From positions 1-64,000 of the forward strand of contig JAQSWQ010000007.1 of the NCBI GenBank assembly GCA_029266525.1: DNA of 64,000 bases, given 5' to 3'. This stretch comes from Microvirga sp. GTDB taxonomy: Bacteria; Pseudomonadota; Alphaproteobacteria; Rhizobiales; Beijerinckiaceae. Shown piece after piece: positions 1 through 64,000 of this stretch. A program made the position numbers and the translations under genes. The notes under the pieces are model-generated. The model searched no databases, was not told the origin of the DNA, and worked only from the letters and a program-made list of their open reading frames with translations. Every line of letters begins with the position of its first letter. Positions within the stretch are counted from its first letter, which is position 1.

Positions 1-373
1 CCGGTGCCCGCGCCGGGAACGCATGCCCGGTCCGGGTGGTCGGCTGAGGAACACGCGGTCCGAGGGGACGGGCGGGACTCTCCCAAAGAGAGGACCTGGG
101 CCTCTCCCCAGGCGCCGGTCGATCGGGCCTTGAAGTCCGATCCACTCGGCCTCAGCGGCGATCAAAACCACCGAAGCGCGGGGCGCCGACAGGCTCCCGT
201 ATAAAAATTAGGATCGAGCCGTCGCGTCCCGCGCCCCCTCGACCCTTCCGCCGCAACAGCTCGGGCCGAAAGGACCGCGAGCACGATGACGCATGGATGC
301 AGCAGCCCGCATTCGGAAAGCCGATCGCGTTCGCGCCCGACCTTGCAGCCGGAGCTCGGCGCCCCAACGGCTT

Positions 374-1318
374 TCAATATTGCAGCCGCGGATCGACCAC
401 GTTCTTCAGCTTCTCGCCGCGCTCGAAGGCGCCGACCTGCTCCGCGATCTGCTCGGCGATCGAATCCGGATTGCTCATGGCGGCGTTGTGGGGCGTGACC
501 GTCACGGCGGGATGGGTCCAGAGCGGCGAGTGAGCCGGCAGCGGCTCGGTCTCGAACACGTCGAGGGTCGCGGCATGGAGGGTGCCGTCCTCGAGCGCGG
601 CGAGGATGTCGGCCTCGACCTGGAGCCCGCCGCGCCCCGCATTGATCAGGATCGGCCCGCCGAGCTTGCCGTCGCGCGCCAGGCGCTCGAAGAGCGAGCG
701 GTTCAGGATGCCGCGCGTCGCCTCGGTCAACGGCAGCAGGCAGACGAGGATGTCGGTCCGGGCGAGAAAGGGCGTGAGGCCGCTTTCTCCCGAGAAGCTC
801 TGCACGTCTTCGACCTCGCGCGGCGAGCGGCTCCAGGCGGCGACGTCGAAGCCCATGACCTTCAGCTTGCGAGCGGCGTCCTGGCCGAGCACGCCGAGGC
901 CCATGATGCCGACCCGGACCTCGTGCGCGCCGGGCTGAAAGCGGTCGTCGAACCAGATTTTCCGGCGCTGCTGCTCGTCATGGCGCCGCTGTCGCCGCAG
1001 ATGCATGAGGCAGTGCAGCACGACGTACTCGCTCATGCGGGCGGTGAGGTCGGCGTCCACCACGCGCACGAGCGGCACCTTGGGCAGGAGCGGATCGCCG
1101 ATGAGGTGGTCGACGCCGGCGCCGAGCGAGAACAGCACCTGGAGATTCGGCAGCGCTGCGAGGCTGCCGGGCGGGTGCTTCCAGGAGGCGACGTAACGCA
1201 CCTCGGCAGGATCGAAGGCCTCGCCCAAGCCGAACACCCGCCGCTCCGGCATCAATCCGCGGAAGCGATCGATCCAGGGCTGCGGCTCCCACGCCGTGAT
1301 CGCGACGAGGAAGCTCAT
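374..1318 (-). CDS. D-isomer-specific 2-hydroxyacid dehydrogenase (glyoxylate/hydroxypyruvate reductase A-like)
   Basis: 314 aa; NAD-binding GLGVLGQDAARKL, catalytic INAGRGG and HPAVTVTPHNAA motifs; stop overlaps the downstream-numbered deoA ORF start region. Confidence 0.85.
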   Translation of the reverse strand: MSFLVAITAWEPQPWIDRFRGLMPERRVFGLGEAFDPAEVRYVASWKHPPGSLAALPNLQVLFSLGAGVDHLIGDPLLPKVPLVRVVDADLTARMSEYVVLHCLMHLRRQRRHDEQQRRKIWFDDRFQPGAHEVRVGIMGLGVLGQDAARKLKVMGFDVAAWSRSPREVEDVQSFSGESGLTPFLARTDILVCLLPLTEATRGILNRSLFERLARDGKLGGPILINAGRGGLQVEADILAALEDGTLHAATLDVFETEPLPAHSPLWTHPAVTVTPHNAAMSNPDSIAEQIAEQVGAFERGEKLKNVVDPRLQY

Positions 1319-2634
1319 CGGCCTGCCCCGATGCGTTCCGCGATCACGGGGCCCGGCTCGACCGGCCGCTCGCCGATCCGGTACGCCGCCCGCAGGGCTT
1401 CTTGGGCATGGGCGAACTGCTCCTCGGTACGCGCATGCACGAGGGCGAGCGGGCGCTCCGAATCGACGCTCTCGCCGATCCCGGCAAGCGCGCTCAAACC
1501 GATGGCATGGTCGATCGTCTGCTCCGGACGCGTGCGCCCGCCGCCGATGGCCACGACCGCGACGCCGAGCGCCCGTGTCGCGATCTCCTGCACGAAGCCA
1601 GGGGCCTGCGGGTGAGCCGGGCGGACGATCGGCGCCGCGGCAAGATAGTGCCCGGACTGCTCGAGGAGATCGGGCGGCCCGCCAAGCGCCGCGACCATGC
1701 GCCCGAAAACCTCGGCCGCGCGGCCCGAATCGATCGCCTCTTCCATGCGCGCTTCGCCGTCCCGCATGGACCCCGCGAGGCCGCCGAGCACCAGCATCTC
1801 CGCGCCGAGCGCGACGGTGACCTCATGAAAGCGCGGCTCGCGCCGGCGTCCGGTCAGATAATCGACCGCGTAGGCGACCTCGACGGCGTTCCCTGCCGCG
1901 GATGCGAGGGGCTGATTCATGTCGGTCAGGAGAGCGGCAATGGGGAGGCCGGCCCCGGTAGAGACATGCACCAGGCTGTCGGCGAGCGCGCGGGCACCGT
2001 CGATGGTCTCCATGAAGGCGCCCGATCCGAACTTCACGTCCATGGCGAGCCCGTCGAGCCCCTCCGCAAGCTTCTTCGACAGGATCGAGGAGGTGAGGAG
2101 ATCGAGCGACTCGGCCGTGCCGGTCACGTCGCGGATGGCGTAGAGCCGCTTGTCGGCGGGCGCGAGCTCGGCGGTCTGGCCGATGATGGCGCAGCCGACC
2201 GCGCGCACGACGCGTCGCAAGGTCGCAAGATCGGGCCCGGTGACGTAGCCGGGGATCGAATCCATCTTGTCGAGCGTGCCGCCGGTGTGGCCGAGCCCGC
2301 GGCCCGAGATCATCGGCACGAAGCCGCCGCAGGCGGCGACCGCCGGCGCGAGCGCGAGGCTCACCGTGTCCCCGACGCCGCCGGTCGAGTGCTTGTCGAG
2401 GACCGGGCCGGGCAGGTCCCAGGTCAGCACCTCGCCGGAGCGCGTCATCGCGCGCGTGAGCGCGACGCGTTCGGCGGTCGAGAGGCCGCGGAAGAACACC
2501 GCCATCGCGAAGGCCGCCGCCTGCGCCTCGGAGACCTCGCCGGTCTTCAGCCCGTCGATCACGAAGGCGATCTCGTCCGCTCCGAGCGGGCGGCCGTCGC
2601 GTTTCGCGCGGATGATCTCCTGCGGAAGCCGCAC
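1315..2634 (-). CDS. deoA: Thymidine phosphorylase
   Basis: 439 aa; KHSTGGVGDTVSL and MISGRGLGHTGGTLDKMDSIPG motifs. Confidence 0.95.
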   Translation of the reverse strand: MRLPQEIIRAKRDGRPLGADEIAFVIDGLKTGEVSEAQAAAFAMAVFFRGLSTAERVALTRAMTRSGEVLTWDLPGPVLDKHSTGGVGDTVSLALAPAVAACGGFVPMISGRGLGHTGGTLDKMDSIPGYVTGPDLATLRRVVRAVGCAIIGQTAELAPADKRLYAIRDVTGTAESLDLLTSSILSKKLAEGLDGLAMDVKFGSGAFMETIDGARALADSLVHVSTGAGLPIAALLTDMNQPLASAAGNAVEVAYAVDYLTGRRREPRFHEVTVALGAEMLVLGGLAGSMRDGEARMEEAIDSGRAAEVFGRMVAALGGPPDLLEQSGHYLAAAPIVRPAHPQAPGFVQEIATRALGVAVVAIGGGRTRPEQTIDHAIGLSALAGIGESVDSERPLALVHARTEEQFAHAQEALRAAYRIGERPVEPGPVIAERIGAGR

Positions 2635-2637
2635 CGT

Positions 2638-3387
2638 TCAGCGATCCGCCGTGCCTGGCGCCTCGATCGCGGCGACAAGGCTCTCGTAGAGCGCGCTCGC
2701 GCCGATGCGGAAGGTCTTCGGCGTCGCCCAGCCCGCTCCCATGACCCGATCGGCGAGATCGAGGTAGGTCCGCGCGCCATCGAGCGTCCGGATCCCCCCC
2801 GAGACCTTGAGGCCGGCCGGCTTGCCCGATGCGCGGATCGCAGCGAGGATCGCCTCGGCGGCCTCGGGCGTCGCCGAAACCCGGCTCTTGCCGGTCGAGG
2901 TCTTCACGAAATCGGCACCGCTCGCGATCGCGAGGCGGGCGGCCGCCTCGATCCGATCGGACGCGCCGAGCGCGCCGGTCTCCAGGATGGCCTTCAGCGT
3001 GCGGCCCGAGCCGACGACCTCACGCACCCCGCTCAAGAAGTCGGCGACGAACGCCGTCTCGCCGCGCTGGAGCGCGTCGTAGGGCAGCACGCAATCGATC
3101 TCGTCGGCGCCGTCGCCAAGCGCCTCCTCGGCATCCTCGATCACCTTCTCGATATCCTTGTCGCCGCGCGGGAAATTCACGACCGTTGCGATGCGCACCG
3201 GCGTGCCTTCGAGCGCGTCGCGCGCCCGCGTGACGAATTGCGGCCACACGCAGACGGCCGCGACCGGCCCGTGCGGCGTCAGCGCCTTGCGGCACAACCG
3301 GTCGATGAGAGCGTCGGAGCAGCTGTCGGACAGCTCCGTCAGATCGAGGCAGCGCAGGGCGCGCCGCGCCAGCGCCGCATCAGACAT
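2638..3387 (-). CDS. deoC: Deoxyribose-phosphate aldolase
   Basis: ADFVKTSTGKS Schiff-base lysine motif and LKVSGGIRT; likely start is the second Met (3387). Confidence 0.93.
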   Translation of the reverse strand: MSDAALARRALRCLDLTELSDSCSDALIDRLCRKALTPHGPVAAVCVWPQFVTRARDALEGTPVRIATVVNFPRGDKDIEKVIEDAEEALGDGADEIDCVLPYDALQRGETAFVADFLSGVREVVGSGRTLKAILETGALGASDRIEAAARLAIASGADFVKTSTGKSRVSATPEAAEAILAAIRASGKPAGLKVSGGIRTLDGARTYLDLADRVMGAGWATPKTFRIGASALYESLVAAIEAPGTADR

Positions 3388-4216
3388 CGTCGATCCTGCC
3401 GACAAAACCGCGGATCAGGCGCCGCAAGCCGGCCGCCGCCCCGGAAGCCCGGTCCTTGGTCTCGGCATGCGAAGGCGAGGCCCCGCCGATTCCGGCGGCC
3501 ATGTTGGTCACGACCGACACCGCCGCGACCTTGAGGCCGAAATAGCGTGCCAGGATCACCTCCGGCACCGTCGACATGCCGACGATGTCGGCGCCGAGCG
3601 TCTTTGCCATCCGGATCTCGGCCGGCGTCTCGAAGCTCGGCCCGGCGAACCACACGTAGACGCCTTCGTGCACGTTGAGGCCGGCCGCGACGCCGGCGAG
3701 CTTCAGCTTCTTGCGCAGGCGCTCGTCATAGGCGCCGGTCAGCGAAACGAAACGGCGCTCGCTGCGGTCGCCGATCAGCGGGTTCCCGCCGGACAGGTTG
3801 ATGTGGTCGGTGACGATGACGAGGCTCGACGGCCGGATGTCGAGCTTGAGCGAGCCGCCGGCGTTGGTGAGAAGGAGCGGCGGCGAGCCGAGCGCGGTCA
3901 GCAACCCGATCGGCACGTGCATCGCCCCGGCATCCCCGGTCTCGTAGTAATGGGCGCGGCCCTGCAGGAGCAGCACCCGCTTGCGCTCCAGGCGCCCGGC
4001 AATGAGCTGGCCGGGATGGCCGGAAACCGAGGGCTGCGGAAAGTGCGGCACCTCCGCGTAGGGCAGCGCGATCGCGTCCTCGAGGTCGTCGGCGAGCTTG
4101 CCGAGGCCGGTGCCGAGCACCACGGCACAATCGTACCGGCCCTCGAAGCCGCGGGCGCGGAGCGCCTCGACGGCTTCCGCGATGCGCGGATCAGGGCTCG
4201 GCGTCGCGTTGGTCAT
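3380..4216 (-). CDS. Purine nucleoside phosphorylase (PNP/MTAP family)
   Basis: VVLGTGLGKL, LLLQGRAHYYETG, LLTNAGGSL, GPSFETPAEIRM, GMSTVPE motifs; ATGA overlap with the cdd stop sets the start. Confidence 0.92.
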   Translation of the reverse strand: MTNATPSPDPRIAEAVEALRARGFEGRYDCAVVLGTGLGKLADDLEDAIALPYAEVPHFPQPSVSGHPGQLIAGRLERKRVLLLQGRAHYYETGDAGAMHVPIGLLTALGSPPLLLTNAGGSLKLDIRPSSLVIVTDHINLSGGNPLIGDRSERRFVSLTGAYDERLRKKLKLAGVAAGLNVHEGVYVWFAGPSFETPAEIRMAKTLGADIVGMSTVPEVILARYFGLKVAAVSVVTNMAAGIGGASPSHAETKDRASGAAAGLRRLIRGFVGRIDDV

Positions 4217-4620
4217 GGCGCCAGATTCTCGGGTCCGAAGGAGAAGGGCAACAGCTCGTCCAACCGGAAGCTGCGCCTGATTCCGTTCACATCCGCGGTA
4301 TGGATCAAAGCGTCGGGCGCGGCAAATTCGCGGATGCGCTGTCGGCACGCCCCGCACGGGGTGACGAGCGCCTCGCCTTCGCCGAGAACCAGTACCGCGG
4401 CGATGCGCGCCTCGCCCGCCGCCACCATGGCGGCGATGGCGCCGGCCTCGGCGCAGGTGACGACCGGAAAGGCGGCGTTCTCGACATTGCAGCCGGCGAA
4501 GACGGCACCTCCCCGGGTCGCGACCGCGGCCCCGACCTTGAAACCGGAATAGGGGGCATAGGCGCGCTCGCGGGCGAGCCGCGCGGCTTCGAAAAGCGTC
4601 TGAAGCTGCGGGTCGGCCAC
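4213..4620 (-). CDS. cdd: Cytidine deaminase
   Basis: 135 aa; zinc motifs CNVENAAF...CAEAGAIA and PCGACRQ. Confidence 0.93.
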   Translation of the reverse strand: MADPQLQTLFEAARLARERAYAPYSGFKVGAAVATRGGAVFAGCNVENAAFPVVTCAEAGAIAAMVAAGEARIAAVLVLGEGEALVTPCGACRQRIREFAAPDALIHTADVNGIRRSFRLDELLPFSFGPENLAP

Positions 4621-4765
4621 GAGCTATCTACTTCGCGACCGCATGATGCTCATCGGCCGGCTTTCCGCCTGCCGGAGTGTGGTCGGGCTCGACGAGCTCA
4701 TGGTCGATGCCATCACGTGCTCCTCTTTCAGCAACTATGGGGAAGTCGCCAAGGTACAGGCAAGC

Positions 4766-5671
4766 TCAGCGCTCTTTCACGTAAGGGACGCCCGCGGCCC
4801 GCGGCGGCACCGCGCGGCCGATCAGCCCGCCCAGCAGAACCACCGTCATCAGGTAGGGCAAGGCCTGCACGGCCTGCACCGGCACCTCGCCGATCCCGGG
4901 GAGCACCGTGCCCTGGAGGCGGATCGCGGCCGCGTCGAGGAGGCCGAAGAGGTAGCAGGTCCCGAGCGCCGGCCAGGCGCGCCAGCGGGCGAAGATCAGG
5001 GCGGCGAGCGCGATAAAGCCCTTTCCGGCCGTCATGTTGGGGATGAAGCCGGCCGATTGTGCGATTGCCAGATAGGCGCCGCCGAGCCCGCATAGCAGGC
5101 CGCCGATGAGAACGGCCGCGTAGCGCAGGCCCTCGACCGAGACCCCGGCCGTGTCCACCGCGGCCGGATTCTCCCCGACCGCGCGAACTCGCAGGCCGAA
5201 TCGTGTCTGCGCGAGCCCCCAGGCGGTGAGCGGAACAGCCAACAGTGCGACATAGACGAGAACGGAGTGACCGAGGACGACGTCGCCGAAGCGCCCGGCG
5301 CCGTCGACCGGCGGCGTGCGCCCGCCCTGGCCGAACCAGGCGTGGCCAAGGACCGCGGTGAGCCCCAAGGCCAGCATGTTGATCGCGACCCCGGACACGA
5401 TCTGGTTGCCGCGCTGGCTGATCGAGGCAAAGCCGTGCAGGACGGCAAAGGCGGCGGAGGCCGCAAGCGCCGCGGCGAGCCCGACCCAGGCCGAGGCGGT
5501 GGCGTAGGCCGCCGCTCCGGCCGCGAAGGCAGCGGCCAGCATCTTTCCCTCGAGCCCGATGTCGACGACGCCGGATTTCTCCGACCAGAGCCCGGCAAGG
5601 CAGGCGAAGAGCAGCGGGATCGAGAGCCTCAGCCCCGAGTCGAGGAGAGCGAGGAGCCCGGCCGCGTCCAC
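4766..5671 (-). CDS. ABC transporter permease, nucleoside/BMP type
   Basis: Multi-TM; EKSGVVDIGLEGKML motif typical of BPD_transp_2 nucleoside permeases. Confidence 0.85.
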   Translation of the reverse strand: MDAAGLLALLDSGLRLSIPLLFACLAGLWSEKSGVVDIGLEGKMLAAAFAAGAAAYATASAWVGLAAALAASAAFAVLHGFASISQRGNQIVSGVAINMLALGLTAVLGHAWFGQGGRTPPVDGAGRFGDVVLGHSVLVYVALLAVPLTAWGLAQTRFGLRVRAVGENPAAVDTAGVSVEGLRYAAVLIGGLLCGLGGAYLAIAQSAGFIPNMTAGKGFIALAALIFARWRAWPALGTCYLFGLLDAAAIRLQGTVLPGIGEVPVQAVQALPYLMTVVLLGGLIGRAVPPRAAGVPYVKER

Positions 5672-5672
5672 T

Positions 5673-6776
5673 TCAGGCGCTCGCCAGGGGAAGAGGCTTC
5701 AAGCTCGCCGCGATGATGCGCCGGAACAGGCCTTCGAGCGCGCCGGCCATCAGGATCACGATCCCGCCCATCACCACGATCATGTCGCGGGTGATCTTAG
5801 GCTGCTCGAAGGAGAGCTCGGCCCCGCCCTGGTAGAGCACGCCGAACAGGAGCGCCGCGAGGACGATGCCGGCCGGATGCCCCCGCCCCATCAGCGCGAC
5901 CGCGATCCCCACGAAACCGTAGCCCGCGCTGAACTCGAGGATGAGCCGGTGCTGGTAGCCCATGAGTTCGTTGACCGCGAGCCCGCCCGCGAGGGCCCCC
6001 GACAGGACCATCGCCACGATCGTGATCCGCTCGACCGAGATGCCGGCATAGACGGCGGCGCGCGGGTTCTGGCCGACGACGCGGATGGCGTAGCCAAGGC
6101 GAGAGCGGTAGATCAGCAGCCAGACGGCAACCGCCGCGACGAGCGCCATTAACAGCGACAGGTTGAGCTGCGAAGTCGGCGCCTCGACGCCGAAGCCGCG
6201 CAGCACGTCATGCATGAAGGGGACGTGCGATGCCGGCACAAAGCTGCGCGTCTCCGGATTCATGGAGGCGGGCTCGCGCAGGACGTTCACGAGCAGGTAG
6301 ACCATCAAGACGTTGGCGAGCCAGTTGAACATGATGGTGGTGATGACGACGTGGCTGCCGCGCCGCGCCTGCAGGTAGCCCGGGACGAAAGCCCAGGCCG
6401 CGCCGAACAGGGCCGCGGTGCCGATGCCGAGCGGGACCAGCAAGGGCGCGGGCAGGCTTCCGAGATGCAGGCAGACGAGCGCCACGCCGAACCCGGCAAG
6501 CGTCGCCTGGCCTTCTCCGCCGATGTTGAACAGGCCGGCGTGGTAGGCGACCGCGACCGCAAGCCCCGTGAAGATGAAGTTCGTCGCGTAGAAGAGCGTG
6601 AAGCCTAGGCCCTCCGCGGAGCCGAGGCTGCCCTGGACGAGGATGCGGCTCGCCTTCAGCGGGTTCTCGCCGATTCCGAGCACGACGAGCCCGGCCAGGA
6701 GAAAGGCCGCCGCGACTGCAACCGCCGGAACCAGCGCCACCTCGGCCCAGCGCGGGAGGTCGCGCACCGCTACCAC
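5673..6776 (-). CDS. ABC transporter permease, nucleoside/BMP type (second subunit)
   Basis: Multi-TM; GLFNIGGEGQATLAGFG motif. Confidence 0.85.
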   Translation of the reverse strand: MVAVRDLPRWAEVALVPAVAVAAAFLLAGLVVLGIGENPLKASRILVQGSLGSAEGLGFTLFYATNFIFTGLAVAVAYHAGLFNIGGEGQATLAGFGVALVCLHLGSLPAPLLVPLGIGTAALFGAAWAFVPGYLQARRGSHVVITTIMFNWLANVLMVYLLVNVLREPASMNPETRSFVPASHVPFMHDVLRGFGVEAPTSQLNLSLLMALVAAVAVWLLIYRSRLGYAIRVVGQNPRAAVYAGISVERITIVAMVLSGALAGGLAVNELMGYQHRLILEFSAGYGFVGIAVALMGRGHPAGIVLAALLFGVLYQGGAELSFEQPKITRDMIVVMGGIVILMAGALEGLFRRIIAASLKPLPLASA

Positions 6777-6801
6777 GGCAGCGGTTCTTGCAGAGCGCGC
6801 C

Positions 6802-6896
6802 GGTCGTCCCGGCGAGAGCGAAGCGAAGAGCCGGGACCGATGCCCTGCGCCGGCGCTGTGGATCCCGGATCAGCCTTCGGCCGTCCCGGACAACCA
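6802..6896. repeat. Intergenic imperfect palindrome (TGGATCCCGGATCRGCC family)
   Basis: gtcgtcccggcgagagcgaagcgaagagccgggac...gtggatcccggatcagccttcggccgtcccggac; shares a core with copies at 30323-30357 and 44690-44781. Confidence 0.7.
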
Positions 6897-6912
6897 GCTC
6901 TCGAGATGAGGA

Positions 6913-7773
6913 TCAAGCCGCCTTGGCCGGAGCGCCGGCCATCTCGAGATAGAGCTGGCGCAGGCGCCGGGTCAGCGCGCCCGGGCGGCCGTTGCCGACC
7001 GGCTTGCCGTCGATCTCGACCACCGGCATCACGAAGCTCGAGGCGCTGGTGAGGAAGGCCTCGGCTGCCGCATGCGCCTCCTCGATCGTGAACAGGCGCT
7101 CCTCGACCTTGAGCCCATGCTCCTGCGCAAGCCGCATCACCGACTGTCGCGTGATGCCGGGCAGGATCGCGTTCGACAAAGGCCGGGTCACGATCCGGCC
7201 GTCCCGCGTGATGATGAAGGCGGTCGAGGAGCTGCCCTCGGTGACGTGGCCGTCCTCGACCATCCAGGCCTCGAACACGCCGGCTTCCGCCGCCGCCTGC
7301 TTTGCCAGCACCTGCGCGAGGAGCGCGACCGATTTGATGTCGCGCCGCTTCCAGCGCAGGTCTTCGACGGTCACCACGGCGACGCCGGTCTCTGCGGCCG
7401 GGGCGCGGGTGATGTTCTTCACCTGCGTGAACATCACGACGGTCGGTTTGGCATCCTTCGGGAAGGCGAAGTCGCGCTCGGCGGCGCCGCGCGTCACCTC
7501 CATGTAGACGACGCCTTCGACGAGGCCGTTGCGGCGCACGAGCTCCTCCTCGAGCCGCGTCCATTCCTGCGCCGTGTAGGGGTTAGCGATGCGGATCTGG
7601 TCCAGCGAGCGGTCGAGCCGGGCGAGATGCGCGTCGTTTTCGACGAGCCGGGAGTTGAGCACCGCGCTCACCTCGTAGATGCCGTCGGCGAACAGGAAGC
7701 CCCGGTCCATGATCGGGATCGAGGCCTCCTCGAAGGGCAGGAAGGAGCCGTTGACGAAGACGATGCTGGACAT
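6913..7773 (-). CDS. dat: D-amino-acid transaminase (class IV aminotransferase)
   Basis: VNGSFLPFEEASIPIMDRGFLFADGIYE and EGSSSTAFIITRDG fold-type IV motifs. Confidence 0.85.
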   Translation of the reverse strand: MSSIVFVNGSFLPFEEASIPIMDRGFLFADGIYEVSAVLNSRLVENDAHLARLDRSLDQIRIANPYTAQEWTRLEEELVRRNGLVEGVVYMEVTRGAAERDFAFPKDAKPTVVMFTQVKNITRAPAAETGVAVVTVEDLRWKRRDIKSVALLAQVLAKQAAAEAGVFEAWMVEDGHVTEGSSSTAFIITRDGRIVTRPLSNAILPGITRQSVMRLAQEHGLKVEERLFTIEEAHAAAEAFLTSASSFVMPVVEIDGKPVGNGRPGALTRRLRQLYLEMAGAPAKAA

Positions 7774-7912
7774 GCGGAGCCTTCTCCGGAAACCGCGCCG
7801 ACTCTATGCGCGCGCTTCATGAAGGCACAAGGGCGGGCGGCGCATGCACCGTTGCGCGGGCCGGCCGCCGGGACTAGCGTCCGCCCGATTTGCGCATCCC
7901 GAGGAGAGCCCG

Positions 7913-8845
7913 ATGCTCGATGCTTCCGCCAGCGGCGTCTATGTGATCGCGCCGACGCCCTTCCACGACGACGGCCGCATCGACGAGCGCTCGACCGACC
8001 GCATGACCGACTTCTTCCTGGAGTCGGGCGTGACCGGCATCACGGTGCTCGGCCAGATGGGCGAGGCGCCGAAGCTCGACCATGCGGAGGCGGTCGGCAT
8101 CGCGGCCCGCGTGATCAGGCGCGCCAAGGTGCCGGTGATCGTCGGCGTCTCGGCGCCGGGCTTTGCGGCGATGCGCTCGATCACGCGCGAGGTTATGGAG
8201 GCGGGCGCGGCAGGCGTCATGATCGCCCCGCCCTCCTCGCTGCGCACCGACGACCAGATCGTCGGGTACTATCGGCAGGCCGGCGAGGCGGTCGGCACGG
8301 ACGTCCCCTTCGTCATCCAGGACTATCCGCTCACCTTCTCGGTGGTGATGACGCCGGCCGTGATCCGCCGCATCGTGCAGGAGAACCCCTCCTGCGTGAT
8401 GCTGAAGCACGAGGATTGGCCGGGGCTCGAGAAGATCTCGGCGTTGCGCGGCTTCGAGAAGGACGGCTCGATGCGCCGCATCTCGATCCTGTGCGGCAAT
8501 GGCGGGCTGTTCCTCGATTTCGAGATGGAGCGCGGCGCCGACGGCGCGATGACCGGCTACTGCTTTCCGGACATGCTCGTCGACGTCGTCCGCCTCCAGA
8601 AGGCCGGCCGGCGCGACGAGGCGCATGATCTCTTCGACGCCCATCTGCCCCTCATCCGCTACGAGCAGCAGCCGGCCGCCGGGCTCGCGGTGCGCAAATA
8701 CGTGCTGAAGCGCCGCGGCATCCTTTCGAGCGACGCCCAGCGCAAGCCCGCAGGCGCGCTTTCGGCCACGGCCAAGGCCGAGATCGACTATCTCCTCTCG
8801 CGCCTCGGCCAGTCCGACCAGCGCGCGCTCAAGCTCGCGGCATGA
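7913..8845 (+). CDS. Dihydrodipicolinate synthase/N-acetylneuraminate lyase family protein
   Basis: IAPTPFHDDGRID, GVTGITVLGQMGEAPKL, QDYP and VMLKHED (Schiff-base Lys) motifs; ATG 7913 preceded by gaggagagccc. Confidence 0.88.
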   Translation: MLDASASGVYVIAPTPFHDDGRIDERSTDRMTDFFLESGVTGITVLGQMGEAPKLDHAEAVGIAARVIRRAKVPVIVGVSAPGFAAMRSITREVMEAGAAGVMIAPPSSLRTDDQIVGYYRQAGEAVGTDVPFVIQDYPLTFSVVMTPAVIRRIVQENPSCVMLKHEDWPGLEKISALRGFEKDGSMRRISILCGNGGLFLDFEMERGADGAMTGYCFPDMLVDVVRLQKAGRRDEAHDLFDAHLPLIRYEQQPAAGLAVRKYVLKRRGILSSDAQRKPAGALSATAKAEIDYLLSRLGQSDQRALKLAA

Positions 8846-8866
8846 GGCCGCCGGGCGCGGCTCGTT

Positions 8867-9889
8867 TCACGGCTGCGCGGCAAACGCATCGACCGCCTCG
8901 CCGGCAAGGTTGAGGCCGAGCAACGCCTCGGTCGCCGGAAGCCCGGCTCCGAGCGGGCGCGCCGCCGCGGGAAGGAGCCGGATCGCCTCGGCCCGCTCGC
9001 GGGCGAGGGCCTGCGCCTCCTCGATCGACACCGCCGCGAAGCGGATCGCTTCGCCGGAGCGCCGCTGCGCCACGAGGCGCAGATCGGCCGAGATCACGGT
9101 CGCGAGCTTCGGGTAGCCGCCGGTGGTCTGACGATCGGCCATCATCACGATCGGCTCGCCGGAGCCCGGCACCTGCACGGAGCCGGTCACGATCCCGTCC
9201 GAGACGATGTTGAAGCCGCGGGCGTGCGCGATCTTCGGACCGGTCAGGCGGTATCCCATGCGGTCGGCCTCGCGGGAAACCGTATAGGCGGACGAGAGAA
9301 AGGTCTCGATCCCCGCCTTGGTGAAGTAGTCGTCCTGCGGGCCGAGCACGATCCGGACCGTCGCTGCGTCGAGCGGCACGGGATCGAGCGCCAGCTCGGG
9401 ACCATCCGGCGCATCGGCAAGGATCAGCGGCAGCAGGTCGCCGGCCTGCAGCGCCCGGCCGCCGAGCCCGCCGATGCCAGCCCGCGGCTGCAGTGAGAGG
9501 CTGCCGAGCTGCGGGTTAAGAGCAAACCCGCCCGAAGCCGCGAGATAGGCGTAGACGCCCGACTGCGCCGGCCCGACCGTCACGACCTCGCCGGCGCTCA
9601 GCGAGACTGCGCTCATTGGCAAGACCTGCCGGCCGTCAAGGGTCACCGCGCAAGGCGCGCCGGCGATGGCGATTCGCACCGAGCCGCCCTGCGCCTCGAA
9701 GGTCCCGCCCATCAGCATGAACTCGATCGCGGCGGCGCCCGGCCCGTTACCGACGAGCGCGTTGGCCGCCGCCAGCGCGAGCCGGTCCATCGCGCCCGAG
9801 CTCGAGACGCCGTAGCGCTGCCAGCCGAAGCGGCCGGAATCCTGGATCGAGGTCATCGGGCCGCAGGCCTTCACCGACAGCGCCGTCAC
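8867..9889 (-). CDS. pxpC: 5-oxoprolinase subunit PxpC / biotin-dependent carboxyltransferase (KipA-like)
   Basis: MTSIQDSGRFGWQRYGVSSSGAMDRLALAAANALVGN; GTG start overlaps the pxpB stop (GTGA). Confidence 0.9.
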   Translation of the reverse strand: MTALSVKACGPMTSIQDSGRFGWQRYGVSSSGAMDRLALAAANALVGNGPGAAAIEFMLMGGTFEAQGGSVRIAIAGAPCAVTLDGRQVLPMSAVSLSAGEVVTVGPAQSGVYAYLAASGGFALNPQLGSLSLQPRAGIGGLGGRALQAGDLLPLILADAPDGPELALDPVPLDAATVRIVLGPQDDYFTKAGIETFLSSAYTVSREADRMGYRLTGPKIAHARGFNIVSDGIVTGSVQVPGSGEPIVMMADRQTTGGYPKLATVISADLRLVAQRRSGEAIRFAAVSIEEAQALARERAEAIRLLPAAARPLGAGLPATEALLGLNLAGEAVDAFAAQP

Positions 9890-10608
9890 CCGATCACCTC
9901 CGCGACCGGCTTGCCCGCGGCGGCCGCCGCATCGAGGCGCGCCCACTCGGAGGCGGCGATCGGCTCGAACCGGACCCGGTCGCCGGCTTCCAGGATGAAC
10001 ACCGGGTCGCGCTCGGCCATGAAGTTGCGCACCGGGGTGCGTCCGAGGAGATGCCATCCGCTCGGCGCTTCGAGCGAGGCGACGAGCGCCTGGATGCCGC
10101 CGATGGAGATCGTGCCCGCCGGGGTCATGAGCCGCGGACTCTCGCGCCGCGAGATGGCGATCGAGGGATCGAGCCCGCCGAGATAGGCAAAGCCCGGCAG
10201 GAAGCCCATCATGTAGACTCGATAGATCGGCGCCGAATGCCGGCGGATGAGCTCGTCCGTCGAGATGCCGTGATGAGCCGCGACGCTTTCGAGGTCGATC
10301 CCGAACCTGCCGCCATAGACCACCGGGATGCGCCACAGCCGCCCCTCGGCGGGGGTGTCGCTCAGATCTGCGCACATCGCGAGAAGCGCGTCGCCGAGGC
10401 TGCGGTAGTCGGTGGCGGTCGGGTCGTAATGGACGAGAAGCGATCGGTAGGTCGGGACTGTCTCGATCACGCCCGGCAGCCCTTGCGCGACGCGCGCGTC
10501 GAGTGCGAGCACCCGCGCGTTGAGCGCCGGGTCGATCTCCTCGCCGAACTGCACGACGAGCGCCGCATCCCCGCAGGGAAGGAGCCGCGGCGCATCCGAA
10601 CCCTGCAT
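9886..10608 (-). CDS. pxpB: 5-oxoprolinase subunit PxpB (KipI-like)
   Basis: LPCGDAALVVQFGEEIDP, MMGFLPGFAYLGGLDP, SRRESPRLMTPAGTISIGG motifs. Confidence 0.9.
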   Translation of the reverse strand: MQGSDAPRLLPCGDAALVVQFGEEIDPALNARVLALDARVAQGLPGVIETVPTYRSLLVHYDPTATDYRSLGDALLAMCADLSDTPAEGRLWRIPVVYGGRFGIDLESVAAHHGISTDELIRRHSAPIYRVYMMGFLPGFAYLGGLDPSIAISRRESPRLMTPAGTISIGGIQALVASLEAPSGWHLLGRTPVRNFMAERDPVFILEAGDRVRFEPIAASEWARLDAAAAAGKPVAEVIG

Positions 10609-10672
10609 GAGCACCCTCTCCGGAGCCGGACGGTTCGCCGCTCCGGCGCCGGGCGTCAAGCGGGGTCTTGGG

Positions 10673-11080
10673 TCAGAGCGCGGGCCGCTCGGCGGTAAGG
10701 GCGAGCGCGGCCGGCCGGCCAGTCCCGGCGGAGGCCCCCGGCAGGCAGGCGAGGATCGCCTCCTCCAGAAACGGCTTTGCCACGAAGCCCGCACAGGAGA
10801 GCGCCGCCGGGATCTCGCTGCGCTTCGACCCGGTCACGAAAGCGAAGCCGACGGCGCGCTCCTGAAACGCCAGAGCAACCTCGAAGCTCTTGCCGTCGCG
10901 CACGTCGACGTCGAGCAGCGCGAAATCGATGTCGTCGTCGAGCCAGCGCCGCGCTTCGGCGACCGAAGCGCAGACGCTCGCGACGTGGCCCTCGGCCTCG
11001 ACGATGGCCTGCAGGTCGAGCGCGATGAAGGGGTCGTCTTCGAGAATGAGGATACGCACGGCGATACTCCACTTCCGCAC
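10673..11080 (-). CDS. Single-domain response regulator (receiver only)
   Basis: RILILEDDPFIALDLQAIVEAEGH, DFALLDVDVRDG phospho-Asp, FAFVTGS, GFVAKPF; start GTG at 11080 or 11059. Confidence 0.82.
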   Translation of the reverse strand: MRKWSIAVRILILEDDPFIALDLQAIVEAEGHVASVCASVAEARRWLDDDIDFALLDVDVRDGKSFEVALAFQERAVGFAFVTGSKRSEIPAALSCAGFVAKPFLEEAILACLPGASAGTGRPAALALTAERPAL

Positions 11081-11156
11081 GGACGTTCGCGCCGCTCGCA
11101 GGACCTCGAAGGGCCTGCTGGCGTGACCGACGCTCGCCGTTACGGAACGCGGGAAG

Positions 11157-11182
11157 AACGAAGCTTCAAACCCGGGAGTTCC
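11157..11182 (-). promoter_or_regulatory. Putative sigma-EcfG promoter upstream of the receiver gene
   Basis: Minus strand reads GGAAC-N17-CGTT (plus: aacg aagcttcaaacccggga gttcc), exact match to the published EcfG consensus. Confidence 0.65.
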
Positions 11183-11402
11183 TGGGTCGGCGCCGAATGC
11201 GGATAAGTTGAGGGATTAGGTTTAAGCGAGCGTTACCGGCGGCCCCCGTTGAAAAACGCCCAGCCGCCCCCATATCCCGAACAAGCCGGCGGCAAGCCGC
11301 CGGGTCAGGCCACGATGCTGGGACGGTGACGCCGGATGTACGCGCACTGTTTCGCCGTGGCCGTTCTCATTCTCCGCTCCTGCCGCTGACGCGGCGCAGC
11401 AC

Positions 11403-11435
11403 AAACGGAAACGCCGGGCCCTCGCGAGCCCGGCG
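11403..11435 (-). terminator. Putative rho-independent terminator downstream of the 11458-12294 gene
   Basis: Hairpin cgccgggc...gcccggcg (11412-11435) followed on the minus strand by tttccgttt. Confidence 0.5.
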
Positions 11436-11457
11436 CTTCGGTTTCGTGACGCTGCGG

Positions 11458-12294
11458 TCAGTGGTTCTGGAAGCGTCCGGCCGGGCCGCGGCGCTGCTCG
11501 TCGCCGCGCCACTCCGACTCGTGCGACGCGAAGCGCTCGTCCCCTTCCCCGAAAGCTTCGTCGACGTATTCCCGTCCGCGCTGGGTCATGTCGCGGGCAT
11601 AGCGCATGCCTTGGTTTCGGACCTCGTCCGACCAGCGGCCGAAGGTGCGGTCCTCCTGGCGGGTGCGGGGCAGGAGCGCGCCGAGGAGAAGGCCGGCGGC
11701 AAGCCCGACTACGCCGACCAGAACCGGGTTCTCGCTCACGAAGCGCTGCACCGAGCCGCCGTACCGGCTCACATCCGGCATCGAGCGCCGCATCTGCTCG
11801 AACTGCCGCGAGCCCTGCTCATAGGCGCCGCGCGCCCATTCGGAGGCCTGGTCATAGGCCTCTCCGGCCATCTCGGAGGCCTGCTCGTAGACTTCCCCGG
11901 CCCGCTTCTGGACCTGGTCCATGGTTCCGGCGCCCTGGGATGACGACCCGCCTTGCCCGGCACCCGAGCGATGCTCGCCGCCGAGGCCCTTGCCGGCGTC
12001 CTTGTCCTGGTGCCGCAGGTGCTCGGGCCCCTGGCTGGACTGGCCCGAGCCGGTCTGAGAGCCGCCCATCGGCTTCGAGGTGTGGGAAGCCAGCGTTGCG
12101 CTCTGGCCCGAACGCGCCTGCGGGTTCGGCGGCTGGCCGGCGCCGCCGGTCGAGCTGCCTGCCGAGATGTTTGCGGCGGAGACCGTGTCGGAGCCGCTGC
12201 GCTGCTGGTTCGACGGGTTCGTGCCTTGTGGGTTGCTGCCGGGCTTCGGGTCCATGTGTTCCTCCTCGTTCTCTCTCTGGTTCGGGTCGTTCAT
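11458..12294 (-). CDS. Hypothetical protein, disordered N-terminus with a C-terminal TM segment (nutrient-deprivation-induced-protein-like)
   Basis: Repeated A/Y/Q-rich helices (AGEVYEQASEMAGEAYDQASEWARGAYEQGSRQ), then NPVLVGVVGLAAGLLLGALLPRT; start Met may be internal (MDPKPG). Confidence 0.65.
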   Translation of the reverse strand: MNDPNQRENEEEHMDPKPGSNPQGTNPSNQQRSGSDTVSAANISAGSSTGGAGQPPNPQARSGQSATLASHTSKPMGGSQTGSGQSSQGPEHLRHQDKDAGKGLGGEHRSGAGQGGSSSQGAGTMDQVQKRAGEVYEQASEMAGEAYDQASEWARGAYEQGSRQFEQMRRSMPDVSRYGGSVQRFVSENPVLVGVVGLAAGLLLGALLPRTRQEDRTFGRWSDEVRNQGMRYARDMTQRGREYVDEAFGEGDERFASHESEWRGDEQRRGPAGRFQNH

Positions 12295-12695
12295 GCGCGG
12301 GCGCTGATCTCGCGCCGGGTCTCGACGACATCCTGCGTCGGATGCCGGGGCGAGCTGTCGGGGTCGTAGACGCGGTCCTGACCGGTGACGATCAGCGGCA
12401 CGCTCTCCTCCTCAATCATCTCCGCCCGCCTGAGCTCCGGCGAGCGGCGGTCCCGGCCCATGCGATAGAACAGCCAGCCGAGCCCGGCAGCGACCAGCAT
12501 CACCGGCACGGGGTTGCGCCGGACGACCTCCACTGCGTGGTCGAACACCGGGCCGAACTCGGTCTTGCGCACCGACCCCATCATCTCGTCGACGATCCCG
12601 GACGGCGAGAGCTTGTCCTGGATCTGATCGATGGTGTGGTCGAGGCGGGCGCGGCTCGCTTCGATGTCACGTTCGAGCCGCTCGATCTCCGTCAT
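12291..12695 (-). CDS. DUF3618-like membrane protein
   Basis: MTEIERLERDIEASRARLDHTIDQIQDKLSP then NPVPVMLVAAGLGWLFYRM. Confidence 0.75.
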   Translation of the reverse strand: MTEIERLERDIEASRARLDHTIDQIQDKLSPSGIVDEMMGSVRKTEFGPVFDHAVEVVRRNPVPVMLVAAGLGWLFYRMGRDRRSPELRRAEMIEEESVPLIVTGQDRVYDPDSSPRHPTQDVVETRREISARA

Positions 12696-13087
12696 GCCGA
12701 CGCCCTCTCCGAGAGGACCGTGGCGTCGCGCTGGACGTTGCGGATGGTCCGGTCGGGCGCGAGCGTCGAGGCCGACATCTTGCTGCGCCCGTACATCACG
12801 AGCCCACCGGCGATCGCGCCCATGACCACCGCAACGATGAGCGAGGCGAGCGCCTCCGAGTTCAGCCGGACCGCGAGCCACTCGACGAGCGACTGCGTGA
12901 GCAGGCTGATCGAGATGATCGCGAACACCGCCGCGCCGACGAACATCCCGAGCCCGATCGCGAGGTTCCGGACGTTCTGGCTCATCTCGGTCTTGAACAG
13001 CGCGAACTCCTTGCGGGCAAGGTCGGTGCTGTCGCGTAGCGCATCGCCGAGGAGCGCGTGGATCGATTGACCCTGATGATCAGCCAT
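12692..13087 (-). CDS. Phage-holin-like/YqjE-like (DUF1469) membrane protein
   Basis: LARKEFALFKTEMSQNVRNLAIGLGMFVGAAVFAIISISLLTQSLVEWL; overlaps the next ORF. Confidence 0.75.
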   Translation of the reverse strand: MADHQGQSIHALLGDALRDSTDLARKEFALFKTEMSQNVRNLAIGLGMFVGAAVFAIISISLLTQSLVEWLAVRLNSEALASLIVAVVMGAIAGGLVMYGRSKMSASTLAPDRTIRNVQRDATVLSERASA

Positions 13088-13100
13088 TGAGAGCCTCCCC

Positions 13101-13673
13101 TCAGGCGCCGGCATAGGCGGAGCCGGGCGAGGCCTGCGCGCGGGCGCGCTGTCCCTGCCCGCGCGACCGCTTCGAGGCGGTGCGGCGTCGCTGCTGCTCG
13201 TCGCGGATGTTCTCGGCCGAGGCCTTGATGAAGCGGGCGACCAGGAAGCCCGCCATCATGGTCGCGGCGGCGACGGCGCCCGGCCGGCGGCGGATCAGGT
13301 ATTCGGCCTCGTCGAAGAGCTCGTTGAAGCTGCGGGCGCGGATCGAGTCCGCAAGCTGGTCGATGCCCTGGGCAGCGTTGTCCACCAAGGTCTTGATGTT
13401 GGGGCGGTCGTCGAACTGCCCGCAGGCCTCGCGCAGGGAGTGGCCGAAATCGGCGATGGACTGCGCGATGGCATCCTTGCGCTGGTCCATGTAGCCCGTG
13501 GCCTGATCGCGGGCGGAGCTCAGGAACTCGCGGCCCTGATCGGCGGCTGCGCCTGCGATGCCGCTCACGTCGTCCTTGATTGCGTCCCACGACTGGGGCA
13601 CGCCACCGCTCGCGGCCGAAGGAGCCGACGCCTGCTGGTTTGGACGTTGCTGTCCGCCATTGCCCACGGCCAT
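13101..13673 (-). CDS. Hypothetical coiled-coil/membrane-anchored stress protein
   Basis: AADQGREFLSSARDQATGYMDQRKDAIAQSIADFGHSLREA...YLIRRRPGAVAAATMMAGFLVARFIKAS; RBS-like aggaggttc upstream of ATG 13673. Confidence 0.7.
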   Translation of the reverse strand: MAVGNGGQQRPNQQASAPSAASGGVPQSWDAIKDDVSGIAGAAADQGREFLSSARDQATGYMDQRKDAIAQSIADFGHSLREACGQFDDRPNIKTLVDNAAQGIDQLADSIRARSFNELFDEAEYLIRRRPGAVAAATMMAGFLVARFIKASAENIRDEQQRRRTASKRSRGQGQRARAQASPGSAYAGA

Positions 13674-13702
13674 GGGTGAACCTCCTCTGTGTTGTACGAG
13701 GA

Positions 13703-13727
13703 AACCCTGCCAAGCGCGGCAGGTTCC
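13703..13727 (-). promoter_or_regulatory. Putative sigma-EcfG-like promoter for the 13673-11458 operon
   Basis: Minus strand GGAAC-N16-GGTT (one mismatch to CGTT), about 30 nt upstream of ATG. Confidence 0.5.
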
Positions 13728-13821
13728 CTTGGGCGAACGCGGGCGCGCCGAAGACTCAGCCCTCGATGCGTCCAAACGCGCCCGCGAGGGCGAGGGCCTA
13801 TTTCCGCTCAGCCGACCGGCG

Positions 13822-15033
13822 TCACGCCTGCGCGGCGCCGACCCGATCCGCCATCTTCGCGCCGCGGGCGCCGAGCGGCTTCTTCGGGCCTTCGGTCGTG
13901 TCCTTCGCGGTCTGGTGCTCGAGCTCCGCGTTGAGCTCGCCGCCGAGAAGCACGATCGTGGTCGACAGCCAGATCCAGGTCATGAAGCCGATCGCCGCAC
14001 CGAGCGAGCCGTAGGTCTCGTTGTAGTTGCCGAAATTGGCGACGTACCAGGAGAACAGCATCGAGCCGACGAGCCACATCGTTCCGGCGATGCCGCTGCC
14101 CCAGGTCACCCAGCGCCACTCGGCTTTGTCCCGGCTCGGCCCATAGCGGTAGAGGCAGGCAAGCCCGAACAGGATGCCGAGCAGAAGGAGCGGCCAGCGG
14201 GCGAAGGACAGGAGCTTCTCGATGAATCCCCCGAACGGGATCAGCTTGAGCACCACGGGGATGACCACGACGGCCGTGAGCGCGGCGAGCAGGAACAGGA
14301 TCGCGCCGAGCGTGAAGGTGAGCGAGATCAGGTTCAGCTTGAAGAAGGAGCGCTTCTCGTCCTCCTCGTAGACGATGTTGAGGGCGTCGAACATCGCCTT
14401 CATGCCGGCGTTCGCGCTCCACAGCGAGATCGCGAGGCCGAAGAAGAAGGCGAAGCCGAGCGCGCCGCCGGGCTTCGAGGTGATGTTCTTCACCTGCTCC
14501 TCGATGATCTGCAGGGCGCCGCCGGGCAGGAAGCCGGAGAGCAGCGCAAGGTGCTGGTTGATCGTGCTCGCGTCGGCGACGAGGCCGTAAAGCGAGACGA
14601 AGGCGGCGATGCCGGGGAAGATCGCAAGGAGCGCGTAGAAGGTGACGCCGGCCGCGACGGCGAGGATGCGATCCTCGCCCATCTCGGCATAGACGCGCCA
14701 GAGGATGTCCTTCCAGCCCTTGGCCGGCATCTCGCTCGGCGTCTCGGCGTCGCGGCCGCGATCCTTCTCGGTGAGCTCCTTGCGGGCGGCCTCCGGACCG
14801 GCGTGCGAACGTTCGTCAGACGACCCGCGGTCGCGCCGCGCATCCGGCCGCCGCGCCGGAGCGGCGGTTCCGCGCCTCACCAGGGCGGTCGCTCCGACGG
14901 GTGCGGCGGCGCCGCGCTTCGCGCCGGCGAGCTTCGTCAGCGCGTAGCCGAGAAGAAGCGTGCCCAGGGTCGAGAGGGGGCCTCGCGAGCGCGAAGCGTC
15001 GCTGCGATGTGCGCCGGCCGATGCGACTGCCAT
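13822..15033 (-). CDS. YihY/virulence factor BrkB family membrane protein
   Basis: AAGVTFYALLAIFPGIAAFVSLYGLVAD, multi-TM, GSLGAAIGFMTWIWLSTTIVLLGGELNAELEHQ; start assigned to ATG 15033 because a promoter-like element lies at 15091-15115. Confidence 0.88.
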   Translation of the reverse strand: MAVASAGAHRSDASRSRGPLSTLGTLLLGYALTKLAGAKRGAAAPVGATALVRRGTAAPARRPDARRDRGSSDERSHAGPEAARKELTEKDRGRDAETPSEMPAKGWKDILWRVYAEMGEDRILAVAAGVTFYALLAIFPGIAAFVSLYGLVADASTINQHLALLSGFLPGGALQIIEEQVKNITSKPGGALGFAFFFGLAISLWSANAGMKAMFDALNIVYEEDEKRSFFKLNLISLTFTLGAILFLLAALTAVVVIPVVLKLIPFGGFIEKLLSFARWPLLLLGILFGLACLYRYGPSRDKAEWRWVTWGSGIAGTMWLVGSMLFSWYVANFGNYNETYGSLGAAIGFMTWIWLSTTIVLLGGELNAELEHQTAKDTTEGPKKPLGARGAKMADRVGAAQA

Positions 15034-15090
15034 GTTGCGTCCGCGAGCAAGGAAAGGACCGGCCGGCGCAAGCGCTCCGGTTGTGACCAT

Positions 15091-15115
15091 AACGGAGGCT
15101 CGCCGGGCAAGTTCC
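15091..15115 (-). promoter_or_regulatory. Putative sigma-EcfG promoter upstream of the brkB-like gene
   Basis: Minus strand GGAAC-N16-CGTT (plus: aacg gaggctcgccgggcaa gttcc), exact match; lies just beyond the stop of the 15117 ORF. Confidence 0.65.
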
Positions 15116-15116
15116 G

Positions 15117-16111
<995 letters not shown>

Positions 16112-16115
<4 letters not shown>

Positions 16116-17095
16116 ACGGCCTCGGCCGGGGTCAGCACGAGCGGGTGGTGGCAGCGGGCCCGGCGCACCGCGTCGCCGGTCGGCTCCGGCATGACGGTGC
16201 AGGCCGGGCTTGCGCGCGGGCAGCGGGGCCGGAAGGGGCAGCCCTCGGGCAGGCGAAGCATCGAGGGCGTCGAACCCGGGATCTGGGCGAGCTCGCGCCC
16301 GGGCTCGGCCCGGGAAGGCAGCGAATCGAGGAGGCCGCGGGTGTAGGGATGGCGCGGCTCATCGAGGACGACGGCGGTCGGACCCTCCTCGACGATCCTG
16401 CCGGCATACATCACGGCGATCCGGCGCGAGAGCGCCGACACTACCGCGAGGTCGTGCGAGATCCAGATCAGCGAGGTGCCGAGCTCGGAAACCAGTTTCG
16501 CCATCTCGGCGAGGATCTGGGCCTGGATCGAGACGTCGAGCGCGGTGGTCGGCTCGTCGGCGACGATCACCGCCGGCCGGTGCAGGAGCGCGATCGCGAT
16601 CGCAACGCGCTGACGCATGCCGCCCGAGAATTGGTGGGGGTAGTCGTCGAGCCGGCGCGCGGCATCCGGAATGCCGACGCGGGTCAGCGCCTCGGCCGAG
16701 CGCGCCCGCGCCGCCCTCGGCGAGGCCCGCTCATGGGCGAGGATCGCAAGCCGCATCTGGCGCTCGATGGTGAGCACAGGGTTCAGGGTCATCATCGGGT
16801 CCTGGAAGACCATCGCGATGCGCCGCCCGCGGACATCGCGCAGTTCGTCGTTGGGCAAGCCCACGAGCTCTCGCCCCTCGAGCCGGATCGAGCCCGAGAC
16901 GATCCGGCCGGGCGGATCGACGAGGCCGAGGAGCGAGAACCCGGTCACGCTCTTGCCGGATCCGGATTCGCCGACGAGCCCCAGCACCTCGCCGCGCGCG
17001 AGCGAGAACGAGACCCCCTCGACGGCCCTCACCACGCCGGCCTTGGTGAAGAAATGCGTCGAGAGGGCCGAGACCTGGAGAACGGGCTCCGTCAC
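16112..17095 (-). CDS. Oligopeptide/dipeptide ABC transporter ATP-binding protein (DppD/OppD-like)
   Basis: [42 protein letters not shown] start overlaps the upstream permease stop. Confidence 0.9.
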
Positions 17096-17967
17096 CGCCT
17101 CAGCCTCGGATTGAGCTGGTCGCGGATCTGGTCGCCGACGAGGTTGATGGCAACGATCAGGATGATGAGCGCGATGCCCGGATAGACCGAGATCCAGTAG
17201 CGGCCGCTCATCATGTACTGGAAGCCGTTGGCGATCAGCATGCCCAGCGAAGGCTCGGTCGGCGGCAGGCCGAGTCCGAGGAAGGACAGCGTCGCCTCGA
17301 GCGAGATGGCGTTCGCGACCTGCACGGTGGCGACCACGATCAGCGGCGGCAGCGAGTTCGGCAGGAGATGGCGGAAGACGATGCGGCTGCCCGAGAGCGG
17401 CGTCGCGGCCGCCGCCTCGACGTAGTCCTTGCGGCGCTCGGCCGAGGCCGCGCCGAAGGCGGTGCGGGCGAAATAGGCGTACTGGGCCGCGACGAGCGCG
17501 CTGACGAGCTGCGTCTTGCCCTGGCCGAGAAGCGCCGCAAGCACCAACGCCAGCAGGATCGCCGGAAAGGACAGCTGCAGATCGACGATGCGCATGATCA
17601 GCGTCTCGATCCGGCCGCCGAAATAGGCCGCCACGATGCCGAGGGTGCCGCCGATCGAAAGCGCGATCGCGCCCGCAACAAGCCCCATCTGAAGCGAGAT
17701 GCGCAAGCCGTATAGGATGGCCGAGTAGAGATCGCGCCCCTGCGCGTCGGTGCCGAGCACATGCGCGTAGCCCTTGGAGCCGACGAAACCCGGCGGCCGG
17801 CGCGCATCGGAGAGCGAGAGATTGCCGAGGTCGTAGGGGTCCTGCGGCGTGATCAGCGGCGCGCATACGGCGGCGGCGACGATCGCGAGCACGACCGCGA
17901 GCGCCGCGACCGAGATCCGGCTCTCGCTGAACTCGTCCCAGAACGCCCGCAGGGCCTCGGCGTTCAA
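17092..17967 (-). CDS. Oligopeptide/dipeptide ABC transporter permease (DppC-like)
   Basis: LGTDAQGRDLYSAILYGLRISLQMGLV; EAAAATPLSGSRIVFRHLLPNSLPPLIV; TTG start overlaps the previous stop. Confidence 0.9.
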   Translation of the reverse strand: MNAEALRAFWDEFSESRISVAALAVVLAIVAAAVCAPLITPQDPYDLGNLSLSDARRPPGFVGSKGYAHVLGTDAQGRDLYSAILYGLRISLQMGLVAGAIALSIGGTLGIVAAYFGGRIETLIMRIVDLQLSFPAILLALVLAALLGQGKTQLVSALVAAQYAYFARTAFGAASAERRKDYVEAAAATPLSGSRIVFRHLLPNSLPPLIVVATVQVANAISLEATLSFLGLGLPPTEPSLGMLIANGFQYMMSGRYWISVYPGIALIILIVAINLVGDQIRDQLNPRLRR

Positions 17968-18938
17968 GCCGCCCTCCCGCGTCGCAGGCGCGGGTCGAGG
18001 AGCGCGTAGACGAGATCGACCGTCAGGTTGATGGTGACGAACAGGAAGGCGATGAGGATCAGGTAGGCGACCATCACCGGGCGGTCGAGCTGGGCGATCG
18101 AATCGATGATGAGCTTGCCGACGCCCGGCCACGAGAAGATGGTCTCGGTCACCACCGCGAAGGCCAATGTCGAGCCGAACTCGAGCCCGAACACGGTGAC
18201 GATCGGGATCGAGATCAGCTTCAGCACGTGTTGCCGCAGGATGGTCCACTCCGACAACCCGGCTGCGCGCGCGAACTTGATGGTGTCGGTCAGCATGATC
18301 TCGCGCGTGCCGGCGCGGGAGAGGCGGATCATCATGGCAAGCTTGAACAGGGCGAGGTTCGTCGCCGGGAGGACGAGGTGCTTCCAGCCGTCGAGCGTGA
18401 GCACGCTCCACTCGACGCCGAGGAAGCTGCGCGTCGCGCCCCGGCTGCCGGCCGGCAGCCAGCCGAGATGCACGGCGAAGAAGAGGATGAGGATCAGTCC
18501 AATCCAGAAGGTCGGCACCGAGAAGCCGAGGATCGACACCGCCATGATGGTCTTGGATATCGGGCTCTGGGGGCGGTAGCCGGCATAGATTCCGAGCGGC
18601 ACGCCGGCGAGCGTCGCCCCGATCACCGCGACGAGCGTCAGCTCCAAAGTCGCGGGCAGGCGCTGCATGATCAACTGCAGCACCGGCATGCCGAACACGA
18701 AGGAGCGGCCCATGTCGCCGGAGAGGATGTTGCCGACGAAGGTGAAGTATTGCTCGTACAGAGGCCGGTCGAGGCCGTAGCGGGCGATGGTCTCGGTGCG
18801 GATATCCTGCGTCGCGTCGGGCGAGATGAGGACGTCGATGGGATTTCCGACGGCATAGACGCCGATGAAGACGAGCGCCGACATCACCGCCATGACGAGC
18901 ATCGCCTGCAGAACCCGCTGGATGATGAAGCCGAGCAT
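17964..18938 (-). CDS. Oligopeptide/dipeptide ABC transporter permease (DppB-like)
   Basis: MLGFIIQRVLQAMLVMAVMSALVFIGV; YGLDRPLYEQY; EFGSTLAFAVVTETIFSWPGVGKLI. Confidence 0.9.
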   Translation of the reverse strand: MLGFIIQRVLQAMLVMAVMSALVFIGVYAVGNPIDVLISPDATQDIRTETIARYGLDRPLYEQYFTFVGNILSGDMGRSFVFGMPVLQLIMQRLPATLELTLVAVIGATLAGVPLGIYAGYRPQSPISKTIMAVSILGFSVPTFWIGLILILFFAVHLGWLPAGSRGATRSFLGVEWSVLTLDGWKHLVLPATNLALFKLAMMIRLSRAGTREIMLTDTIKFARAAGLSEWTILRQHVLKLISIPIVTVFGLEFGSTLAFAVVTETIFSWPGVGKLIIDSIAQLDRPVMVAYLILIAFLFVTINLTVDLVYALLDPRLRRGRAA

Positions 18939-19071
18939 CGCTCTCCGCCGCGGCCGTGGCCGAGCGGATTCATAGCACGAGGCGTCAGACCGGCTACGGT
19001 GGGCGATTTCGGCAGTTGAGGGCGAGGCCGGTCCGCCCCTAAACTGCGGAAACGAAGGAGAGGACCATCCC

Positions 19072-20667
19072 ATGCGCCCGACGAACCTGCTGCGCCGCTT
19101 CGCTGTTGTCGCCGCCGCCTCGACCGTCCTCTGCGGCTCCGCCTTCGCGCAGACCTTGACGATCGGCGTCCGCGCCGGCCCCGAATCGATCGACCCGCAC
19201 TACACCGCGACCGGCACCCATGCGGAGGCGCTGAAGCACGTCTTCGACACGCTCGTGTGGTCGGGCGACAAGCTGCAGCTCGAGCCGGGGCTCGCCGCTT
19301 CCTGGAAGGTCGTCGATCCGACGACCTGGGAATTCAAGCTGCGCGAAGGGGTGAAATTCCACGACGGCTCGGACTTCACGGCCGAGGACGTGAAGTTCTC
19401 GATCGAGCGCATCCCGATCGTCTCGGGCCCGAATCCGACCATGATCTATGTCCGGCGGGTCAAGGAGGCAAAGGTCGTCGACCCGCATACGATCCACATC
19501 GCGACCGACGGGCCGGCGCCGACGCTGCCGAACGACTTCATCCGGCTGTTCATCGTCTCGCACAAGGCGGCGGCCGGGCTCACCAAGGAGAGCGCGAACC
19601 AGGCCTTCAACTCGGGCAAGGCGGCGGTCGGCACGGGTCCGTTCAAGTTCGTGTCCTGGACGCCGAAGGAGGAGTTCACGGTCGAGCGCTTCGACCAGCA
19701 CTGGCGTGGCGCCTCGCCGTGGCAGAAGGTCGTGCGCAAGGAGATCCCGAACGATTCGGCCCGCGTCGCACAGCTCAAGGCTGGCCAGGTCGACATGATC
19801 GTGCGCGTGCCCGCAGCAGACGTGCCGACTTTGGAAAAGGACCAGAAGCTCAGGATCGTGAAGGTCGACACGCCTTACGTCTTCAACCTCGAATTCGACT
19901 TCCGCGACAAGCCTCCGCAGATCTCGGGAAAGGACGGCTCGGCCTTGGCCCAGAACCCGTTCAAGGACCCCCGTGTGCGCGAGGCAGTCGACCTCGCCAT
20001 CGACCGCCCCGCGCTCGCCGAGGTCTCGATGGAGGGGCTCGGCAAGCCGGTGACCCAGATGGTGACGCCCGGCATCTTCGGCTACAACGACAAACTCCCC
20101 GAGCTGAAGCCTAACGTGCAGCGCGCGCGCCAGCTCCTTGCCGAGGCCGGCTACCCGAACGGCTTCAAGGTCACGCTCAACTTCACCAACGACCGTTTGC
20201 CGGGAGACCGCGCCGTCGGGACCTCGCTTGCGCAGATGTTCGCCCGCGTCGGGCTCGACGTGCAGGCGAACGGCCAGCCCGCGGCGGTGCTCTTTCCGGC
20301 CCGCACGCGCGGCGACTACTCCTTCGTCATGTCGGGCTGGGGCACGATCACCGGCGAGGCGCACTACACGCTGTCCTCGCTCGGCCACTCGAACGACCCG
20401 CAGCGCAAGATGGGCGCCTTCAACTGGCGCGGCTACAAGAACGAGGCGCTCGACAAGCTTCTGCAGGATGCCGCGGTCGAGCTCGACGAGGGCAAGCGCC
20501 GCCAGCTCCTCGAGGATGCCGGCGCGCTGTTCATGAAGGAGCGCGTCTCGCTTCCGCTCGTGGCGGTCTCGTCGGCCTGGGCGCTGCAGAAGGACAAGGT
20601 CGACATCCCGAAGCCGCGCAGCGACGAGGACACGCTCGCGCACGACATCGTGCCGGCGAAGAGATGA
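19072..20667 (+). CDS. ABC transporter substrate-binding protein, family 5 (peptide/nickel type)
   Basis: Signal peptide; WEFKLREGVKFHDGSDFTAEDVKFSIER. Confidence 0.93.
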   Translation: MRPTNLLRRFAVVAAASTVLCGSAFAQTLTIGVRAGPESIDPHYTATGTHAEALKHVFDTLVWSGDKLQLEPGLAASWKVVDPTTWEFKLREGVKFHDGSDFTAEDVKFSIERIPIVSGPNPTMIYVRRVKEAKVVDPHTIHIATDGPAPTLPNDFIRLFIVSHKAAAGLTKESANQAFNSGKAAVGTGPFKFVSWTPKEEFTVERFDQHWRGASPWQKVVRKEIPNDSARVAQLKAGQVDMIVRVPAADVPTLEKDQKLRIVKVDTPYVFNLEFDFRDKPPQISGKDGSALAQNPFKDPRVREAVDLAIDRPALAEVSMEGLGKPVTQMVTPGIFGYNDKLPELKPNVQRARQLLAEAGYPNGFKVTLNFTNDRLPGDRAVGTSLAQMFARVGLDVQANGQPAAVLFPARTRGDYSFVMSGWGTITGEAHYTLSSLGHSNDPQRKMGAFNWRGYKNEALDKLLQDAAVELDEGKRRQLLEDAGALFMKERVSLPLVAVSSAWALQKDKVDIPKPRSDEDTLAHDIVPAKR

Positions 20668-20924
20668 GCGCGGTGTCTGCCGTCCATTACTTCCGCTCGA
20701 CGGCGGGCCACCTGCACGGCTTCACCGACGATCGGAGCGGAGCGAAGCTGCCACAGGAGCAGGGACCGTGGCGCTTCGTGCGCACGGTCGCGCCGGACGA
20801 GGGCTGGACGGCTGCCGCCGAAATAGGCGCCGTTCGCGCCGGCATCCGGGCGAACGGTTTCTTCCTCGCCGATTACTCCGGCGAACTCACCTTCGATGAG
20901 GCCGCGGTGAAGCCGGGCGACTGA
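20664..20924 (+). CDS. Hypothetical protein, 86 aa
   Basis: ATGA overlap with the SBP stop suggests translational coupling; no family recognised. Confidence 0.5.
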   Translation: MSAVSAVHYFRSTAGHLHGFTDDRSGAKLPQEQGPWRFVRTVAPDEGWTAAAEIGAVRAGIRANGFFLADYSGELTFDEAAVKPGD

Positions 20925-21058
20925 CCCGGTTGCGCGCCTTTGTTCAGCCATGTTGATCAACGGCCGCTAAACGGCGCGCTGCCCGGCCGTTCAGCAGCGC
21001 GGTCGTAGATGTCTTCCTGCCCGCCGGCCTCGATACAGCGGCGGGTAGGGAGAAACAG

Positions 21059-21304
21059 ATGTTGCGCGCTTTCGTGCTTGCGACCGTGGCGGCTGCCGGG
21101 ATTGGCGCCGCGCTTCTCGGGACCAGCGCCCCCGCCGCCGCGGGGCAGTGGGGACACGGCTATGGGTATGGCGGTCCCCGCCACTACGGCCCGCCGCCGC
21201 GGCATTACGGGTGGGGCGGCCCGGGCTGGCGCCATCGTCACCACGGCCACCGTCACTGGGCCCGCCCGGTGCCGCCGTGGCACCGTCACGGCCCGCGCTG
21301 GTGA
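21059..21304 (+). CDS. Small secreted His/Gly/Tyr-rich protein
   Basis: Signal peptide MLRAFVLATVAAAGIGAALLGTSAPAAA, then His-rich tail; followed by a strong terminator. Confidence 0.65.
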   Translation: MLRAFVLATVAAAGIGAALLGTSAPAAAGQWGHGYGYGGPRHYGPPPRHYGWGGPGWRHRHHGHRHWARPVPPWHRHGPRW

Positions 21305-21326
21305 CGCGCGCGGACGACTCGAAGCA

Positions 21327-21356
21327 GCCCTCCCGGCAATCCGGGAGGGCTTTTTT
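21327..21356 (+). terminator. Rho-independent terminator
   Basis: gccctcccgg caat ccgggagggc tttttt, perfect 10-bp stem plus U-tract. Confidence 0.9.
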
Positions 21357-21428
21357 CATCCGGGACCTTTGCCGGGCTGGCGCTTGCCGATATGTGGCGG
21401 TCTCCCGCCGAGAGTTCCGGTACAGGCC

Positions 21429-22139
21429 ATGCGTATCGCCGACATGAACTGGATGCAGGTCGAGGCGTATCTCGCCTCCGATGACCGCTGCGTCCTGCCG
21501 ATCGGCTCGACCGAGCAGCATGCGCAGCTCTCGCTCTGCGTCGACGCCATCCTGGCCGAGCGCGTGGCAGCCGAGGCGGCGGAGCCGCTTGGGGTACCTG
21601 TCTATCCGGCCATGCCCTTCGGGCTCGCACCCTATTTCCTGGCTTTCCCGGGCACCATCTCGCTGAAGGTCGAGACTCTGCTCGCGGTGGTGCGCGATGT
21701 TGTCGCCTCGGTGCACCGGTCGGGCTTCCGGCGCGTGCTGATCGTCAACGGCCATGGCGGGAACATGCCCGTGGCGGCGCTCGCGCAGGAGCTGATGGCG
21801 GAGCGCCCGAGCCTGTCGGTCAAGTTCCACAGCTGGTGGAATGCGCCGAAGACCTGGGCCAAGGTCCAGGAGATCGACGCGTCCGGCACCCACGCCAATT
21901 GGATGGAGAACTTTTCGTGGACGCGGCTCGCCAATGAGGCTGCCCCCGACGCCGCGAAGCCCGCGCCCGACCTCGCGCTGATGCGCGCATCGCCGCCCGA
22001 CGACGTCCGCACCATCCTCGGCGACGGATGCTTCGGGGGCGAATACCAGAAGCCTGACGAGATCATGCTCGAGCTCTGGCGGGCCGGGGTCGCGGAAACG
22101 CGCGAGGCGCTGGAGGGTCCGTGGCCGAGCCGGTCCTGA
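21429..22139 (+). CDS. Creatininase family protein
   Basis: LPIGSTEQHAQLSLCVDAILAE; VNGHGGNMPV; metal-binding motifs of the creatinine amidohydrolase family. Confidence 0.85.
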   Translation: MRIADMNWMQVEAYLASDDRCVLPIGSTEQHAQLSLCVDAILAERVAAEAAEPLGVPVYPAMPFGLAPYFLAFPGTISLKVETLLAVVRDVVASVHRSGFRRVLIVNGHGGNMPVAALAQELMAERPSLSVKFHSWWNAPKTWAKVQEIDASGTHANWMENFSWTRLANEAAPDAAKPAPDLALMRASPPDDVRTILGDGCFGGEYQKPDEIMLELWRAGVAETREALEGPWPSRS

Positions 22140-23161
22140 TCTGGGGCGCCGGCGCGATCGGCGGCACGATCGGGGCCTATTGGAGGCGCGCCGGAATCGA
22201 CGTGCTGCTCGTCGACAAGGACGCCGAGCACGTCGAAGCCTGCCGCACCGCCGGGCTTTCGATCGAGGGGCCGGTCGACAGCTTCAAGGAAGTCATCCCT
22301 GCCGCGACGCCGGACGAGATCGACGGGGTCTTCAGTCGCATCGTGCTCGCAGTCAAGGCGCAGCACACCGAGGAAGCGCTCGATGCGCTCGCGTCCCACC
22401 TCGCCGAGGACGGCTATGTCCTCTCGGCCCAGAACGGGCTGAACGAACTTGCAATCGCACAGCGGATCGGGCCCGAGCGGACCATGGGCTGCTTCGTCAA
22501 TTTCGGCGCCGATTGGCTCGGGCCCGGACGCATCCTCTACGGCAACCGCGGCGCTGTCGTGACGGGCGAGATCGACCGCTCTATCCGCGAGCGCACGCGC
22601 GAGATGCACGCGCTTCTCAAGCTCTTCGAGCCCGAGGCGGTGCTGACCGACGACATCTGGGGCTATCTCTGGGGCAAGCTCGCCTATGGCGCGATGCTCT
22701 TCGCGACCGCGCTCACGCCGGACTCGATGTCGGAGAACTTCGCGGATCCGGCGCGGGCGCCGGCCTGGCTCGCGCTCGGGCGGGAGGTGGTCGCGGTCGC
22801 GCAAGCGCGCGGCGTGACCCCGCGCGGCTTCGGCGAATTCAGGCCCGAGGCCTTCGCGCCCGGCGCGCCCGAGACCGAGGCGCTCGCCGTCACTGCCTGG
22901 CTCGCCGACTACACCAGCCGAACGGCTAAGACGCATTCCGGCATCTGGCGCGACCTTGCGGTGCGCAAGCGCAAGACGGAGATCGACGCGCAGATCGGGG
23001 TCATCGGCGCGCTCGCGCGCGAGAAGGCCATCCCGACCCCGGCGCTCGACCGGCTTGTCACCCTCATCCACGACGTGGAGGACGGACGCCGCAAGCAATC
23101 GATCGAGACCTTGAACGAGCTTCTGAAGGCATGCAGCTCCGATTTGACGCCCGCGCCGTGA
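22121..23161 (+). CDS. 2-dehydropantoate 2-reductase family protein
   Basis: ILIWGAGAIGGTIGAYW-type N-terminal dinucleotide fold; LAVKAQHTEEAL; QNGLNE; WGYLWGKLAYG. Confidence 0.85.
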   Translation: MAEPVLIWGAGAIGGTIGAYWRRAGIDVLLVDKDAEHVEACRTAGLSIEGPVDSFKEVIPAATPDEIDGVFSRIVLAVKAQHTEEALDALASHLAEDGYVLSAQNGLNELAIAQRIGPERTMGCFVNFGADWLGPGRILYGNRGAVVTGEIDRSIRERTREMHALLKLFEPEAVLTDDIWGYLWGKLAYGAMLFATALTPDSMSENFADPARAPAWLALGREVVAVAQARGVTPRGFGEFRPEAFAPGAPETEALAVTAWLADYTSRTAKTHSGIWRDLAVRKRKTEIDAQIGVIGALAREKAIPTPALDRLVTLIHDVEDGRRKQSIETLNELLKACSSDLTPAP

Positions 23162-23886
23162 TCGTCACGGGCGCGGCCCAGGGGATCGGGCGCGCCATCG
23201 CGCACGCCTTCCGGGAGGGCGGCGCGCGCGTGCATCTCGCCGATCTCGACGAGGCCGGGGTCCGGCGAAACGCGGAGGAGGTAGGCGCCATCGCGCACCC
23301 GGTCGACCTATCCGATCGCGCCGGCGCGCACCGGCTTGTCGAGACTGTCGTCGCAGCCGAGGGCCGGCTCGACGTGCTGGCGCTCGCGGCCGGCGGGGTG
23401 CGCGGGCAAACTGGGCGTCCGATCGAGGAGATCTCCGAAGCGGATTGGCGCGCGCTGTTCCAGGCCAATGTCGACGGGGCGTTCTGGCTTGCCCAGGCCG
23501 CCGCTCCGCACATGAAGCGCGCCGGCTGCGGGCGCATCGTCACGATCTCGTCGGGCGCGGGGCTTCGTCCGAGCTTGACCGGCATCCAGGCCTACGCGGC
23601 CGCGAAGCACGCGCTGGTCGGGCTGACGAAGCAGCTTTCCTGGGAGCTCGCACCGCACGGCATCACCGTGAACTCGGTCGCGCCCGGCTTCGTCCTGTCC
23701 AATCCCGCGACCGAGCGGCAGTGGGAAAGCTATGGTCCCGAGGGGCAGAAGCGGCTTGTGGATTCGATCCACACTAAGCGGCTCGGCTCGCCGGAGGACA
23801 TCGCAGCGGCGACGCTGTTCTTCGCAAGCGAACAAGCGGGCTGGATCACCGGCCAGGTCCTGTCGGTCGACGGCGGGCGGTCCTAG
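23131..23886 (+). CDS. SDR family oxidoreductase
   Basis: VTGAAQGIGRAIA; YAAAKHALVGLTKQLSWELAPHGITVNSVAPGFV; VDGG. Confidence 0.92.
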   Translation: MQLRFDARAVIVTGAAQGIGRAIAHAFREGGARVHLADLDEAGVRRNAEEVGAIAHPVDLSDRAGAHRLVETVVAAEGRLDVLALAAGGVRGQTGRPIEEISEADWRALFQANVDGAFWLAQAAAPHMKRAGCGRIVTISSGAGLRPSLTGIQAYAAAKHALVGLTKQLSWELAPHGITVNSVAPGFVLSNPATERQWESYGPEGQKRLVDSIHTKRLGSPEDIAAATLFFASEQAGWITGQVLSVDGGRS

Positions 23887-23940
23887 AGCATGATCCTGAA
23901 AGTGGGAACCGGTTTCGGATAAAGATCATGCGAAAACAAA
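23885..23940. repeat. Rhizobiales-type dispersed palindromic element
   Basis: agagcatgatcctgaaagtgggaaccggtttcggataaagatcatgc; inverted gcatgatc/gatcatgc arms; form familiar from many Rhizobiales intergenic regions. Confidence 0.75.
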
Positions 23941-23982
23941 GGGATAGAGCGGGATGGCGAGTCGAAGAGAACTCATCCGGCT

Positions 23983-25143
23983 CTAGCCGGCCGCGCGCTT
24001 GCCGTCGCGCGGCATCTCGCGCACCCCGAACTCCGCGTGGATCGCTTCGGTGTGCTCGCCGAGGCCGGGCACGCGGCCGAGCTCAGGCAGGACCCCGTCG
24101 AAGATCATTCCGGGCGCGAGGAGCTTCACCGGCCCGGCGGGCGTTTTGACCTCGACGACCCGGTTCTGGGGGTGGGCCTTGAGGTCCTCGAGCGTGCTCA
24201 CCCGGCCATAGGCGACGCGCGCCTCCTCGAGCCGCTCGATGATCGTCTCTCGGGAGGCGGCGGTGAACGCCTCGGCGATGATGGCATCGAGGGCCGGCCG
24301 GTTCGCGACGCGGAGCGGGTTGGTTGCAAAGCGCGCGTCATCCGCGAGCTCGGGTCGGCCGAGCACCTCGGCGCACAGCATCCGCCACTCGGTCTCATTC
24401 TGGATCGAGAACAGCACGGCCTTGCCGTCGCCGCAGACGTAGTCGCCGTAAGGTGCGATGGTCGGGTGATTCAGCCCCGAACGCACCGGCGTGTGCCCGC
24501 CATAGACGTATTGGAGGTACGGCACGTTCATCCAGTCGGCGAGGGCGTGGTAGAGCGACACTGCGACGTGGCGGCCTTCGCCCGTGCGGCCGCGTCCGAT
24601 CAGCGCCTGCAGGATGCCCTGGAAGGCCGTCATGCCCGCGGCGATGTCGCAGACCGAGACGCCGACGCGGGCCATCCCGTGCTCGTTGCCGGTGACGGTC
24701 GAGAGCCCGGTCTCGGCCTGCACCAGGAGGTCGTAAGCCTTGAGATCGCGATAGGGCCCTTCGTCGCCATAGCCCGAGATCGAGCAGGTGATGAGGCGCG
24801 GGTTCTTGCCCCGCAGTTCGTCCGGCGCGAAGCCGAGGCGCTCGACCGCGCCCGGAGCGAGGTTCTGGATGAACACGTCTGCCCGCTCGACCAGGGAGGC
24901 AAGGAGAGCGCGGTCTGCCTCGCTCTTGAGGTCGAGGCAGACGGATTCCTTGCCGCGGTTCAGCCACACGAAATAAGCGCTCTCGCCCTTCACGTAAGCA
25001 TCGTAGCGCCGGGCGAAATCGCCCTCCGGCCGCTCGACCTTGATAACCCGCGCGCCGGCGTCGGCGAGGCGCCCTGAAGCGTAGGGCGCCGCCACCGCCT
25101 GCTCGACCGAGACGACAAGGAGGCCTTCGAGGTCGCGGTTCAT
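23983..25143 (-). CDS. CaiB/BaiF family (class III) CoA-transferase
   Basis: ADAGARVIKVERPEGDFARRYD; LNRGKESVCLDLKSEADRALL; SISGYGDEGPY. Confidence 0.92.
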   Translation of the reverse strand: MNRDLEGLLVVSVEQAVAAPYASGRLADAGARVIKVERPEGDFARRYDAYVKGESAYFVWLNRGKESVCLDLKSEADRALLASLVERADVFIQNLAPGAVERLGFAPDELRGKNPRLITCSISGYGDEGPYRDLKAYDLLVQAETGLSTVTGNEHGMARVGVSVCDIAAGMTAFQGILQALIGRGRTGEGRHVAVSLYHALADWMNVPYLQYVYGGHTPVRSGLNHPTIAPYGDYVCGDGKAVLFSIQNETEWRMLCAEVLGRPELADDARFATNPLRVANRPALDAIIAEAFTAASRETIIERLEEARVAYGRVSTLEDLKAHPQNRVVEVKTPAGPVKLLAPGMIFDGVLPELGRVPGLGEHTEAIHAEFGVREMPRDGKRAAG

Positions 25144-25270
25144 CCCGCGAGCAATGCCACTCCAGACGATCGTTCTCAACAGGAAAGCGCCCTACGTCCG
25201 ACGCAGCCGCTTGCCGATCTTCCGGCTGCTGACTATTTATCTGACTATCTCCACTCGTCGGGATCGCATC

Positions 25271-25528
25271 GTGAAAAGCTGGCCAGTACAGGACGCCAAG
25301 GCGCGTTTCAGCGAGCTGCTCGATCGCTGCCTCGAGGAGGGGCCGCAGATGGTGACGAAGCGAGGCGCGGAGGCAGCCGTGCTCGTGCCGCTCGCCGAGT
25401 GGAAGCGCCTCCAGCATTCGGCTCGTCCGACCTTGAAGGAGCTGCTGCTGGCAGATCAGCCTCGCGCGGACATCCCGGTGGCGCCGCGGGGCAGGCTGCG
25501 CCGACGCGCACCTCGAGCGCTCGACTGA
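25271..25528 (+). CDS. Type II antitoxin, Phd/YefM family
   Basis: WPVQDAKARFSELLDRCLEEGPQMVTKRGAEAAVLVPLAEWKRL; GTG start. Confidence 0.85.
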   Translation: MKSWPVQDAKARFSELLDRCLEEGPQMVTKRGAEAAVLVPLAEWKRLQHSARPTLKELLLADQPRADIPVAPRGRLRRRAPRALD

Positions 25529-25530
25529 GC

Positions 25531-25947
25531 ATGGCTTATCTTCTCGACACCAATGTTGTCTCCGAGCTGCGCCGGCCGCGTCCGCATGGCGCGGTGCTCG
25601 CCTGGTTGAGCGACATCCCCGATGCGGAGCTGCATGTCTCGGCCGTGACGCTCGGCGAGCTGCAAGCCGGCGTCGAAGTCACGCGCGAGCAGGATCCGGC
25701 GAAGGCGGCCGAGATCGAAGCTTGGGTCGATCGGCTTGCCGAGGCCTACAACGTCATATCAATGGATGCCCGCTGCTTCCGACAATGGGCGCGGCTCATG
25801 AGCCGTCGATCGGGCGACCTTGTCGAAGACGCAATGATTGCCGCCACCGCGCAGGTGCATGGGCTGATCGTAGCGACACGCAATACGCGCGACTTCACAG
25901 CGCTCGGCGTCGGGTCGTTCAACCCCTTTCACGGGCGCAGCCGTTGA
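25531..25947 (+). CDS. Type II toxin, PIN domain (VapC/FitB-like)
   Basis: MAYLLDTNVVSELRRPRP; acidic PIN residues, DAMIAATAQVHGLIVATRNTRDF. Confidence 0.9.
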   Translation: MAYLLDTNVVSELRRPRPHGAVLAWLSDIPDAELHVSAVTLGELQAGVEVTREQDPAKAAEIEAWVDRLAEAYNVISMDARCFRQWARLMSRRSGDLVEDAMIAATAQVHGLIVATRNTRDFTALGVGSFNPFHGRSR

Positions 25948-25984
25948 GAACCGGGCGGCGGCAGCCTTCCGCGTATGGGCGCTC

Positions 25985-26830
25985 CTAGCTCGCGAAGCGG
26001 CCCTGCGCGGCCATCGAGACCCGGCCATCGCTCAGCGCCTTCGCTTCAACCTTCTCACCCACGGGCGCGGTGGCAAGGCTCAGAGGCCGCCCGACGAAGC
26101 TTGGAGAGAGGCCGCGGAACGCAAAATGCTCGATCCGCCTTCCCCGCCCCTCGCGCGCCGCCGCGCGCAGGAGCAGCGTCGCGATCAGCGGTCCGTGCAC
26201 GACGAGGTCGGGATAACCTTCGACCTTCCGGGCGTATTCCTGGTCGTAATGGATGCGGTGGCCGTTGAAGGTCACCGCCGAATAGCGGAACAGCAGCACG
26301 GGGTCCGGCGTGATCGTCTGCACGATGCGCTCGCAGGCGTCGCCTGTCGCGGCGGGCTCCGGAGGGCTCTCGCCAAGCTTCGGATCCTCGCGATAGACCA
26401 GCGTCTGGCGCTCGGTCACGCAGGGCAGGCCTTCCTGCATGTAGAGGTGGTCGAGCTCGAGGAAGCAGAGCAGGCCGCTGCGGCCCTTCTTGAGCTCAAG
26501 CGACGCGATGGTGGTCTGCCGCGTGACGTTCAGCCCGACGATCAGCGGGGCGTGGAAAGTGAGCGCCCCCGCCGCCCACATCCGGCGCGGCAGCGGCACC
26601 GGCGGCATGAAGCCCTCGCGCTTCGGGTGGCCGTCGCGCCCGAGGCCGCTCGCCCGCACGCCCGGATTGCCGAGACACCAATGGATGCCGAGCGGCGCCT
26701 CGTCGCCGGATTCGTAACGGCGTGGCTCCTCGTCGAGCATCGCGTCGAAGGCTTCCGCGAGCCGAGGTGTGAGGAGGTCCGAGCGCACCTCGGTGCGGCC
26801 GATCCAGCTCTTGAGGTGATCGAGGTCCAT
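25985..26830 (-). CDS. HTD2/MaoC-like hot-dog 3-hydroxyacyl dehydratase (FAS1-type dehydratase N-terminal region)
   Basis: RRMWAAGALTFHAPLIVGLNVTRQTTI; LLFRYSAVTFNGHRIHYDQEYARKVEGYPDLVVHGPL. Confidence 0.82.
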   Translation of the reverse strand: MDLDHLKSWIGRTEVRSDLLTPRLAEAFDAMLDEEPRRYESGDEAPLGIHWCLGNPGVRASGLGRDGHPKREGFMPPVPLPRRMWAAGALTFHAPLIVGLNVTRQTTIASLELKKGRSGLLCFLELDHLYMQEGLPCVTERQTLVYREDPKLGESPPEPAATGDACERIVQTITPDPVLLFRYSAVTFNGHRIHYDQEYARKVEGYPDLVVHGPLIATLLLRAAAREGRGRRIEHFAFRGLSPSFVGRPLSLATAPVGEKVEAKALSDGRVSMAAQGRFAS

Positions 26831-27161
26831 CGTGCTTCTGGGCAGGTGAGGGCAGGCCGGGGTGGAACGAAACCGCCGGCCGTGCTATATGCGGAGTGGA
26901 CGAGGAGGGTCTCCCCTCCCCGCCCTTTAGCAGGCTATCCGAGAGCCACGCGGAGGGTGAGGGTCCAGCTCACCTTCCGCACTCTGCGGATGCTTACCGA
27001 TACGCTGATGCGCGGGATGATCCGCCACATCTTTGTATCCTCCGTGATCGGGCGAGGCTGTCGCCCGCAGGCATCGAGAGCCGATTCTCGACGCGGGGCT
27101 CCTGGTCGAGCCCTGGCTTCCGCCCGATCGCCGCGACAATAGACGCGCTTCGCGGTGCCGC

Positions 27162-28334
27162 TCAATACGAGCGCGGCAGCCCGAGCACGTGCTCGGCGAG
27201 ATAGGCGAGGATGAGGTTGGTCGAGATCGGCGCCACCTGATAGAGCCGCGTCTCGCGGAACTTGCGCTCGATGTCGTATTCCTCGGCGAAGCCGAAGCCG
27301 CCATGGGTCTGCACGCAGACGTTCGCGGCCTCGAAGGAGGCGTCTGCCGCAAGCATCTTGGCCATGTTGGCCTCAGCGCCGGGGTTCTGGCCGGCCTCGT
27401 AGAGGCGCAGCGCCTCCTGCACCATGAGCTCGGCCGCCCGCATGTTGGCGTATACTCTGGCGATCGGGAACTGGACGCCCTGGTTCTGGCCGATCGGACG
27501 GCCGAACACCACGCGCTCCTTCGCATAGGCGACGGCCTTGTCGATGAACCATTTCGCATCGCCGACGCACTCGGCGGCAATCAGGATGCGCTCGGCGTTC
27601 ATGCCGGAGAGGATGTAGCGGAAGCCCTTGCCCTCCTCGCCGATCAGGTTCTCGGCCGGGACGCGCAGATCGTCGAAGAAGACCTCCGTGGTCGCGTGGT
27701 TCATCATGGTGCGGATCGGGCGGATGGTGAGGCCGTTGCCGCGCGCCTCGCGCATGTCGACGAGGAACACCGAAAGCCCCTCCGTGCGCTTCTTCACCTG
27801 ATCGAGCGGCGTGGTGCGGGCGAGGAGCAGCATCAGGTCCGAATGCTCGGCCCGCGAGGTCCAGATCTTCTGGCCCTTGACCAAATAGGCGTCATTGCCT
27901 TCCCGGCGCGCGGTCGTCTTGAGCGCCGTCGTGTCGGTGCCGGAGGTCGGCTCAGTGACGCCGAAGGCCTGGAGGCGCAGGCGCCCGGCGGCGATCTCGA
28001 GCAGATACCGCTCCTTCTGCTCCGGCGAACCGTGCCGCAGCACCGTGCCCATGGTGTACATCTGGGCATGGCAGGCGGCGCCGTTGCAGCCGGCGCGCTG
28101 GATCTCCTCCAGGATCGCGGCCGCGCCCGAGAGCGGCAGGCCGGCGCCGCCGTACTCTTCGGGAATCAGGACGGAGAGGAAGCCGGACTGGGTGAGCGCG
28201 TCGACGAACTCGCTCGGATAGCGCCCCTCGCGATCGAGGCCCCGCCAATACTCGCCCGGGAAGCGCTCGCACAGGCGGGCCACGGCTTCGCGGATCTCGG
28301 GATAGGCGGCAGCTCGCTCAGCTCCCTCGGGCAC
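27162..28334 (-). CDS. Acyl-CoA dehydrogenase family protein
   Basis: LQAFGVTEPTSGTDTTALKTTA; NLIGEEGKGFRYILSGMNAERILIAAE; QTHGGFGFAEEYDIERKFRETRLYQVAPISTNLI; GTG start. Confidence 0.92.
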   Translation of the reverse strand: MPEGAERAAAYPEIREAVARLCERFPGEYWRGLDREGRYPSEFVDALTQSGFLSVLIPEEYGGAGLPLSGAAAILEEIQRAGCNGAACHAQMYTMGTVLRHGSPEQKERYLLEIAAGRLRLQAFGVTEPTSGTDTTALKTTARREGNDAYLVKGQKIWTSRAEHSDLMLLLARTTPLDQVKKRTEGLSVFLVDMREARGNGLTIRPIRTMMNHATTEVFFDDLRVPAENLIGEEGKGFRYILSGMNAERILIAAECVGDAKWFIDKAVAYAKERVVFGRPIGQNQGVQFPIARVYANMRAAELMVQEALRLYEAGQNPGAEANMAKMLAADASFEAANVCVQTHGGFGFAEEYDIERKFRETRLYQVAPISTNLILAYLAEHVLGLPRSY

Positions 28335-28359
28335 GATCGACCTCCGCCGGACCTGCGGG

Positions 28360-30291
28360 TCAGGCCGGCTCGGCGCCGCGGCGCAGGAAGCGCGCATAGG
28401 CCCAGACGGCAGCGCAGAGCGCAAGCCCGATGAGATCGGTGATCGTGCCCGGCGCGATCAAGCACACAGCGGCGACAAGGGCGATCGCCCGCAGCGGCCA
28501 GTTCAGCCGCCCGCCGAGCCAGCCTTCGGTCGCGCAGGCGAGAAGCACCACGCCGATCGAAGCCGAGACCAGCGCCTGCAGCACCGGCCAGAGCTGACCC
28601 TGGCCGAGAAGGAGCGGGCTGTAGAAGAACATGAATGGCACGATGAAGGTCGCAAGTCCCATCTTCACCGAGATGAACGACGTCTTCCAGGGATCCGCCC
28701 TGGCGATCGCCGCCGCGGCAAAGGAGGCGAGCGCGACAGGCGGCGTGATCGAGGAGATGACCGCGTAGTAGAAGATGAACATGTGCGCGACGAGCGGCGG
28801 CACGCCGATGCGCTGCAGACCGGGCGCGACGACGGCCGCGGCGATGGCATAGGCCGCCGTCGTCGGCATGCCCATGCCGAGGACGAGCGCGATCACCATG
28901 GCGAAGATCATGGCGTAGAGCTTGTGCTCGCCAGCGAGCGCCAGCATGAGCTGGGCGAAACGCCCACCGATGCCGGTAAGCGCGATCACGCCGACGATGA
29001 TGCCGGCGCAGGCGCAGACCGCGACCAGTTGCAGGCAATCGCGGGCCGCTTGCGTGAGCCCCTCCATCGCCCGGCGCGGCCCGATCGCGGTGTCGCGCGA
29101 GAGCCAGCTCACCACGATCGCGGCGACGATGCCGAGCGTGCCGGCGCGAAAGGCCGAGAACCCCTGCATCAGCGTCCATACCATCACGACGATCGGGGCG
29201 AACAGATAGGCCTTGCGCAGCAGCGCCCCGAGCGGCGGCAGCTCGCTGCGCGGCAGGCCCCTCAGGCCGTGGATGCGCGCATGCAGCTCCACATGCATGA
29301 AGCAGGCGATGTAGAACAGGATGCACGGGATGATGGCCGCAAACGCGATCTCGCCGTAGGAGATGCCGGTGATCTCGGCCATCAGGAAGGCGCCGGCGCC
29401 GAGCACCGGCGGCGTGATCTGCCCGCCGGTCGAGGAGGTCGCCTCGACCGCCGCCGCGGTCGGCCGGTCGTAGCCGACCCGGCGCATCATCGGGATCGAG
29501 ATCGCGCCCGACGCGACGACGTTCGCGACGGAGGATCCGCTGATCGCGCCGAAGAGCACGCCGGACGCGACGGTCGCCTTGGCCGGCCCGCCGCGGGTCC
29601 AGCCGAACAGGCTGAAGGCCAGGTCGTTGAAATAGTCCCCGACCTTCGAGACCTGCAGGAAGGCGCCGAAGGCGACGAAAAGCACGATGAAATTCGACGA
29701 GGCTTCGGTCGTCGTGCCGAAGATGCCGAGGTCCGAGTAGATGTAGGGGAAGAAGCGCTGCCACTCGTAGCCGCGATGATAGAGCACTCCCGGCAGCCAC
29801 GGCCCGACGAACACGTAGAGGATGAACACGCCAGCGATGATCGGGAGCGCGACCCCGGAGGTGCGGCGCGCGAACTCGAGCACGATCAGCGTGCCGACGA
29901 GCCCGGCCACGATGTCGGCTGGGTCGGGGATCGCGCCCGCCCGGAAGAGCAGCCCCTCCAGCTCGACATAGATGTAGGCGCAGCAGGCGAGGGACGATGC
30001 GATTAGGACCCAGTCGTACCAGGGCACCCGGTCGGCCCGAGCCGCGGCGAAGGGCCGGTAAAGGGCGAAGCCGAGCACCGCCGCCCACGCCACATGCGTC
30101 GCCCGGAAGAGCAGCGCCTCCTGCGGATAGAGGTTCAGGACGATGAGATGATAAACCGTGAAGCCCGCTGCGAGCGCGTAGAAGAGGAGATGTTGAGCGC
30201 TCGGGAGGGTGCGCTTCAGCCCGGCGAACTCCTCCTCGGGCACGACGACCGGCTGGTCCAGCTCCGCTTGGGGCTTCGCCGCGACGCTCAT
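28360..30291 (-). CDS. TRAP transporter fused permease (TAXI-type, fused small and large membrane subunits)
   Basis: About 640 aa, many TM; SSVANVVASGAISIPMMRRVGYDRPTAAAVEATSSTGGQITPPVLGAGAFLMAE. Confidence 0.93.
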   Translation of the reverse strand: MSVAAKPQAELDQPVVVPEEEFAGLKRTLPSAQHLLFYALAAGFTVYHLIVLNLYPQEALLFRATHVAWAAVLGFALYRPFAAARADRVPWYDWVLIASSLACCAYIYVELEGLLFRAGAIPDPADIVAGLVGTLIVLEFARRTSGVALPIIAGVFILYVFVGPWLPGVLYHRGYEWQRFFPYIYSDLGIFGTTTEASSNFIVLFVAFGAFLQVSKVGDYFNDLAFSLFGWTRGGPAKATVASGVLFGAISGSSVANVVASGAISIPMMRRVGYDRPTAAAVEATSSTGGQITPPVLGAGAFLMAEITGISYGEIAFAAIIPCILFYIACFMHVELHARIHGLRGLPRSELPPLGALLRKAYLFAPIVVMVWTLMQGFSAFRAGTLGIVAAIVVSWLSRDTAIGPRRAMEGLTQAARDCLQLVAVCACAGIIVGVIALTGIGGRFAQLMLALAGEHKLYAMIFAMVIALVLGMGMPTTAAYAIAAAVVAPGLQRIGVPPLVAHMFIFYYAVISSITPPVALASFAAAAIARADPWKTSFISVKMGLATFIVPFMFFYSPLLLGQGQLWPVLQALVSASIGVVLLACATEGWLGGRLNWPLRAIALVAAVCLIAPGTITDLIGLALCAAVWAYARFLRRGAEPA

Positions 30292-30322
30292 CGGGCAGCG
30301 CCAGCCGTCGCGCAGGCGCGTG

Positions 30323-30357
30323 GATCCCGGATCGGCCTGGCGGCCGTCCGGGATGAC
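30323..30357. repeat. Intra-operon palindrome (TGGATCCCGGATCRGCC family)
   Basis: tggatcccggatcggcctggcggccgtccgggatgacc between TAXI SBP and TRAP permease; near-identical to the reverse complement of the 44690-44781 element. Confidence 0.7.
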
Positions 30358-30382
30358 CAACGTGCTGTCATGAATCGGACGC

Positions 30383-31369
30383 TCAGCCGACGAGGTTCGC
30401 CGGGATGTTCTGCCCGCGCTCCTTGTAGTAGCGCGCCGCGCCGGGGTGGAAGCTCAGGAAGGCGTTCTTCGAGACCGCCTCCGGCACCGTTTCCTTCGCC
30501 GCGGCGTGCCCGCGCACCATCGCGTCGTGGTTCTCGTGGACGGCCTTGACGATCGCGTAGGCCAAGCTGTCCGGCAGCTCCTTGTGGGCGATCGCGAAGT
30601 TGAACACCCCGACCGTTGCCTGAGCCGCGGGCATGCTCTTGTAGGTGCCGGCCGGGATCTCGGCCGGCGAAAGCTCCGGCATCGCCTGCTGGAGCTTGGC
30701 GATCTGCTCCGGCGTGAAGGAGAAGAAGGTCACCTCGTTCGTCGCCTCGAGCTCGGAATAGGAGGCGATCGGCAGCCCCGCGGCGAAGGCGAAGCAGTCG
30801 ATGAGCCCGTCGGCGAGCTGCGAGGCCATGTCCGAGCCCTGCCCGTTGCGGATGGTGACGTTCTGGATCCCGAGCGTCTGGAACATGATCGGGTAATAGG
30901 TGCCGGGCGTGCCTGCGCGCGGGCCGACGCCGACGCGCTTGCCGGCGAGCTGCGCCACCGAGTTGATGCCGGAGCGCTTCATCACGACGAAGTGGAACGG
31001 CGTGTCGTACATCGGAAACAGCGCGCGGATGTCGCGCATCTTCTGGCCCTTGGTCCAGTCGCCCTGCCCGTTCCAGGCCTGGAGCGCGATGCCCATGGTG
31101 GTCATGCCGAGATCGATGTTCTTGCCTTGCACGAGGATGACGTTCTGGTTCGGGCCCTGGGTCTGCTGGGTGTTGATCGGGACGCCGATCTTCTCGCCGA
31201 CGAGCGTCGCCCAGGCTTGGCCGTAGACGAAATAGGTCCCGCCGACCGAGGCGGTGCCGAGGGTCAGGGTTTTCGGCCAGCTCGGGTCGGGCGTCTGGGC
31301 GCGGACGAGGCCGGGCGCGGCGACGAGGGCCGCGGCGCTCGACAGGAAAAGGCGTCGCGTGACGGTCAT
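30383..31369 (-). CDS. TAXI family TRAP transporter solute-binding protein
   Basis: Signal peptide; LTLGTASVGGTYFVYGQAWA; VGPRAGTPGTYYPIMF. Confidence 0.9.
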   Translation of the reverse strand: MTVTRRLFLSSAAALVAAPGLVRAQTPDPSWPKTLTLGTASVGGTYFVYGQAWATLVGEKIGVPINTQQTQGPNQNVILVQGKNIDLGMTTMGIALQAWNGQGDWTKGQKMRDIRALFPMYDTPFHFVVMKRSGINSVAQLAGKRVGVGPRAGTPGTYYPIMFQTLGIQNVTIRNGQGSDMASQLADGLIDCFAFAAGLPIASYSELEATNEVTFFSFTPEQIAKLQQAMPELSPAEIPAGTYKSMPAAQATVGVFNFAIAHKELPDSLAYAIVKAVHENHDAMVRGHAAAKETVPEAVSKNAFLSFHPGAARYYKERGQNIPANLVG

Positions 31370-31572
31370 CGGGCATTCCTCCGGGCTATCGGCGGCTTCG
31401 CGGCCGCCTATCTTGGTGGATGCGGGGATAATGGACGCGCGCCTTCGCCAAAGCCAAGCCGATTCTTTGCGAACAGGTTCAACAGAAGGCGGCATCTCTC
31501 ATGCGCAGATGCCGCTACAGCCCGGGCGCCGGGTGAGCTATCGATCATCCGGCATCCTGACGGACGGTCTCA

Positions 31573-32295
31573 TTGCCCGCGACGCCCCGCACCAGCGGCC
31601 AGCTCTTCCTTCGCGGCGCGCTCGACGCGCTCGCGCTCCCGGCCTGGGTGGTCGGGATGTCGCTCTTCGCGGTCGGGAGCCTCGCCGGCGAGACCGGCTT
31701 CCCGGCCGGCGCCGCGGTGCTCTCGACTCTGCTCATCTGGGCGGGTCCCGCCCAGGTGATCTTCTTCGCCGGCATCGCCGCCGGCACCGCCCTGCCGGCG
31801 ATCGCGCTCGCGGTCGGGCTCTCCTCGATCCGCCTCTTGCCGATGACGATGTCCGTCCTGCCCATGCTGCGCGAGCAGGCAAAGGACGCGCCGAGGCAGA
31901 TCCTCGTCGCGCATTACGTCACCGTGACGGTCTGGGTCGAGGCGCTGCGACGCCTCCCCGCGATGCCGCCGGACGCCCGCCTGCCCTACTATCTCGGCTT
32001 CGCAAACACCTGCCTCGGCCTTTGCGCGGTCACGACCTTCATCGGCTACAGCCTGGTCGGAGCGCTGCCGCTGCCGCTCGCCGCAGGCCTGCTCTTCCTG
32101 ACCCCGACCTTCTTCACGCTGTCGCTCGCGGCCGGCGCGCGCGGCACGTCGGACTGGTTCGCCATTGGCGCGGGCTTCGTTCTCGCGCCGCTGTCGACGG
32201 CGCTCGTCGGCAAGGACATCGACCTCCTCGTCACCGGCCTCGTCGGCGGCACCGCCGCCTACCTGTTCGGCAGGCCGCGACGGGGCGCCGCGTGA
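31573..32295 (+). CDS. azlC: AzlC family branched-chain amino acid exporter subunit
   Basis: AGETGFPAGAAVLSTLLIWAGPAQVIFF; SSIRLLPMTMSVLPML. Confidence 0.88.
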   Translation: MPATPRTSGQLFLRGALDALALPAWVVGMSLFAVGSLAGETGFPAGAAVLSTLLIWAGPAQVIFFAGIAAGTALPAIALAVGLSSIRLLPMTMSVLPMLREQAKDAPRQILVAHYVTVTVWVEALRRLPAMPPDARLPYYLGFANTCLGLCAVTTFIGYSLVGALPLPLAAGLLFLTPTFFTLSLAAGARGTSDWFAIGAGFVLAPLSTALVGKDIDLLVTGLVGGTAAYLFGRPRRGAA

Positions 32296-32654
32296 GCTCC
32301 GAGGCGCTGCAGAGCGGCCTTTGGCCCTATCTCTTGGTGATCGCCTTCGGCTTCTTGCCGAGCGAGGTCTGGCGGGTGCTGGCGGTTTTCCTGGCGCGCG
32401 GCTTCGACGAGCGTTCGGAGATCCTGGTCTGGGTGCGCGCGGTCGCGACGACCCTCGTCGCGGGCGTCGTCGCGAAGATCCTCTTCGCGCCGGCAGGCGC
32501 GCTCGCGGCTGTGCCGCTCGGCTGGCGGCTCGGCGCCCTGGCGCTCGGCATCGCCGCCTTCTTCCTCGCCCGCCGTTCGGTCATGGCCGGCGTCGTCGCG
32601 GGCGAAGCGGCGCTCGTCGCCGCCACCTGGTGGATCGCGGGCGCGCTGCCGTAA
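32292..32654 (+). CDS. azlD: AzlD domain-containing protein
   Basis: About 120 aa, 3-4 TM, GTGA overlap with azlC. Confidence 0.8.
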   Translation: MSSEALQSGLWPYLLVIAFGFLPSEVWRVLAVFLARGFDERSEILVWVRAVATTLVAGVVAKILFAPAGALAAVPLGWRLGALALGIAAFFLARRSVMAGVVAGEAALVAATWWIAGALP

Positions 32655-32657
32655 CGG

Positions 32658-34535
32658 TCAACCGGTGGGTCGTGGAATCACGATCACCTCGGCATGGGCG
32701 GGCTCCGCGTAGAGTCGCTCGACCAGCCCGGCCCGGCGCTGCAGGACGGCGCGCTGGTTGATGTAGCCCTTGTCGGTGATCTCGTTGGCGTCGATCGAGG
32801 CCGGCTCGTGCATGAGGATGACGCGCGCGATCTCCATTGAGGAGCCGCCGCTCGCGGCGTTGTGGCGGGCAAGCCCGCGTATGATCGCCTCGCGCACCGC
32901 TCGATGCGCCAGGACCTCCGCCGGCGGGCAGTCGCCGGCAAGATCGAGGCATAACCCACGGCAGGCGGCGAGATTGGCGAAAGCGAGGAGCCCGGCCTCG
33001 TCGCGATCGTGGCCGGTCACCACCGCGTCCTCGATCAGCGGCGAGACCGCAGCGAGGGCCGCAACTCTCAAAGGTCCGACGTTGACCCAGGTTCCGCTCG
33101 ACAGCTTGAAGTTCTCGGCGACGCGCCCGTCGAATACGATGCCTTTCGCGGGGTCGCGCGGGTCCTCGAAGCGGGCCGCGTCGCCGGTGCGGAGCCACCC
33201 CTCCTCGAACGCCTTTTGGGTGAGGTCCGGCCGCTTCCAGTAGCCCGGCGTGACATTCGGCCCGCGCACCAGCATTTCGAGGCGGTCGCCGGAGGGCTTG
33301 AGCTTGATCTCGACGCCGGGCCCCGGGATGCCGATGCTCCCCGCCCGGGCAATCGGGAAATGCACCATCGTTGCCATCGGCGCCGTCTCGGTCATGCCCC
33401 AGGACGAAACCATCGGCACCTTCGCCCCCCGTGCCTTGACCGAGCAGGCCTCGAGCCGCTCCCACAGGCTCTGCGGCAGCCCGGCACCGGCGTAGAAGAT
33501 GAGCTTCAGCCGGCTGAAGAACTTCTCGTTCAGCGCCGGGGCGGCCTCGAGGCGGTCGAGCAGCATGCCGTAGCCGCGCGGCACGTTGAAATAGATCGTC
33601 GGCGCGATCTCCGAGAGGTTGGCGACCGTGCGGTCGAGCAGCGCCGGTACCGGCTTGCCCTCGTCGATATGGAGCGAGCCGCCATTGCGCAGCATCATAT
33701 TGAAGTTGTGGTTGCCGCCGAAGGTGTGGTTCCAGGGCAGCCAGTCGACGATCACCGGCGGCTCGTCTTCGACGAAGGGCCAGACCTGGGCGATCGCCTC
33801 CTGGTTCGAGCAGAGCATGCGCTGCGTGTTGATCACGCCCTTGGGCAGGTCGGTCGAGCCGGAGGTGAAGAGTATCTTGGCGACGGTGTCCGGCCCGACC
33901 GTCGCATTCGCCCGCTCCACGGCGTCGGTCGCGGCGGTCGCGAGGAGATCGGCGAAAGCCGTCATGCCTTCGCGCGGACGGCTCGACACGATCTCGGCGC
34001 CGCGCCAGTCGACAGCCGCGAGCGCATCGCCGTAGCGGGCAGGATCGTCGATATAGACGAGCTGCGGCTCGATCAACTCAAGGATGTGGCGCAGCTTCGC
34101 GAAATCCTTGCTGAGACGCGCATAAGCCGTCGAGACCGGCGTCACCGGAATGCCGATATGCATGCCGGCGAGCGCCACAAGCCCGTGGTCGATGCCGTTC
34201 TCGGAGAGCAGCAGCACCGGCCGCTCGGCCGAGAGCTTCCGCTCGAGGAGCGCCTGCGCAAGGGCGCGGACCTGCGCATGGGCGTCCGCAAAGGTGAGCC
34301 TGCGCCAGCCCTGCCCCGGGGTCGCGCCGGCGCGCTCGGCGAGGAACACGCGATCGGGCGCTTCCTTGGCCCATCGTTCGAGCCACACCGACAGGCAGCG
34401 CGGCGGCTCGTTCAGCGGCACCGGCGAGCGCAGGATCACGCCGCCGTCGGCGAGACGCTCGACCTCGACGAGCGGCGACGCGAAGAGCCTGCTTTTCAGC
34501 GGTGCCTCCGCTCGTTTGAGCTCGATCGGCGGCAT
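32658..34535 (-). CDS. fcs: Feruloyl-CoA synthase (ANL superfamily)
   Basis: ILFTSGSTDLPKGVINTQRML; VSSWGMTETAPMAT; WLRTGDAARFEDPRDPAKGIVFDGRVAENFKLSSGTWVNVG. Confidence 0.9.
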   Translation of the reverse strand: MPPIELKRAEAPLKSRLFASPLVEVERLADGGVILRSPVPLNEPPRCLSVWLERWAKEAPDRVFLAERAGATPGQGWRRLTFADAHAQVRALAQALLERKLSAERPVLLLSENGIDHGLVALAGMHIGIPVTPVSTAYARLSKDFAKLRHILELIEPQLVYIDDPARYGDALAAVDWRGAEIVSSRPREGMTAFADLLATAATDAVERANATVGPDTVAKILFTSGSTDLPKGVINTQRMLCSNQEAIAQVWPFVEDEPPVIVDWLPWNHTFGGNHNFNMMLRNGGSLHIDEGKPVPALLDRTVANLSEIAPTIYFNVPRGYGMLLDRLEAAPALNEKFFSRLKLIFYAGAGLPQSLWERLEACSVKARGAKVPMVSSWGMTETAPMATMVHFPIARAGSIGIPGPGVEIKLKPSGDRLEMLVRGPNVTPGYWKRPDLTQKAFEEGWLRTGDAARFEDPRDPAKGIVFDGRVAENFKLSSGTWVNVGPLRVAALAAVSPLIEDAVVTGHDRDEAGLLAFANLAACRGLCLDLAGDCPPAEVLAHRAVREAIIRGLARHNAASGGSSMEIARVILMHEPASIDANEITDKGYINQRAVLQRRAGLVERLYAEPAHAEVIVIPRPTG

Positions 34536-34559
34536 TCTTTTCCTCCCATAACGCGACCC

Positions 34560-34693
34560 ACCTCTCCCGGAGGGAGAGGTCGAGCGACGCCGATAGGCGG
34601 CGTCCGGGTGAGGGGAGCGCCCTATCCCGGATAAGCCGTAACCCCTCGCCCGGACGGCTGCCGCCGTCTCGACCTCTCCCTCCGGGAGAGGTT
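34560..34693. repeat. Large inverted repeat between crotonase and fcs
   Basis: acctctcccggagggagaggtcgag ... ctcgacctctccctccgggagaggtt. Confidence 0.75.
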
Positions 34694-34694
34694 G

Positions 34695-35480
34695 TTAGCG
34701 CTTCACCCTCTCGCTCCGCCGCTCCAAAAAAGCACGCAGCCGCTCGCCCGCTTCCTCTCCGGTCTGCGCCAGCGCGGCCATAAGCGACTCGGTGAAAAGC
34801 CCGTCCCTCATCGACATGTCCTCGATGCGCGGGATCGCGTTGAGGATGGCGTAGTTCGAGAGCGCCGCGTTGCCGGCGATGCGTTGCGCAAGCTCAAGCG
34901 CCTTGTCGAAGGCCTCGCCCGGCTCGACGAGATAGTGCGAGAGCCCGAGCCGCTGGCCTTCCTCGGCATCATAAGCGCGCCCGGTCAGCATCATCTCCAC
35001 GAGCCTCCCCGAGCCGATGAGGCGCCCGACCCTCACGGTCGCACCGCCGCCGACGAAGATGCCGCGCTGGCCCTCGGGGAGCGCATAGAAGGCGGTCCTG
35101 TCGGCGACGCGCACATGGGTCGCGGCCGCGAGCTCGAGACCGCCGCCGATCACCCCGCCCTGCATGGCGCTCACCACCGGCACGCGGCCGAACTGGATCT
35201 TCTCGAAGACCCGGTGCCACATCTGCGAATGCTGCATGACGCCGAAGGCGTCGCGGTGCTGGTGCTCGGAGAGGTCGAGCCCGCCGCAGAAATGCTCGCC
35301 GTTCCCGGCGAGCACCACGGCCTTCATGCGCTCGGGCACGGCCTCGAAGAAGCGCTCGAGGCTTGCGATCAGCCCGTCGTTGACGGCGTTGCGCTTTTCC
35401 GCCCGGTCGAGCCGCACCACCGCGATGGCGTCGCGCTCCTCGATCGCGAGATGCGGCAGCGGATGGACCGGCGCGTTCAT
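34695..35480 (-). CDS. Crotonase/enoyl-CoA hydratase family protein
   Basis: VVRLDRAEKRNAVND; LAGNGEHFCGGLDLSE; MQGGVIGGGLELAAATHVRVAD. Confidence 0.9.
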   Translation of the reverse strand: MNAPVHPLPHLAIEERDAIAVVRLDRAEKRNAVNDGLIASLERFFEAVPERMKAVVLAGNGEHFCGGLDLSEHQHRDAFGVMQHSQMWHRVFEKIQFGRVPVVSAMQGGVIGGGLELAAATHVRVADRTAFYALPEGQRGIFVGGGATVRVGRLIGSGRLVEMMLTGRAYDAEEGQRLGLSHYLVEPGEAFDKALELAQRIAGNAALSNYAILNAIPRIEDMSMRDGLFTESLMAALAQTGEEAGERLRAFLERRSERVKR

Positions 35481-35911
35481 GCGGTCTCGCCGGCCGGGCC
35501 GGTGAAGCGGGCGATCACGTCTTGCGGGATTGGCGCAGCCCGCATCGGCTTCTCGCCGGAAGGATCGGGCACGGCCCAGACCCGCACCTCGTGGCCCTCG
35601 ACCGCGAGCTCGCCGTCGCGGAAGAAGCGGTGCTCGACCCGGAAGGTCTTGCTCTTCCACTCGACCACCCGGGTCTCGACGTCGAGGACGTGGCCGTAGC
35701 CGGACCCGAAATGGAAGCGAGCGCCGACGTCGAGCAGCGGAACTCCCACCATGTTCCGCTCGGCGAACATCTCGTGGAACGGCAGCCCGGCGGCGCGGAA
35801 CAGCGCCGTCGTGCAGAGCTCGAACCACTCGAAATAGCGCGGGAAGAAGACGATCCGGGCCGGGTCGCAATCGCCCCAGCCGACCTCGATCGAATGCCGC
35901 CCGACCAACAT
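35477..35911 (-). CDS. Acyl-CoA thioesterase (4-hydroxybenzoyl-CoA thioesterase-like hot-dog)
   Basis: IEVGWGDCDPARIVFFPRYFEWFE motif. Confidence 0.88.
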   Translation of the reverse strand: MLVGRHSIEVGWGDCDPARIVFFPRYFEWFELCTTALFRAAGLPFHEMFAERNMVGVPLLDVGARFHFGSGYGHVLDVETRVVEWKSKTFRVEHRFFRDGELAVEGHEVRVWAVPDPSGEKPMRAAPIPQDVIARFTGPAGETA

Positions 35912-35984
35912 CCGCGCCCTTTGCCTCGGCGTTGCGCCGGCGGCAACCTGCCCTTGCCCTGCCGGCCGGTCAACGCGGAAAGAT

Positions 35985-36030
35985 GAACTATCTTGCTTGC
36001 TCGGCAGAAGAAACCGGCACTATGCTGCAG
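35985..36030. promoter_or_regulatory. Paired BoxR-like operator in the thioesterase/livK divergent region
   Basis: GAACTATCTTGCTTG (35985) and GCACTATGCTGCAG (36017): two degenerate copies of GAAYTATARTGCA, starts 32 bp apart. Confidence 0.55.
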
Positions 36031-36150
36031 GAAAGCCCCAACAGACCGCGCCGGAACGAGGCGGATGACTTCAAAGCGGTTCTGGGCGAAGCTTGAGGAA
36101 CGCCGTCCGTCCTTGTTTCGGGATCAACAGCCTTGAGGGAGGAGCACGCC

Positions 36151-37368
36151 ATGAATGGCGACAGCCGTCTGATCCTGCCGACCCGCCGCACGATCCTCAA
36201 AGGGGCGACCGGCGCCGCGGCGCTTGGCCTCGTCTCGCCCTTCCCGAAGCCGGCGATCGCGCAAGGCGCGCCGCTCAAGGTCGGCTTCATGCTGCCCTAC
36301 ACCGGCACCTTCGCGAAGCTCGGCAAGTTCATCGACGAGGCCTTCCGGCTCCACGTCGAGCAGAAGGGCGGCAAGCTCGGCGGGCGTCAGGTCGCCTTCG
36401 TGCAGGTCGACGACGAGTCGAAGCCCGAGGCCGCGACCGACAACATGAACCGCCTCGTCGGGCGCGAGAAGGTCGACGTCGTGGTCGGCACCGTGCATTC
36501 CGGCGTCGCCATGGCGATGGTCAAGGTTGCGCGCGACACCAACACGCTCCTGATCATCCCGAACGCCGGCGCGAACGAGGCCACGGGCCCGGCCTGCGCA
36601 CCGAACATCTTCCGCACCTCCTTCTCGAACTGGCAGCCCGCCTTCCCGATGGGCAAGGTCATGGCCGAGGCCGGCCACAAGAACATCGTCACCATCACCT
36701 GGCGCTACGCGGCCGGCCAGCAGATGGTCGATTCGTTCAAGGAGAACCTCGCCCAGACCGGCAGCGGCGCGAAGATCGTCGAGGAGCTCTACCTGCCCTT
36801 CCCCGAGGTCGAGTTCCAGTCGCTGATCACCCGCATCGCGACCCTCAGGCCCGATGCGGTGTTCTCGTTCTTCGCCGGCGGCGGCGCGGTGAAGTTCGTG
36901 AAGGACTACGCGGCGGCGGGGCTGAAGGAGAGAATCCCGCTCTACGGCACGGGCTTCCTGACCGACGGCACGATCGAGGCGCAGGGCGAGGCGGCGAACG
37001 GCATCAAGACCACGCTCCACTACGCCGACAACCTCGACAACCCGGCCAACAAGGCCTTTCTCGAGGCGTTCAAGAAGAAGACGAACCTCGACGGCGACGT
37101 CTATGCGGTCCAGGGCTACGACTCGGCGGCGCTCCTCGACATTGGGCTGACGGCGGTCGGCGGCGATGCGGGCGCCCGCGACAAGATGATCGCCGCCATG
37201 GAGGGCGCGAAGATCGACAGCCCGCGCGGGCCGATCAGCTTCTCGAAGTCCCACAACGTCGTGCAGAACATCTACCTGCGCGAGGTCCGCAACGGCCGCA
37301 ACGAATACGTCTCGGTGGCGCACGCCAACCTCGCGGACCCCGCCCGCGGCTGCCGCCTGTCGGCCTGA
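36151..37368 (+). CDS. ABC transporter substrate-binding protein, branched-chain amino acid/aromatic acid type
   Basis: Tat/Sec-like leader; LKVGFMLPYTGTFAKLGKFIDEAFRLHVEQKGGKLGGRQV. Confidence 0.92.
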   Translation: MNGDSRLILPTRRTILKGATGAAALGLVSPFPKPAIAQGAPLKVGFMLPYTGTFAKLGKFIDEAFRLHVEQKGGKLGGRQVAFVQVDDESKPEAATDNMNRLVGREKVDVVVGTVHSGVAMAMVKVARDTNTLLIIPNAGANEATGPACAPNIFRTSFSNWQPAFPMGKVMAEAGHKNIVTITWRYAAGQQMVDSFKENLAQTGSGAKIVEELYLPFPEVEFQSLITRIATLRPDAVFSFFAGGGAVKFVKDYAAAGLKERIPLYGTGFLTDGTIEAQGEAANGIKTTLHYADNLDNPANKAFLEAFKKKTNLDGDVYAVQGYDSAALLDIGLTAVGGDAGARDKMIAAMEGAKIDSPRGPISFSKSHNVVQNIYLREVRNGRNEYVSVAHANLADPARGCRLSA

Positions 37369-37382
37369 CGAGCCGCTTCAAG

Positions 37383-37469
37383 TGTCATGGCCGGGCTTGA
37401 CCCGGCCATCTCTTTTCCGCCGGGCACTCCTCGTGTCGAGATCGCCGGGCCGAGCCCGGCGATGACAAG
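37383..37469. repeat. Intra-operon palindromic element between SBP and permease
   Basis: tgtcatggccgggcttgacccggccatc ... gatcgccgggccgagcccggcgatgaca. Confidence 0.8.
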
Positions 37470-37476
37470 GTAGGGA

Positions 37477-38349
37477 ATGGACCTCGTCAGCTTTGCCGTC
37501 CAGCTCCTGAACGGAGTGCAGTACGGGCTCGTGCTGTTCCTCGTCGCGAGCGGGCTGACGCTCGTCTTCGGCATCCTCGGCGTGATCAACCTTGCCCACG
37601 GCGCCTTCTACATGCTCGGCGCCTACCTCGCCTATTGGATCACGGCCCGCACCGGCAGCTTCTGGGCGGCGCTCGTCGGCGGCGTCGCGATCGCCTTCGT
37701 GGTCGGGCTCCTGCTCGAGGAGATCTTCGTGAAGCGCCTGTACGGGCGCGATCACCTCGCCCAGGTGCTCCTGAGCTTCGGCCTCATCCTCGTGCTCGAC
37801 GAGATCCGCCACATCCTGTTCGGCAAGGACGTGCATTCGGTGCCGGCGCCCGAGTTCCTGCGCGGCTCGATCCAACTCACGGAGGTCCTCTCCTATCCGG
37901 TCTACCGGCTCGCCATCTGCGTCTTCTGCCTCGCGGTCGCGGCGGCGATCTTCCTCGTCATCCAGAAGACCCGGATCGGGATGATCGTGCGCGCCGGAGC
38001 CGAGAACCGCGACATGACCCGCGCGCTCGGCATCCGCTTCGACGTCGTCAACCGCTACGTCTTTGCGGTCGGCATCGTGCTCGCAGCGCTCGGCGGCATC
38101 GTGGTCGCGCCGATCTCGACCGTGTTCCCGGGCATGGACAACCAGATGCTGATCCTGTCCTTCGTGGTGGTGGTGCTCGGCGGGATCGGCTCGGTCGCGG
38201 GGGCCGCGATCGGCGCGCTTCTGATCGGCGTCGCGGATTCCTTCGGGAAGGTGTTCATGCCGAACTTCTCGAGCTTCACGATCTACGTCCTGATGGCCGC
38301 CGTGCTGCTGTGGCGGCCGAACGGCATCCTCGGCCGGCGCGAGATCTGA
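37477..38349 (+). CDS. Branched-chain amino acid-type ABC permease (LivH-like)
   Basis: ASGLTLVFGILGVINLAHGAFYMLGAYLA. Confidence 0.93.
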   Translation: MDLVSFAVQLLNGVQYGLVLFLVASGLTLVFGILGVINLAHGAFYMLGAYLAYWITARTGSFWAALVGGVAIAFVVGLLLEEIFVKRLYGRDHLAQVLLSFGLILVLDEIRHILFGKDVHSVPAPEFLRGSIQLTEVLSYPVYRLAICVFCLAVAAAIFLVIQKTRIGMIVRAGAENRDMTRALGIRFDVVNRYVFAVGIVLAALGGIVVAPISTVFPGMDNQMLILSFVVVVLGGIGSVAGAAIGALLIGVADSFGKVFMPNFSSFTIYVLMAAVLLWRPNGILGRREI

Positions 38350-38350
38350 C

Positions 38351-39364
38351 GTGGCTCGGGGGGCGCTGACGAGCCGGCTCGTCGCGGTCGCGCTCGTCGC
38401 CGTCGCGGTCGCGCTGCCGTTCTTCGCCGCGACCTATTACCTTCAGCTCGCGAGCAAGGTCCTGCTGATGGGCCTGCTCGCCATGGCATTGAACCTCGTC
38501 GTCGGCTTCGGCGGGCTGGTCAGCCTCTGCCATGCGGCCTTTTTCGGCCTTGCCGGCTACGTGCTGGCGCTCACCTCGCCGCCCTACGAGGCGGCCTCGA
38601 TCTGGATCACGCTGCCGGCCGCGGTCGGCGCGGCGGCGCTCGCGGCGCTGGTCATCGGCGCGCTCTCGCTCAGGACCCGCGGCATCTATTTCATCATGGT
38701 GACCCTCGCCTTCGGCGAGATGCTGTTCTTCTTCTTCCACGACACGCGCGTCGCCGGCGGCTCCGACGGCACCTTCATCTACTTCAAGCCGTTGGTGGCG
38801 ATCGGCAGCCTGCCTCTCCTCGACCTCGAGAAGGCGCGCACCTTCTACTGGGTCGTGCTCGGGCTGACGCTCGCCGGCATCGCGCTCCTCGTCGTCATCG
38901 TGCGCTCGCCCTTCGGCCACGCGCTCGCGGCGAGCCGGGTGAACGAGCGGCGGGCACGCTCCTTGGGCTTTCCGATCTACCGCATCCGGCTTGCCGCCTT
39001 CGTCATCTCCGGCGCGCTTGCCGGACTGTCCGGCTATTTCGCCGCGGCGCAGTTCGGCTACGTCGCACCGCAGATGCTCGGCTGGCACGTCTCAGCCACC
39101 GCCCTCGTCATGGTGGTGCTCGGGGGCATGCGCACGGTCACCGGCCCGCTCCTCGGCGCCGCGATCCTGATGGGGCTCGAGGAGTTCCTGCGCGCCTCGA
39201 CCGAGCATTGGAAGCTCCTCGAGGGGCTGATCATCATCGGGCTGGTGCTCGCCTTCCCCGACGGCGTGCGCCAGCTCTTCGACATGGCGCTGAAGCCGCA
39301 CGCTTTCCCGGCGCTGCGCCGGATGCGCCGCCCGGCCGTGCCGCGGGAGGCCGGCAATGCCTGA
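38351..39364 (+). CDS. Branched-chain amino acid-type ABC permease (LivM-like)
   Basis: LLAMALNLVVGFGGLVSLCHAAFFGLAGYVLAL; GTG start. Confidence 0.93.
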   Translation: MARGALTSRLVAVALVAVAVALPFFAATYYLQLASKVLLMGLLAMALNLVVGFGGLVSLCHAAFFGLAGYVLALTSPPYEAASIWITLPAAVGAAALAALVIGALSLRTRGIYFIMVTLAFGEMLFFFFHDTRVAGGSDGTFIYFKPLVAIGSLPLLDLEKARTFYWVVLGLTLAGIALLVVIVRSPFGHALAASRVNERRARSLGFPIYRIRLAAFVISGALAGLSGYFAAAQFGYVAPQMLGWHVSATALVMVVLGGMRTVTGPLLGAAILMGLEEFLRASTEHWKLLEGLIIIGLVLAFPDGVRQLFDMALKPHAFPALRRMRRPAVPREAGNA

Positions 39365-40112
39365 GGTCGCGTTGCGCGCCGAGGGGCTCGAGAAGCGCTT
39401 CGGCGGCCTGCGTGCGGTGCGGGAGGTATCGCTCGACGTCCACATCGGCGAGATCCACGCCGTGATCGGCCCCAACGGCGCGGGCAAGTCGACCCTGATC
39501 AATCTTCTCTCGGGGGAGCTCGGAGCGACCGCGGGCTCGATCCTTCTCCGCGAGCGCCCGGTGGGTCGGCTCGGCGTGCACCACCGCGCGCTGGCCGGGA
39601 TCGGCCGCTCCTACCAGAAGACCACGATCTTCCTGCCCTTCACGGTCCTGGAGAACGTCCGGCTCGCGGCGCAGGCGCGTACCCGAGGAGGGCTACGGCT
39701 CTTCGGCTCGCCTGAGCGCGACGCGGATCTCAACGCGAACGCGCGCGCGGCCCTCGATCAGGTCGGCCTCTCGGGGCGGGCGGAGGTCGCGGCGGGCCTC
39801 CTCAGCCACGGCGAGCAGCGCCAGCTCGAGATCGCCATGGTGCTGGCGACCGAACCCAAGATCATCCTCCTCGATGAGCCCCTCGCCGGGATGGGCACAT
39901 CCGAGGCGAAGGCGATGATCGAGCTGATCCGCTCGCTGAAAGAAGGCCGTGCCGTGCTCATCGTCGAGCACGACATGGACGCGGTGTTCTCGCTCGCCGA
40001 CCGCCTCACCGTGATGGCCGACGGGCGCGTGATCGCGTCGGGGAACCCCGAGGAGGTGCGCCGCCATCCGGCCGTCCGCGCCGCCTATCTCGGCGAGGAG
40101 GGTCCGCCGTGA
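39357..40112 (+). CDS. ABC transporter ATP-binding protein (LivG-like)
   Basis: VIGPNGAGKSTLINLLSGEL; LSHGEQRQLEIAMVLATEPKIILLDEPLAGM. Confidence 0.93.
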   Translation: MPEVALRAEGLEKRFGGLRAVREVSLDVHIGEIHAVIGPNGAGKSTLINLLSGELGATAGSILLRERPVGRLGVHHRALAGIGRSYQKTTIFLPFTVLENVRLAAQARTRGGLRLFGSPERDADLNANARAALDQVGLSGRAEVAAGLLSHGEQRQLEIAMVLATEPKIILLDEPLAGMGTSEAKAMIELIRSLKEGRAVLIVEHDMDAVFSLADRLTVMADGRVIASGNPEEVRRHPAVRAAYLGEEGPP

Positions 40113-40816
40113 GCCTCCTCGCGGTCGAGAAGCTCGAGGCCTTCTATGGCCCGATCCAGGTCCTGCGCGGCATCGACCTCGCTCTTCGCCCGGGCGAGAC
40201 GCTCGCGCTGATGGGCCGCAACGGCATGGGCAAGACGACGCTGCTGCGCTCGCTCATCGGCCTCGTCGCCGATCGGCGTGGACGCATCCTGCTCGACGGC
40301 AAGGACGTGACGAGGGCGCCGCCGGAGGCGATCGCGCGCGGCGGCGTCGCGCTCGTGCCGGAGGGGCGCGGCGTCTTTGCGTCGCTCTCAGTGGTCGAGA
40401 ACCTGGTCATGGCCGCTCGGCCGGGACGCCGCGGCAAGCGGGCCTGGACCCTCGACAGGATCTTCGAGCTCTTCCCCCGCCTGCGCGAGCGCCGCCACAA
40501 CGGCGGCCATCAGCTCTCCGGCGGCGAGCAGCAGATGCTGACCATCGGTCGGGCGCTGATGACCAACCCCGATGTCATCCTCATCGACGAGGCGACCGAG
40601 GGACTTGCGCCGCTCGTCGCGGCCGAGATCTGGCGTACCATCGAGCGCATCCGAGCCGAGGGCGTCGCGACGATCATCGTCGACAAGGATTTCCGCGCCC
40701 TCTCCCGCCTCGCCGACCGTGCGGCGATCCTGTCCAAGGGCGAGATCGTCTTCGAAGGCACGCCCGGGGAGCTCGCGGCAAGGCCGGAGGTGCTGGAGCG
40801 GCATCTCGGGGTGTGA
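40109..40816 (+). CDS. ABC transporter ATP-binding protein (LivF-like)
   Basis: LMGRNGMGKTTLLRSLIG; LSGGEQQMLTIGRALMTNPDVILIDEATEGLAP. Confidence 0.93.
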   Translation: MSLLAVEKLEAFYGPIQVLRGIDLALRPGETLALMGRNGMGKTTLLRSLIGLVADRRGRILLDGKDVTRAPPEAIARGGVALVPEGRGVFASLSVVENLVMAARPGRRGKRAWTLDRIFELFPRLRERRHNGGHQLSGGEQQMLTIGRALMTNPDVILIDEATEGLAPLVAAEIWRTIERIRAEGVATIIVDKDFRALSRLADRAAILSKGEIVFEGTPGELAARPEVLERHLGV

Positions 40817-40820
40817 GCGC

Positions 40821-40947
40821 CGTCATTCCGGGGCGGTGCGAAGCGCCGAGCCCGGAACCCATGAACACAGGCCTCTCCGATCGAGCGCGGATGGCGCCAG
40901 CGGCGTTTATGGGTTCCGGGTTCTCGCTTCGCGAGCCCCGGAATGAC
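40821..40947. repeat. Nested inverted repeat between convergent livF and boxR
   Basis: cgtcattccggggc...agccccggaatgac outer arms; cccggaacccatgaacac / tttatgggttccggg inner arms. Confidence 0.75.
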
Positions 40948-40953
40948 AGCGCG

Positions 40954-41895
40954 CTAGCCCCCGCCTGCGAACAGCCGGGCCGCCGTCTCGGCGAGCTCCG
41001 CCACACACTCCTCCACCGCCCGCCCGCTCGTATCGATCTGCGCATGGGCGCGCCGATACTCCGGCTCGCGCGCCTCGAGGATCGCGATGAGGTCCTTCAT
41101 GGCCTCGCGGTTGCGGCCCATGGGGCGGAAATCGCCCTGCTCCATGACACGGCTCATGTGCTCGGCGGGCGAGGCCTTGAGCCAGACGACATGGGTCGCG
41201 GCGCGCAGGAGCGCGAAGCTATCCTCATCGGCGACGATTCCGCCGGCGGTCGCGATCACCGCGCTCTCATGGGAGCCCACGACCCTCTCCAGCGCCTCGC
41301 GCTCGTAACGCCGGAAGGTCGCCTGGCCGTAGACCTCGAACAGCATCGAGACACCCGCTCCGTGCTCGCGCTCGACGAGCTTGTCGAGCTCGATGAAGGG
41401 GCAGCCGAGCCGAGCCGCGAGCGCGGCCCCGAGCGTGGTCTTGCCGGCGCCGCGCAACCCGATCAGCGAGATGCGCCGTCGGCGCGCTCGTTGCGGGCCA
41501 TGCGCCTCGCCGGTGTCGAGGAAACGCGCGACCGCGCTGAGCTCTTCGGCCGACAGGCGCCGCAGCCGCCTGCCGAGCCGCACCTGGGCGGCATCGCTTT
41601 CGCCAAGCGGCAGAAGGTCGAACAGCGTGAGGCCGAGGCCGCGCGCCACCGCCTCGAGCACCAGCACGGTCGGATTGCCTTCGCCGCTCTCGATCTGGGC
41701 GAGGTACCGCTCCGAGGTCTGGGACAGGGACGCGAGCGTCTTGCGGGTCATGCCGCGCTTCGCGCGGGCGCGGCGCAGGATGCGGCCGATCTCCGAGAGC
41801 AGCGGAGAGCGCGCCGCGGCCGTGCCGAGCACGGGCTCGGCTTCGAGCGCCGCCTCGCGGGGCTGCAGGAGGTCGCGGTCCATCCTCGCGCTCAA
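40954..41895 (-). CDS. boxR: BoxR/BzdR-type regulator (XRE HTH plus shikimate-kinase-like domain)
   Basis: [48 protein letters not shown] plus [34 protein letters not shown]. Confidence 0.93.
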
Positions 41896-43088
41896 TAGGT
41901 CTCGACGTGGTAGCGGCCTGAGCCGCGCATCTCGGGCTTCAGCGCCGCCCAGTCGATGCCGGCGTGGCGGCAGATATCGGCGAAGGCCTCGTCGACGCCG
42001 CTTTCCATGCCCTTAAGGCCGCAGATATAGACATGGGTGTTCGCCTCCTTGAGGAGCGAGGCCACGAACGCCTCCTCCTGGCGGAGCCGGTCCTGGACAT
42101 AGGTCTTGGGCTGCCCGGCGACCCGCGAGTAGCAGAGATGCTGGGTGAGCAGATTCGCCGGCACCTTCTGCAGCGGGCCGAAATAGGGCAGCTCCTCCGG
42201 CCGTCGCGCGCCGAAGAACAGGACGAGCTTGCCCGCGGCCTGCGGCATCGCCCGGCGGCGCCGCTCGGTGAAGGCGCGGAAGGGCGCCGAGCCGGTGCCG
42301 GTGCAGATCATGATGATGTGCGCGGCTGGGTCGTTCGGCATCAGGAAGGTCGCGCCGAACGGGCCGGTGACCTCCACTTTCGCGCCCTTCGGGAGGTCGC
42401 AGAGATAGTTCGAGCAGACGCCGCCGGGCTCGCGCTTCACGGTGAGGGAGACGTTGTTGGCGTTCGGCTTCTCGCCGTCGCGCGGGCTTGCGATCGAGAA
42501 GAGGCGCACCGCGTGCGGGGCGCCGTTGGCGCCGGTTCCGGGCGGCAGGACGCCGATGCTCTGGCCTTCCAGCACCGGAAAGGGCATCTCGCCGAAATCG
42601 AGGATGATGTGGCGGACGTCGTTCTCGGCGGCGTTGTCGGTCAGGCGGAAATTGCCCACGACCGTCGCCTTGGCCGGCTTGCCGCGGTTGTAGAGGTTGA
42701 CGGTCGGCTTCGAGGCCGAGGCCGGTGCCACGGCCTTGCCGCCGAGACCCTTGCGGGCCTCCTCGAGGATCGCCCCGACCTCGTCCTCGAGCGCCTCGAT
42801 GATCGCCCCCGCCGCTTCGTCCTGCGGCAGCTCCTCCTGGCTCGGCAACTCGCCCCAGGAGAACTGCTCCTCGAGCGTGTAAGGCCGCGACACGATTCGC
42901 CAGTTGTCGATCGCCCCGGTCGGGCAGGGCGCGATGCAGTCCATGCAGTAATTGCAGATCTCGACCTGCACGACGTAGTTGTTGTCGTCGTGCGTGACCG
43001 CATCGATCGGGCAGGTCTCCTCGCAGGTGTTGCACCGGATGCAGATCTCGGGATCGATCAGGTGCTGTTTTTTCACGGGAGCGTTCAT
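41892..43088 (-). CDS. boxA: Benzoyl-CoA 2,3-epoxidase reductase subunit BoxA
   Basis: Two 4Fe-4S motifs [24 protein letters not shown], plus a C-terminal FNR-like reductase domain; next to boxB. Confidence 0.95.
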
Positions 43089-43115
43089 CGGGCTCGTCTT
43101 GCCTTAAGCCCCTCC

Positions 43116-43206
43116 ATTGTCATCACCGGGCTTGTCCCGGTGATCCCGATCCGAAGGGCGGTGTGCTTCCGATCGAGATGGCCGGGTCAAGCCCGGCCAT
43201 GACAAG
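43116..43206. repeat. Intra-operon palindromic element between boxB and boxA
   Basis: attgtcatcaccgggcttgtcccggtgatc ... gatggccgggtcaagcccggccatgaca. Confidence 0.8.
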
Positions 43207-43216
43207 CTGATGTCGA

Positions 43217-44662
43217 TCACGCCGCGATCTTCACGTACTCGAAATCGCCCGGCTTGTTGTCGATGCCGACCTTGGGCGGCGCGATCCAGCCGGCGAATTT
43301 CGCGGGCTCGGTCTCGGGCTTCATCAGCGCCTCGATGAAGTCGCCGTCCTCCTTCGAGGGCAGCCACTGGTCTTTGCCTTTCTCCCACTCCGCTTCGCCG
43401 ATGGCCTCGCCCTCGGGCGAGACCTTCACATCCCTGAACTCGCCGATGTGGCGGTGGAAGGCGACGTGCGGCAGCTCCAGGCGGAACTTGACGCCGCTCT
43501 TCTCGATGATCTTGTTCCAGCGCTCGACGCCCTTGGCGCAGTCGGCGACGTAGTCGTCGCGCAGCCGCATGTTGAGCGCGGTCAGCGCCGGCTCGTCGAC
43601 GAGCTTCACCTCGCCGTCGATGAGCTTCGAGACCGGATAGGTCGCGCTCGTCAGACGATGGTCGTCGTCGATCTTGGTCTCCTGGAAGCGGCCCTTGAGG
43701 CCTGAGTTGTAGAAGTTCGCCGCATTGGTCGAGACCTCGGAGCCGAAGAGGTCGAGCGACAGCGTGAAGTGCAGGTTCATCTTCTTCTGGATGGTCGGAA
43801 GGTCGATGACCCCGAGCGAGCGCACCCGGTCCTTGTCGTAGGGATCCTCGACGCCCGCCGCCGTCATCGCCTCGCAGGTGCGCTGCAAGGTGCGGCCGAC
43901 GCCGGTCTCGCCGACGAACATGTGATGCGCCTCCTCGGTCAGCATGAACCGGCAGGTACGCGAGAGCGGATCGAAACCCGATTGCGCGAGCGATTCGAGC
44001 TGCATCTTGCCGTCGCGGTCGGTGAAGAAGGTGAACATGAAGAAGGAAAGCCAGTCCGGCGTCGCCTCGTTGAAGGCGCCGAGCATGCGCGGCGCGTCGG
44101 CGTCGCCGGAGCGGCGGCGCAGCAGGTCGTCGGCTTCCTCGCGCCCGTCGCGGCCGAAATACTTCTGCAGGAGATAGACCATCGCCCAGAGATGGCGGCC
44201 CTCCTCGACATTGACCTGGAAGAGGTTGCGCATGTCGTAGAGCGAGGGCGCGGTCTTGCCGAGATGGCGCTGCTGCTCGACCGAAGCCGGCTCAGTGTCG
44301 CCCTGGATAACGACGAGGCGGCGCAGCATGGCGCGGTATTCACCCGGCACCTCCTGCCAGGCCGGCTCGCCGAGGTGCTCGCCGAAATTGACGTTGCGGC
44401 CTTCCTCTTGGGGAGCGAGCAGGATGCCCCAGCGGTACTCGGGCATCTTCACGTAATCGAACTTCGCCCAGCCCTTCGGATCGACCGAGACTGCGGTGCG
44501 CAAGTAGACGAGCGACTCCTGGAAACCCTCCGGCCCCATGTCGTTCCACCAGTCGAGATAGCCCGGGTGCCAGCCCTCGAGCGCCTTAAGCACCTGCCGG
44601 TCCGAGCCGAGATTGACGTTGTTCGGGATCTTGGTGGTGTAGTCGACGTTCAGGCCGTCCAT
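43217..44662 (-). CDS. boxB: Benzoyl-CoA 2,3-epoxidase oxygenase subunit BoxB
   Basis: 481 aa; DYTTKIPNNVNLGSDRQVLKALEGWHPGYLDWWNDMGP; EEGRHLWAM and EEAHHMF di-iron-type motifs. Confidence 0.95.
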   Translation of the reverse strand: MDGLNVDYTTKIPNNVNLGSDRQVLKALEGWHPGYLDWWNDMGPEGFQESLVYLRTAVSVDPKGWAKFDYVKMPEYRWGILLAPQEEGRNVNFGEHLGEPAWQEVPGEYRAMLRRLVVIQGDTEPASVEQQRHLGKTAPSLYDMRNLFQVNVEEGRHLWAMVYLLQKYFGRDGREEADDLLRRRSGDADAPRMLGAFNEATPDWLSFFMFTFFTDRDGKMQLESLAQSGFDPLSRTCRFMLTEEAHHMFVGETGVGRTLQRTCEAMTAAGVEDPYDKDRVRSLGVIDLPTIQKKMNLHFTLSLDLFGSEVSTNAANFYNSGLKGRFQETKIDDDHRLTSATYPVSKLIDGEVKLVDEPALTALNMRLRDDYVADCAKGVERWNKIIEKSGVKFRLELPHVAFHRHIGEFRDVKVSPEGEAIGEAEWEKGKDQWLPSKEDGDFIEALMKPETEPAKFAGWIAPPKVGIDNKPGDFEYVKIAA

Positions 44663-44689
44663 CGCTGCTTCCTCTCTTTTTCCGTCTCG

Positions 44690-44781
44690 GTCATCCCGGA
44701 CGGCCGCAGGCCGATCCGGGATCCATGGCGCAGGCGCCCGAGCTGGATCCCGGCTCTCCGCTTCGCTCCGGCCGGGATGAC
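44690..44781. repeat. Intra-operon palindromic element between boxC and boxB
   Basis: gtcatcccggacggccgcaggccgatccgggatcca...tggatcccggctctccgcttcgctccggccgggatgac. Confidence 0.8.
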
Positions 44782-44795
44782 TCGGGGAGCGTGGC

Positions 44796-46478
44796 CTAAA
44801 CCCTCGTCATGTCGAACGCCGCCTTCTGGCCCGTGCCGTAGCGGCTCAGCGCGCCTTCGGGCCCGACCGCGTTCGGGCGCTGGAAGATCCAGTTCTGCCA
44901 GGCGGTGAGGCGGGCGAAGATCTTCGATTCCATGGTCTCCGGCCCGCCGAAGCGAAGGTTCGCTTCCATGCCGGTGAGCGCGTCGGGCGAGAAGCTCGAG
45001 CGCTCCTCGAGGAAGACGCGGACCTCGTCCTCCCAATCGATGTCGTCGAGGGCGAAGGTGACGAGGCCGAGATCGTCGGCGTCCTTGCCTTCGAGCGGCT
45101 TGCCGACAGCGGCTTTCGCGGCCTCGACCGAATCCGGCGTGCCGAGGAAGCGCGTCTGAAGGCGCGTGAGGCCGTTCGACATCGGGTAGGGGCCGAAGCT
45201 CGCCGCGCTCAAGGTCAGCGTCGCCGGCGGGCGATTGTCGCCCTCGAACTGGCCGATCAGCATGTAGGACCGGTCGGCTGCGAAGGCCAATTCGGCGAGC
45301 GTGCCGGCAAAGCACGAGCCCGGCTCGATCACGGCGACGAGGGTGCGGGAGGTGAGGTCGACCCGCTTCAAGACGCGCTTCCACAGATGCCGGATCTCGC
45401 GCGCGAGCCAATGCTGCTGGTTCTCGTCGATGAAGCGGTCGTGCTCCATCGCGAGCGCCGGATCGCCAAGCGTCTTGAACAGCAGGATCGCGGTGCCGGG
45501 CTCGTTGAGGCGCAGACACAGGATGGCGTCGTCGAGCTCGCGGGCGGCGCGCAGCATCCAGGTCTCGGCGCCTTCCGCGACGAGCGCATCCGGATCGGCC
45601 GGCGGCGTAGCGGCGGGGCCGTGCACGGTCAGCGTCGCTACGCGGGTCTCGCGGTCGATCTCGAGCTCGACCGCCGAATAGCGTACGCGGTCAGATCCGA
45701 TCTCGCGCTTCAACGGCGTGAGCGCGATGCCCTTCAGCCCCTCGGGACGGGTCGAGCGGGCGAGGAACTCGTCGACGCGCGCCTTGACCTTCTCCTCGAC
45801 GCGCGAGCGCGGCAGGACCTCGTCGACGAGCCGCCATTCGACCGCGCGGCGGCCCTTGATGCCTTCCTCGATGGTGCAGAAGACGTCGGCGTGGTCGCGG
45901 CGGACCTTGCGCTTGTCGGTGACCCGCGTCAGCCCGCCGGTGCCGGGGAGGACGGCGAGCAGCGGCACCTCCGGAAGGGCGACGGCGGAGGAGCCGTCGT
46001 CGACGAGCATGATATGATCGGCCGCGAGCGCGAGCTCGTAGCCGCCTCCGGCCGCGGTGCCGGTCACGACGCAGATGAATTTCTGGTCCGAGAACGCGGA
46101 AGCGTCCTCGATGTAGTTTCGGGTCTCGTTGGTGAACTTGCAAAAGTTCACCTTGTGCATGTGCGAGGCGCCGGCGAGCATGCGGATATTGGCGCCGGCA
46201 CAGAAGACGCGGTCCTTGCCGGAGCGCAGCACCACCACCTTGACCTCGGGATGCTCGAAGCGCAGGCGCTGGACGGCGTCGGCAAGCTCGATATCGACCG
46301 AAAGGTCGTAGGAGTTGAGCTTGAGCGGATAGCCCTCGAACAGGCCGCCGTCCTCGTCGACGTCGAGGATGAGCTGGGCGACCTCTCCCCGGACCTCGAG
46401 CTTCCAATGGCGGTAGCGCGTCGGGTCGGTCTGGAAGTCGACGAAGCCGTTCTTCGGCACGCCGTTGCCTTCGGCCAT
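44796..46478 (-). CDS. boxC: Benzoyl-CoA-dihydrodiol lyase BoxC
   Basis: About 560 aa crotonase-superfamily protein: FQTDPTRYRHWKLEVRGEVAQLILDVDEDGGLFEGYPLKLNSYDLSVDIELADAVQRLRFEHPEVKVVVL. Confidence 0.95.
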   Translation of the reverse strand: MAEGNGVPKNGFVDFQTDPTRYRHWKLEVRGEVAQLILDVDEDGGLFEGYPLKLNSYDLSVDIELADAVQRLRFEHPEVKVVVLRSGKDRVFCAGANIRMLAGASHMHKVNFCKFTNETRNYIEDASAFSDQKFICVVTGTAAGGGYELALAADHIMLVDDGSSAVALPEVPLLAVLPGTGGLTRVTDKRKVRRDHADVFCTIEEGIKGRRAVEWRLVDEVLPRSRVEEKVKARVDEFLARSTRPEGLKGIALTPLKREIGSDRVRYSAVELEIDRETRVATLTVHGPAATPPADPDALVAEGAETWMLRAARELDDAILCLRLNEPGTAILLFKTLGDPALAMEHDRFIDENQQHWLAREIRHLWKRVLKRVDLTSRTLVAVIEPGSCFAGTLAELAFAADRSYMLIGQFEGDNRPPATLTLSAASFGPYPMSNGLTRLQTRFLGTPDSVEAAKAAVGKPLEGKDADDLGLVTFALDDIDWEDEVRVFLEERSSFSPDALTGMEANLRFGGPETMESKIFARLTAWQNWIFQRPNAVGPEGALSRYGTGQKAAFDMTRV

Positions 46479-46494
46479 CCGTTCCTCCCGATCC

Positions 46495-46541
46495 GAATTA
46501 TAGTGCAGCTTTGCGCTCGTTAGCATGAACTATAATGCATG
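46495..46541. promoter_or_regulatory. Paired BoxR-like operator upstream of boxC
   Basis: GAATTATAGTGCAGC (46495) and GAACTATAATGCATG (46527), starts 32 bp apart, immediately upstream of boxC ATG (46478). Confidence 0.7.
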
Positions 46542-47073
46542 TTCCCGGCCGAGTCCAGCCCTCGACGATGCCGCGAAGCGGCCGCAGAAGCGCCTCGGCG
46601 GTCACCGGCAAGCGTTCCGGCCTCCGCTCCGGCCTCAGCTCCGGCTCCGTCCCGGCGAGCGCCCGGCGCAGTTCCGGCAGATCGACGCCCATCAGCCCGG
46701 CGCCTGCGCCGGCGGCGAGGCACTCCCCGATCAGCTCCTCGGCTTCCGCCAAGAGCCGCCGCGCCGCGTTGGCGCGGCCCATCCTCAGCTTGAGAGCGGC
46801 GTTGGCGATCTGGATGAGGGCGCGCAGGAACCGCCGCTCGCGCGAGTTCGGCGGGCAAGCGAGCCACACCGCCTCCCAAACCTCATGCGCCTCCCAGAAG
46901 AAGCCCTCCAGGCACAGCGCCGCGCCGTAGCGATAGGGCTGGTTGCCTTCCCAGGCGGCGGCGATCACGGGCCGCCGCACGAGGGCTTTCGCAGCCTCGA
47001 GCGGCGCACGGTCGGGCTCGGTTCCTGCACCCGGCACATGGGCCCTGCGGGGCAGAGCAAGCGGCGCGCTCAC
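46498..47073 (-). CDS. DUF309 domain-containing protein
   Basis: GAALCLEGFFWEAHEVWEAVWLACP motif characteristic of DUF309. Confidence 0.85.
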   Translation of the reverse strand: MSAPLALPRRAHVPGAGTEPDRAPLEAAKALVRRPVIAAAWEGNQPYRYGAALCLEGFFWEAHEVWEAVWLACPPNSRERRFLRALIQIANAALKLRMGRANAARRLLAEAEELIGECLAAGAGAGLMGVDLPELRRALAGTEPELRPERRPERLPVTAEALLRPLRGIVEGWTRPGTCIIVHANERKAAL

Positions 47074-47077
47074 CGGG

Positions 47078-47902
47078 TCAAGCCGCCCGCTCCATCGCCG
47101 CTGCCTCGCCGTGCAGATCGAAGATGCGGCTCACGAAGGAACTCACCGCCTCCAGCGTCTCCGCGGGCTTGTCGCGGTAAGGGGCGTGGCCGCAGCCCGG
47201 CAGGAGCATCGCGTCGACCGGGCAATAACACTCTTCCTCGGCGACCCGGATCTGCCTGACGGTGCCGTACGGGTCGTCCTCACCCTGCAGGATCAAGATC
47301 GGCACGCGGATATAAGCGAGCGGCTCGACGATATCGAAGACGCTGCCGAAAGCCGGGTCGAGCCAGGCGTCGTTCCAGCCCCGGAACGCGTTGTCGACAT
47401 CAGCATGGTGGCGCGAAAGCTTCGCGCGCAGATCGCCGGCGTCGTAGCGCTCCTTCGCGTGCCGGATCTCCTGAAGCGAGAACTCCTCGACGAAGAAATG
47501 CGGGGCGAGCAGGGCAAGGCCTCGGATACGGTGGTCCTGGACGCTGCCGGCATAGATCGCCGCGATCGACGCCCCGTCCGAATGGCCGAGGAGCACGCCC
47601 CGGCGGAAACCGATGGCGTCGAGCAGCTTCGGCAGCACCTCGGTCGCTTCCTGGGTCATGTAGTCGAGCGGGCGCGGCAGGGACACGGGCGAGGAGCGTC
47701 CGTATCCCGCGCGGGAATAGACGAAGAAGCCGGCTTTCGTTCGCTCCGCCAACCGCTCGGGGAAGTCGCTCCAAAGCCCCGCCGCGCCAAGCCCCTCGTG
47801 CAGCATGACGATGGTCGGCGCCTCGTGCGGGCGCGGCCCGATCATGCGGTATTCGAGCTTCGCTCGGCCGACCTCGACAAAGCCTTCGTCCGGCAGTGCC
47901 AT
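47078..47902 (-). CDS. Alpha/beta-fold hydrolase
   Basis: IVMLHEGLGAAGLW; LLGHSDGASIAAIYAG nucleophile elbow; ILILQGEDDPYGT; GCGHAPY. Confidence 0.9.
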   Translation of the reverse strand: MALPDEGFVEVGRAKLEYRMIGPRPHEAPTIVMLHEGLGAAGLWSDFPERLAERTKAGFFVYSRAGYGRSSPVSLPRPLDYMTQEATEVLPKLLDAIGFRRGVLLGHSDGASIAAIYAGSVQDHRIRGLALLAPHFFVEEFSLQEIRHAKERYDAGDLRAKLSRHHADVDNAFRGWNDAWLDPAFGSVFDIVEPLAYIRVPILILQGEDDPYGTVRQIRVAEEECYCPVDAMLLPGCGHAPYRDKPAETLEAVSSFVSRIFDLHGEAAAMERAA

Positions 47903-47923
47903 CGAGTTCTCCTCATCTCCAAC

Positions 47924-48045
47924 GCCGTCATCCTCGGCCGGAGGCGTGAAACGCCGGAGAGCCGAGGACCTCAGGACGTTCGGGCGCCTAATCCCCACGA
48001 GGTCCTCGGGTCAACGCGCTTCGCGCTCCGCCCGAGGATGACGGC
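47924..48045. repeat. Intra-operon palindromic element between the ligase and hydrolase genes
   Basis: gccgtcatcctcggccggag...cgcgctccgcccgaggatgacggc. Confidence 0.75.
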
Positions 48046-48053
48046 CGAGGGGG

Positions 48054-49598
48054 TTACGCTCCCGCCCGCAGCTTGAACCGCTGGATCTTCCCCGTGGCCG
48101 TCTTCGGCAAGCTCTCCACCACCTCGATCCAGCGCGGATATTTCCAGGGACCGATCGCGCCCTTGACGTGCTCCTTCAGCTCATCCGCGAGCCCGTCGCC
48201 GGCGACGGCGTCGGTCTTCAGCACGATATAGGCCTTCGGCTTCTCGAGGCCCTCCGCGTCGCGCGCCGGCACGACCGCGGCCTCGAGCACCGCGCCGTGG
48301 CTGATCAGGGCTGCCTCGACCTCGAAGGGCGAGACCCAGATGCCCGAGACCTTGAACATGTCGTCGGTGCGCCCGCAGCAGACGAAGCGCCCGTCTGCCT
48401 CGCGAATGTATTTGTCGCCGGTGCGGGTCCAGGCGCCCTCGAAGGTGCGGCGCGACTTCTCGCGCTGGTTCCAGTAGCCCTCGGCATGGGAGGGCCCGCG
48501 CACCAGCATCTCGCCGATCTCGCCGACCGCGACGTCGCGGCCCTCCTCGTCAACAACGCGCAGCTCGTAGCCCGGCACTGCGCGTCCGGAGGTGCCGTAG
48601 CGGATGTCGCCGGGAGCGTTGGTCAGGTAGATGTGCAGCATCTCGGTCGAGCCGGTGCCGTCGAGGATGTCGAGGCCGAACTTCCTCTTCCAGGCCAGCC
48701 CGACATGCTCCGGCAGCGCCTCGCCGGCCGAGACGCACAGGCGCAGCCGCTGCGAGCCGTTCGCGGGCGTGCAGTCCGGGTCGTTGAGGATCGCGGCATA
48801 GAGCGTCGGCACGCCGAAGAAGATCGTCGGCTGCTCGCGCTTCATGATCGCAAAGACCGATTTCGGCGTCGGACGCTCGTCGAGGAGCGCAGCCGCGGCG
48901 CCGACTGCCATGGGGAACGTCATGGCGTTGCCGAGCCCATAAGCGAAGAACAGCTTCGCGGCCGAGTAGACCACGTCGTCCCCGCGCATGCCGAGGACGC
49001 CCTGGCCGTAGAGCCGCGCGGTTTCCATCAGGCTCGAATGGACGTGCTTTGCGCCCTTCGGCATGCCGGTCGAGCCTGACGAGTAGAGCCAGAAGGCGAC
49101 CTCGTCGGCGGACGTGTCGGCTGGCTCGGCCGCGGGCTCGGCGTCGGCAAGGAGATCGGCGAGGCACGAATGCGGGCCGCCATTCTCGCCAGCGACCACG
49201 ATTGGAACCTTGCGCGCTGAAGCCGCGAGCGCCTCTTCGGCGACGGCCAGGAGAGCCCGCGACACCACGACGAGGCGCGCCCGCGAATCCTCGATCATGT
49301 AGCGGTATTGGTCGGCGCCAAGAAGCGTGTTGAGCGGCACCGGCACGATGCCGGCTCGGATTGCGCCCCAGAACACGACCGGGAAATCGACGGTGTCGAG
49401 CATCAGCATCACGACGCGGTGCTCGCGCTCGACCCCCAGCTCGGCGAGGGCCGGGCCCACCCGATGCACCCGATTCCGAAGCTCGTCATAGGTGAGCGAG
49501 CGGCACGGGTCCCGGAAGGCGGTCTTGCCCCCCCGCCCCTCCGCGACGTTACGGTCGACGAAATCGACGGCGGCATTGTAGCTGCGCGCCTCGGCCAT
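48054..49598 (-). CDS. Benzoate-CoA ligase family protein (ANL superfamily)
   Basis: WLYSSGSTGMPKGAKHVHSS; FFAYGLGNAMTFPM; DILDGTGSTEMLHIYLTN; CCGRTDDMFKVSGIWVSPFEVE; LPKTATGKIQRFKLR. Confidence 0.93.
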   Translation of the reverse strand: MAEARSYNAAVDFVDRNVAEGRGGKTAFRDPCRSLTYDELRNRVHRVGPALAELGVEREHRVVMLMLDTVDFPVVFWGAIRAGIVPVPLNTLLGADQYRYMIEDSRARLVVVSRALLAVAEEALAASARKVPIVVAGENGGPHSCLADLLADAEPAAEPADTSADEVAFWLYSSGSTGMPKGAKHVHSSLMETARLYGQGVLGMRGDDVVYSAAKLFFAYGLGNAMTFPMAVGAAAALLDERPTPKSVFAIMKREQPTIFFGVPTLYAAILNDPDCTPANGSQRLRLCVSAGEALPEHVGLAWKRKFGLDILDGTGSTEMLHIYLTNAPGDIRYGTSGRAVPGYELRVVDEEGRDVAVGEIGEMLVRGPSHAEGYWNQREKSRRTFEGAWTRTGDKYIREADGRFVCCGRTDDMFKVSGIWVSPFEVEAALISHGAVLEAAVVPARDAEGLEKPKAYIVLKTDAVAGDGLADELKEHVKGAIGPWKYPRWIEVVESLPKTATGKIQRFKLRAGA

Positions 49599-49710
49599 GC
49601 TTCCTCCGGGCCACTTCATCGCGGCCTAACCCGGTTCGGACGGAGCGGCAGTATATTTCCGCTTTGCCACCCCGCAACCTGCACCCAAGACCCAGGCGGA
49701 GGGTGTCCGC

Positions 49711-49725
49711 ATGCACTATAGTTCG
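49711..49725. promoter_or_regulatory. BoxR-like operator box upstream of the benzoate-CoA ligase gene
   Basis: ATGCACTATAGTTCG, reverse complement of CGAACTATAGTGCAT, matching the boxC boxes. Confidence 0.65.
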
Positions 49726-49818
49726 TTTGCAAGCCGCGTGACAGCCGCGTGCGCTGACAATAGAGAATGGCTGAGAAGACGCGGATGTCGAGCCGCGCGG
49801 GCCGATCGGGAGAAAGCC

Positions 49819-50846
49819 ATGGGTTCCGTAAGCGCGCTCCGGCGGCGCGAGATCATCAAGCTCTTCGGCGCGGCAACGCTCGCCTCGCTCGGGCCGACAG
49901 GCGCGCTGGCGCAAGGCAAGACCGTGCGGCTCGGCGTGCTGCGGCTGGCCTCGGCCGGCCCGGTCTTCGTCGCGACCGAGAAGGGTTACTTCAGGGATGA
50001 GGGGCTCGCCGTCGAGCTCAAGTTCTTCGACGCCGCCCAGCCGATCGCGGTCGCGGTCACCTCCGGCGATGTGGACCTCGGCGTCACGGCCTTTACCGGC
50101 GGTCTCTTCAACCTTGCCGGGAAGGGCCAGATGAAGATCGTCGCGGCGCAGTCGCGCGAGGAGCCGGGCTTTCCGCTCATCGCCTATCTCGCCTCGAAGC
50201 AGGCACATGAGGCCGGCCTCAAGACGCTTGCCGATTTCCGCGGCAAGACGGTCGGCATCACCCAGATCGGCTCGTCGTTCCACTATTCGATGGCGCTGCT
50301 TGCGAAGAAACTCGGGTTCCCGCTAAGCGAGGTGCGTCTGCAGCCGCTGCAGTCGCTCTCGAATGTCTCGAGCGCGCTCATCGGCGGCTCGGTGCAGGCG
50401 GCGCTCCTGCCCGCGACCGTGTCGCAGCCATTGGTCGACAGGGGCGAAGCGGTGCGGCTTGGCTTCGTGGGCGATGAGACGCCCTGGCAGCTCGGCGCGC
50501 TCTTCGCCGCGACGCGGTGCAAACCGACCGCGACGCGGTCGCACGCTTCGTGCGCGCCTACCAGAAGGGCTGCCGCGACTACCACGACGTGCTCCTGAAA
50601 AAGGGCCCGAACGGCAAGCTCCAGCACGGGCCCGAGGCCCAGGAGCTGCTCCAGGCGATCAGCAAGCACGTAAACCAGCCCGTCGACGTGGTGACCCGCA
50701 GCCTCGCCTTCGTGGAGCGCGATGGGCGGCTGCTCCTGAACAGCGTCGCCGACCAGATCGAGTTCTACCAGTCGAGCGGCATGGTCGACAAAGGCTTCGG
50801 GGCGAAGGACATCGTGGACACCTCCTTCGTGCCCCCGATCACCTGA
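49819..50846 (+). pseudogene. ABC transporter substrate-binding protein (nitrate/sulfonate/taurine type) with an apparent frameshift near 50512
   Basis: Frame 1 (49819-50598) reads a normal SBP until LGALFAAT then becomes RCKPTATRSH; the homologous C-terminus resumes in another frame (50517-50846: TDRDAVARFVRAYQKGCRDYHDVLLKKG). Consistent with a 1-nt deletion. Confidence 0.75.
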
Positions 50847-50857
50847 GGTTCGTCCCG

Positions 50858-51631
50858 ATGCGCCTCGTGGTCGAGGGCGTGTGGCACGCATTCGGCGCGA
50901 CGGCGGTGCTGGAGGACATCTCGTTGACGGTCGACGCCAGCGAGGTGGTGGTGGTCATCGGACCGTCCGGCTGCGGCAAGAGCACGTTGCTCTCGATCGT
51001 CGGGGGGCTGCTGCAGCCCGTCGCCGGCACGGTGGCGATCGAGGGTGCGCCGCCCAAGGAATCGCTCAACCCGATCACCTTCGTGTTCCAGGATTTCGCC
51101 CTCCTGCCCTGGCGCTCGGTACGCGACAACGTGGCTTTCGCGCTCGAGCACCACGCGCTATCCCGCGCGGAGCGCGACCGGCTCGTGCACGACGCCCTTG
51201 CCCGCACCGGCCTTTCTGATTTCGCCGGCGCGCTGCCGAAGCAGCTCTCGGGCGGCATGCGCCAGCGGGTCGGCATCGCCCGTGCGCTCGCGGTCTCGCC
51301 TGCGGTGTGCCTGATGGACGAACCGCTCTCTGCGCTGGACGCGCAAACGCGGGAAATCCTCCTGGAGGATTTCCGCCTGATCTGGGAACGTGAGCGGGTC
51401 GCGACGGTCTACATCACCCACAACCTCGACGAGGCCCTGCGGCTCGCGGACCGCGTGGTCGTCCTCTCGCGCCGGCCGGGGCGGATCAAGGATGTGATCG
51501 CTGTGCCGATCCCGCGGCCTGAGCGCACGAGCGAAGCCGCCGCCCCGGAGCTGGCGCGCCTTCACAACCGCCTCTGGCGCCTCATCCGCGACGAGGCCAT
51601 CGCCGCCGATCGCGAGCTTGCCCTCCACTGA
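50858..51631 (+). CDS. ABC transporter ATP-binding protein (SsuB/TauB-like)
   Basis: [57 protein letters not shown]. Confidence 0.92.
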   Translation: MRLVVEGVWHAFGATAVLEDISLTVDASEVVVVIGPSGCGKSTLLSIVGGLLQPVAGTVAIEGAPPKESLNPITFVFQDFALLPWRSVRDNVAFALEHHALSRAERDRLVHDALARTGLSDFAGALPKQLSGGMRQRVGIARALAVSPAVCLMDEPLSALDAQTREILLEDFRLIWERERVATVYITHNLDEALRLADRVVVLSRRPGRIKDVIAVPIPRPERTSEAAAPELARLHNRLWRLIRDEAIAADRELALH

Positions 51632-51642
51632 TCAGGTACGTC

Positions 51643-52479
51643 ATGGCAACGACCTCTGTTCAAGCTACCCTTGCTGCCGCCACTCGCGACGGCCTGCTGC
51701 GCACGCCAATTCCCTTCCGCGGCGGCGGCTTCGCACCATCCTCGAACGCGCTCCTCGCGGTCGCCGGGCTCGGCTCCTTTCTCGTGTTGTGGGAGCTCGC
51801 CTTCGCTATGCGATGGGTCAATCCGGTGCTGCTGCCTGGGCCGATCGAGGTCGCCCAGGCGCTGTGGCACCTCCTCATTACGGGCGAGCTCGAGAAGCAC
51901 CTTTCAGCGTCGCTCTACAGGATCGGAATCGGCTGGGCCCTCGGCGCGGTCGGCGGCGTCGCGCTCGGGCTCGCGATCGGGCTCTCGACCGCCGCACGCT
52001 CGATCGGCATTCCCGGCGTCTCCGCGCTCTTCCCGATCCCGAAGATCGCGATCATGCCGATCCTCATCCTCTGGCTCGGCATCGGCGAGGCTTCGAAGGT
52101 CGCGACCATTGGGCTTGGGGTCTTCTTCCCCATGGCGGTCGCGACCTTCGGCGCGATCGACAACGTGCCGCGCAATCTCGTGCGCATGGCGCAAAGCTTC
52201 AACGTCCCTTTCGCCCAGGTGGTCCGGAAGGTTCTTCTGCCCGGCGCCCTGCCCGGCATCCTCTCCGGTTTCCGGATCTCGGCCTCGATCGCGCTTCTTC
52301 TCGTCGTCGCGGCCGAGATGATCGGGGCCGACCGCGGCATCGGCGCCTTTGTGATGCAGGCCGGCAACCTCATGCAAACCGATCAGCTGCTCGCCGGAGT
52401 CGCCGTCCTCTCGATGCTGGGGCTCCTCATCGGCATCGGCCTGTCGCGGCTCGAGCGCGCGCTGCTTGCCTGGCGCTGA
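51643..52479 (+). CDS. ABC transporter permease (SsuC/TauC-like)
   Basis: Multi-TM; FPIPKIAIMPILILWLGIGEASKVATIGLGVFFPM. Confidence 0.92.
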   Translation: MATTSVQATLAAATRDGLLRTPIPFRGGGFAPSSNALLAVAGLGSFLVLWELAFAMRWVNPVLLPGPIEVAQALWHLLITGELEKHLSASLYRIGIGWALGAVGGVALGLAIGLSTAARSIGIPGVSALFPIPKIAIMPILILWLGIGEASKVATIGLGVFFPMAVATFGAIDNVPRNLVRMAQSFNVPFAQVVRKVLLPGALPGILSGFRISASIALLLVVAAEMIGADRGIGAFVMQAGNLMQTDQLLAGVAVLSMLGLLIGIGLSRLERALLAWR

Positions 52480-52480
52480 C

Positions 52481-53854
52481 ATGATCCGCGAACCCGCCCG
52501 TGCGGTGCCCGTCCTTGTCGAGCACGAGATCGTCGTGCTCGGCGGTGGGCCGGCCGGCATCGCAGCCGCGACCGCGGCAGCGAGGCAGGGCGCCGACGTA
52601 CTGCTCGTCGAGCGCTACGGGTTCCTCGGAGGTATGGGCACCGCCGGGGGCGTTACCAATTTCGCCGGCCTCTACGGCCTGGTCCACGGCGAGACCGCGC
52701 AGGTGGTGCATGGGGTGGCAGACGACCTCCTCGACCGCATCGACCGACTCGGCGGCCTGAACGCGCCGCAGCAGGGGCTGCAAGGCCGAATCACGGTGCG
52801 CTCTTACGATGTCTCGGCCTACAAATGCGCGGCAGACCAACTATTGCTGGACGCGGGCGTGAAGCTCCTCTTCCACACGCTCGCCGCCGACGCAGCAATG
52901 GAGGAGGACAGAATAGAGGCGCTGATCGTCGAGACCAAATCGGGCCGCGGCGCGATCCGGGGGCGCGTCTTCATCGACGCCTCAGGCGACGCCGATCTTG
53001 CCGCGCATGCCGGCGTGCCCTTCGAGACCGGTGACGGGCATGGAAGCGGGCTCTTCCCGACCACGATGTTCCGGGTCGGCAATGTCGATCCGGAGAAGGC
53101 GCTCGCGGCGATCGGCGAGTTCAAGGCGATCGACCGACTGATGGCGGAGGCCTCCGCGAGCGGAGCCTACAGCTTCCCGCGCGAGGGCGCGATCGTGCGC
53201 CCGCAGAAGAACCCGACCGAGTGGCGGGTCAACGTCACGCAAATCCGCAACGCGCAAGGCCGCGCCATGGATGCGACTGACGCGCTTCAGCTCAGCGCCG
53301 GCGAGGTCGAGGGGCGGCGTCAGGTGCAGGAGTATTTCCGGTTCCTCAAAGAGGAGGTGCCCGGCTTCGAGAACATTCACATCGTCGAGATCGCGCCGCA
53401 GGTCGGGGTCCGCGAGACGCGGCGCGTGGAAGGGCTCTATCGCCTCTCCGGCGAAGACATCCTCGTCTGTGCCGATTTCGATGACGCTATCGGCGTTAAC
53501 GCCTGGCCCATGGAGCTGCATGTCGCGGGCAAGGTCGAGTGGCGCTTCTTCCCCGACGACAGCCGCGGCTATTGCGAGCTGCCCTTCCGCATGCTCGTGC
53601 CGAAAAGCGTCTCGAACCTTCTCGTCGCGGGCCGCTGCGCGTCCATGACGCATGAGGGCCAATCGGCCGCACGCGCCAGCGGCGCCTGCTTCGCGATGGG
53701 CGAGGCAGCCGGCGCGGCAGCCGCGCTTTCGCTCCGCTCCGACGTTGTTCCGGGTGCGCTCGAGCCGGCTGCGCTCCAGCGCGCCCTTGAACGCGCAGGC
53801 GCCTTCCTCGGGCGGCTTACGCCTCGGCGCGCTTCTTCTCGAGATCGCGCTTGA
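52481..53854 (+). CDS. FAD-dependent oxidoreductase (FAD-binding, thiazole-biosynthesis/BKD-type fold)
   Basis: [78 protein letters not shown]. Confidence 0.88.
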
Positions 53855-54104
53855 GCACGCGGACGTTCGGCGACAGCTCGCTCTCAGGGGCCTTGGCCAG
53901 AAAGGCGTCAAGCCCGCCGCGATGCTCGACCGTGCGCAGCGCGTTGGCCGAGACCCGCAGGCGCACCGAGCGCTGCAGCTCATCCGACTGGAGCGTGACG
54001 TTCACGAGGTTCGGCAGGAACTTGCGCTTGGTCTTATGATTTGAATGGCTCACGAGATGCCCCGAGAGCACCGCCTTGCCGGTGAGTTCGCAACGGCGCG
54101 ACAT
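53817..54104 (-). CDS. rpmB: 50S ribosomal protein L28
   Basis: [38 protein letters not shown]. Confidence 0.97.
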
Positions 54105-54348
54105 GAATCATTCCCTCGTTGAGTCGCGGCCACTGCTTAAATCGGCGAACGAGCCTGCGGCCCATTCACGGCGACCGGACGCCTGAAGTCTTGGAAGGGC
54201 AGCGCTATATGCGCAAAGAGGGCCCGCCGTCAAGAATCGCCGGCCCTCTCGGGTCGCCTTCGTCGGAGCGCTTGTTAACCGGCGCACCGTCACGATTTGT
54301 CCTGATTCGGGCCGGAGAACCGGCCGCTTGCGGGGATTCGACACGCCG

Positions 54349-55194
54349 ATGCGGTGGAGAGGGCGATCCGGGCCGTTCCTGGCGACTGTCGTGGCCGCGC
54401 TGCCGCTTGCCGCGGCGCAGGCTCGCGCCGTCACGCTCAACGTCGATTACGGTCTGTATCTTGCCGGCATCCCGATCGGCTCGGCCGAAGTCAAGGGCAC
54501 CTTCGAAGGCACGCAATACCGGCTGGAGCTTCAGGCGCGACTGAGTGGTCTCGGCGCGCTCGTCGGCGGCGACGGCAGCGCGACTGCGGCGGGCTCGATG
54601 GCGAGCGCGCGGCCTACCCCCTCGGCCTTCGCGGCGCGAGCGCGCACCTCGGCCGGCGAACGCACCTTGCGCATGGGGCTCGTCGGCGGCAACGCGGTTG
54701 CGGTCTCGATCGAGCCGCCACTCGACCCGAAGCTCGACAAGGTGCCGCTTGCCGAAATCCACAAGCGCGCGATCATCGATCCCCTGAGCGCCGTGGTCGC
54801 ACCGGTCGTGCGCGGAGCTCTGAGCGAGCCCTCGAACTGCAACCGCACCGTCCCGGTCTTTGACGGCGGCACCCGCTTCGACATGGTCTTGAGCTACGCC
54901 GGCACGCGCGAAGTGGAGAAACCGGGCTATAGCGGCCCGGTCCTCGTCTGCAACGTCCGATACGTGCCCATCGCCGGTCATCGCCCGAACCGGCCGGCGA
55001 CGCGGTTCATGCAGGAAAACCGCGACATCTCGGTCTGGCTCGCGCCCGTCGAGGGCGCGCGCGTGCTGGTGCCGATCCGGATCTCGCTCAAGACCATGAT
55101 CGGCACGAGCGTGGTCGAGGCGACCCGCTTCGCCTTGGACGGGGCGCAGATCGTGCCGGCCTCTACGCGGCGGCTTCGCAGGCCTCGGACGTAG
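54349..55194 (+). CDS. DUF3108-like periplasmic protein
   Basis: Signal peptide; VNVDYGLYLAGIPIGSAEVKGTFEGTQYRLELQARLSGLGALVG-like DUF3108 N-terminus; VWLAPVEGARVLVPIRISLKTMIGT. Confidence 0.75.
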   Translation: MRWRGRSGPFLATVVAALPLAAAQARAVTLNVDYGLYLAGIPIGSAEVKGTFEGTQYRLELQARLSGLGALVGGDGSATAAGSMASARPTPSAFAARARTSAGERTLRMGLVGGNAVAVSIEPPLDPKLDKVPLAEIHKRAIIDPLSAVVAPVVRGALSEPSNCNRTVPVFDGGTRFDMVLSYAGTREVEKPGYSGPVLVCNVRYVPIAGHRPNRPATRFMQENRDISVWLAPVEGARVLVPIRISLKTMIGTSVVEATRFALDGAQIVPASTRRLRRPRT

Positions 55195-55270
55195 CCATCG
55201 CTAGCGCGCCTGGCCCGAGCGTCGCGACGGGTCGCAGGCGCCATGCCGCCAGCACAGGCCTGGCCTTCTG

Positions 55271-57055
55271 TTGTCAGCTGCGGTGTCCCCTACTAGCCTT
55301 ACCCGAGGCTTAGGCGGGCGGATCGCGGGCGTGACTGGCGGGGCGCACTATTTTGGACATGGCCGCGTGCTGATGGGCAGCCGCCACATGGTGTCGGCCG
55401 GGCATTATTCAGCCGCGCATGCCGGGTTCCTCGTGCTCGAAGCGGGCGGCAACGCGGTCGACGCCGGGGTCGCCGCGGGAATGGCGCTCGGCGTCCTGCA
55501 CAGCGATATCGTGAATGTCGCTGGCGTCGCGCCGATCATGATCCGGCTCGCGGATTCGGGCCAGGTCGTGACCATAGACGGGCTCGGCGTCTGGCCGGCC
55601 GCGGCTTCGGCTCAGTTCTTCCGCCGCGAGCATGGCGGGCGCATCCCGGAGGGACTCTTGCGGACGGTGACGCCGGCCGCACCCGCTTCCTGGATCGCCG
55701 CGCTCGAGCGCTACGGCACGATGAGCTTCGGCGAGGTCGCGCAGCACGCGATCCGCTTTGCCGCCGAGGGTTTCCCGGTTCATCCGACCATGGCGGAGTT
55801 CGTCTCGGGCCACGTCGCGGATTACGTACGCTTTCCGCAGAACGCCGCTCTCTATTTGCCGGGCGGCCGGCCCATGGCGGTCGGGGAGACCTTCGTCCAG
55901 ACGGAGCTCGCGGCGACGCTGCGGCACATGGCCGACCAGGAGAAGGCGCAGGCGCAGAAAGGCCGCAGCGCCGGGCTAGCGGCGGCGCGCGCGGCCTTCT
56001 ATGAGGGTGAAATCGCGGGAAAGATCGCCGCCTACCATCGCGAGAACGGCGGCTGGATGACCCGCCCGGACCTCGCTTCGTACCGCGTGAGCTTCGAGCC
56101 GCCGGTGCGCACGAGCTATGCCGGCGTCGAGGTCTTCTCCTGCGGGCCGTGGTGCCAGGGTCCGGTGCTGGGGCAGATTCTCGCTATCCTGGACGGTATC
56201 GACCTCCGCGCCACGGGCCACAACAGCCCACGCTACATCCATTGCCTCACCGAGGCGATGAAGCTCGCCTTTGCGGACCGTGAGGCTTGTTACGGTGATC
56301 CGCGCTTCGTCGAGGTGCCGCTCGATCGGCTGCTCTCGCCGGAATTCGCAGCGGAACGCCGCCGGCGCATCGACCCGAACCGCGCGACCTCGCATATGCC
56401 GGAGCCGGGCATTGCCTCCCCCATCGCGAGGGCTGAGGAGCCGCGCCTCGTCGCGCGCGAACCGGCGCTGTCACCCGACACCTCCTACGTCGCGGTGATC
56501 GACCGGCATGGCAACGCCTTTTCGGCGACCCCGAGCGACACCTCCTACGACACGCCGATCATTCCCGGCACGGGCTTGTGCCCCTCCTCGCGCGGCTCGC
56601 AATCCTTCACCGCGCGCGGGCACCCGAGCGAGGTGATGCCGGGCAAACGCCCGCGTCTCACGCCGAACCCGGCGATCGCGATCCTGCGGGATGGCTCGGT
56701 GATGCCTTTCGGCACGCCCGGCGGCGACGTGCAGATCCAGGCGATGCTGCAGGTCCTCCTGAACCTGGCTGTCTTCGACATGGACGTGACGAGCGCCGTC
56801 GACGCGCCACGCTTTGCGACCTACAGCTTCCCGAGCAGCTTCGAGCCGCATGAGGAGCTGCCGGGCCGCCTCATGCTCGAGGCGCGGGTAGGAGACCAGA
56901 CGGTAGAGGCGCTCAACGGCCTCGGCCACGATGCCCGGGCCTGGCCTGAATGGACAAACCAGGCCGGCGCCGTCTGCGCGGTTTCGCGCGAGCCCAGCGG
57001 CCTGCTTAGCGGCGCGGCCGACCCGCGCCGCTCGACCTACGCCGTCGGCTGGTGA
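55271..57055 (+). CDS. Gamma-glutamyltransferase family protein
   Basis: HAGFLVLEAGGNAVDAGVAAGMALGV; DTSYVAVIDRHGNAFSATPSDT catalytic Thr region; true start may be 55373. Confidence 0.9.
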   Translation: MSAAVSPTSLTRGLGGRIAGVTGGAHYFGHGRVLMGSRHMVSAGHYSAAHAGFLVLEAGGNAVDAGVAAGMALGVLHSDIVNVAGVAPIMIRLADSGQVVTIDGLGVWPAAASAQFFRREHGGRIPEGLLRTVTPAAPASWIAALERYGTMSFGEVAQHAIRFAAEGFPVHPTMAEFVSGHVADYVRFPQNAALYLPGGRPMAVGETFVQTELAATLRHMADQEKAQAQKGRSAGLAAARAAFYEGEIAGKIAAYHRENGGWMTRPDLASYRVSFEPPVRTSYAGVEVFSCGPWCQGPVLGQILAILDGIDLRATGHNSPRYIHCLTEAMKLAFADREACYGDPRFVEVPLDRLLSPEFAAERRRRIDPNRATSHMPEPGIASPIARAEEPRLVAREPALSPDTSYVAVIDRHGNAFSATPSDTSYDTPIIPGTGLCPSSRGSQSFTARGHPSEVMPGKRPRLTPNPAIAILRDGSVMPFGTPGGDVQIQAMLQVLLNLAVFDMDVTSAVDAPRFATYSFPSSFEPHEELPGRLMLEARVGDQTVEALNGLGHDARAWPEWTNQAGAVCAVSREPSGLLSGAADPRRSTYAVGW

Positions 57056-57082
57056 GCCGGCAATGATCGAAGGGAGTGGACG

Positions 57083-58147
57083 ATGAAACGACGCGACTTG
57101 CTGATCGGCTCCGGCGCCTTGATGGGCGGATCGCTTCTGCCCGGGCTACGGCACGCCGCCTTCGCGCAGGCCAAACCCTCGCAGATGGTGCTGATGACCT
57201 GGGGCGGCTTGTGGGGCGACGCCATGCGTGATGGCGCCGGCAACGCCTTCGAGAAGGAGACCGGCATCAAGATCGTTCAGGATCGCAGCGGCAGCCCCGC
57301 CGACCGCATCACCAAGATCAAGGTCAACATCGCCGACCAGAAGTTCGACCTCGTCCAGCTGCATGACGGGCTCGTCCCGCTCGCGGTGGCGCAGGGCGTG
57401 CTCGAGCCGCTCAACAAGGATTCGCCGCGGCTCTCGAACCTCAAGGACGTGGGGCCGCGCTTCATCCAGAGCCACTGGGTGGCGGCGATCTATTCGCCGC
57501 TCGGCATCATCTACAACACGAAGCTCGTCAGGAACCCGCCGACCTCCTTTGCGGATCTCTGGAAGCCGGAGTTCAAGCGCCAGATCGTGCTGCCCGAGAT
57601 TACGCATTCGATCGGCCCCTACATCATCCCGATCGGAGCGGTCGCCGCCGGCAAGCCGCCGACCGACGCCGAGGCCGGCTTCGAGATGCTGAAGAAGATG
57701 GTGGTGCAGCAGCCGATCTGGGCCAAGGACACCGACACCATCATGAACTCGCTACGCGGCGAGGACGCGGTGATCGGCCTTCTCTACAAGTCACAAACCT
57801 ACACGGTGAAAGGCTGGAAGGTGCCGGCCGAGTGGGTCTACCCGAAGGAGGGCGCGATCCTCTACAGCGCGGGCACGGCAATCGCGAAGGGCACGAAGAA
57901 CCTCGAGTTCGCGGAGGCCTTCCTAAACCTGACGCTCGATCCGAAGCTCCAGACGATCTACACTGAAAAGTTCAACTATCCGGGGACAAACAAGAACACG
58001 GAGGCGGCGCTTCCGCCGGAGCTGCAGGAGCGCGTGCAATCGACGCCCGAGGAGATGAGCCGCCTCATCGATCTCGATCACGCGACCATGGCCGAGAAGC
58101 GCCCGGAGTGGACGGACCGCTGGAACCGGATCGTTGCCGCGGGCTGA
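57083..58147 (+). CDS. ABC transporter substrate-binding protein (spermidine/putrescine type)
   Basis: Signal peptide; MVLMTWGGLWGDAMRDGAGNAFEKETGIKIVQDRSG. Confidence 0.9.
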   Translation: MKRRDLLIGSGALMGGSLLPGLRHAAFAQAKPSQMVLMTWGGLWGDAMRDGAGNAFEKETGIKIVQDRSGSPADRITKIKVNIADQKFDLVQLHDGLVPLAVAQGVLEPLNKDSPRLSNLKDVGPRFIQSHWVAAIYSPLGIIYNTKLVRNPPTSFADLWKPEFKRQIVLPEITHSIGPYIIPIGAVAAGKPPTDAEAGFEMLKKMVVQQPIWAKDTDTIMNSLRGEDAVIGLLYKSQTYTVKGWKVPAEWVYPKEGAILYSAGTAIAKGTKNLEFAEAFLNLTLDPKLQTIYTEKFNYPGTNKNTEAALPPELQERVQSTPEEMSRLIDLDHATMAEKRPEWTDRWNRIVAAG

Positions 58148-59600
58148 TCGGGGTCGCCCGCCACAGGCGCTCCATCGGCTTTCCTGGTCCGAAAACGGCG
58201 ACCGCCTCGACGTGGCGGCCGCCGCAAACCGTCTTGCGGCGGCAGGCCGTGAGGTCTGGCGCTGTCCCGAGCCGGGTGACGGCCTCGAGGCTGGCGATTA
58301 CCTCGTCGAGCTGACCCCGAAGCTCGTCGACGCCCTGCGCGGCGCGGGTCTTGCCGTCGAGTCGTGGACGGCCGCGCCCCGGTCGGAGGCGTTCCGGGTC
58401 AAGCATGCGCGCATCGCCGTGCTCGCCGGCAAGGCCTCGGCCTATCCTTACTACGGCTACTACGCGCTTGCCCTGACGCGGCTCGGCTATGCCTTTGCGG
58501 CAGTCGACGGCACCGCAATTGCGGCCGGCGCGCTCGGGGCAGAGAACATCGCCGTCCTTCCGGGTGGGTTCTCGAATTGGGGCCTCGATGCGAAGGAGGA
58601 GAGCGCAGGCGCGGACATCGCTTTCCGGCGCTTTCTCCACCAAGGCGGCGCAGCCGTCGCCTCGTGCGGCGGGGCCTACTACCTGTCGCGGGGCCGCCCG
58701 GCCTGGCTCGGAGTCGCCGATGCGCGGCCGGTCTTCACGCAGGAGTATCTGCGCACCGGCGTCGGGGTTACGACCTGCCGCCTCGCGCCGGGGCCTCTTC
58801 GCCTCGGCCTGCCGCCGACCTTGGAACTCCCCTACTATCACGGGCCCGTCTACGACGAACTCGGGCCGGACTGCACGCCGCTCGCGGAGTTTCGCGACCT
58901 TTACGGCCATGGGCGGCTGTTCATCGACAACCCGCTGTCGGAGGCGCGCTTCGCAAAGCACATGCAGGGCCGAATCGCGGCGCTCCGCGCCTCCGGTCCG
59001 CGCGGCGAGGCGGTGTTGTTCTCGCCCCATCCCGAGATGGGCGACCTCCTGCGCAAATACATGGCGATCGAGAGCTACGTTCCCCGCTACCTCCCGGTCC
59101 GCGGCGAGCTCGTGATGCGCGAGACGCTCGACAGCTTCTTGCCCGCCGAGTCACGCAGCTTCCTAATGGTGCTGAACGCCATCGACAATCTTCTGCCGCG
59201 CGCCCGCGACGGCGCCGCGCAGATAGGAGCTTCCGACGTCCCCCCGACCACTCCCATCGAGCTCGCCGCGGCGTGGCGCCGGCGCCGCGCGTCACTGAAG
59301 CCGAGCGAGGGCCCGATCGGTAGTCTCGAGCGCCGGCTCGTGGCCGGCTTTGAGCAGCGCCTGGCTCCGGCCGAGCGCCGTCTCGCCGAGCTGTTGCCTC
59401 GCGTTGCCGACGCGCCGGCCGATGGGCCCCGCATCGCAAGCTCCTTCGCCGCGATTGCCGGCCACGCCTGTGCCGCCTGGTCCGATCCGCCCGAGCGCAG
59501 ACCAGCCGAGCTGCTTCTCGAGCTGGAGCTCGCACTCCTCCTTATCGAGGCGTGGGCGCGGCTCGCCGAGCTCCACGTCGTCGCGTCCCGCCATGACTGA
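58134..59600 (+). CDS. Class I glutamine-amidotransferase-like protein (BPL_N-like domain)
   Basis: ARIAVLAGKASAYPYYGYYALALTRLGYAF; IAVLPGGFSNWG; VASCGGAYYLSRG; LFSPHPEMGD; ATGA overlap with the next ATPase. Confidence 0.75.
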   Translation: MPRADRGRPPQALHRLSWSENGDRLDVAAAANRLAAAGREVWRCPEPGDGLEAGDYLVELTPKLVDALRGAGLAVESWTAAPRSEAFRVKHARIAVLAGKASAYPYYGYYALALTRLGYAFAAVDGTAIAAGALGAENIAVLPGGFSNWGLDAKEESAGADIAFRRFLHQGGAAVASCGGAYYLSRGRPAWLGVADARPVFTQEYLRTGVGVTTCRLAPGPLRLGLPPTLELPYYHGPVYDELGPDCTPLAEFRDLYGHGRLFIDNPLSEARFAKHMQGRIAALRASGPRGEAVLFSPHPEMGDLLRKYMAIESYVPRYLPVRGELVMRETLDSFLPAESRSFLMVLNAIDNLLPRARDGAAQIGASDVPPTTPIELAAAWRRRRASLKPSEGPIGSLERRLVAGFEQRLAPAERRLAELLPRVADAPADGPRIASSFAAIAGHACAAWSDPPERRPAELLLELELALLLIEAWARLAELHVVASRHD

Positions 59601-60684
59601 GAACGCCTATCAGAACGCCGACGTCCGCTTCGAGCGCGTCACCAAGCGCTTCGGGCGGGCGGTCGCGGTGCGCGACCTCTCGCTCGACATCCCGCAGGGC
59701 ATGTTCTTCTCGCTGCTCGGCCCCTCGGGCTGCGGCAAGACCACGACCCTGCGGCTTGTCGCCGGCTTCGAGCAACCGGAAGAGGGCGCAGTCTACATCC
59801 GCAACCGCAACGTCACCGGCGTGCCGCCTTTCAAGCGCGACTTCGCAATGGTGTTCCAGAACTTCGCGCTCTTCCCGCACCTGAACGTTGCGGAGAACGT
59901 CGCATTTGGGCTGAAGATGCTGCGGGTGCCTCAAGTCCAGCGCGCCGAAGAGGTCCGCAACGCGCTTGTCCTCGTCAAGCTTGAGGGCTTTGCCGAGCGC
60001 TATCCGAAGCAGCTCTCGGGTGGTCAGCAGCAGCGCGTCGCGATCGCGCGCGCGATCGTCATGAAGCCTGTCGTGCTGCTTCTCGACGAGCCGCTCGGCG
60101 CGCTCGACAAGAACCTGCGCGAGGAGATGCAGGTCGAGCTGCGCTCGCTCCAGCGCCAATTAGGCATCACCACGGTCTTCGTCACGCACGACCAGGAGGA
60201 GGCCTTGACGATGTCGGACCGCATCGCGGTGATGCGGGACGGGCTCATCGAGCAGCTCGGCGCGCCCCGCGAGGTCTATGAGCGCCCTGCGACCGAGTTC
60301 GTCGCGACCTTTCTCGGCGCGAGCAACCTCATCGATGCGGTCGCAATCGGCAGCGAGAATGGCCGCAGCCTGGTCGAGGCGGCACCGGGCCGTTTCGCCA
60401 TAGCGAGCACCGGCTTTTCGGCGGGGCAGCGTCTCCGTCTCGCCGTGCGCCCCGAGCGGGTAAGGATTCGGCCGATCGGGGCCTCGGGCTTACCTGCGAC
60501 GGTGCGCGAGGTCGTCTACCGCGGCGCCGCGACGCACCTCTTCATGGAGAGCAAGGGCCTGCCGTTGATCGCCTTCCTCCAGAACGACACCGGCGCCTCC
60601 TCGGGCTGGCAGCCCGGGCAGGCGGTGTCGGTCGATTTCGAGCCCGACAGTGTGGTCGTACTCGACCGCACCCGCTCCGCATGA
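59593..60684 (+). CDS. ABC transporter ATP-binding protein (PotA-like)
   Basis: LLGPSGCGKTTTLRLVAGFE; LSGGQQQRVAIARAIVMKPVVLLLDEPLGALDKNLREEMQ; C-terminal TOBE region. Confidence 0.93.
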   Translation: MTENAYQNADVRFERVTKRFGRAVAVRDLSLDIPQGMFFSLLGPSGCGKTTTLRLVAGFEQPEEGAVYIRNRNVTGVPPFKRDFAMVFQNFALFPHLNVAENVAFGLKMLRVPQVQRAEEVRNALVLVKLEGFAERYPKQLSGGQQQRVAIARAIVMKPVVLLLDEPLGALDKNLREEMQVELRSLQRQLGITTVFVTHDQEEALTMSDRIAVMRDGLIEQLGAPREVYERPATEFVATFLGASNLIDAVAIGSENGRSLVEAAPGRFAIASTGFSAGQRLRLAVRPERVRIRPIGASGLPATVREVVYRGAATHLFMESKGLPLIAFLQNDTGASSGWQPGQAVSVDFEPDSVVVLDRTRSA

Positions 60685-61550
60685 GCCGCGGATTCGCGCT
60701 TGGCCCGCGCGGCGCGACGATCGCGCTGCTTATGCCGCCCCTCGCGCTGTTCGTGCTTTTTTTCGTGGCGCCGCTCGCAACGCTGTTCTGGGCGAGCCTG
60801 CACGGCTCGTCGCAGGCGCAGCTATACGGCGACGAGCTGACCCTTGCGAATTACCGCACTATCATCGAAGACCCGTTCTACCACACGATCCTGCTGCGCA
60901 CGCTCGGCACGGGCGCGACGATCGTCGGCATCACCCTCGCGCTCGGCTATGCGACCGCCTATGTGATCGCGCCGCTGCCGCCGCGTCGGCGCCTCCTGCT
61001 CCTCATGCTCCTGCTGGTGCCGCTGATGGTCAGCAACGTGATCCGCGCCTATGGCTGGATCGCGATCCTCGGCCGCCAGGGCCTCGTCAACAGCGTGCTG
61101 CGCGGGGCAGGCATCATCGACCGGCCGCTCCTGTTGCTGAACTCTTTCGAGGCCGTGGTGGTAGGGCTGATGACAATCCTCTTGCCCTATATGGTGATCT
61201 CGATAGCCAACGCGCTCAGCGCCATCGATGTGCAGTACCGCGACGCCGCCCAGTCTCTGCGCGCCTCGCCTTTCCGCACCTTCGTACACGTGACCTGGCC
61301 GTTGTCGAGCCCCGGCGTCGCCTCGGGCCTGCTCCTCGTCTTTCTCCTCACCTTGAGCGCCTACGTCACTATCACCGTGCTCGGCGGCCCTCGCACCAAG
61401 CTTCTCGTCAGCCTCGTCTTCGATTCGGTCGCTTCCTTCCGCTGGCCGCTCGCTGCGGCCCTGTCCTTCGTGCTGCTTGCCGTGGCTCTCGCCTTCTCCG
61501 GCGTGATCCTCGCGCTGTTGCGGCCGCAGAAAGTGCAGGGGAGAGGCTGA
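60681..61550 (+). CDS. ABC transporter permease (PotB-like)
   Basis: Multi-TM; VPLMVSNVIRAYGWIAILGRQGLVN; ATGA overlap. Confidence 0.92.
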   Translation: MSRGFALGPRGATIALLMPPLALFVLFFVAPLATLFWASLHGSSQAQLYGDELTLANYRTIIEDPFYHTILLRTLGTGATIVGITLALGYATAYVIAPLPPRRRLLLLMLLLVPLMVSNVIRAYGWIAILGRQGLVNSVLRGAGIIDRPLLLLNSFEAVVVGLMTILLPYMVISIANALSAIDVQYRDAAQSLRASPFRTFVHVTWPLSSPGVASGLLLVFLLTLSAYVTITVLGGPRTKLLVSLVFDSVASFRWPLAAALSFVLLAVALAFSGVILALLRPQKVQGRG

Positions 61551-62341
61551 TGACGCGCGCGCTGCTCATCGCGCTTGCAGGGCTGAGCTACCTATTGGTG
61601 CTCGGGCCGATCCTGATAGTGATCGTGACGGCGTTCTCACCGACCGAGTTCTTCGTCTTCCCGCCGCCGTCCTTGAGCCTACGCTGGTTCGCGGCGTTCT
61701 TCGAAACCGAGAGCCTTCGCGATGCATTCGTGCGGTCGGTCTGGCTTGCAGCCCTGTCCTGCGTGTGTGCGACGGTCGTCGGTACCATGGCGGCGCTCGC
61801 AATCGCGCGGCGGCGCGGATGGGTCTTCACGACGCTTCAGAGCCTCTTCCTCGCGCCGCTGATCTTCCCCGCGATCGTGTTCGGGCTATCGCTTCTGTTG
61901 TTCTTCAAGCTGATCGGCGGCGTGCCGGAGTTCCCGGGCCTCGTCATCGCCCACACGATCCTCGGCACGCCTTTCGTGGTGCGTGCGGTCTCGGCGAGCG
62001 TGCTCGCCGTCGATCCCGTGCTCGAGGAGGCAAGCGCAAGCCTGCGCGCCGGCCCCTTGCGGACCTTCCGCCTCGTCACCCTGCCGCTGATCTGGCCCAG
62101 CATCATTTCCGGTGCGCTGTTCGCCTTCATCCTTTCGCTCGGCGAGCTCAACGCGGCGCTGTTCCTCACCGGCCCCGGCGTGACGACGCTGCCGATCGAG
62201 ATCTTCAGCTATCTGCAGTTTCAGGGCGGCCAACTCGTCATCGCGGCCGCATCGGCGGTGCAGGTCGGCATCATCCTCGTGCTGGTCGTGGCGGTGGAGC
62301 GCCTCATCGGCCTGCGGCGGATCGTCCGCTCCCCGTCGTAG
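61550..62341 (+). CDS. ABC transporter permease (PotC-like)
   Basis: Multi-TM; EEASASLRAGPLRTFRLVTLPLIWPSIISGALFAFILSLGEL. Confidence 0.92.
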   Translation: MTRALLIALAGLSYLLVLGPILIVIVTAFSPTEFFVFPPPSLSLRWFAAFFETESLRDAFVRSVWLAALSCVCATVVGTMAALAIARRRGWVFTTLQSLFLAPLIFPAIVFGLSLLLFFKLIGGVPEFPGLVIAHTILGTPFVVRAVSASVLAVDPVLEEASASLRAGPLRTFRLVTLPLIWPSIISGALFAFILSLGELNAALFLTGPGVTTLPIEIFSYLQFQGGQLVIAAASAVQVGIILVLVVAVERLIGLRRIVRSPS

Positions 62342-62416
62342 CGAAGCGGGCCTTGCGTAGCGTCAGCGGATTGACAGCCGCGCGCCAGCCATGCCCTCAA
62401 TCGGACGGGGGCAACG

Positions 62417-63079
62417 TTGGGCTATCGCTTCAATTTCCGGGATGTGTTCGCGCAGCAGGACTTCCTCCTTGAGGGCCTCGTCCTGACGCTGCAGCTCTCG
62501 TTCGTGGCCATGGCGCTCGGGCTGCTCGTCGGCGTGACCGGCGCCGCGCTGCGCCTCTATGGCCCCCGCCCGGTCCGGGCGGTCGTCGCGACCTATGTCG
62601 AGGCCATCCGCAACACGCCGCTTTTGGTTCAGCTCTTTCTCGTCTTCTTCGGCCTGCCGAGCCTCGGCATCCGGCTCGACGCCACGACGGCTTCGATTAT
62701 CGCGCTCACCGTCAACCTCGGCGCCTACGCGACCGAGATCGTGCGGGCCGGGCTCCAGGCGATCCCGCGCGCCCAGATCGAAGCTGGGGTGTCGCTCGGC
62801 CTCTCGCGGCTGCAGGTCTTCCGCTACATTGTCCTGATGCCGGCGCTCAGGGTCATGTACCCGGCGCTCGCGAGCCAGTTCATCCTCCTGATGCTCGCGA
62901 CGAGCGTGGTCTCGCAGATCTCGGCGCCCGACCTCTTCCACACCGCCTCGATCATCCAGTCGCGCACCTTCCGCGATTTCGAGGTCTATATCGTGGTCGC
63001 TGCGCTCTATCTCGCGCTGGCGCTGGCCTTCCGCCTCGCCTTTGCCGGCCTCTATCAGGTGGCTTTCGCGCGAAGATGA
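62417..63079 (+). CDS. Amino acid ABC transporter permease (His/Glu/Gln/Arg/opine family)
   Basis: AIRNTPLLVQLFLVFFGLPSLGI; LGLSRLQVFRYIVLMPALRVMYPAL; non-ATG (TTG) start. Confidence 0.9.
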   Translation: MGYRFNFRDVFAQQDFLLEGLVLTLQLSFVAMALGLLVGVTGAALRLYGPRPVRAVVATYVEAIRNTPLLVQLFLVFFGLPSLGIRLDATTASIIALTVNLGAYATEIVRAGLQAIPRAQIEAGVSLGLSRLQVFRYIVLMPALRVMYPALASQFILLMLATSVVSQISAPDLFHTASIIQSRTFRDFEVYIVVAALYLALALAFRLAFAGLYQVAFARR

Positions 63080-63726
63080 TCCGCGAGTTCGGCTTCATCG
63101 ACTTCATGTACCTCCTCGCGGCGGCGCGCTGGACGGTCGCGCTCTCCGGGGTCGCCTTCCTGGGCGGAGGCTTGGTCGGCCTCCTCGTCGCGCTGATGCG
63201 CGTGACGCCGCTGGCGCCGGTGCGCTGGCTCGCCACCATCTACGTCCAGGCGGTGCAGGGCACGCCGCTGCTCGCCTGGCTGTTCCTGTTCTATTTCGGC
63301 CTTCCCCTCGTCGGTCTCGTGGTCAACCCCTGGATCGCGGCGGCGACCGCCTTCGCGATCTATGCCGGCGCCTTCCTCGGCGATATCTGGCGCGGGGCGC
63401 TCGCCGCAATCCCGCGCACGCAGTGGGAGGCGGGCGCCTCGCTCGGCTTGAGCTTCCTCGACCAGCTCCGCTACATCATCATGCCGCAGGCGGTGCGGAT
63501 CGCCATCCCGCCCACGGTGGGCTTCCTTGTCCAGCTCATCAAGAACACCTCGCTCGCCGCCGCGATCGGCTTCGTCGAGCTCACCCGCGAGGCGCAGATC
63601 ACCAATGCGTCGACCTTCCGCCCCATGACCGTGTTCGTGATCGTCGCGGCGATTTATTTCGCCATGTGCTTCCCGCTGACCCAGTGGAGCCGATACCTCG
63701 AGCAGAGGCTTCATGTCGCTCGTTGA
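63076..63726 (+). CDS. Amino acid ABC transporter permease (His/Glu/Gln/Arg/opine family)
   Basis: VQAVQGTPLLAWLFLFYFGLPLVG; EAGASLGLSFLDQLRYIIMPQAVRIAIPP. Confidence 0.92.
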   Translation: MIREFGFIDFMYLLAAARWTVALSGVAFLGGGLVGLLVALMRVTPLAPVRWLATIYVQAVQGTPLLAWLFLFYFGLPLVGLVVNPWIAAATAFAIYAGAFLGDIWRGALAAIPRTQWEAGASLGLSFLDQLRYIIMPQAVRIAIPPTVGFLVQLIKNTSLAAAIGFVELTREAQITNASTFRPMTVFVIVAAIYFAMCFPLTQWSRYLEQRLHVAR

Positions 63727-64000
63727 GCTTTCACATGTCGTCAAGCGCTTCGGGACCAACACCGTGCTCGACGACGTCTCGATGACGGTCGCGCCGGGCG
63801 AGATCATCGCGGTGATCGGGCGCTCGGGCTCGGGCAAGAGCACGATGCTTCGCTGCATCAACGGGCTCGAGCCGATCCAGGACGGCCGCATCCTGTTCGA
63901 CGGCGCCGTCGTGAACGATCCGCAGACCGACCTGCGCGCCCTGCGCCAGCGCGTCGGCATCGTCTTTCAGAGCTACAACCTCTTCCCTCACCTGTCGGTC
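63713..64000 (+). CDS. Amino acid ABC transporter ATP-binding protein, truncated by the window edge
   Basis: MSLVELSHVVKRFGTNTVLDDVSMTVAPGEIIAVIGRSGSGKSTMLRCINGLEPIQDG; ORF open at 64000. Confidence 0.9.
   Translation, partial: MSLVELSHVVKRFGTNTVLDDVSMTVAPGEIIAVIGRSGSGKSTMLRCINGLEPIQDGRILFDGAVVNDPQTDLRALRQRVGIVFQSYNLFPHLSV

Follow-up and report, generated by a model that had tools for sequence, protein, structure and literature searches.

The window, by which we refer to the whole 64-kb stretch of DNA analysed, carries a box gene cluster on the minus strand in the order bclA, alpha/beta hydrolase, DUF309, boxC, boxB, boxA and boxR, and beyond boxR a liv-type ABC transporter follows on the plus strand (Table 1). 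For comparison with the alpha/beta-hydrolase gene, the 2019 study names a lactonase gene as a member of BoxR clusters (PMC6449761). In many box clusters of Alphaproteobacteria a DUF309 gene is located between the hydrolase gene and boxC; a literature search for DUF309 together with benzoyl-CoA found no paper joining them, and a search for BoxR together with Bradyrhizobium yielded nothing.

The sequence-only reading had taken boxR for the gene of a BzdR-type repressor with a helix-turn-helix and a shikimate-kinase-like domain, and domain analysis of the deduced protein bore this out. HTH_3 (PF01381) was detected at 40-93 and shikimate kinase (PF01202) at 148-304, and the family model NF006015 ('anaerobic benzoate catabolism transcriptional regulator') scored 330.5 bits against a cut-off of 204. 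The linkage of boxR to boxABC and a benzoate-CoA ligase gene agrees with membership of this family. No second BoxR-type gene was detected in the genome, the sole other match covering the kinase part alone. The last 4 bp of boxA are shared with boxR, which is therefore probably transcribed from the boxC promoter.

Table 1. Genes and predicted regulatory elements of the box cluster (positions in the window).
Feature	Position	Strand	Remarks
liv-type transporter promoter, distal operator (predicted)	35984..35997	+	TGAACTATCTTGCT; second-best matrix match, 16.3 bits
liv-type transporter promoter, proximal operator (predicted)	36016..36029	+	GGCACTATGCTGCA; score 10.9; exactly 32 bp from the distal operator
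livK-type substrate-binding protein gene	36151..37368	+	opens the ABC transporter genes that adjoin boxR and run to about 40816
boxR	40954..41895	-	XRE helix-turn-helix and shikimate-kinase-like domain; 4-bp overlap with boxA end
boxA	41892..43088	-	TIGR03224, 593 bits; above NCBIfam cut-off
boxB	43217..44662	-	TIGR03225, 911 bits; above NCBIfam cut-off
boxC, 2,3-epoxybenzoyl-CoA dihydrolase	44796..46478	-	ATG 46478-46476; NCBIfam TIGR03222, 923.8 bits (cut-off 712)
boxC ribosome-binding site	46484..46489	-	GGGAGG, from sequence
Proximal operator O2 (predicted)	46494..46507	-	boxC strand TGCACTATAATTCG; lies in predicted leader, 32 bp downstream of O1 from centre to centre
DUF309 gene upstream of boxC	46498..47073	-	PF03745; C-terminal tail reads through both operators
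Distal operator O1 (predicted)	46526..46539	-	boxC strand TGCATTATAGTTCA; 5/7 palindromic pairs; holds predicted -10
boxC promoter, predicted -10	46529..46534	-	TATAGT; inside O1; operator overlap recurs in relatives
boxC promoter, predicted -35	46552..46557	-	TGGACT; 17-nt spacer to TATAGT; 9/12 matches for both hexamers
Alpha/beta-hydrolase gene	47078..47998	-	PF12697
bclA, benzoate-CoA ligase	48054..49619	-	TIGR02262, 825.7 bits; above NCBIfam cut-off
Second bclA site (weak, tentative candidate)	49647..49660	-	score 8.2, about 0.7 per 64 kb by chance; offset from the first by 65 bp, about 6 turns
bclA operator (predicted)	49712..49725	-	CGAACTATAGTGCA; holds predicted -10 TATAGT (49720-49715), 18 nt after CTGTCA (49744-49739)

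Two AT-rich boxes precede boxC. On the plus strand they read GAATTATAGTGCAGC (46495-46509) and GAACTATAATGCATG (46527-46541), and their starts are exactly 32 bp apart, as the sequence-only reading had described. The proximal box was likewise correctly placed upstream of boxC, but its distance to the ATG is 16 nt instead of 17 bp. The common orientation attributed to the boxes amounts to a mild asymmetry (TGCA half versus TTC half), since each box is a pseudo-palindrome. Allowing two mismatches, the pattern GAAYTATARTGCA matched four times in the window compared to 0.38 expected, and none of 100 shuffles reached this number; one of the four matches stems from the reverse strand of the second box, as the boxes are near-palindromes. 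With at most one mismatch, the whole 4.5-Mb genome contained three sites, all inside the box gene cluster: the pair itself and, 3.2 kb from it, 49712-49724 in front of the benzoate-CoA ligase gene. The reversed control pattern gave no site in the genome at the same tolerance. The wider palindrome TGMAYTATARTGCA (up to two mismatches) yielded only three further sites genome-wide, which were scattered and at background level. Within the genome, sites of this type are thus essentially confined to the regions upstream of box genes. A model derived from the sequence only (R1) found O1 as its sole genome-wide match at E ≤ 10 (best-site E of 0.39) and O2 with an E-value of 0.5 within the window; for a motif as short as 22 nt the genome-wide E-values are weak, and the argument rests on ranks and location.

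The palindrome published for BoxR/BzdR is ATGCACTATAGTGCAT (TGCA-N6-TGCA) (Suvorova and Gelfand 2019, PMC6449761). It is present in the distal box (ATGAACTATAATGCAT on the plus strand) and in the bclA site, each of which differs at two of 16 positions, and weakly in the proximal box with five of 16. Both boxes and the bclA site each combine one good TGCA half with one GAA/TTC half. The proximal box forms four of seven palindromic pairs, a weak match, and is devoid of one TGCA half and of most of the flanking A/T. Since TGCA is common to BenR/XylS sites as well, the boxes might be recognised by a different aromatic-catabolism regulator, for instance a BenR/XylS-type activator (TGCA-N6-GGNTA). 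We consider this scarcely probable, as the second half reads TGCA/TTC and not GGNTA, the sites match the BoxR palindrome, and they are not placed as for an activator but overlap the -10 element and the leader.

A palindromic matrix was constructed from 91 boxC loci of relatives excluding the window; the relatives with names are Alphaproteobacteria. The six best matches in the window (22-mer starts, scores in bits) were 46522 (23.7), 35980 (16.3), 46490 (15.5), 49708 (11.4), 36012 (10.9) and 49643 (8.2), all of them in promoter regions of the box cluster, and the remaining window did not exceed 7.6. The boxC pair consequently ranks first and third in 64 kb. Under a third-order Markov null, about 0.01 matches per 64 kb are expected at scores of at least 15.5 and 0.17 (about 0.2) at scores of at least 10.9. 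In the box loci of the relatives (1.29 Mb), 387 matches were obtained, whereas permuted matrices gave 12 on average and never more than 74, and 83 of 92 box loci (window included) carry at least one site upstream of boxC, usually two or more. The restriction of the sites to the box cluster genome-wide, the sole BoxR-type gene located there and the homologous operators that most of the 92 loci carry in front of boxC support the proposal of the sequence-only reading that the boxes represent the BoxR operator. The DUF309 reading frame crosses both boxes, and in principle they could be an accident of coding constraint at the 3′ end of this overlapping frame. Such an origin is hardly credible: the C-terminal tail which this frame encodes across the boxes is unconserved, relatives aligning only to about residue 155, and the boxes recur in loci without a DUF309 gene.

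The third strong site (49712-49725) and the second, weaker 32-bp pair (35984/36016) had not been recorded in the sequence-only reading. The bclA operator (region 49620-49818) is located between bclA and a divergent gene for an SsuA-like ABC transporter, and may therefore serve both directions. The homologous liv pair of relative L147 shows the same spacing of exactly 32 bp, and its proximal element reads GCATTATGCTGCA compared to GCACTATGCTGCA in the window. Pairs at livK-type genes of other relatives are spaced by 39 bp (L058), 32 bp (L046) and 40 bp (L067).

A promoter scan of the boxC region predicted a single sigma-70-like promoter, TGGACT-17-TATAGT. Its -10 hexamer forms the core of the distal box, an overlap absent from the sequence-only reading. 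The -35 hexamer shows only four of six matches. A sigma-70-type arrangement with both hexamers separated by 16-18 nt is kept in relatives: near relatives possess TGGACA/TAGACA-16/17-TATAAT with the -10 element inside the operator, TGGACA or TAGACA being typical in Hyphomicrobiales. Counted per spacing, -35-like hexamers were observed 16-17 nt before the TATA core of the operator in 10.2 and 15.3% of 177 sites of relatives compared to a background of 3.8%. A different comparison, asking whether the -35 signal falls at the strongest operator, is confounded, since the operator sequence partly matches TTGACA. The operator core ACTATAGT is -10-like by itself, and part of the signal for a promoter inside the operator could thus be automatic, whereas the -35 enrichment is not. 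Transcription of boxC is predicted to start near 46521-46523, and the proximal box would therefore be centred near +20.

Both boxes contain TATAAT/TATAGT on the boxC strand, and TGGACT-17-TATAGT is promoter-like, which would also fit boxes that are mainly -10-like elements of tandem sigma-70 promoters and not operators. This we regard as very unlikely, because the conserved element is palindromic and reaches TGCA arms on both sides, its G and C columns are invariant, and the proximal TATAAT is not preceded by a good -35 hexamer at 16-18 nt (best three of six). Judged from the sequence comparisons, the two boxes are highly probably paired BoxR operators which are built into the boxC promoter and relieved by benzoyl-CoA.

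The window contains several sites that stand whole helical turns apart, with 32 bp at both boxC and liv, and relatives show phasing of the sites as well. The exact spacing of 32 bp is not conserved in orthologous boxC promoters. L004 and L006, which share the gene order of the window with boxR after boxCBA, have a further box 41 and 20 bp, respectively, downstream of the -10 operator. Relatives of the same family show operator spacings at boxC of 52-54 (L145-L147), 74, 87, 30 or 40 bp, and in family members with about 52, 74 or 87 bp the second site is located upstream of the -10 operator, not downstream. Conservation of the 32-bp distance itself at boxC was therefore rejected, since relatives differ (41, 20, about 52 bp). 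Across 68 boxC clusters the spacings peak at 30-33, 40-43, 50-54, 62-65, 72-76 and 84-88 bp, corresponding to a period of about 10.5-10.75 bp (R of about 0.5 at 10.5 bp). With related loci collapsed, Rayleigh tests gave p values of about 1e-11 to 5e-16 at thresholds of 12-14, and for a period of 10.5 bp about 1e-13 (threshold 12) and 1.5e-11 (threshold 14). None of 2000 sets with jittered site positions reached the observed phasing. For 60 permuted palindromic matrices the phasing averaged 0.15 and rose to 0.475 at most, compared to 0.511 for the real matrix; one control of the 60 thus comes near the real value, which counts against the result. The clustering of spacings at multiples of about 10.5 bp, the failure of jittered sets to match it and the lower values of the permuted matrices show that at boxC operators the helical register is conserved but the distance is not. 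Of the helical phasing proposed in the sequence-only reading, the phasing itself is statistically supported, and the exact value of 32 bp did not hold at boxC in relatives.

These data also bear on whether only the distal box functions as an operator, the proximal one being a degenerate relic or accessory element and the 32-bp spacing incidental. The distal score is far above the proximal one (23.7 versus 15.5), the proximal box lacks the half-site and flanks mentioned above, and in L006 and L013 the matrix scores a single strong site. Nevertheless, we consider a solitary distal operator rather unlikely, as a site as good as the proximal box is expected by chance at the low frequency given above, this box lies in helical register, L004 and L006 likewise possess a box beyond the -10 operator on its downstream side, and the liv promoter carries a second pair with the same spacing. 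For Alphaproteobacteria in general, selection might keep the register of the BoxR operators and not distance or side, the partner site moving by whole turns (20, 30-32, 40-43, 52, 62, 74, 87 bp) round the -10 operator; we give this generalization an even chance.

Some loci deviate in layout. Five loci that are Rhodoplanes-like or from Hyphomicrobiales (L008, L011, L016, L017, L031) possess two abutting 14-bp operators upstream of boxR, 14 bp apart and thus not a whole turn, a layout unlike the others. Upstream of boxC, many loci (e.g., L021, L070, L071) contain ladders of TGCA half-sites with a 10-bp step (TGCA-N6-TGCA-N6-TGCA), which suggests side-by-side dimers or alternative registers. The paired boxes at L006:7932-7965 are palindromes of GAA/TTC only, 20 bp apart, and the half-site preference in this branch may therefore have shifted from TGCA towards GAA.

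The identity of the sites, their genome-wide restriction to the box cluster, their conservation and phasing and the overlap with a conserved promoter-like element were obtained by computation. Binding of BoxR, dimer stoichiometry, cooperativity and release by benzoyl-CoA are transferred from studied relatives, with BzdR/BoxR of Azoarcus as the basis for binding, stoichiometry and induction (PMC6678401, PMC6449761, PMC4424350). By this analogy, in the absence of benzoyl-CoA one BoxR dimer would occupy the distal palindrome over the -10 element and a second dimer would bind three helical turns downstream on the same face of the DNA, in the leader. The two dimers would exclude or trap RNA polymerase, and this steric repression would switch off boxCBA-boxR; BoxR would also act at bclA and the liv-type transporter. 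Once benzoate is imported and converted by BclA to benzoyl-CoA, BoxR would be released and the cluster induced. As boxR overlaps boxA at the end of the boxCBA run, it would be autoregulated.

This type of switch is already known, as Betaproteobacteria possess multiple BoxR sites 3-5 turns apart (PMC6449761), and the boxC pair is a new example. The betaproteobacterial BoxR/BzdR sites resemble those described here in palindrome, type of regulator, targets (boxCBA, bclA, ABC transporter) and multiplicity. That study dealt with divergent clusters of Betaproteobacteria, whereas here the genes are alphaproteobacterial and boxR ends the boxCBA run; furthermore, all three strong sites have one GAA/TTC half-site here, and one site is located in the predicted leader. 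The PN promoter of Azoarcus carries the BzdR operators OR1-OR3; the experimentally studied OR1, to which two dimers bind, extends from the -35/-10 region past the start (PMC6678401). Similarly to the boxC layout, OR1 combines one palindrome located between -35 and -10 with a second one beyond the start (PMC6678401). TGCA-N6-TGCA palindromes are shared by both systems, as would be the relief by benzoyl-CoA, which was reported there (PMC6678401) and is presumed here. In contrast, PN serves an anaerobic pathway and comprises, besides an AcpR site, three operator regions reaching up to -146 (PMC6678401), whereas the boxC promoter is aerobic with two sites; a counterpart of the upstream OR2/OR3 was not found at the boxC promoter.

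The layout described here would tie the complete benzoate regulon of an alphaproteobacterium, comprising uptake, activation, ring epoxidation and the regulator, to a specific arrangement of operators. Many alphaproteobacterial lineages are thereby added to the Betaproteobacteria for which the BoxR motif and its whole-turn spacing were known, a modest extension, and the natural spacing variants could be used for testing cooperative repression. If selection indeed keeps the register and not the distance, the box promoters would represent a natural series for face-dependent cooperative repression by a repressor sensing a CoA thioester.
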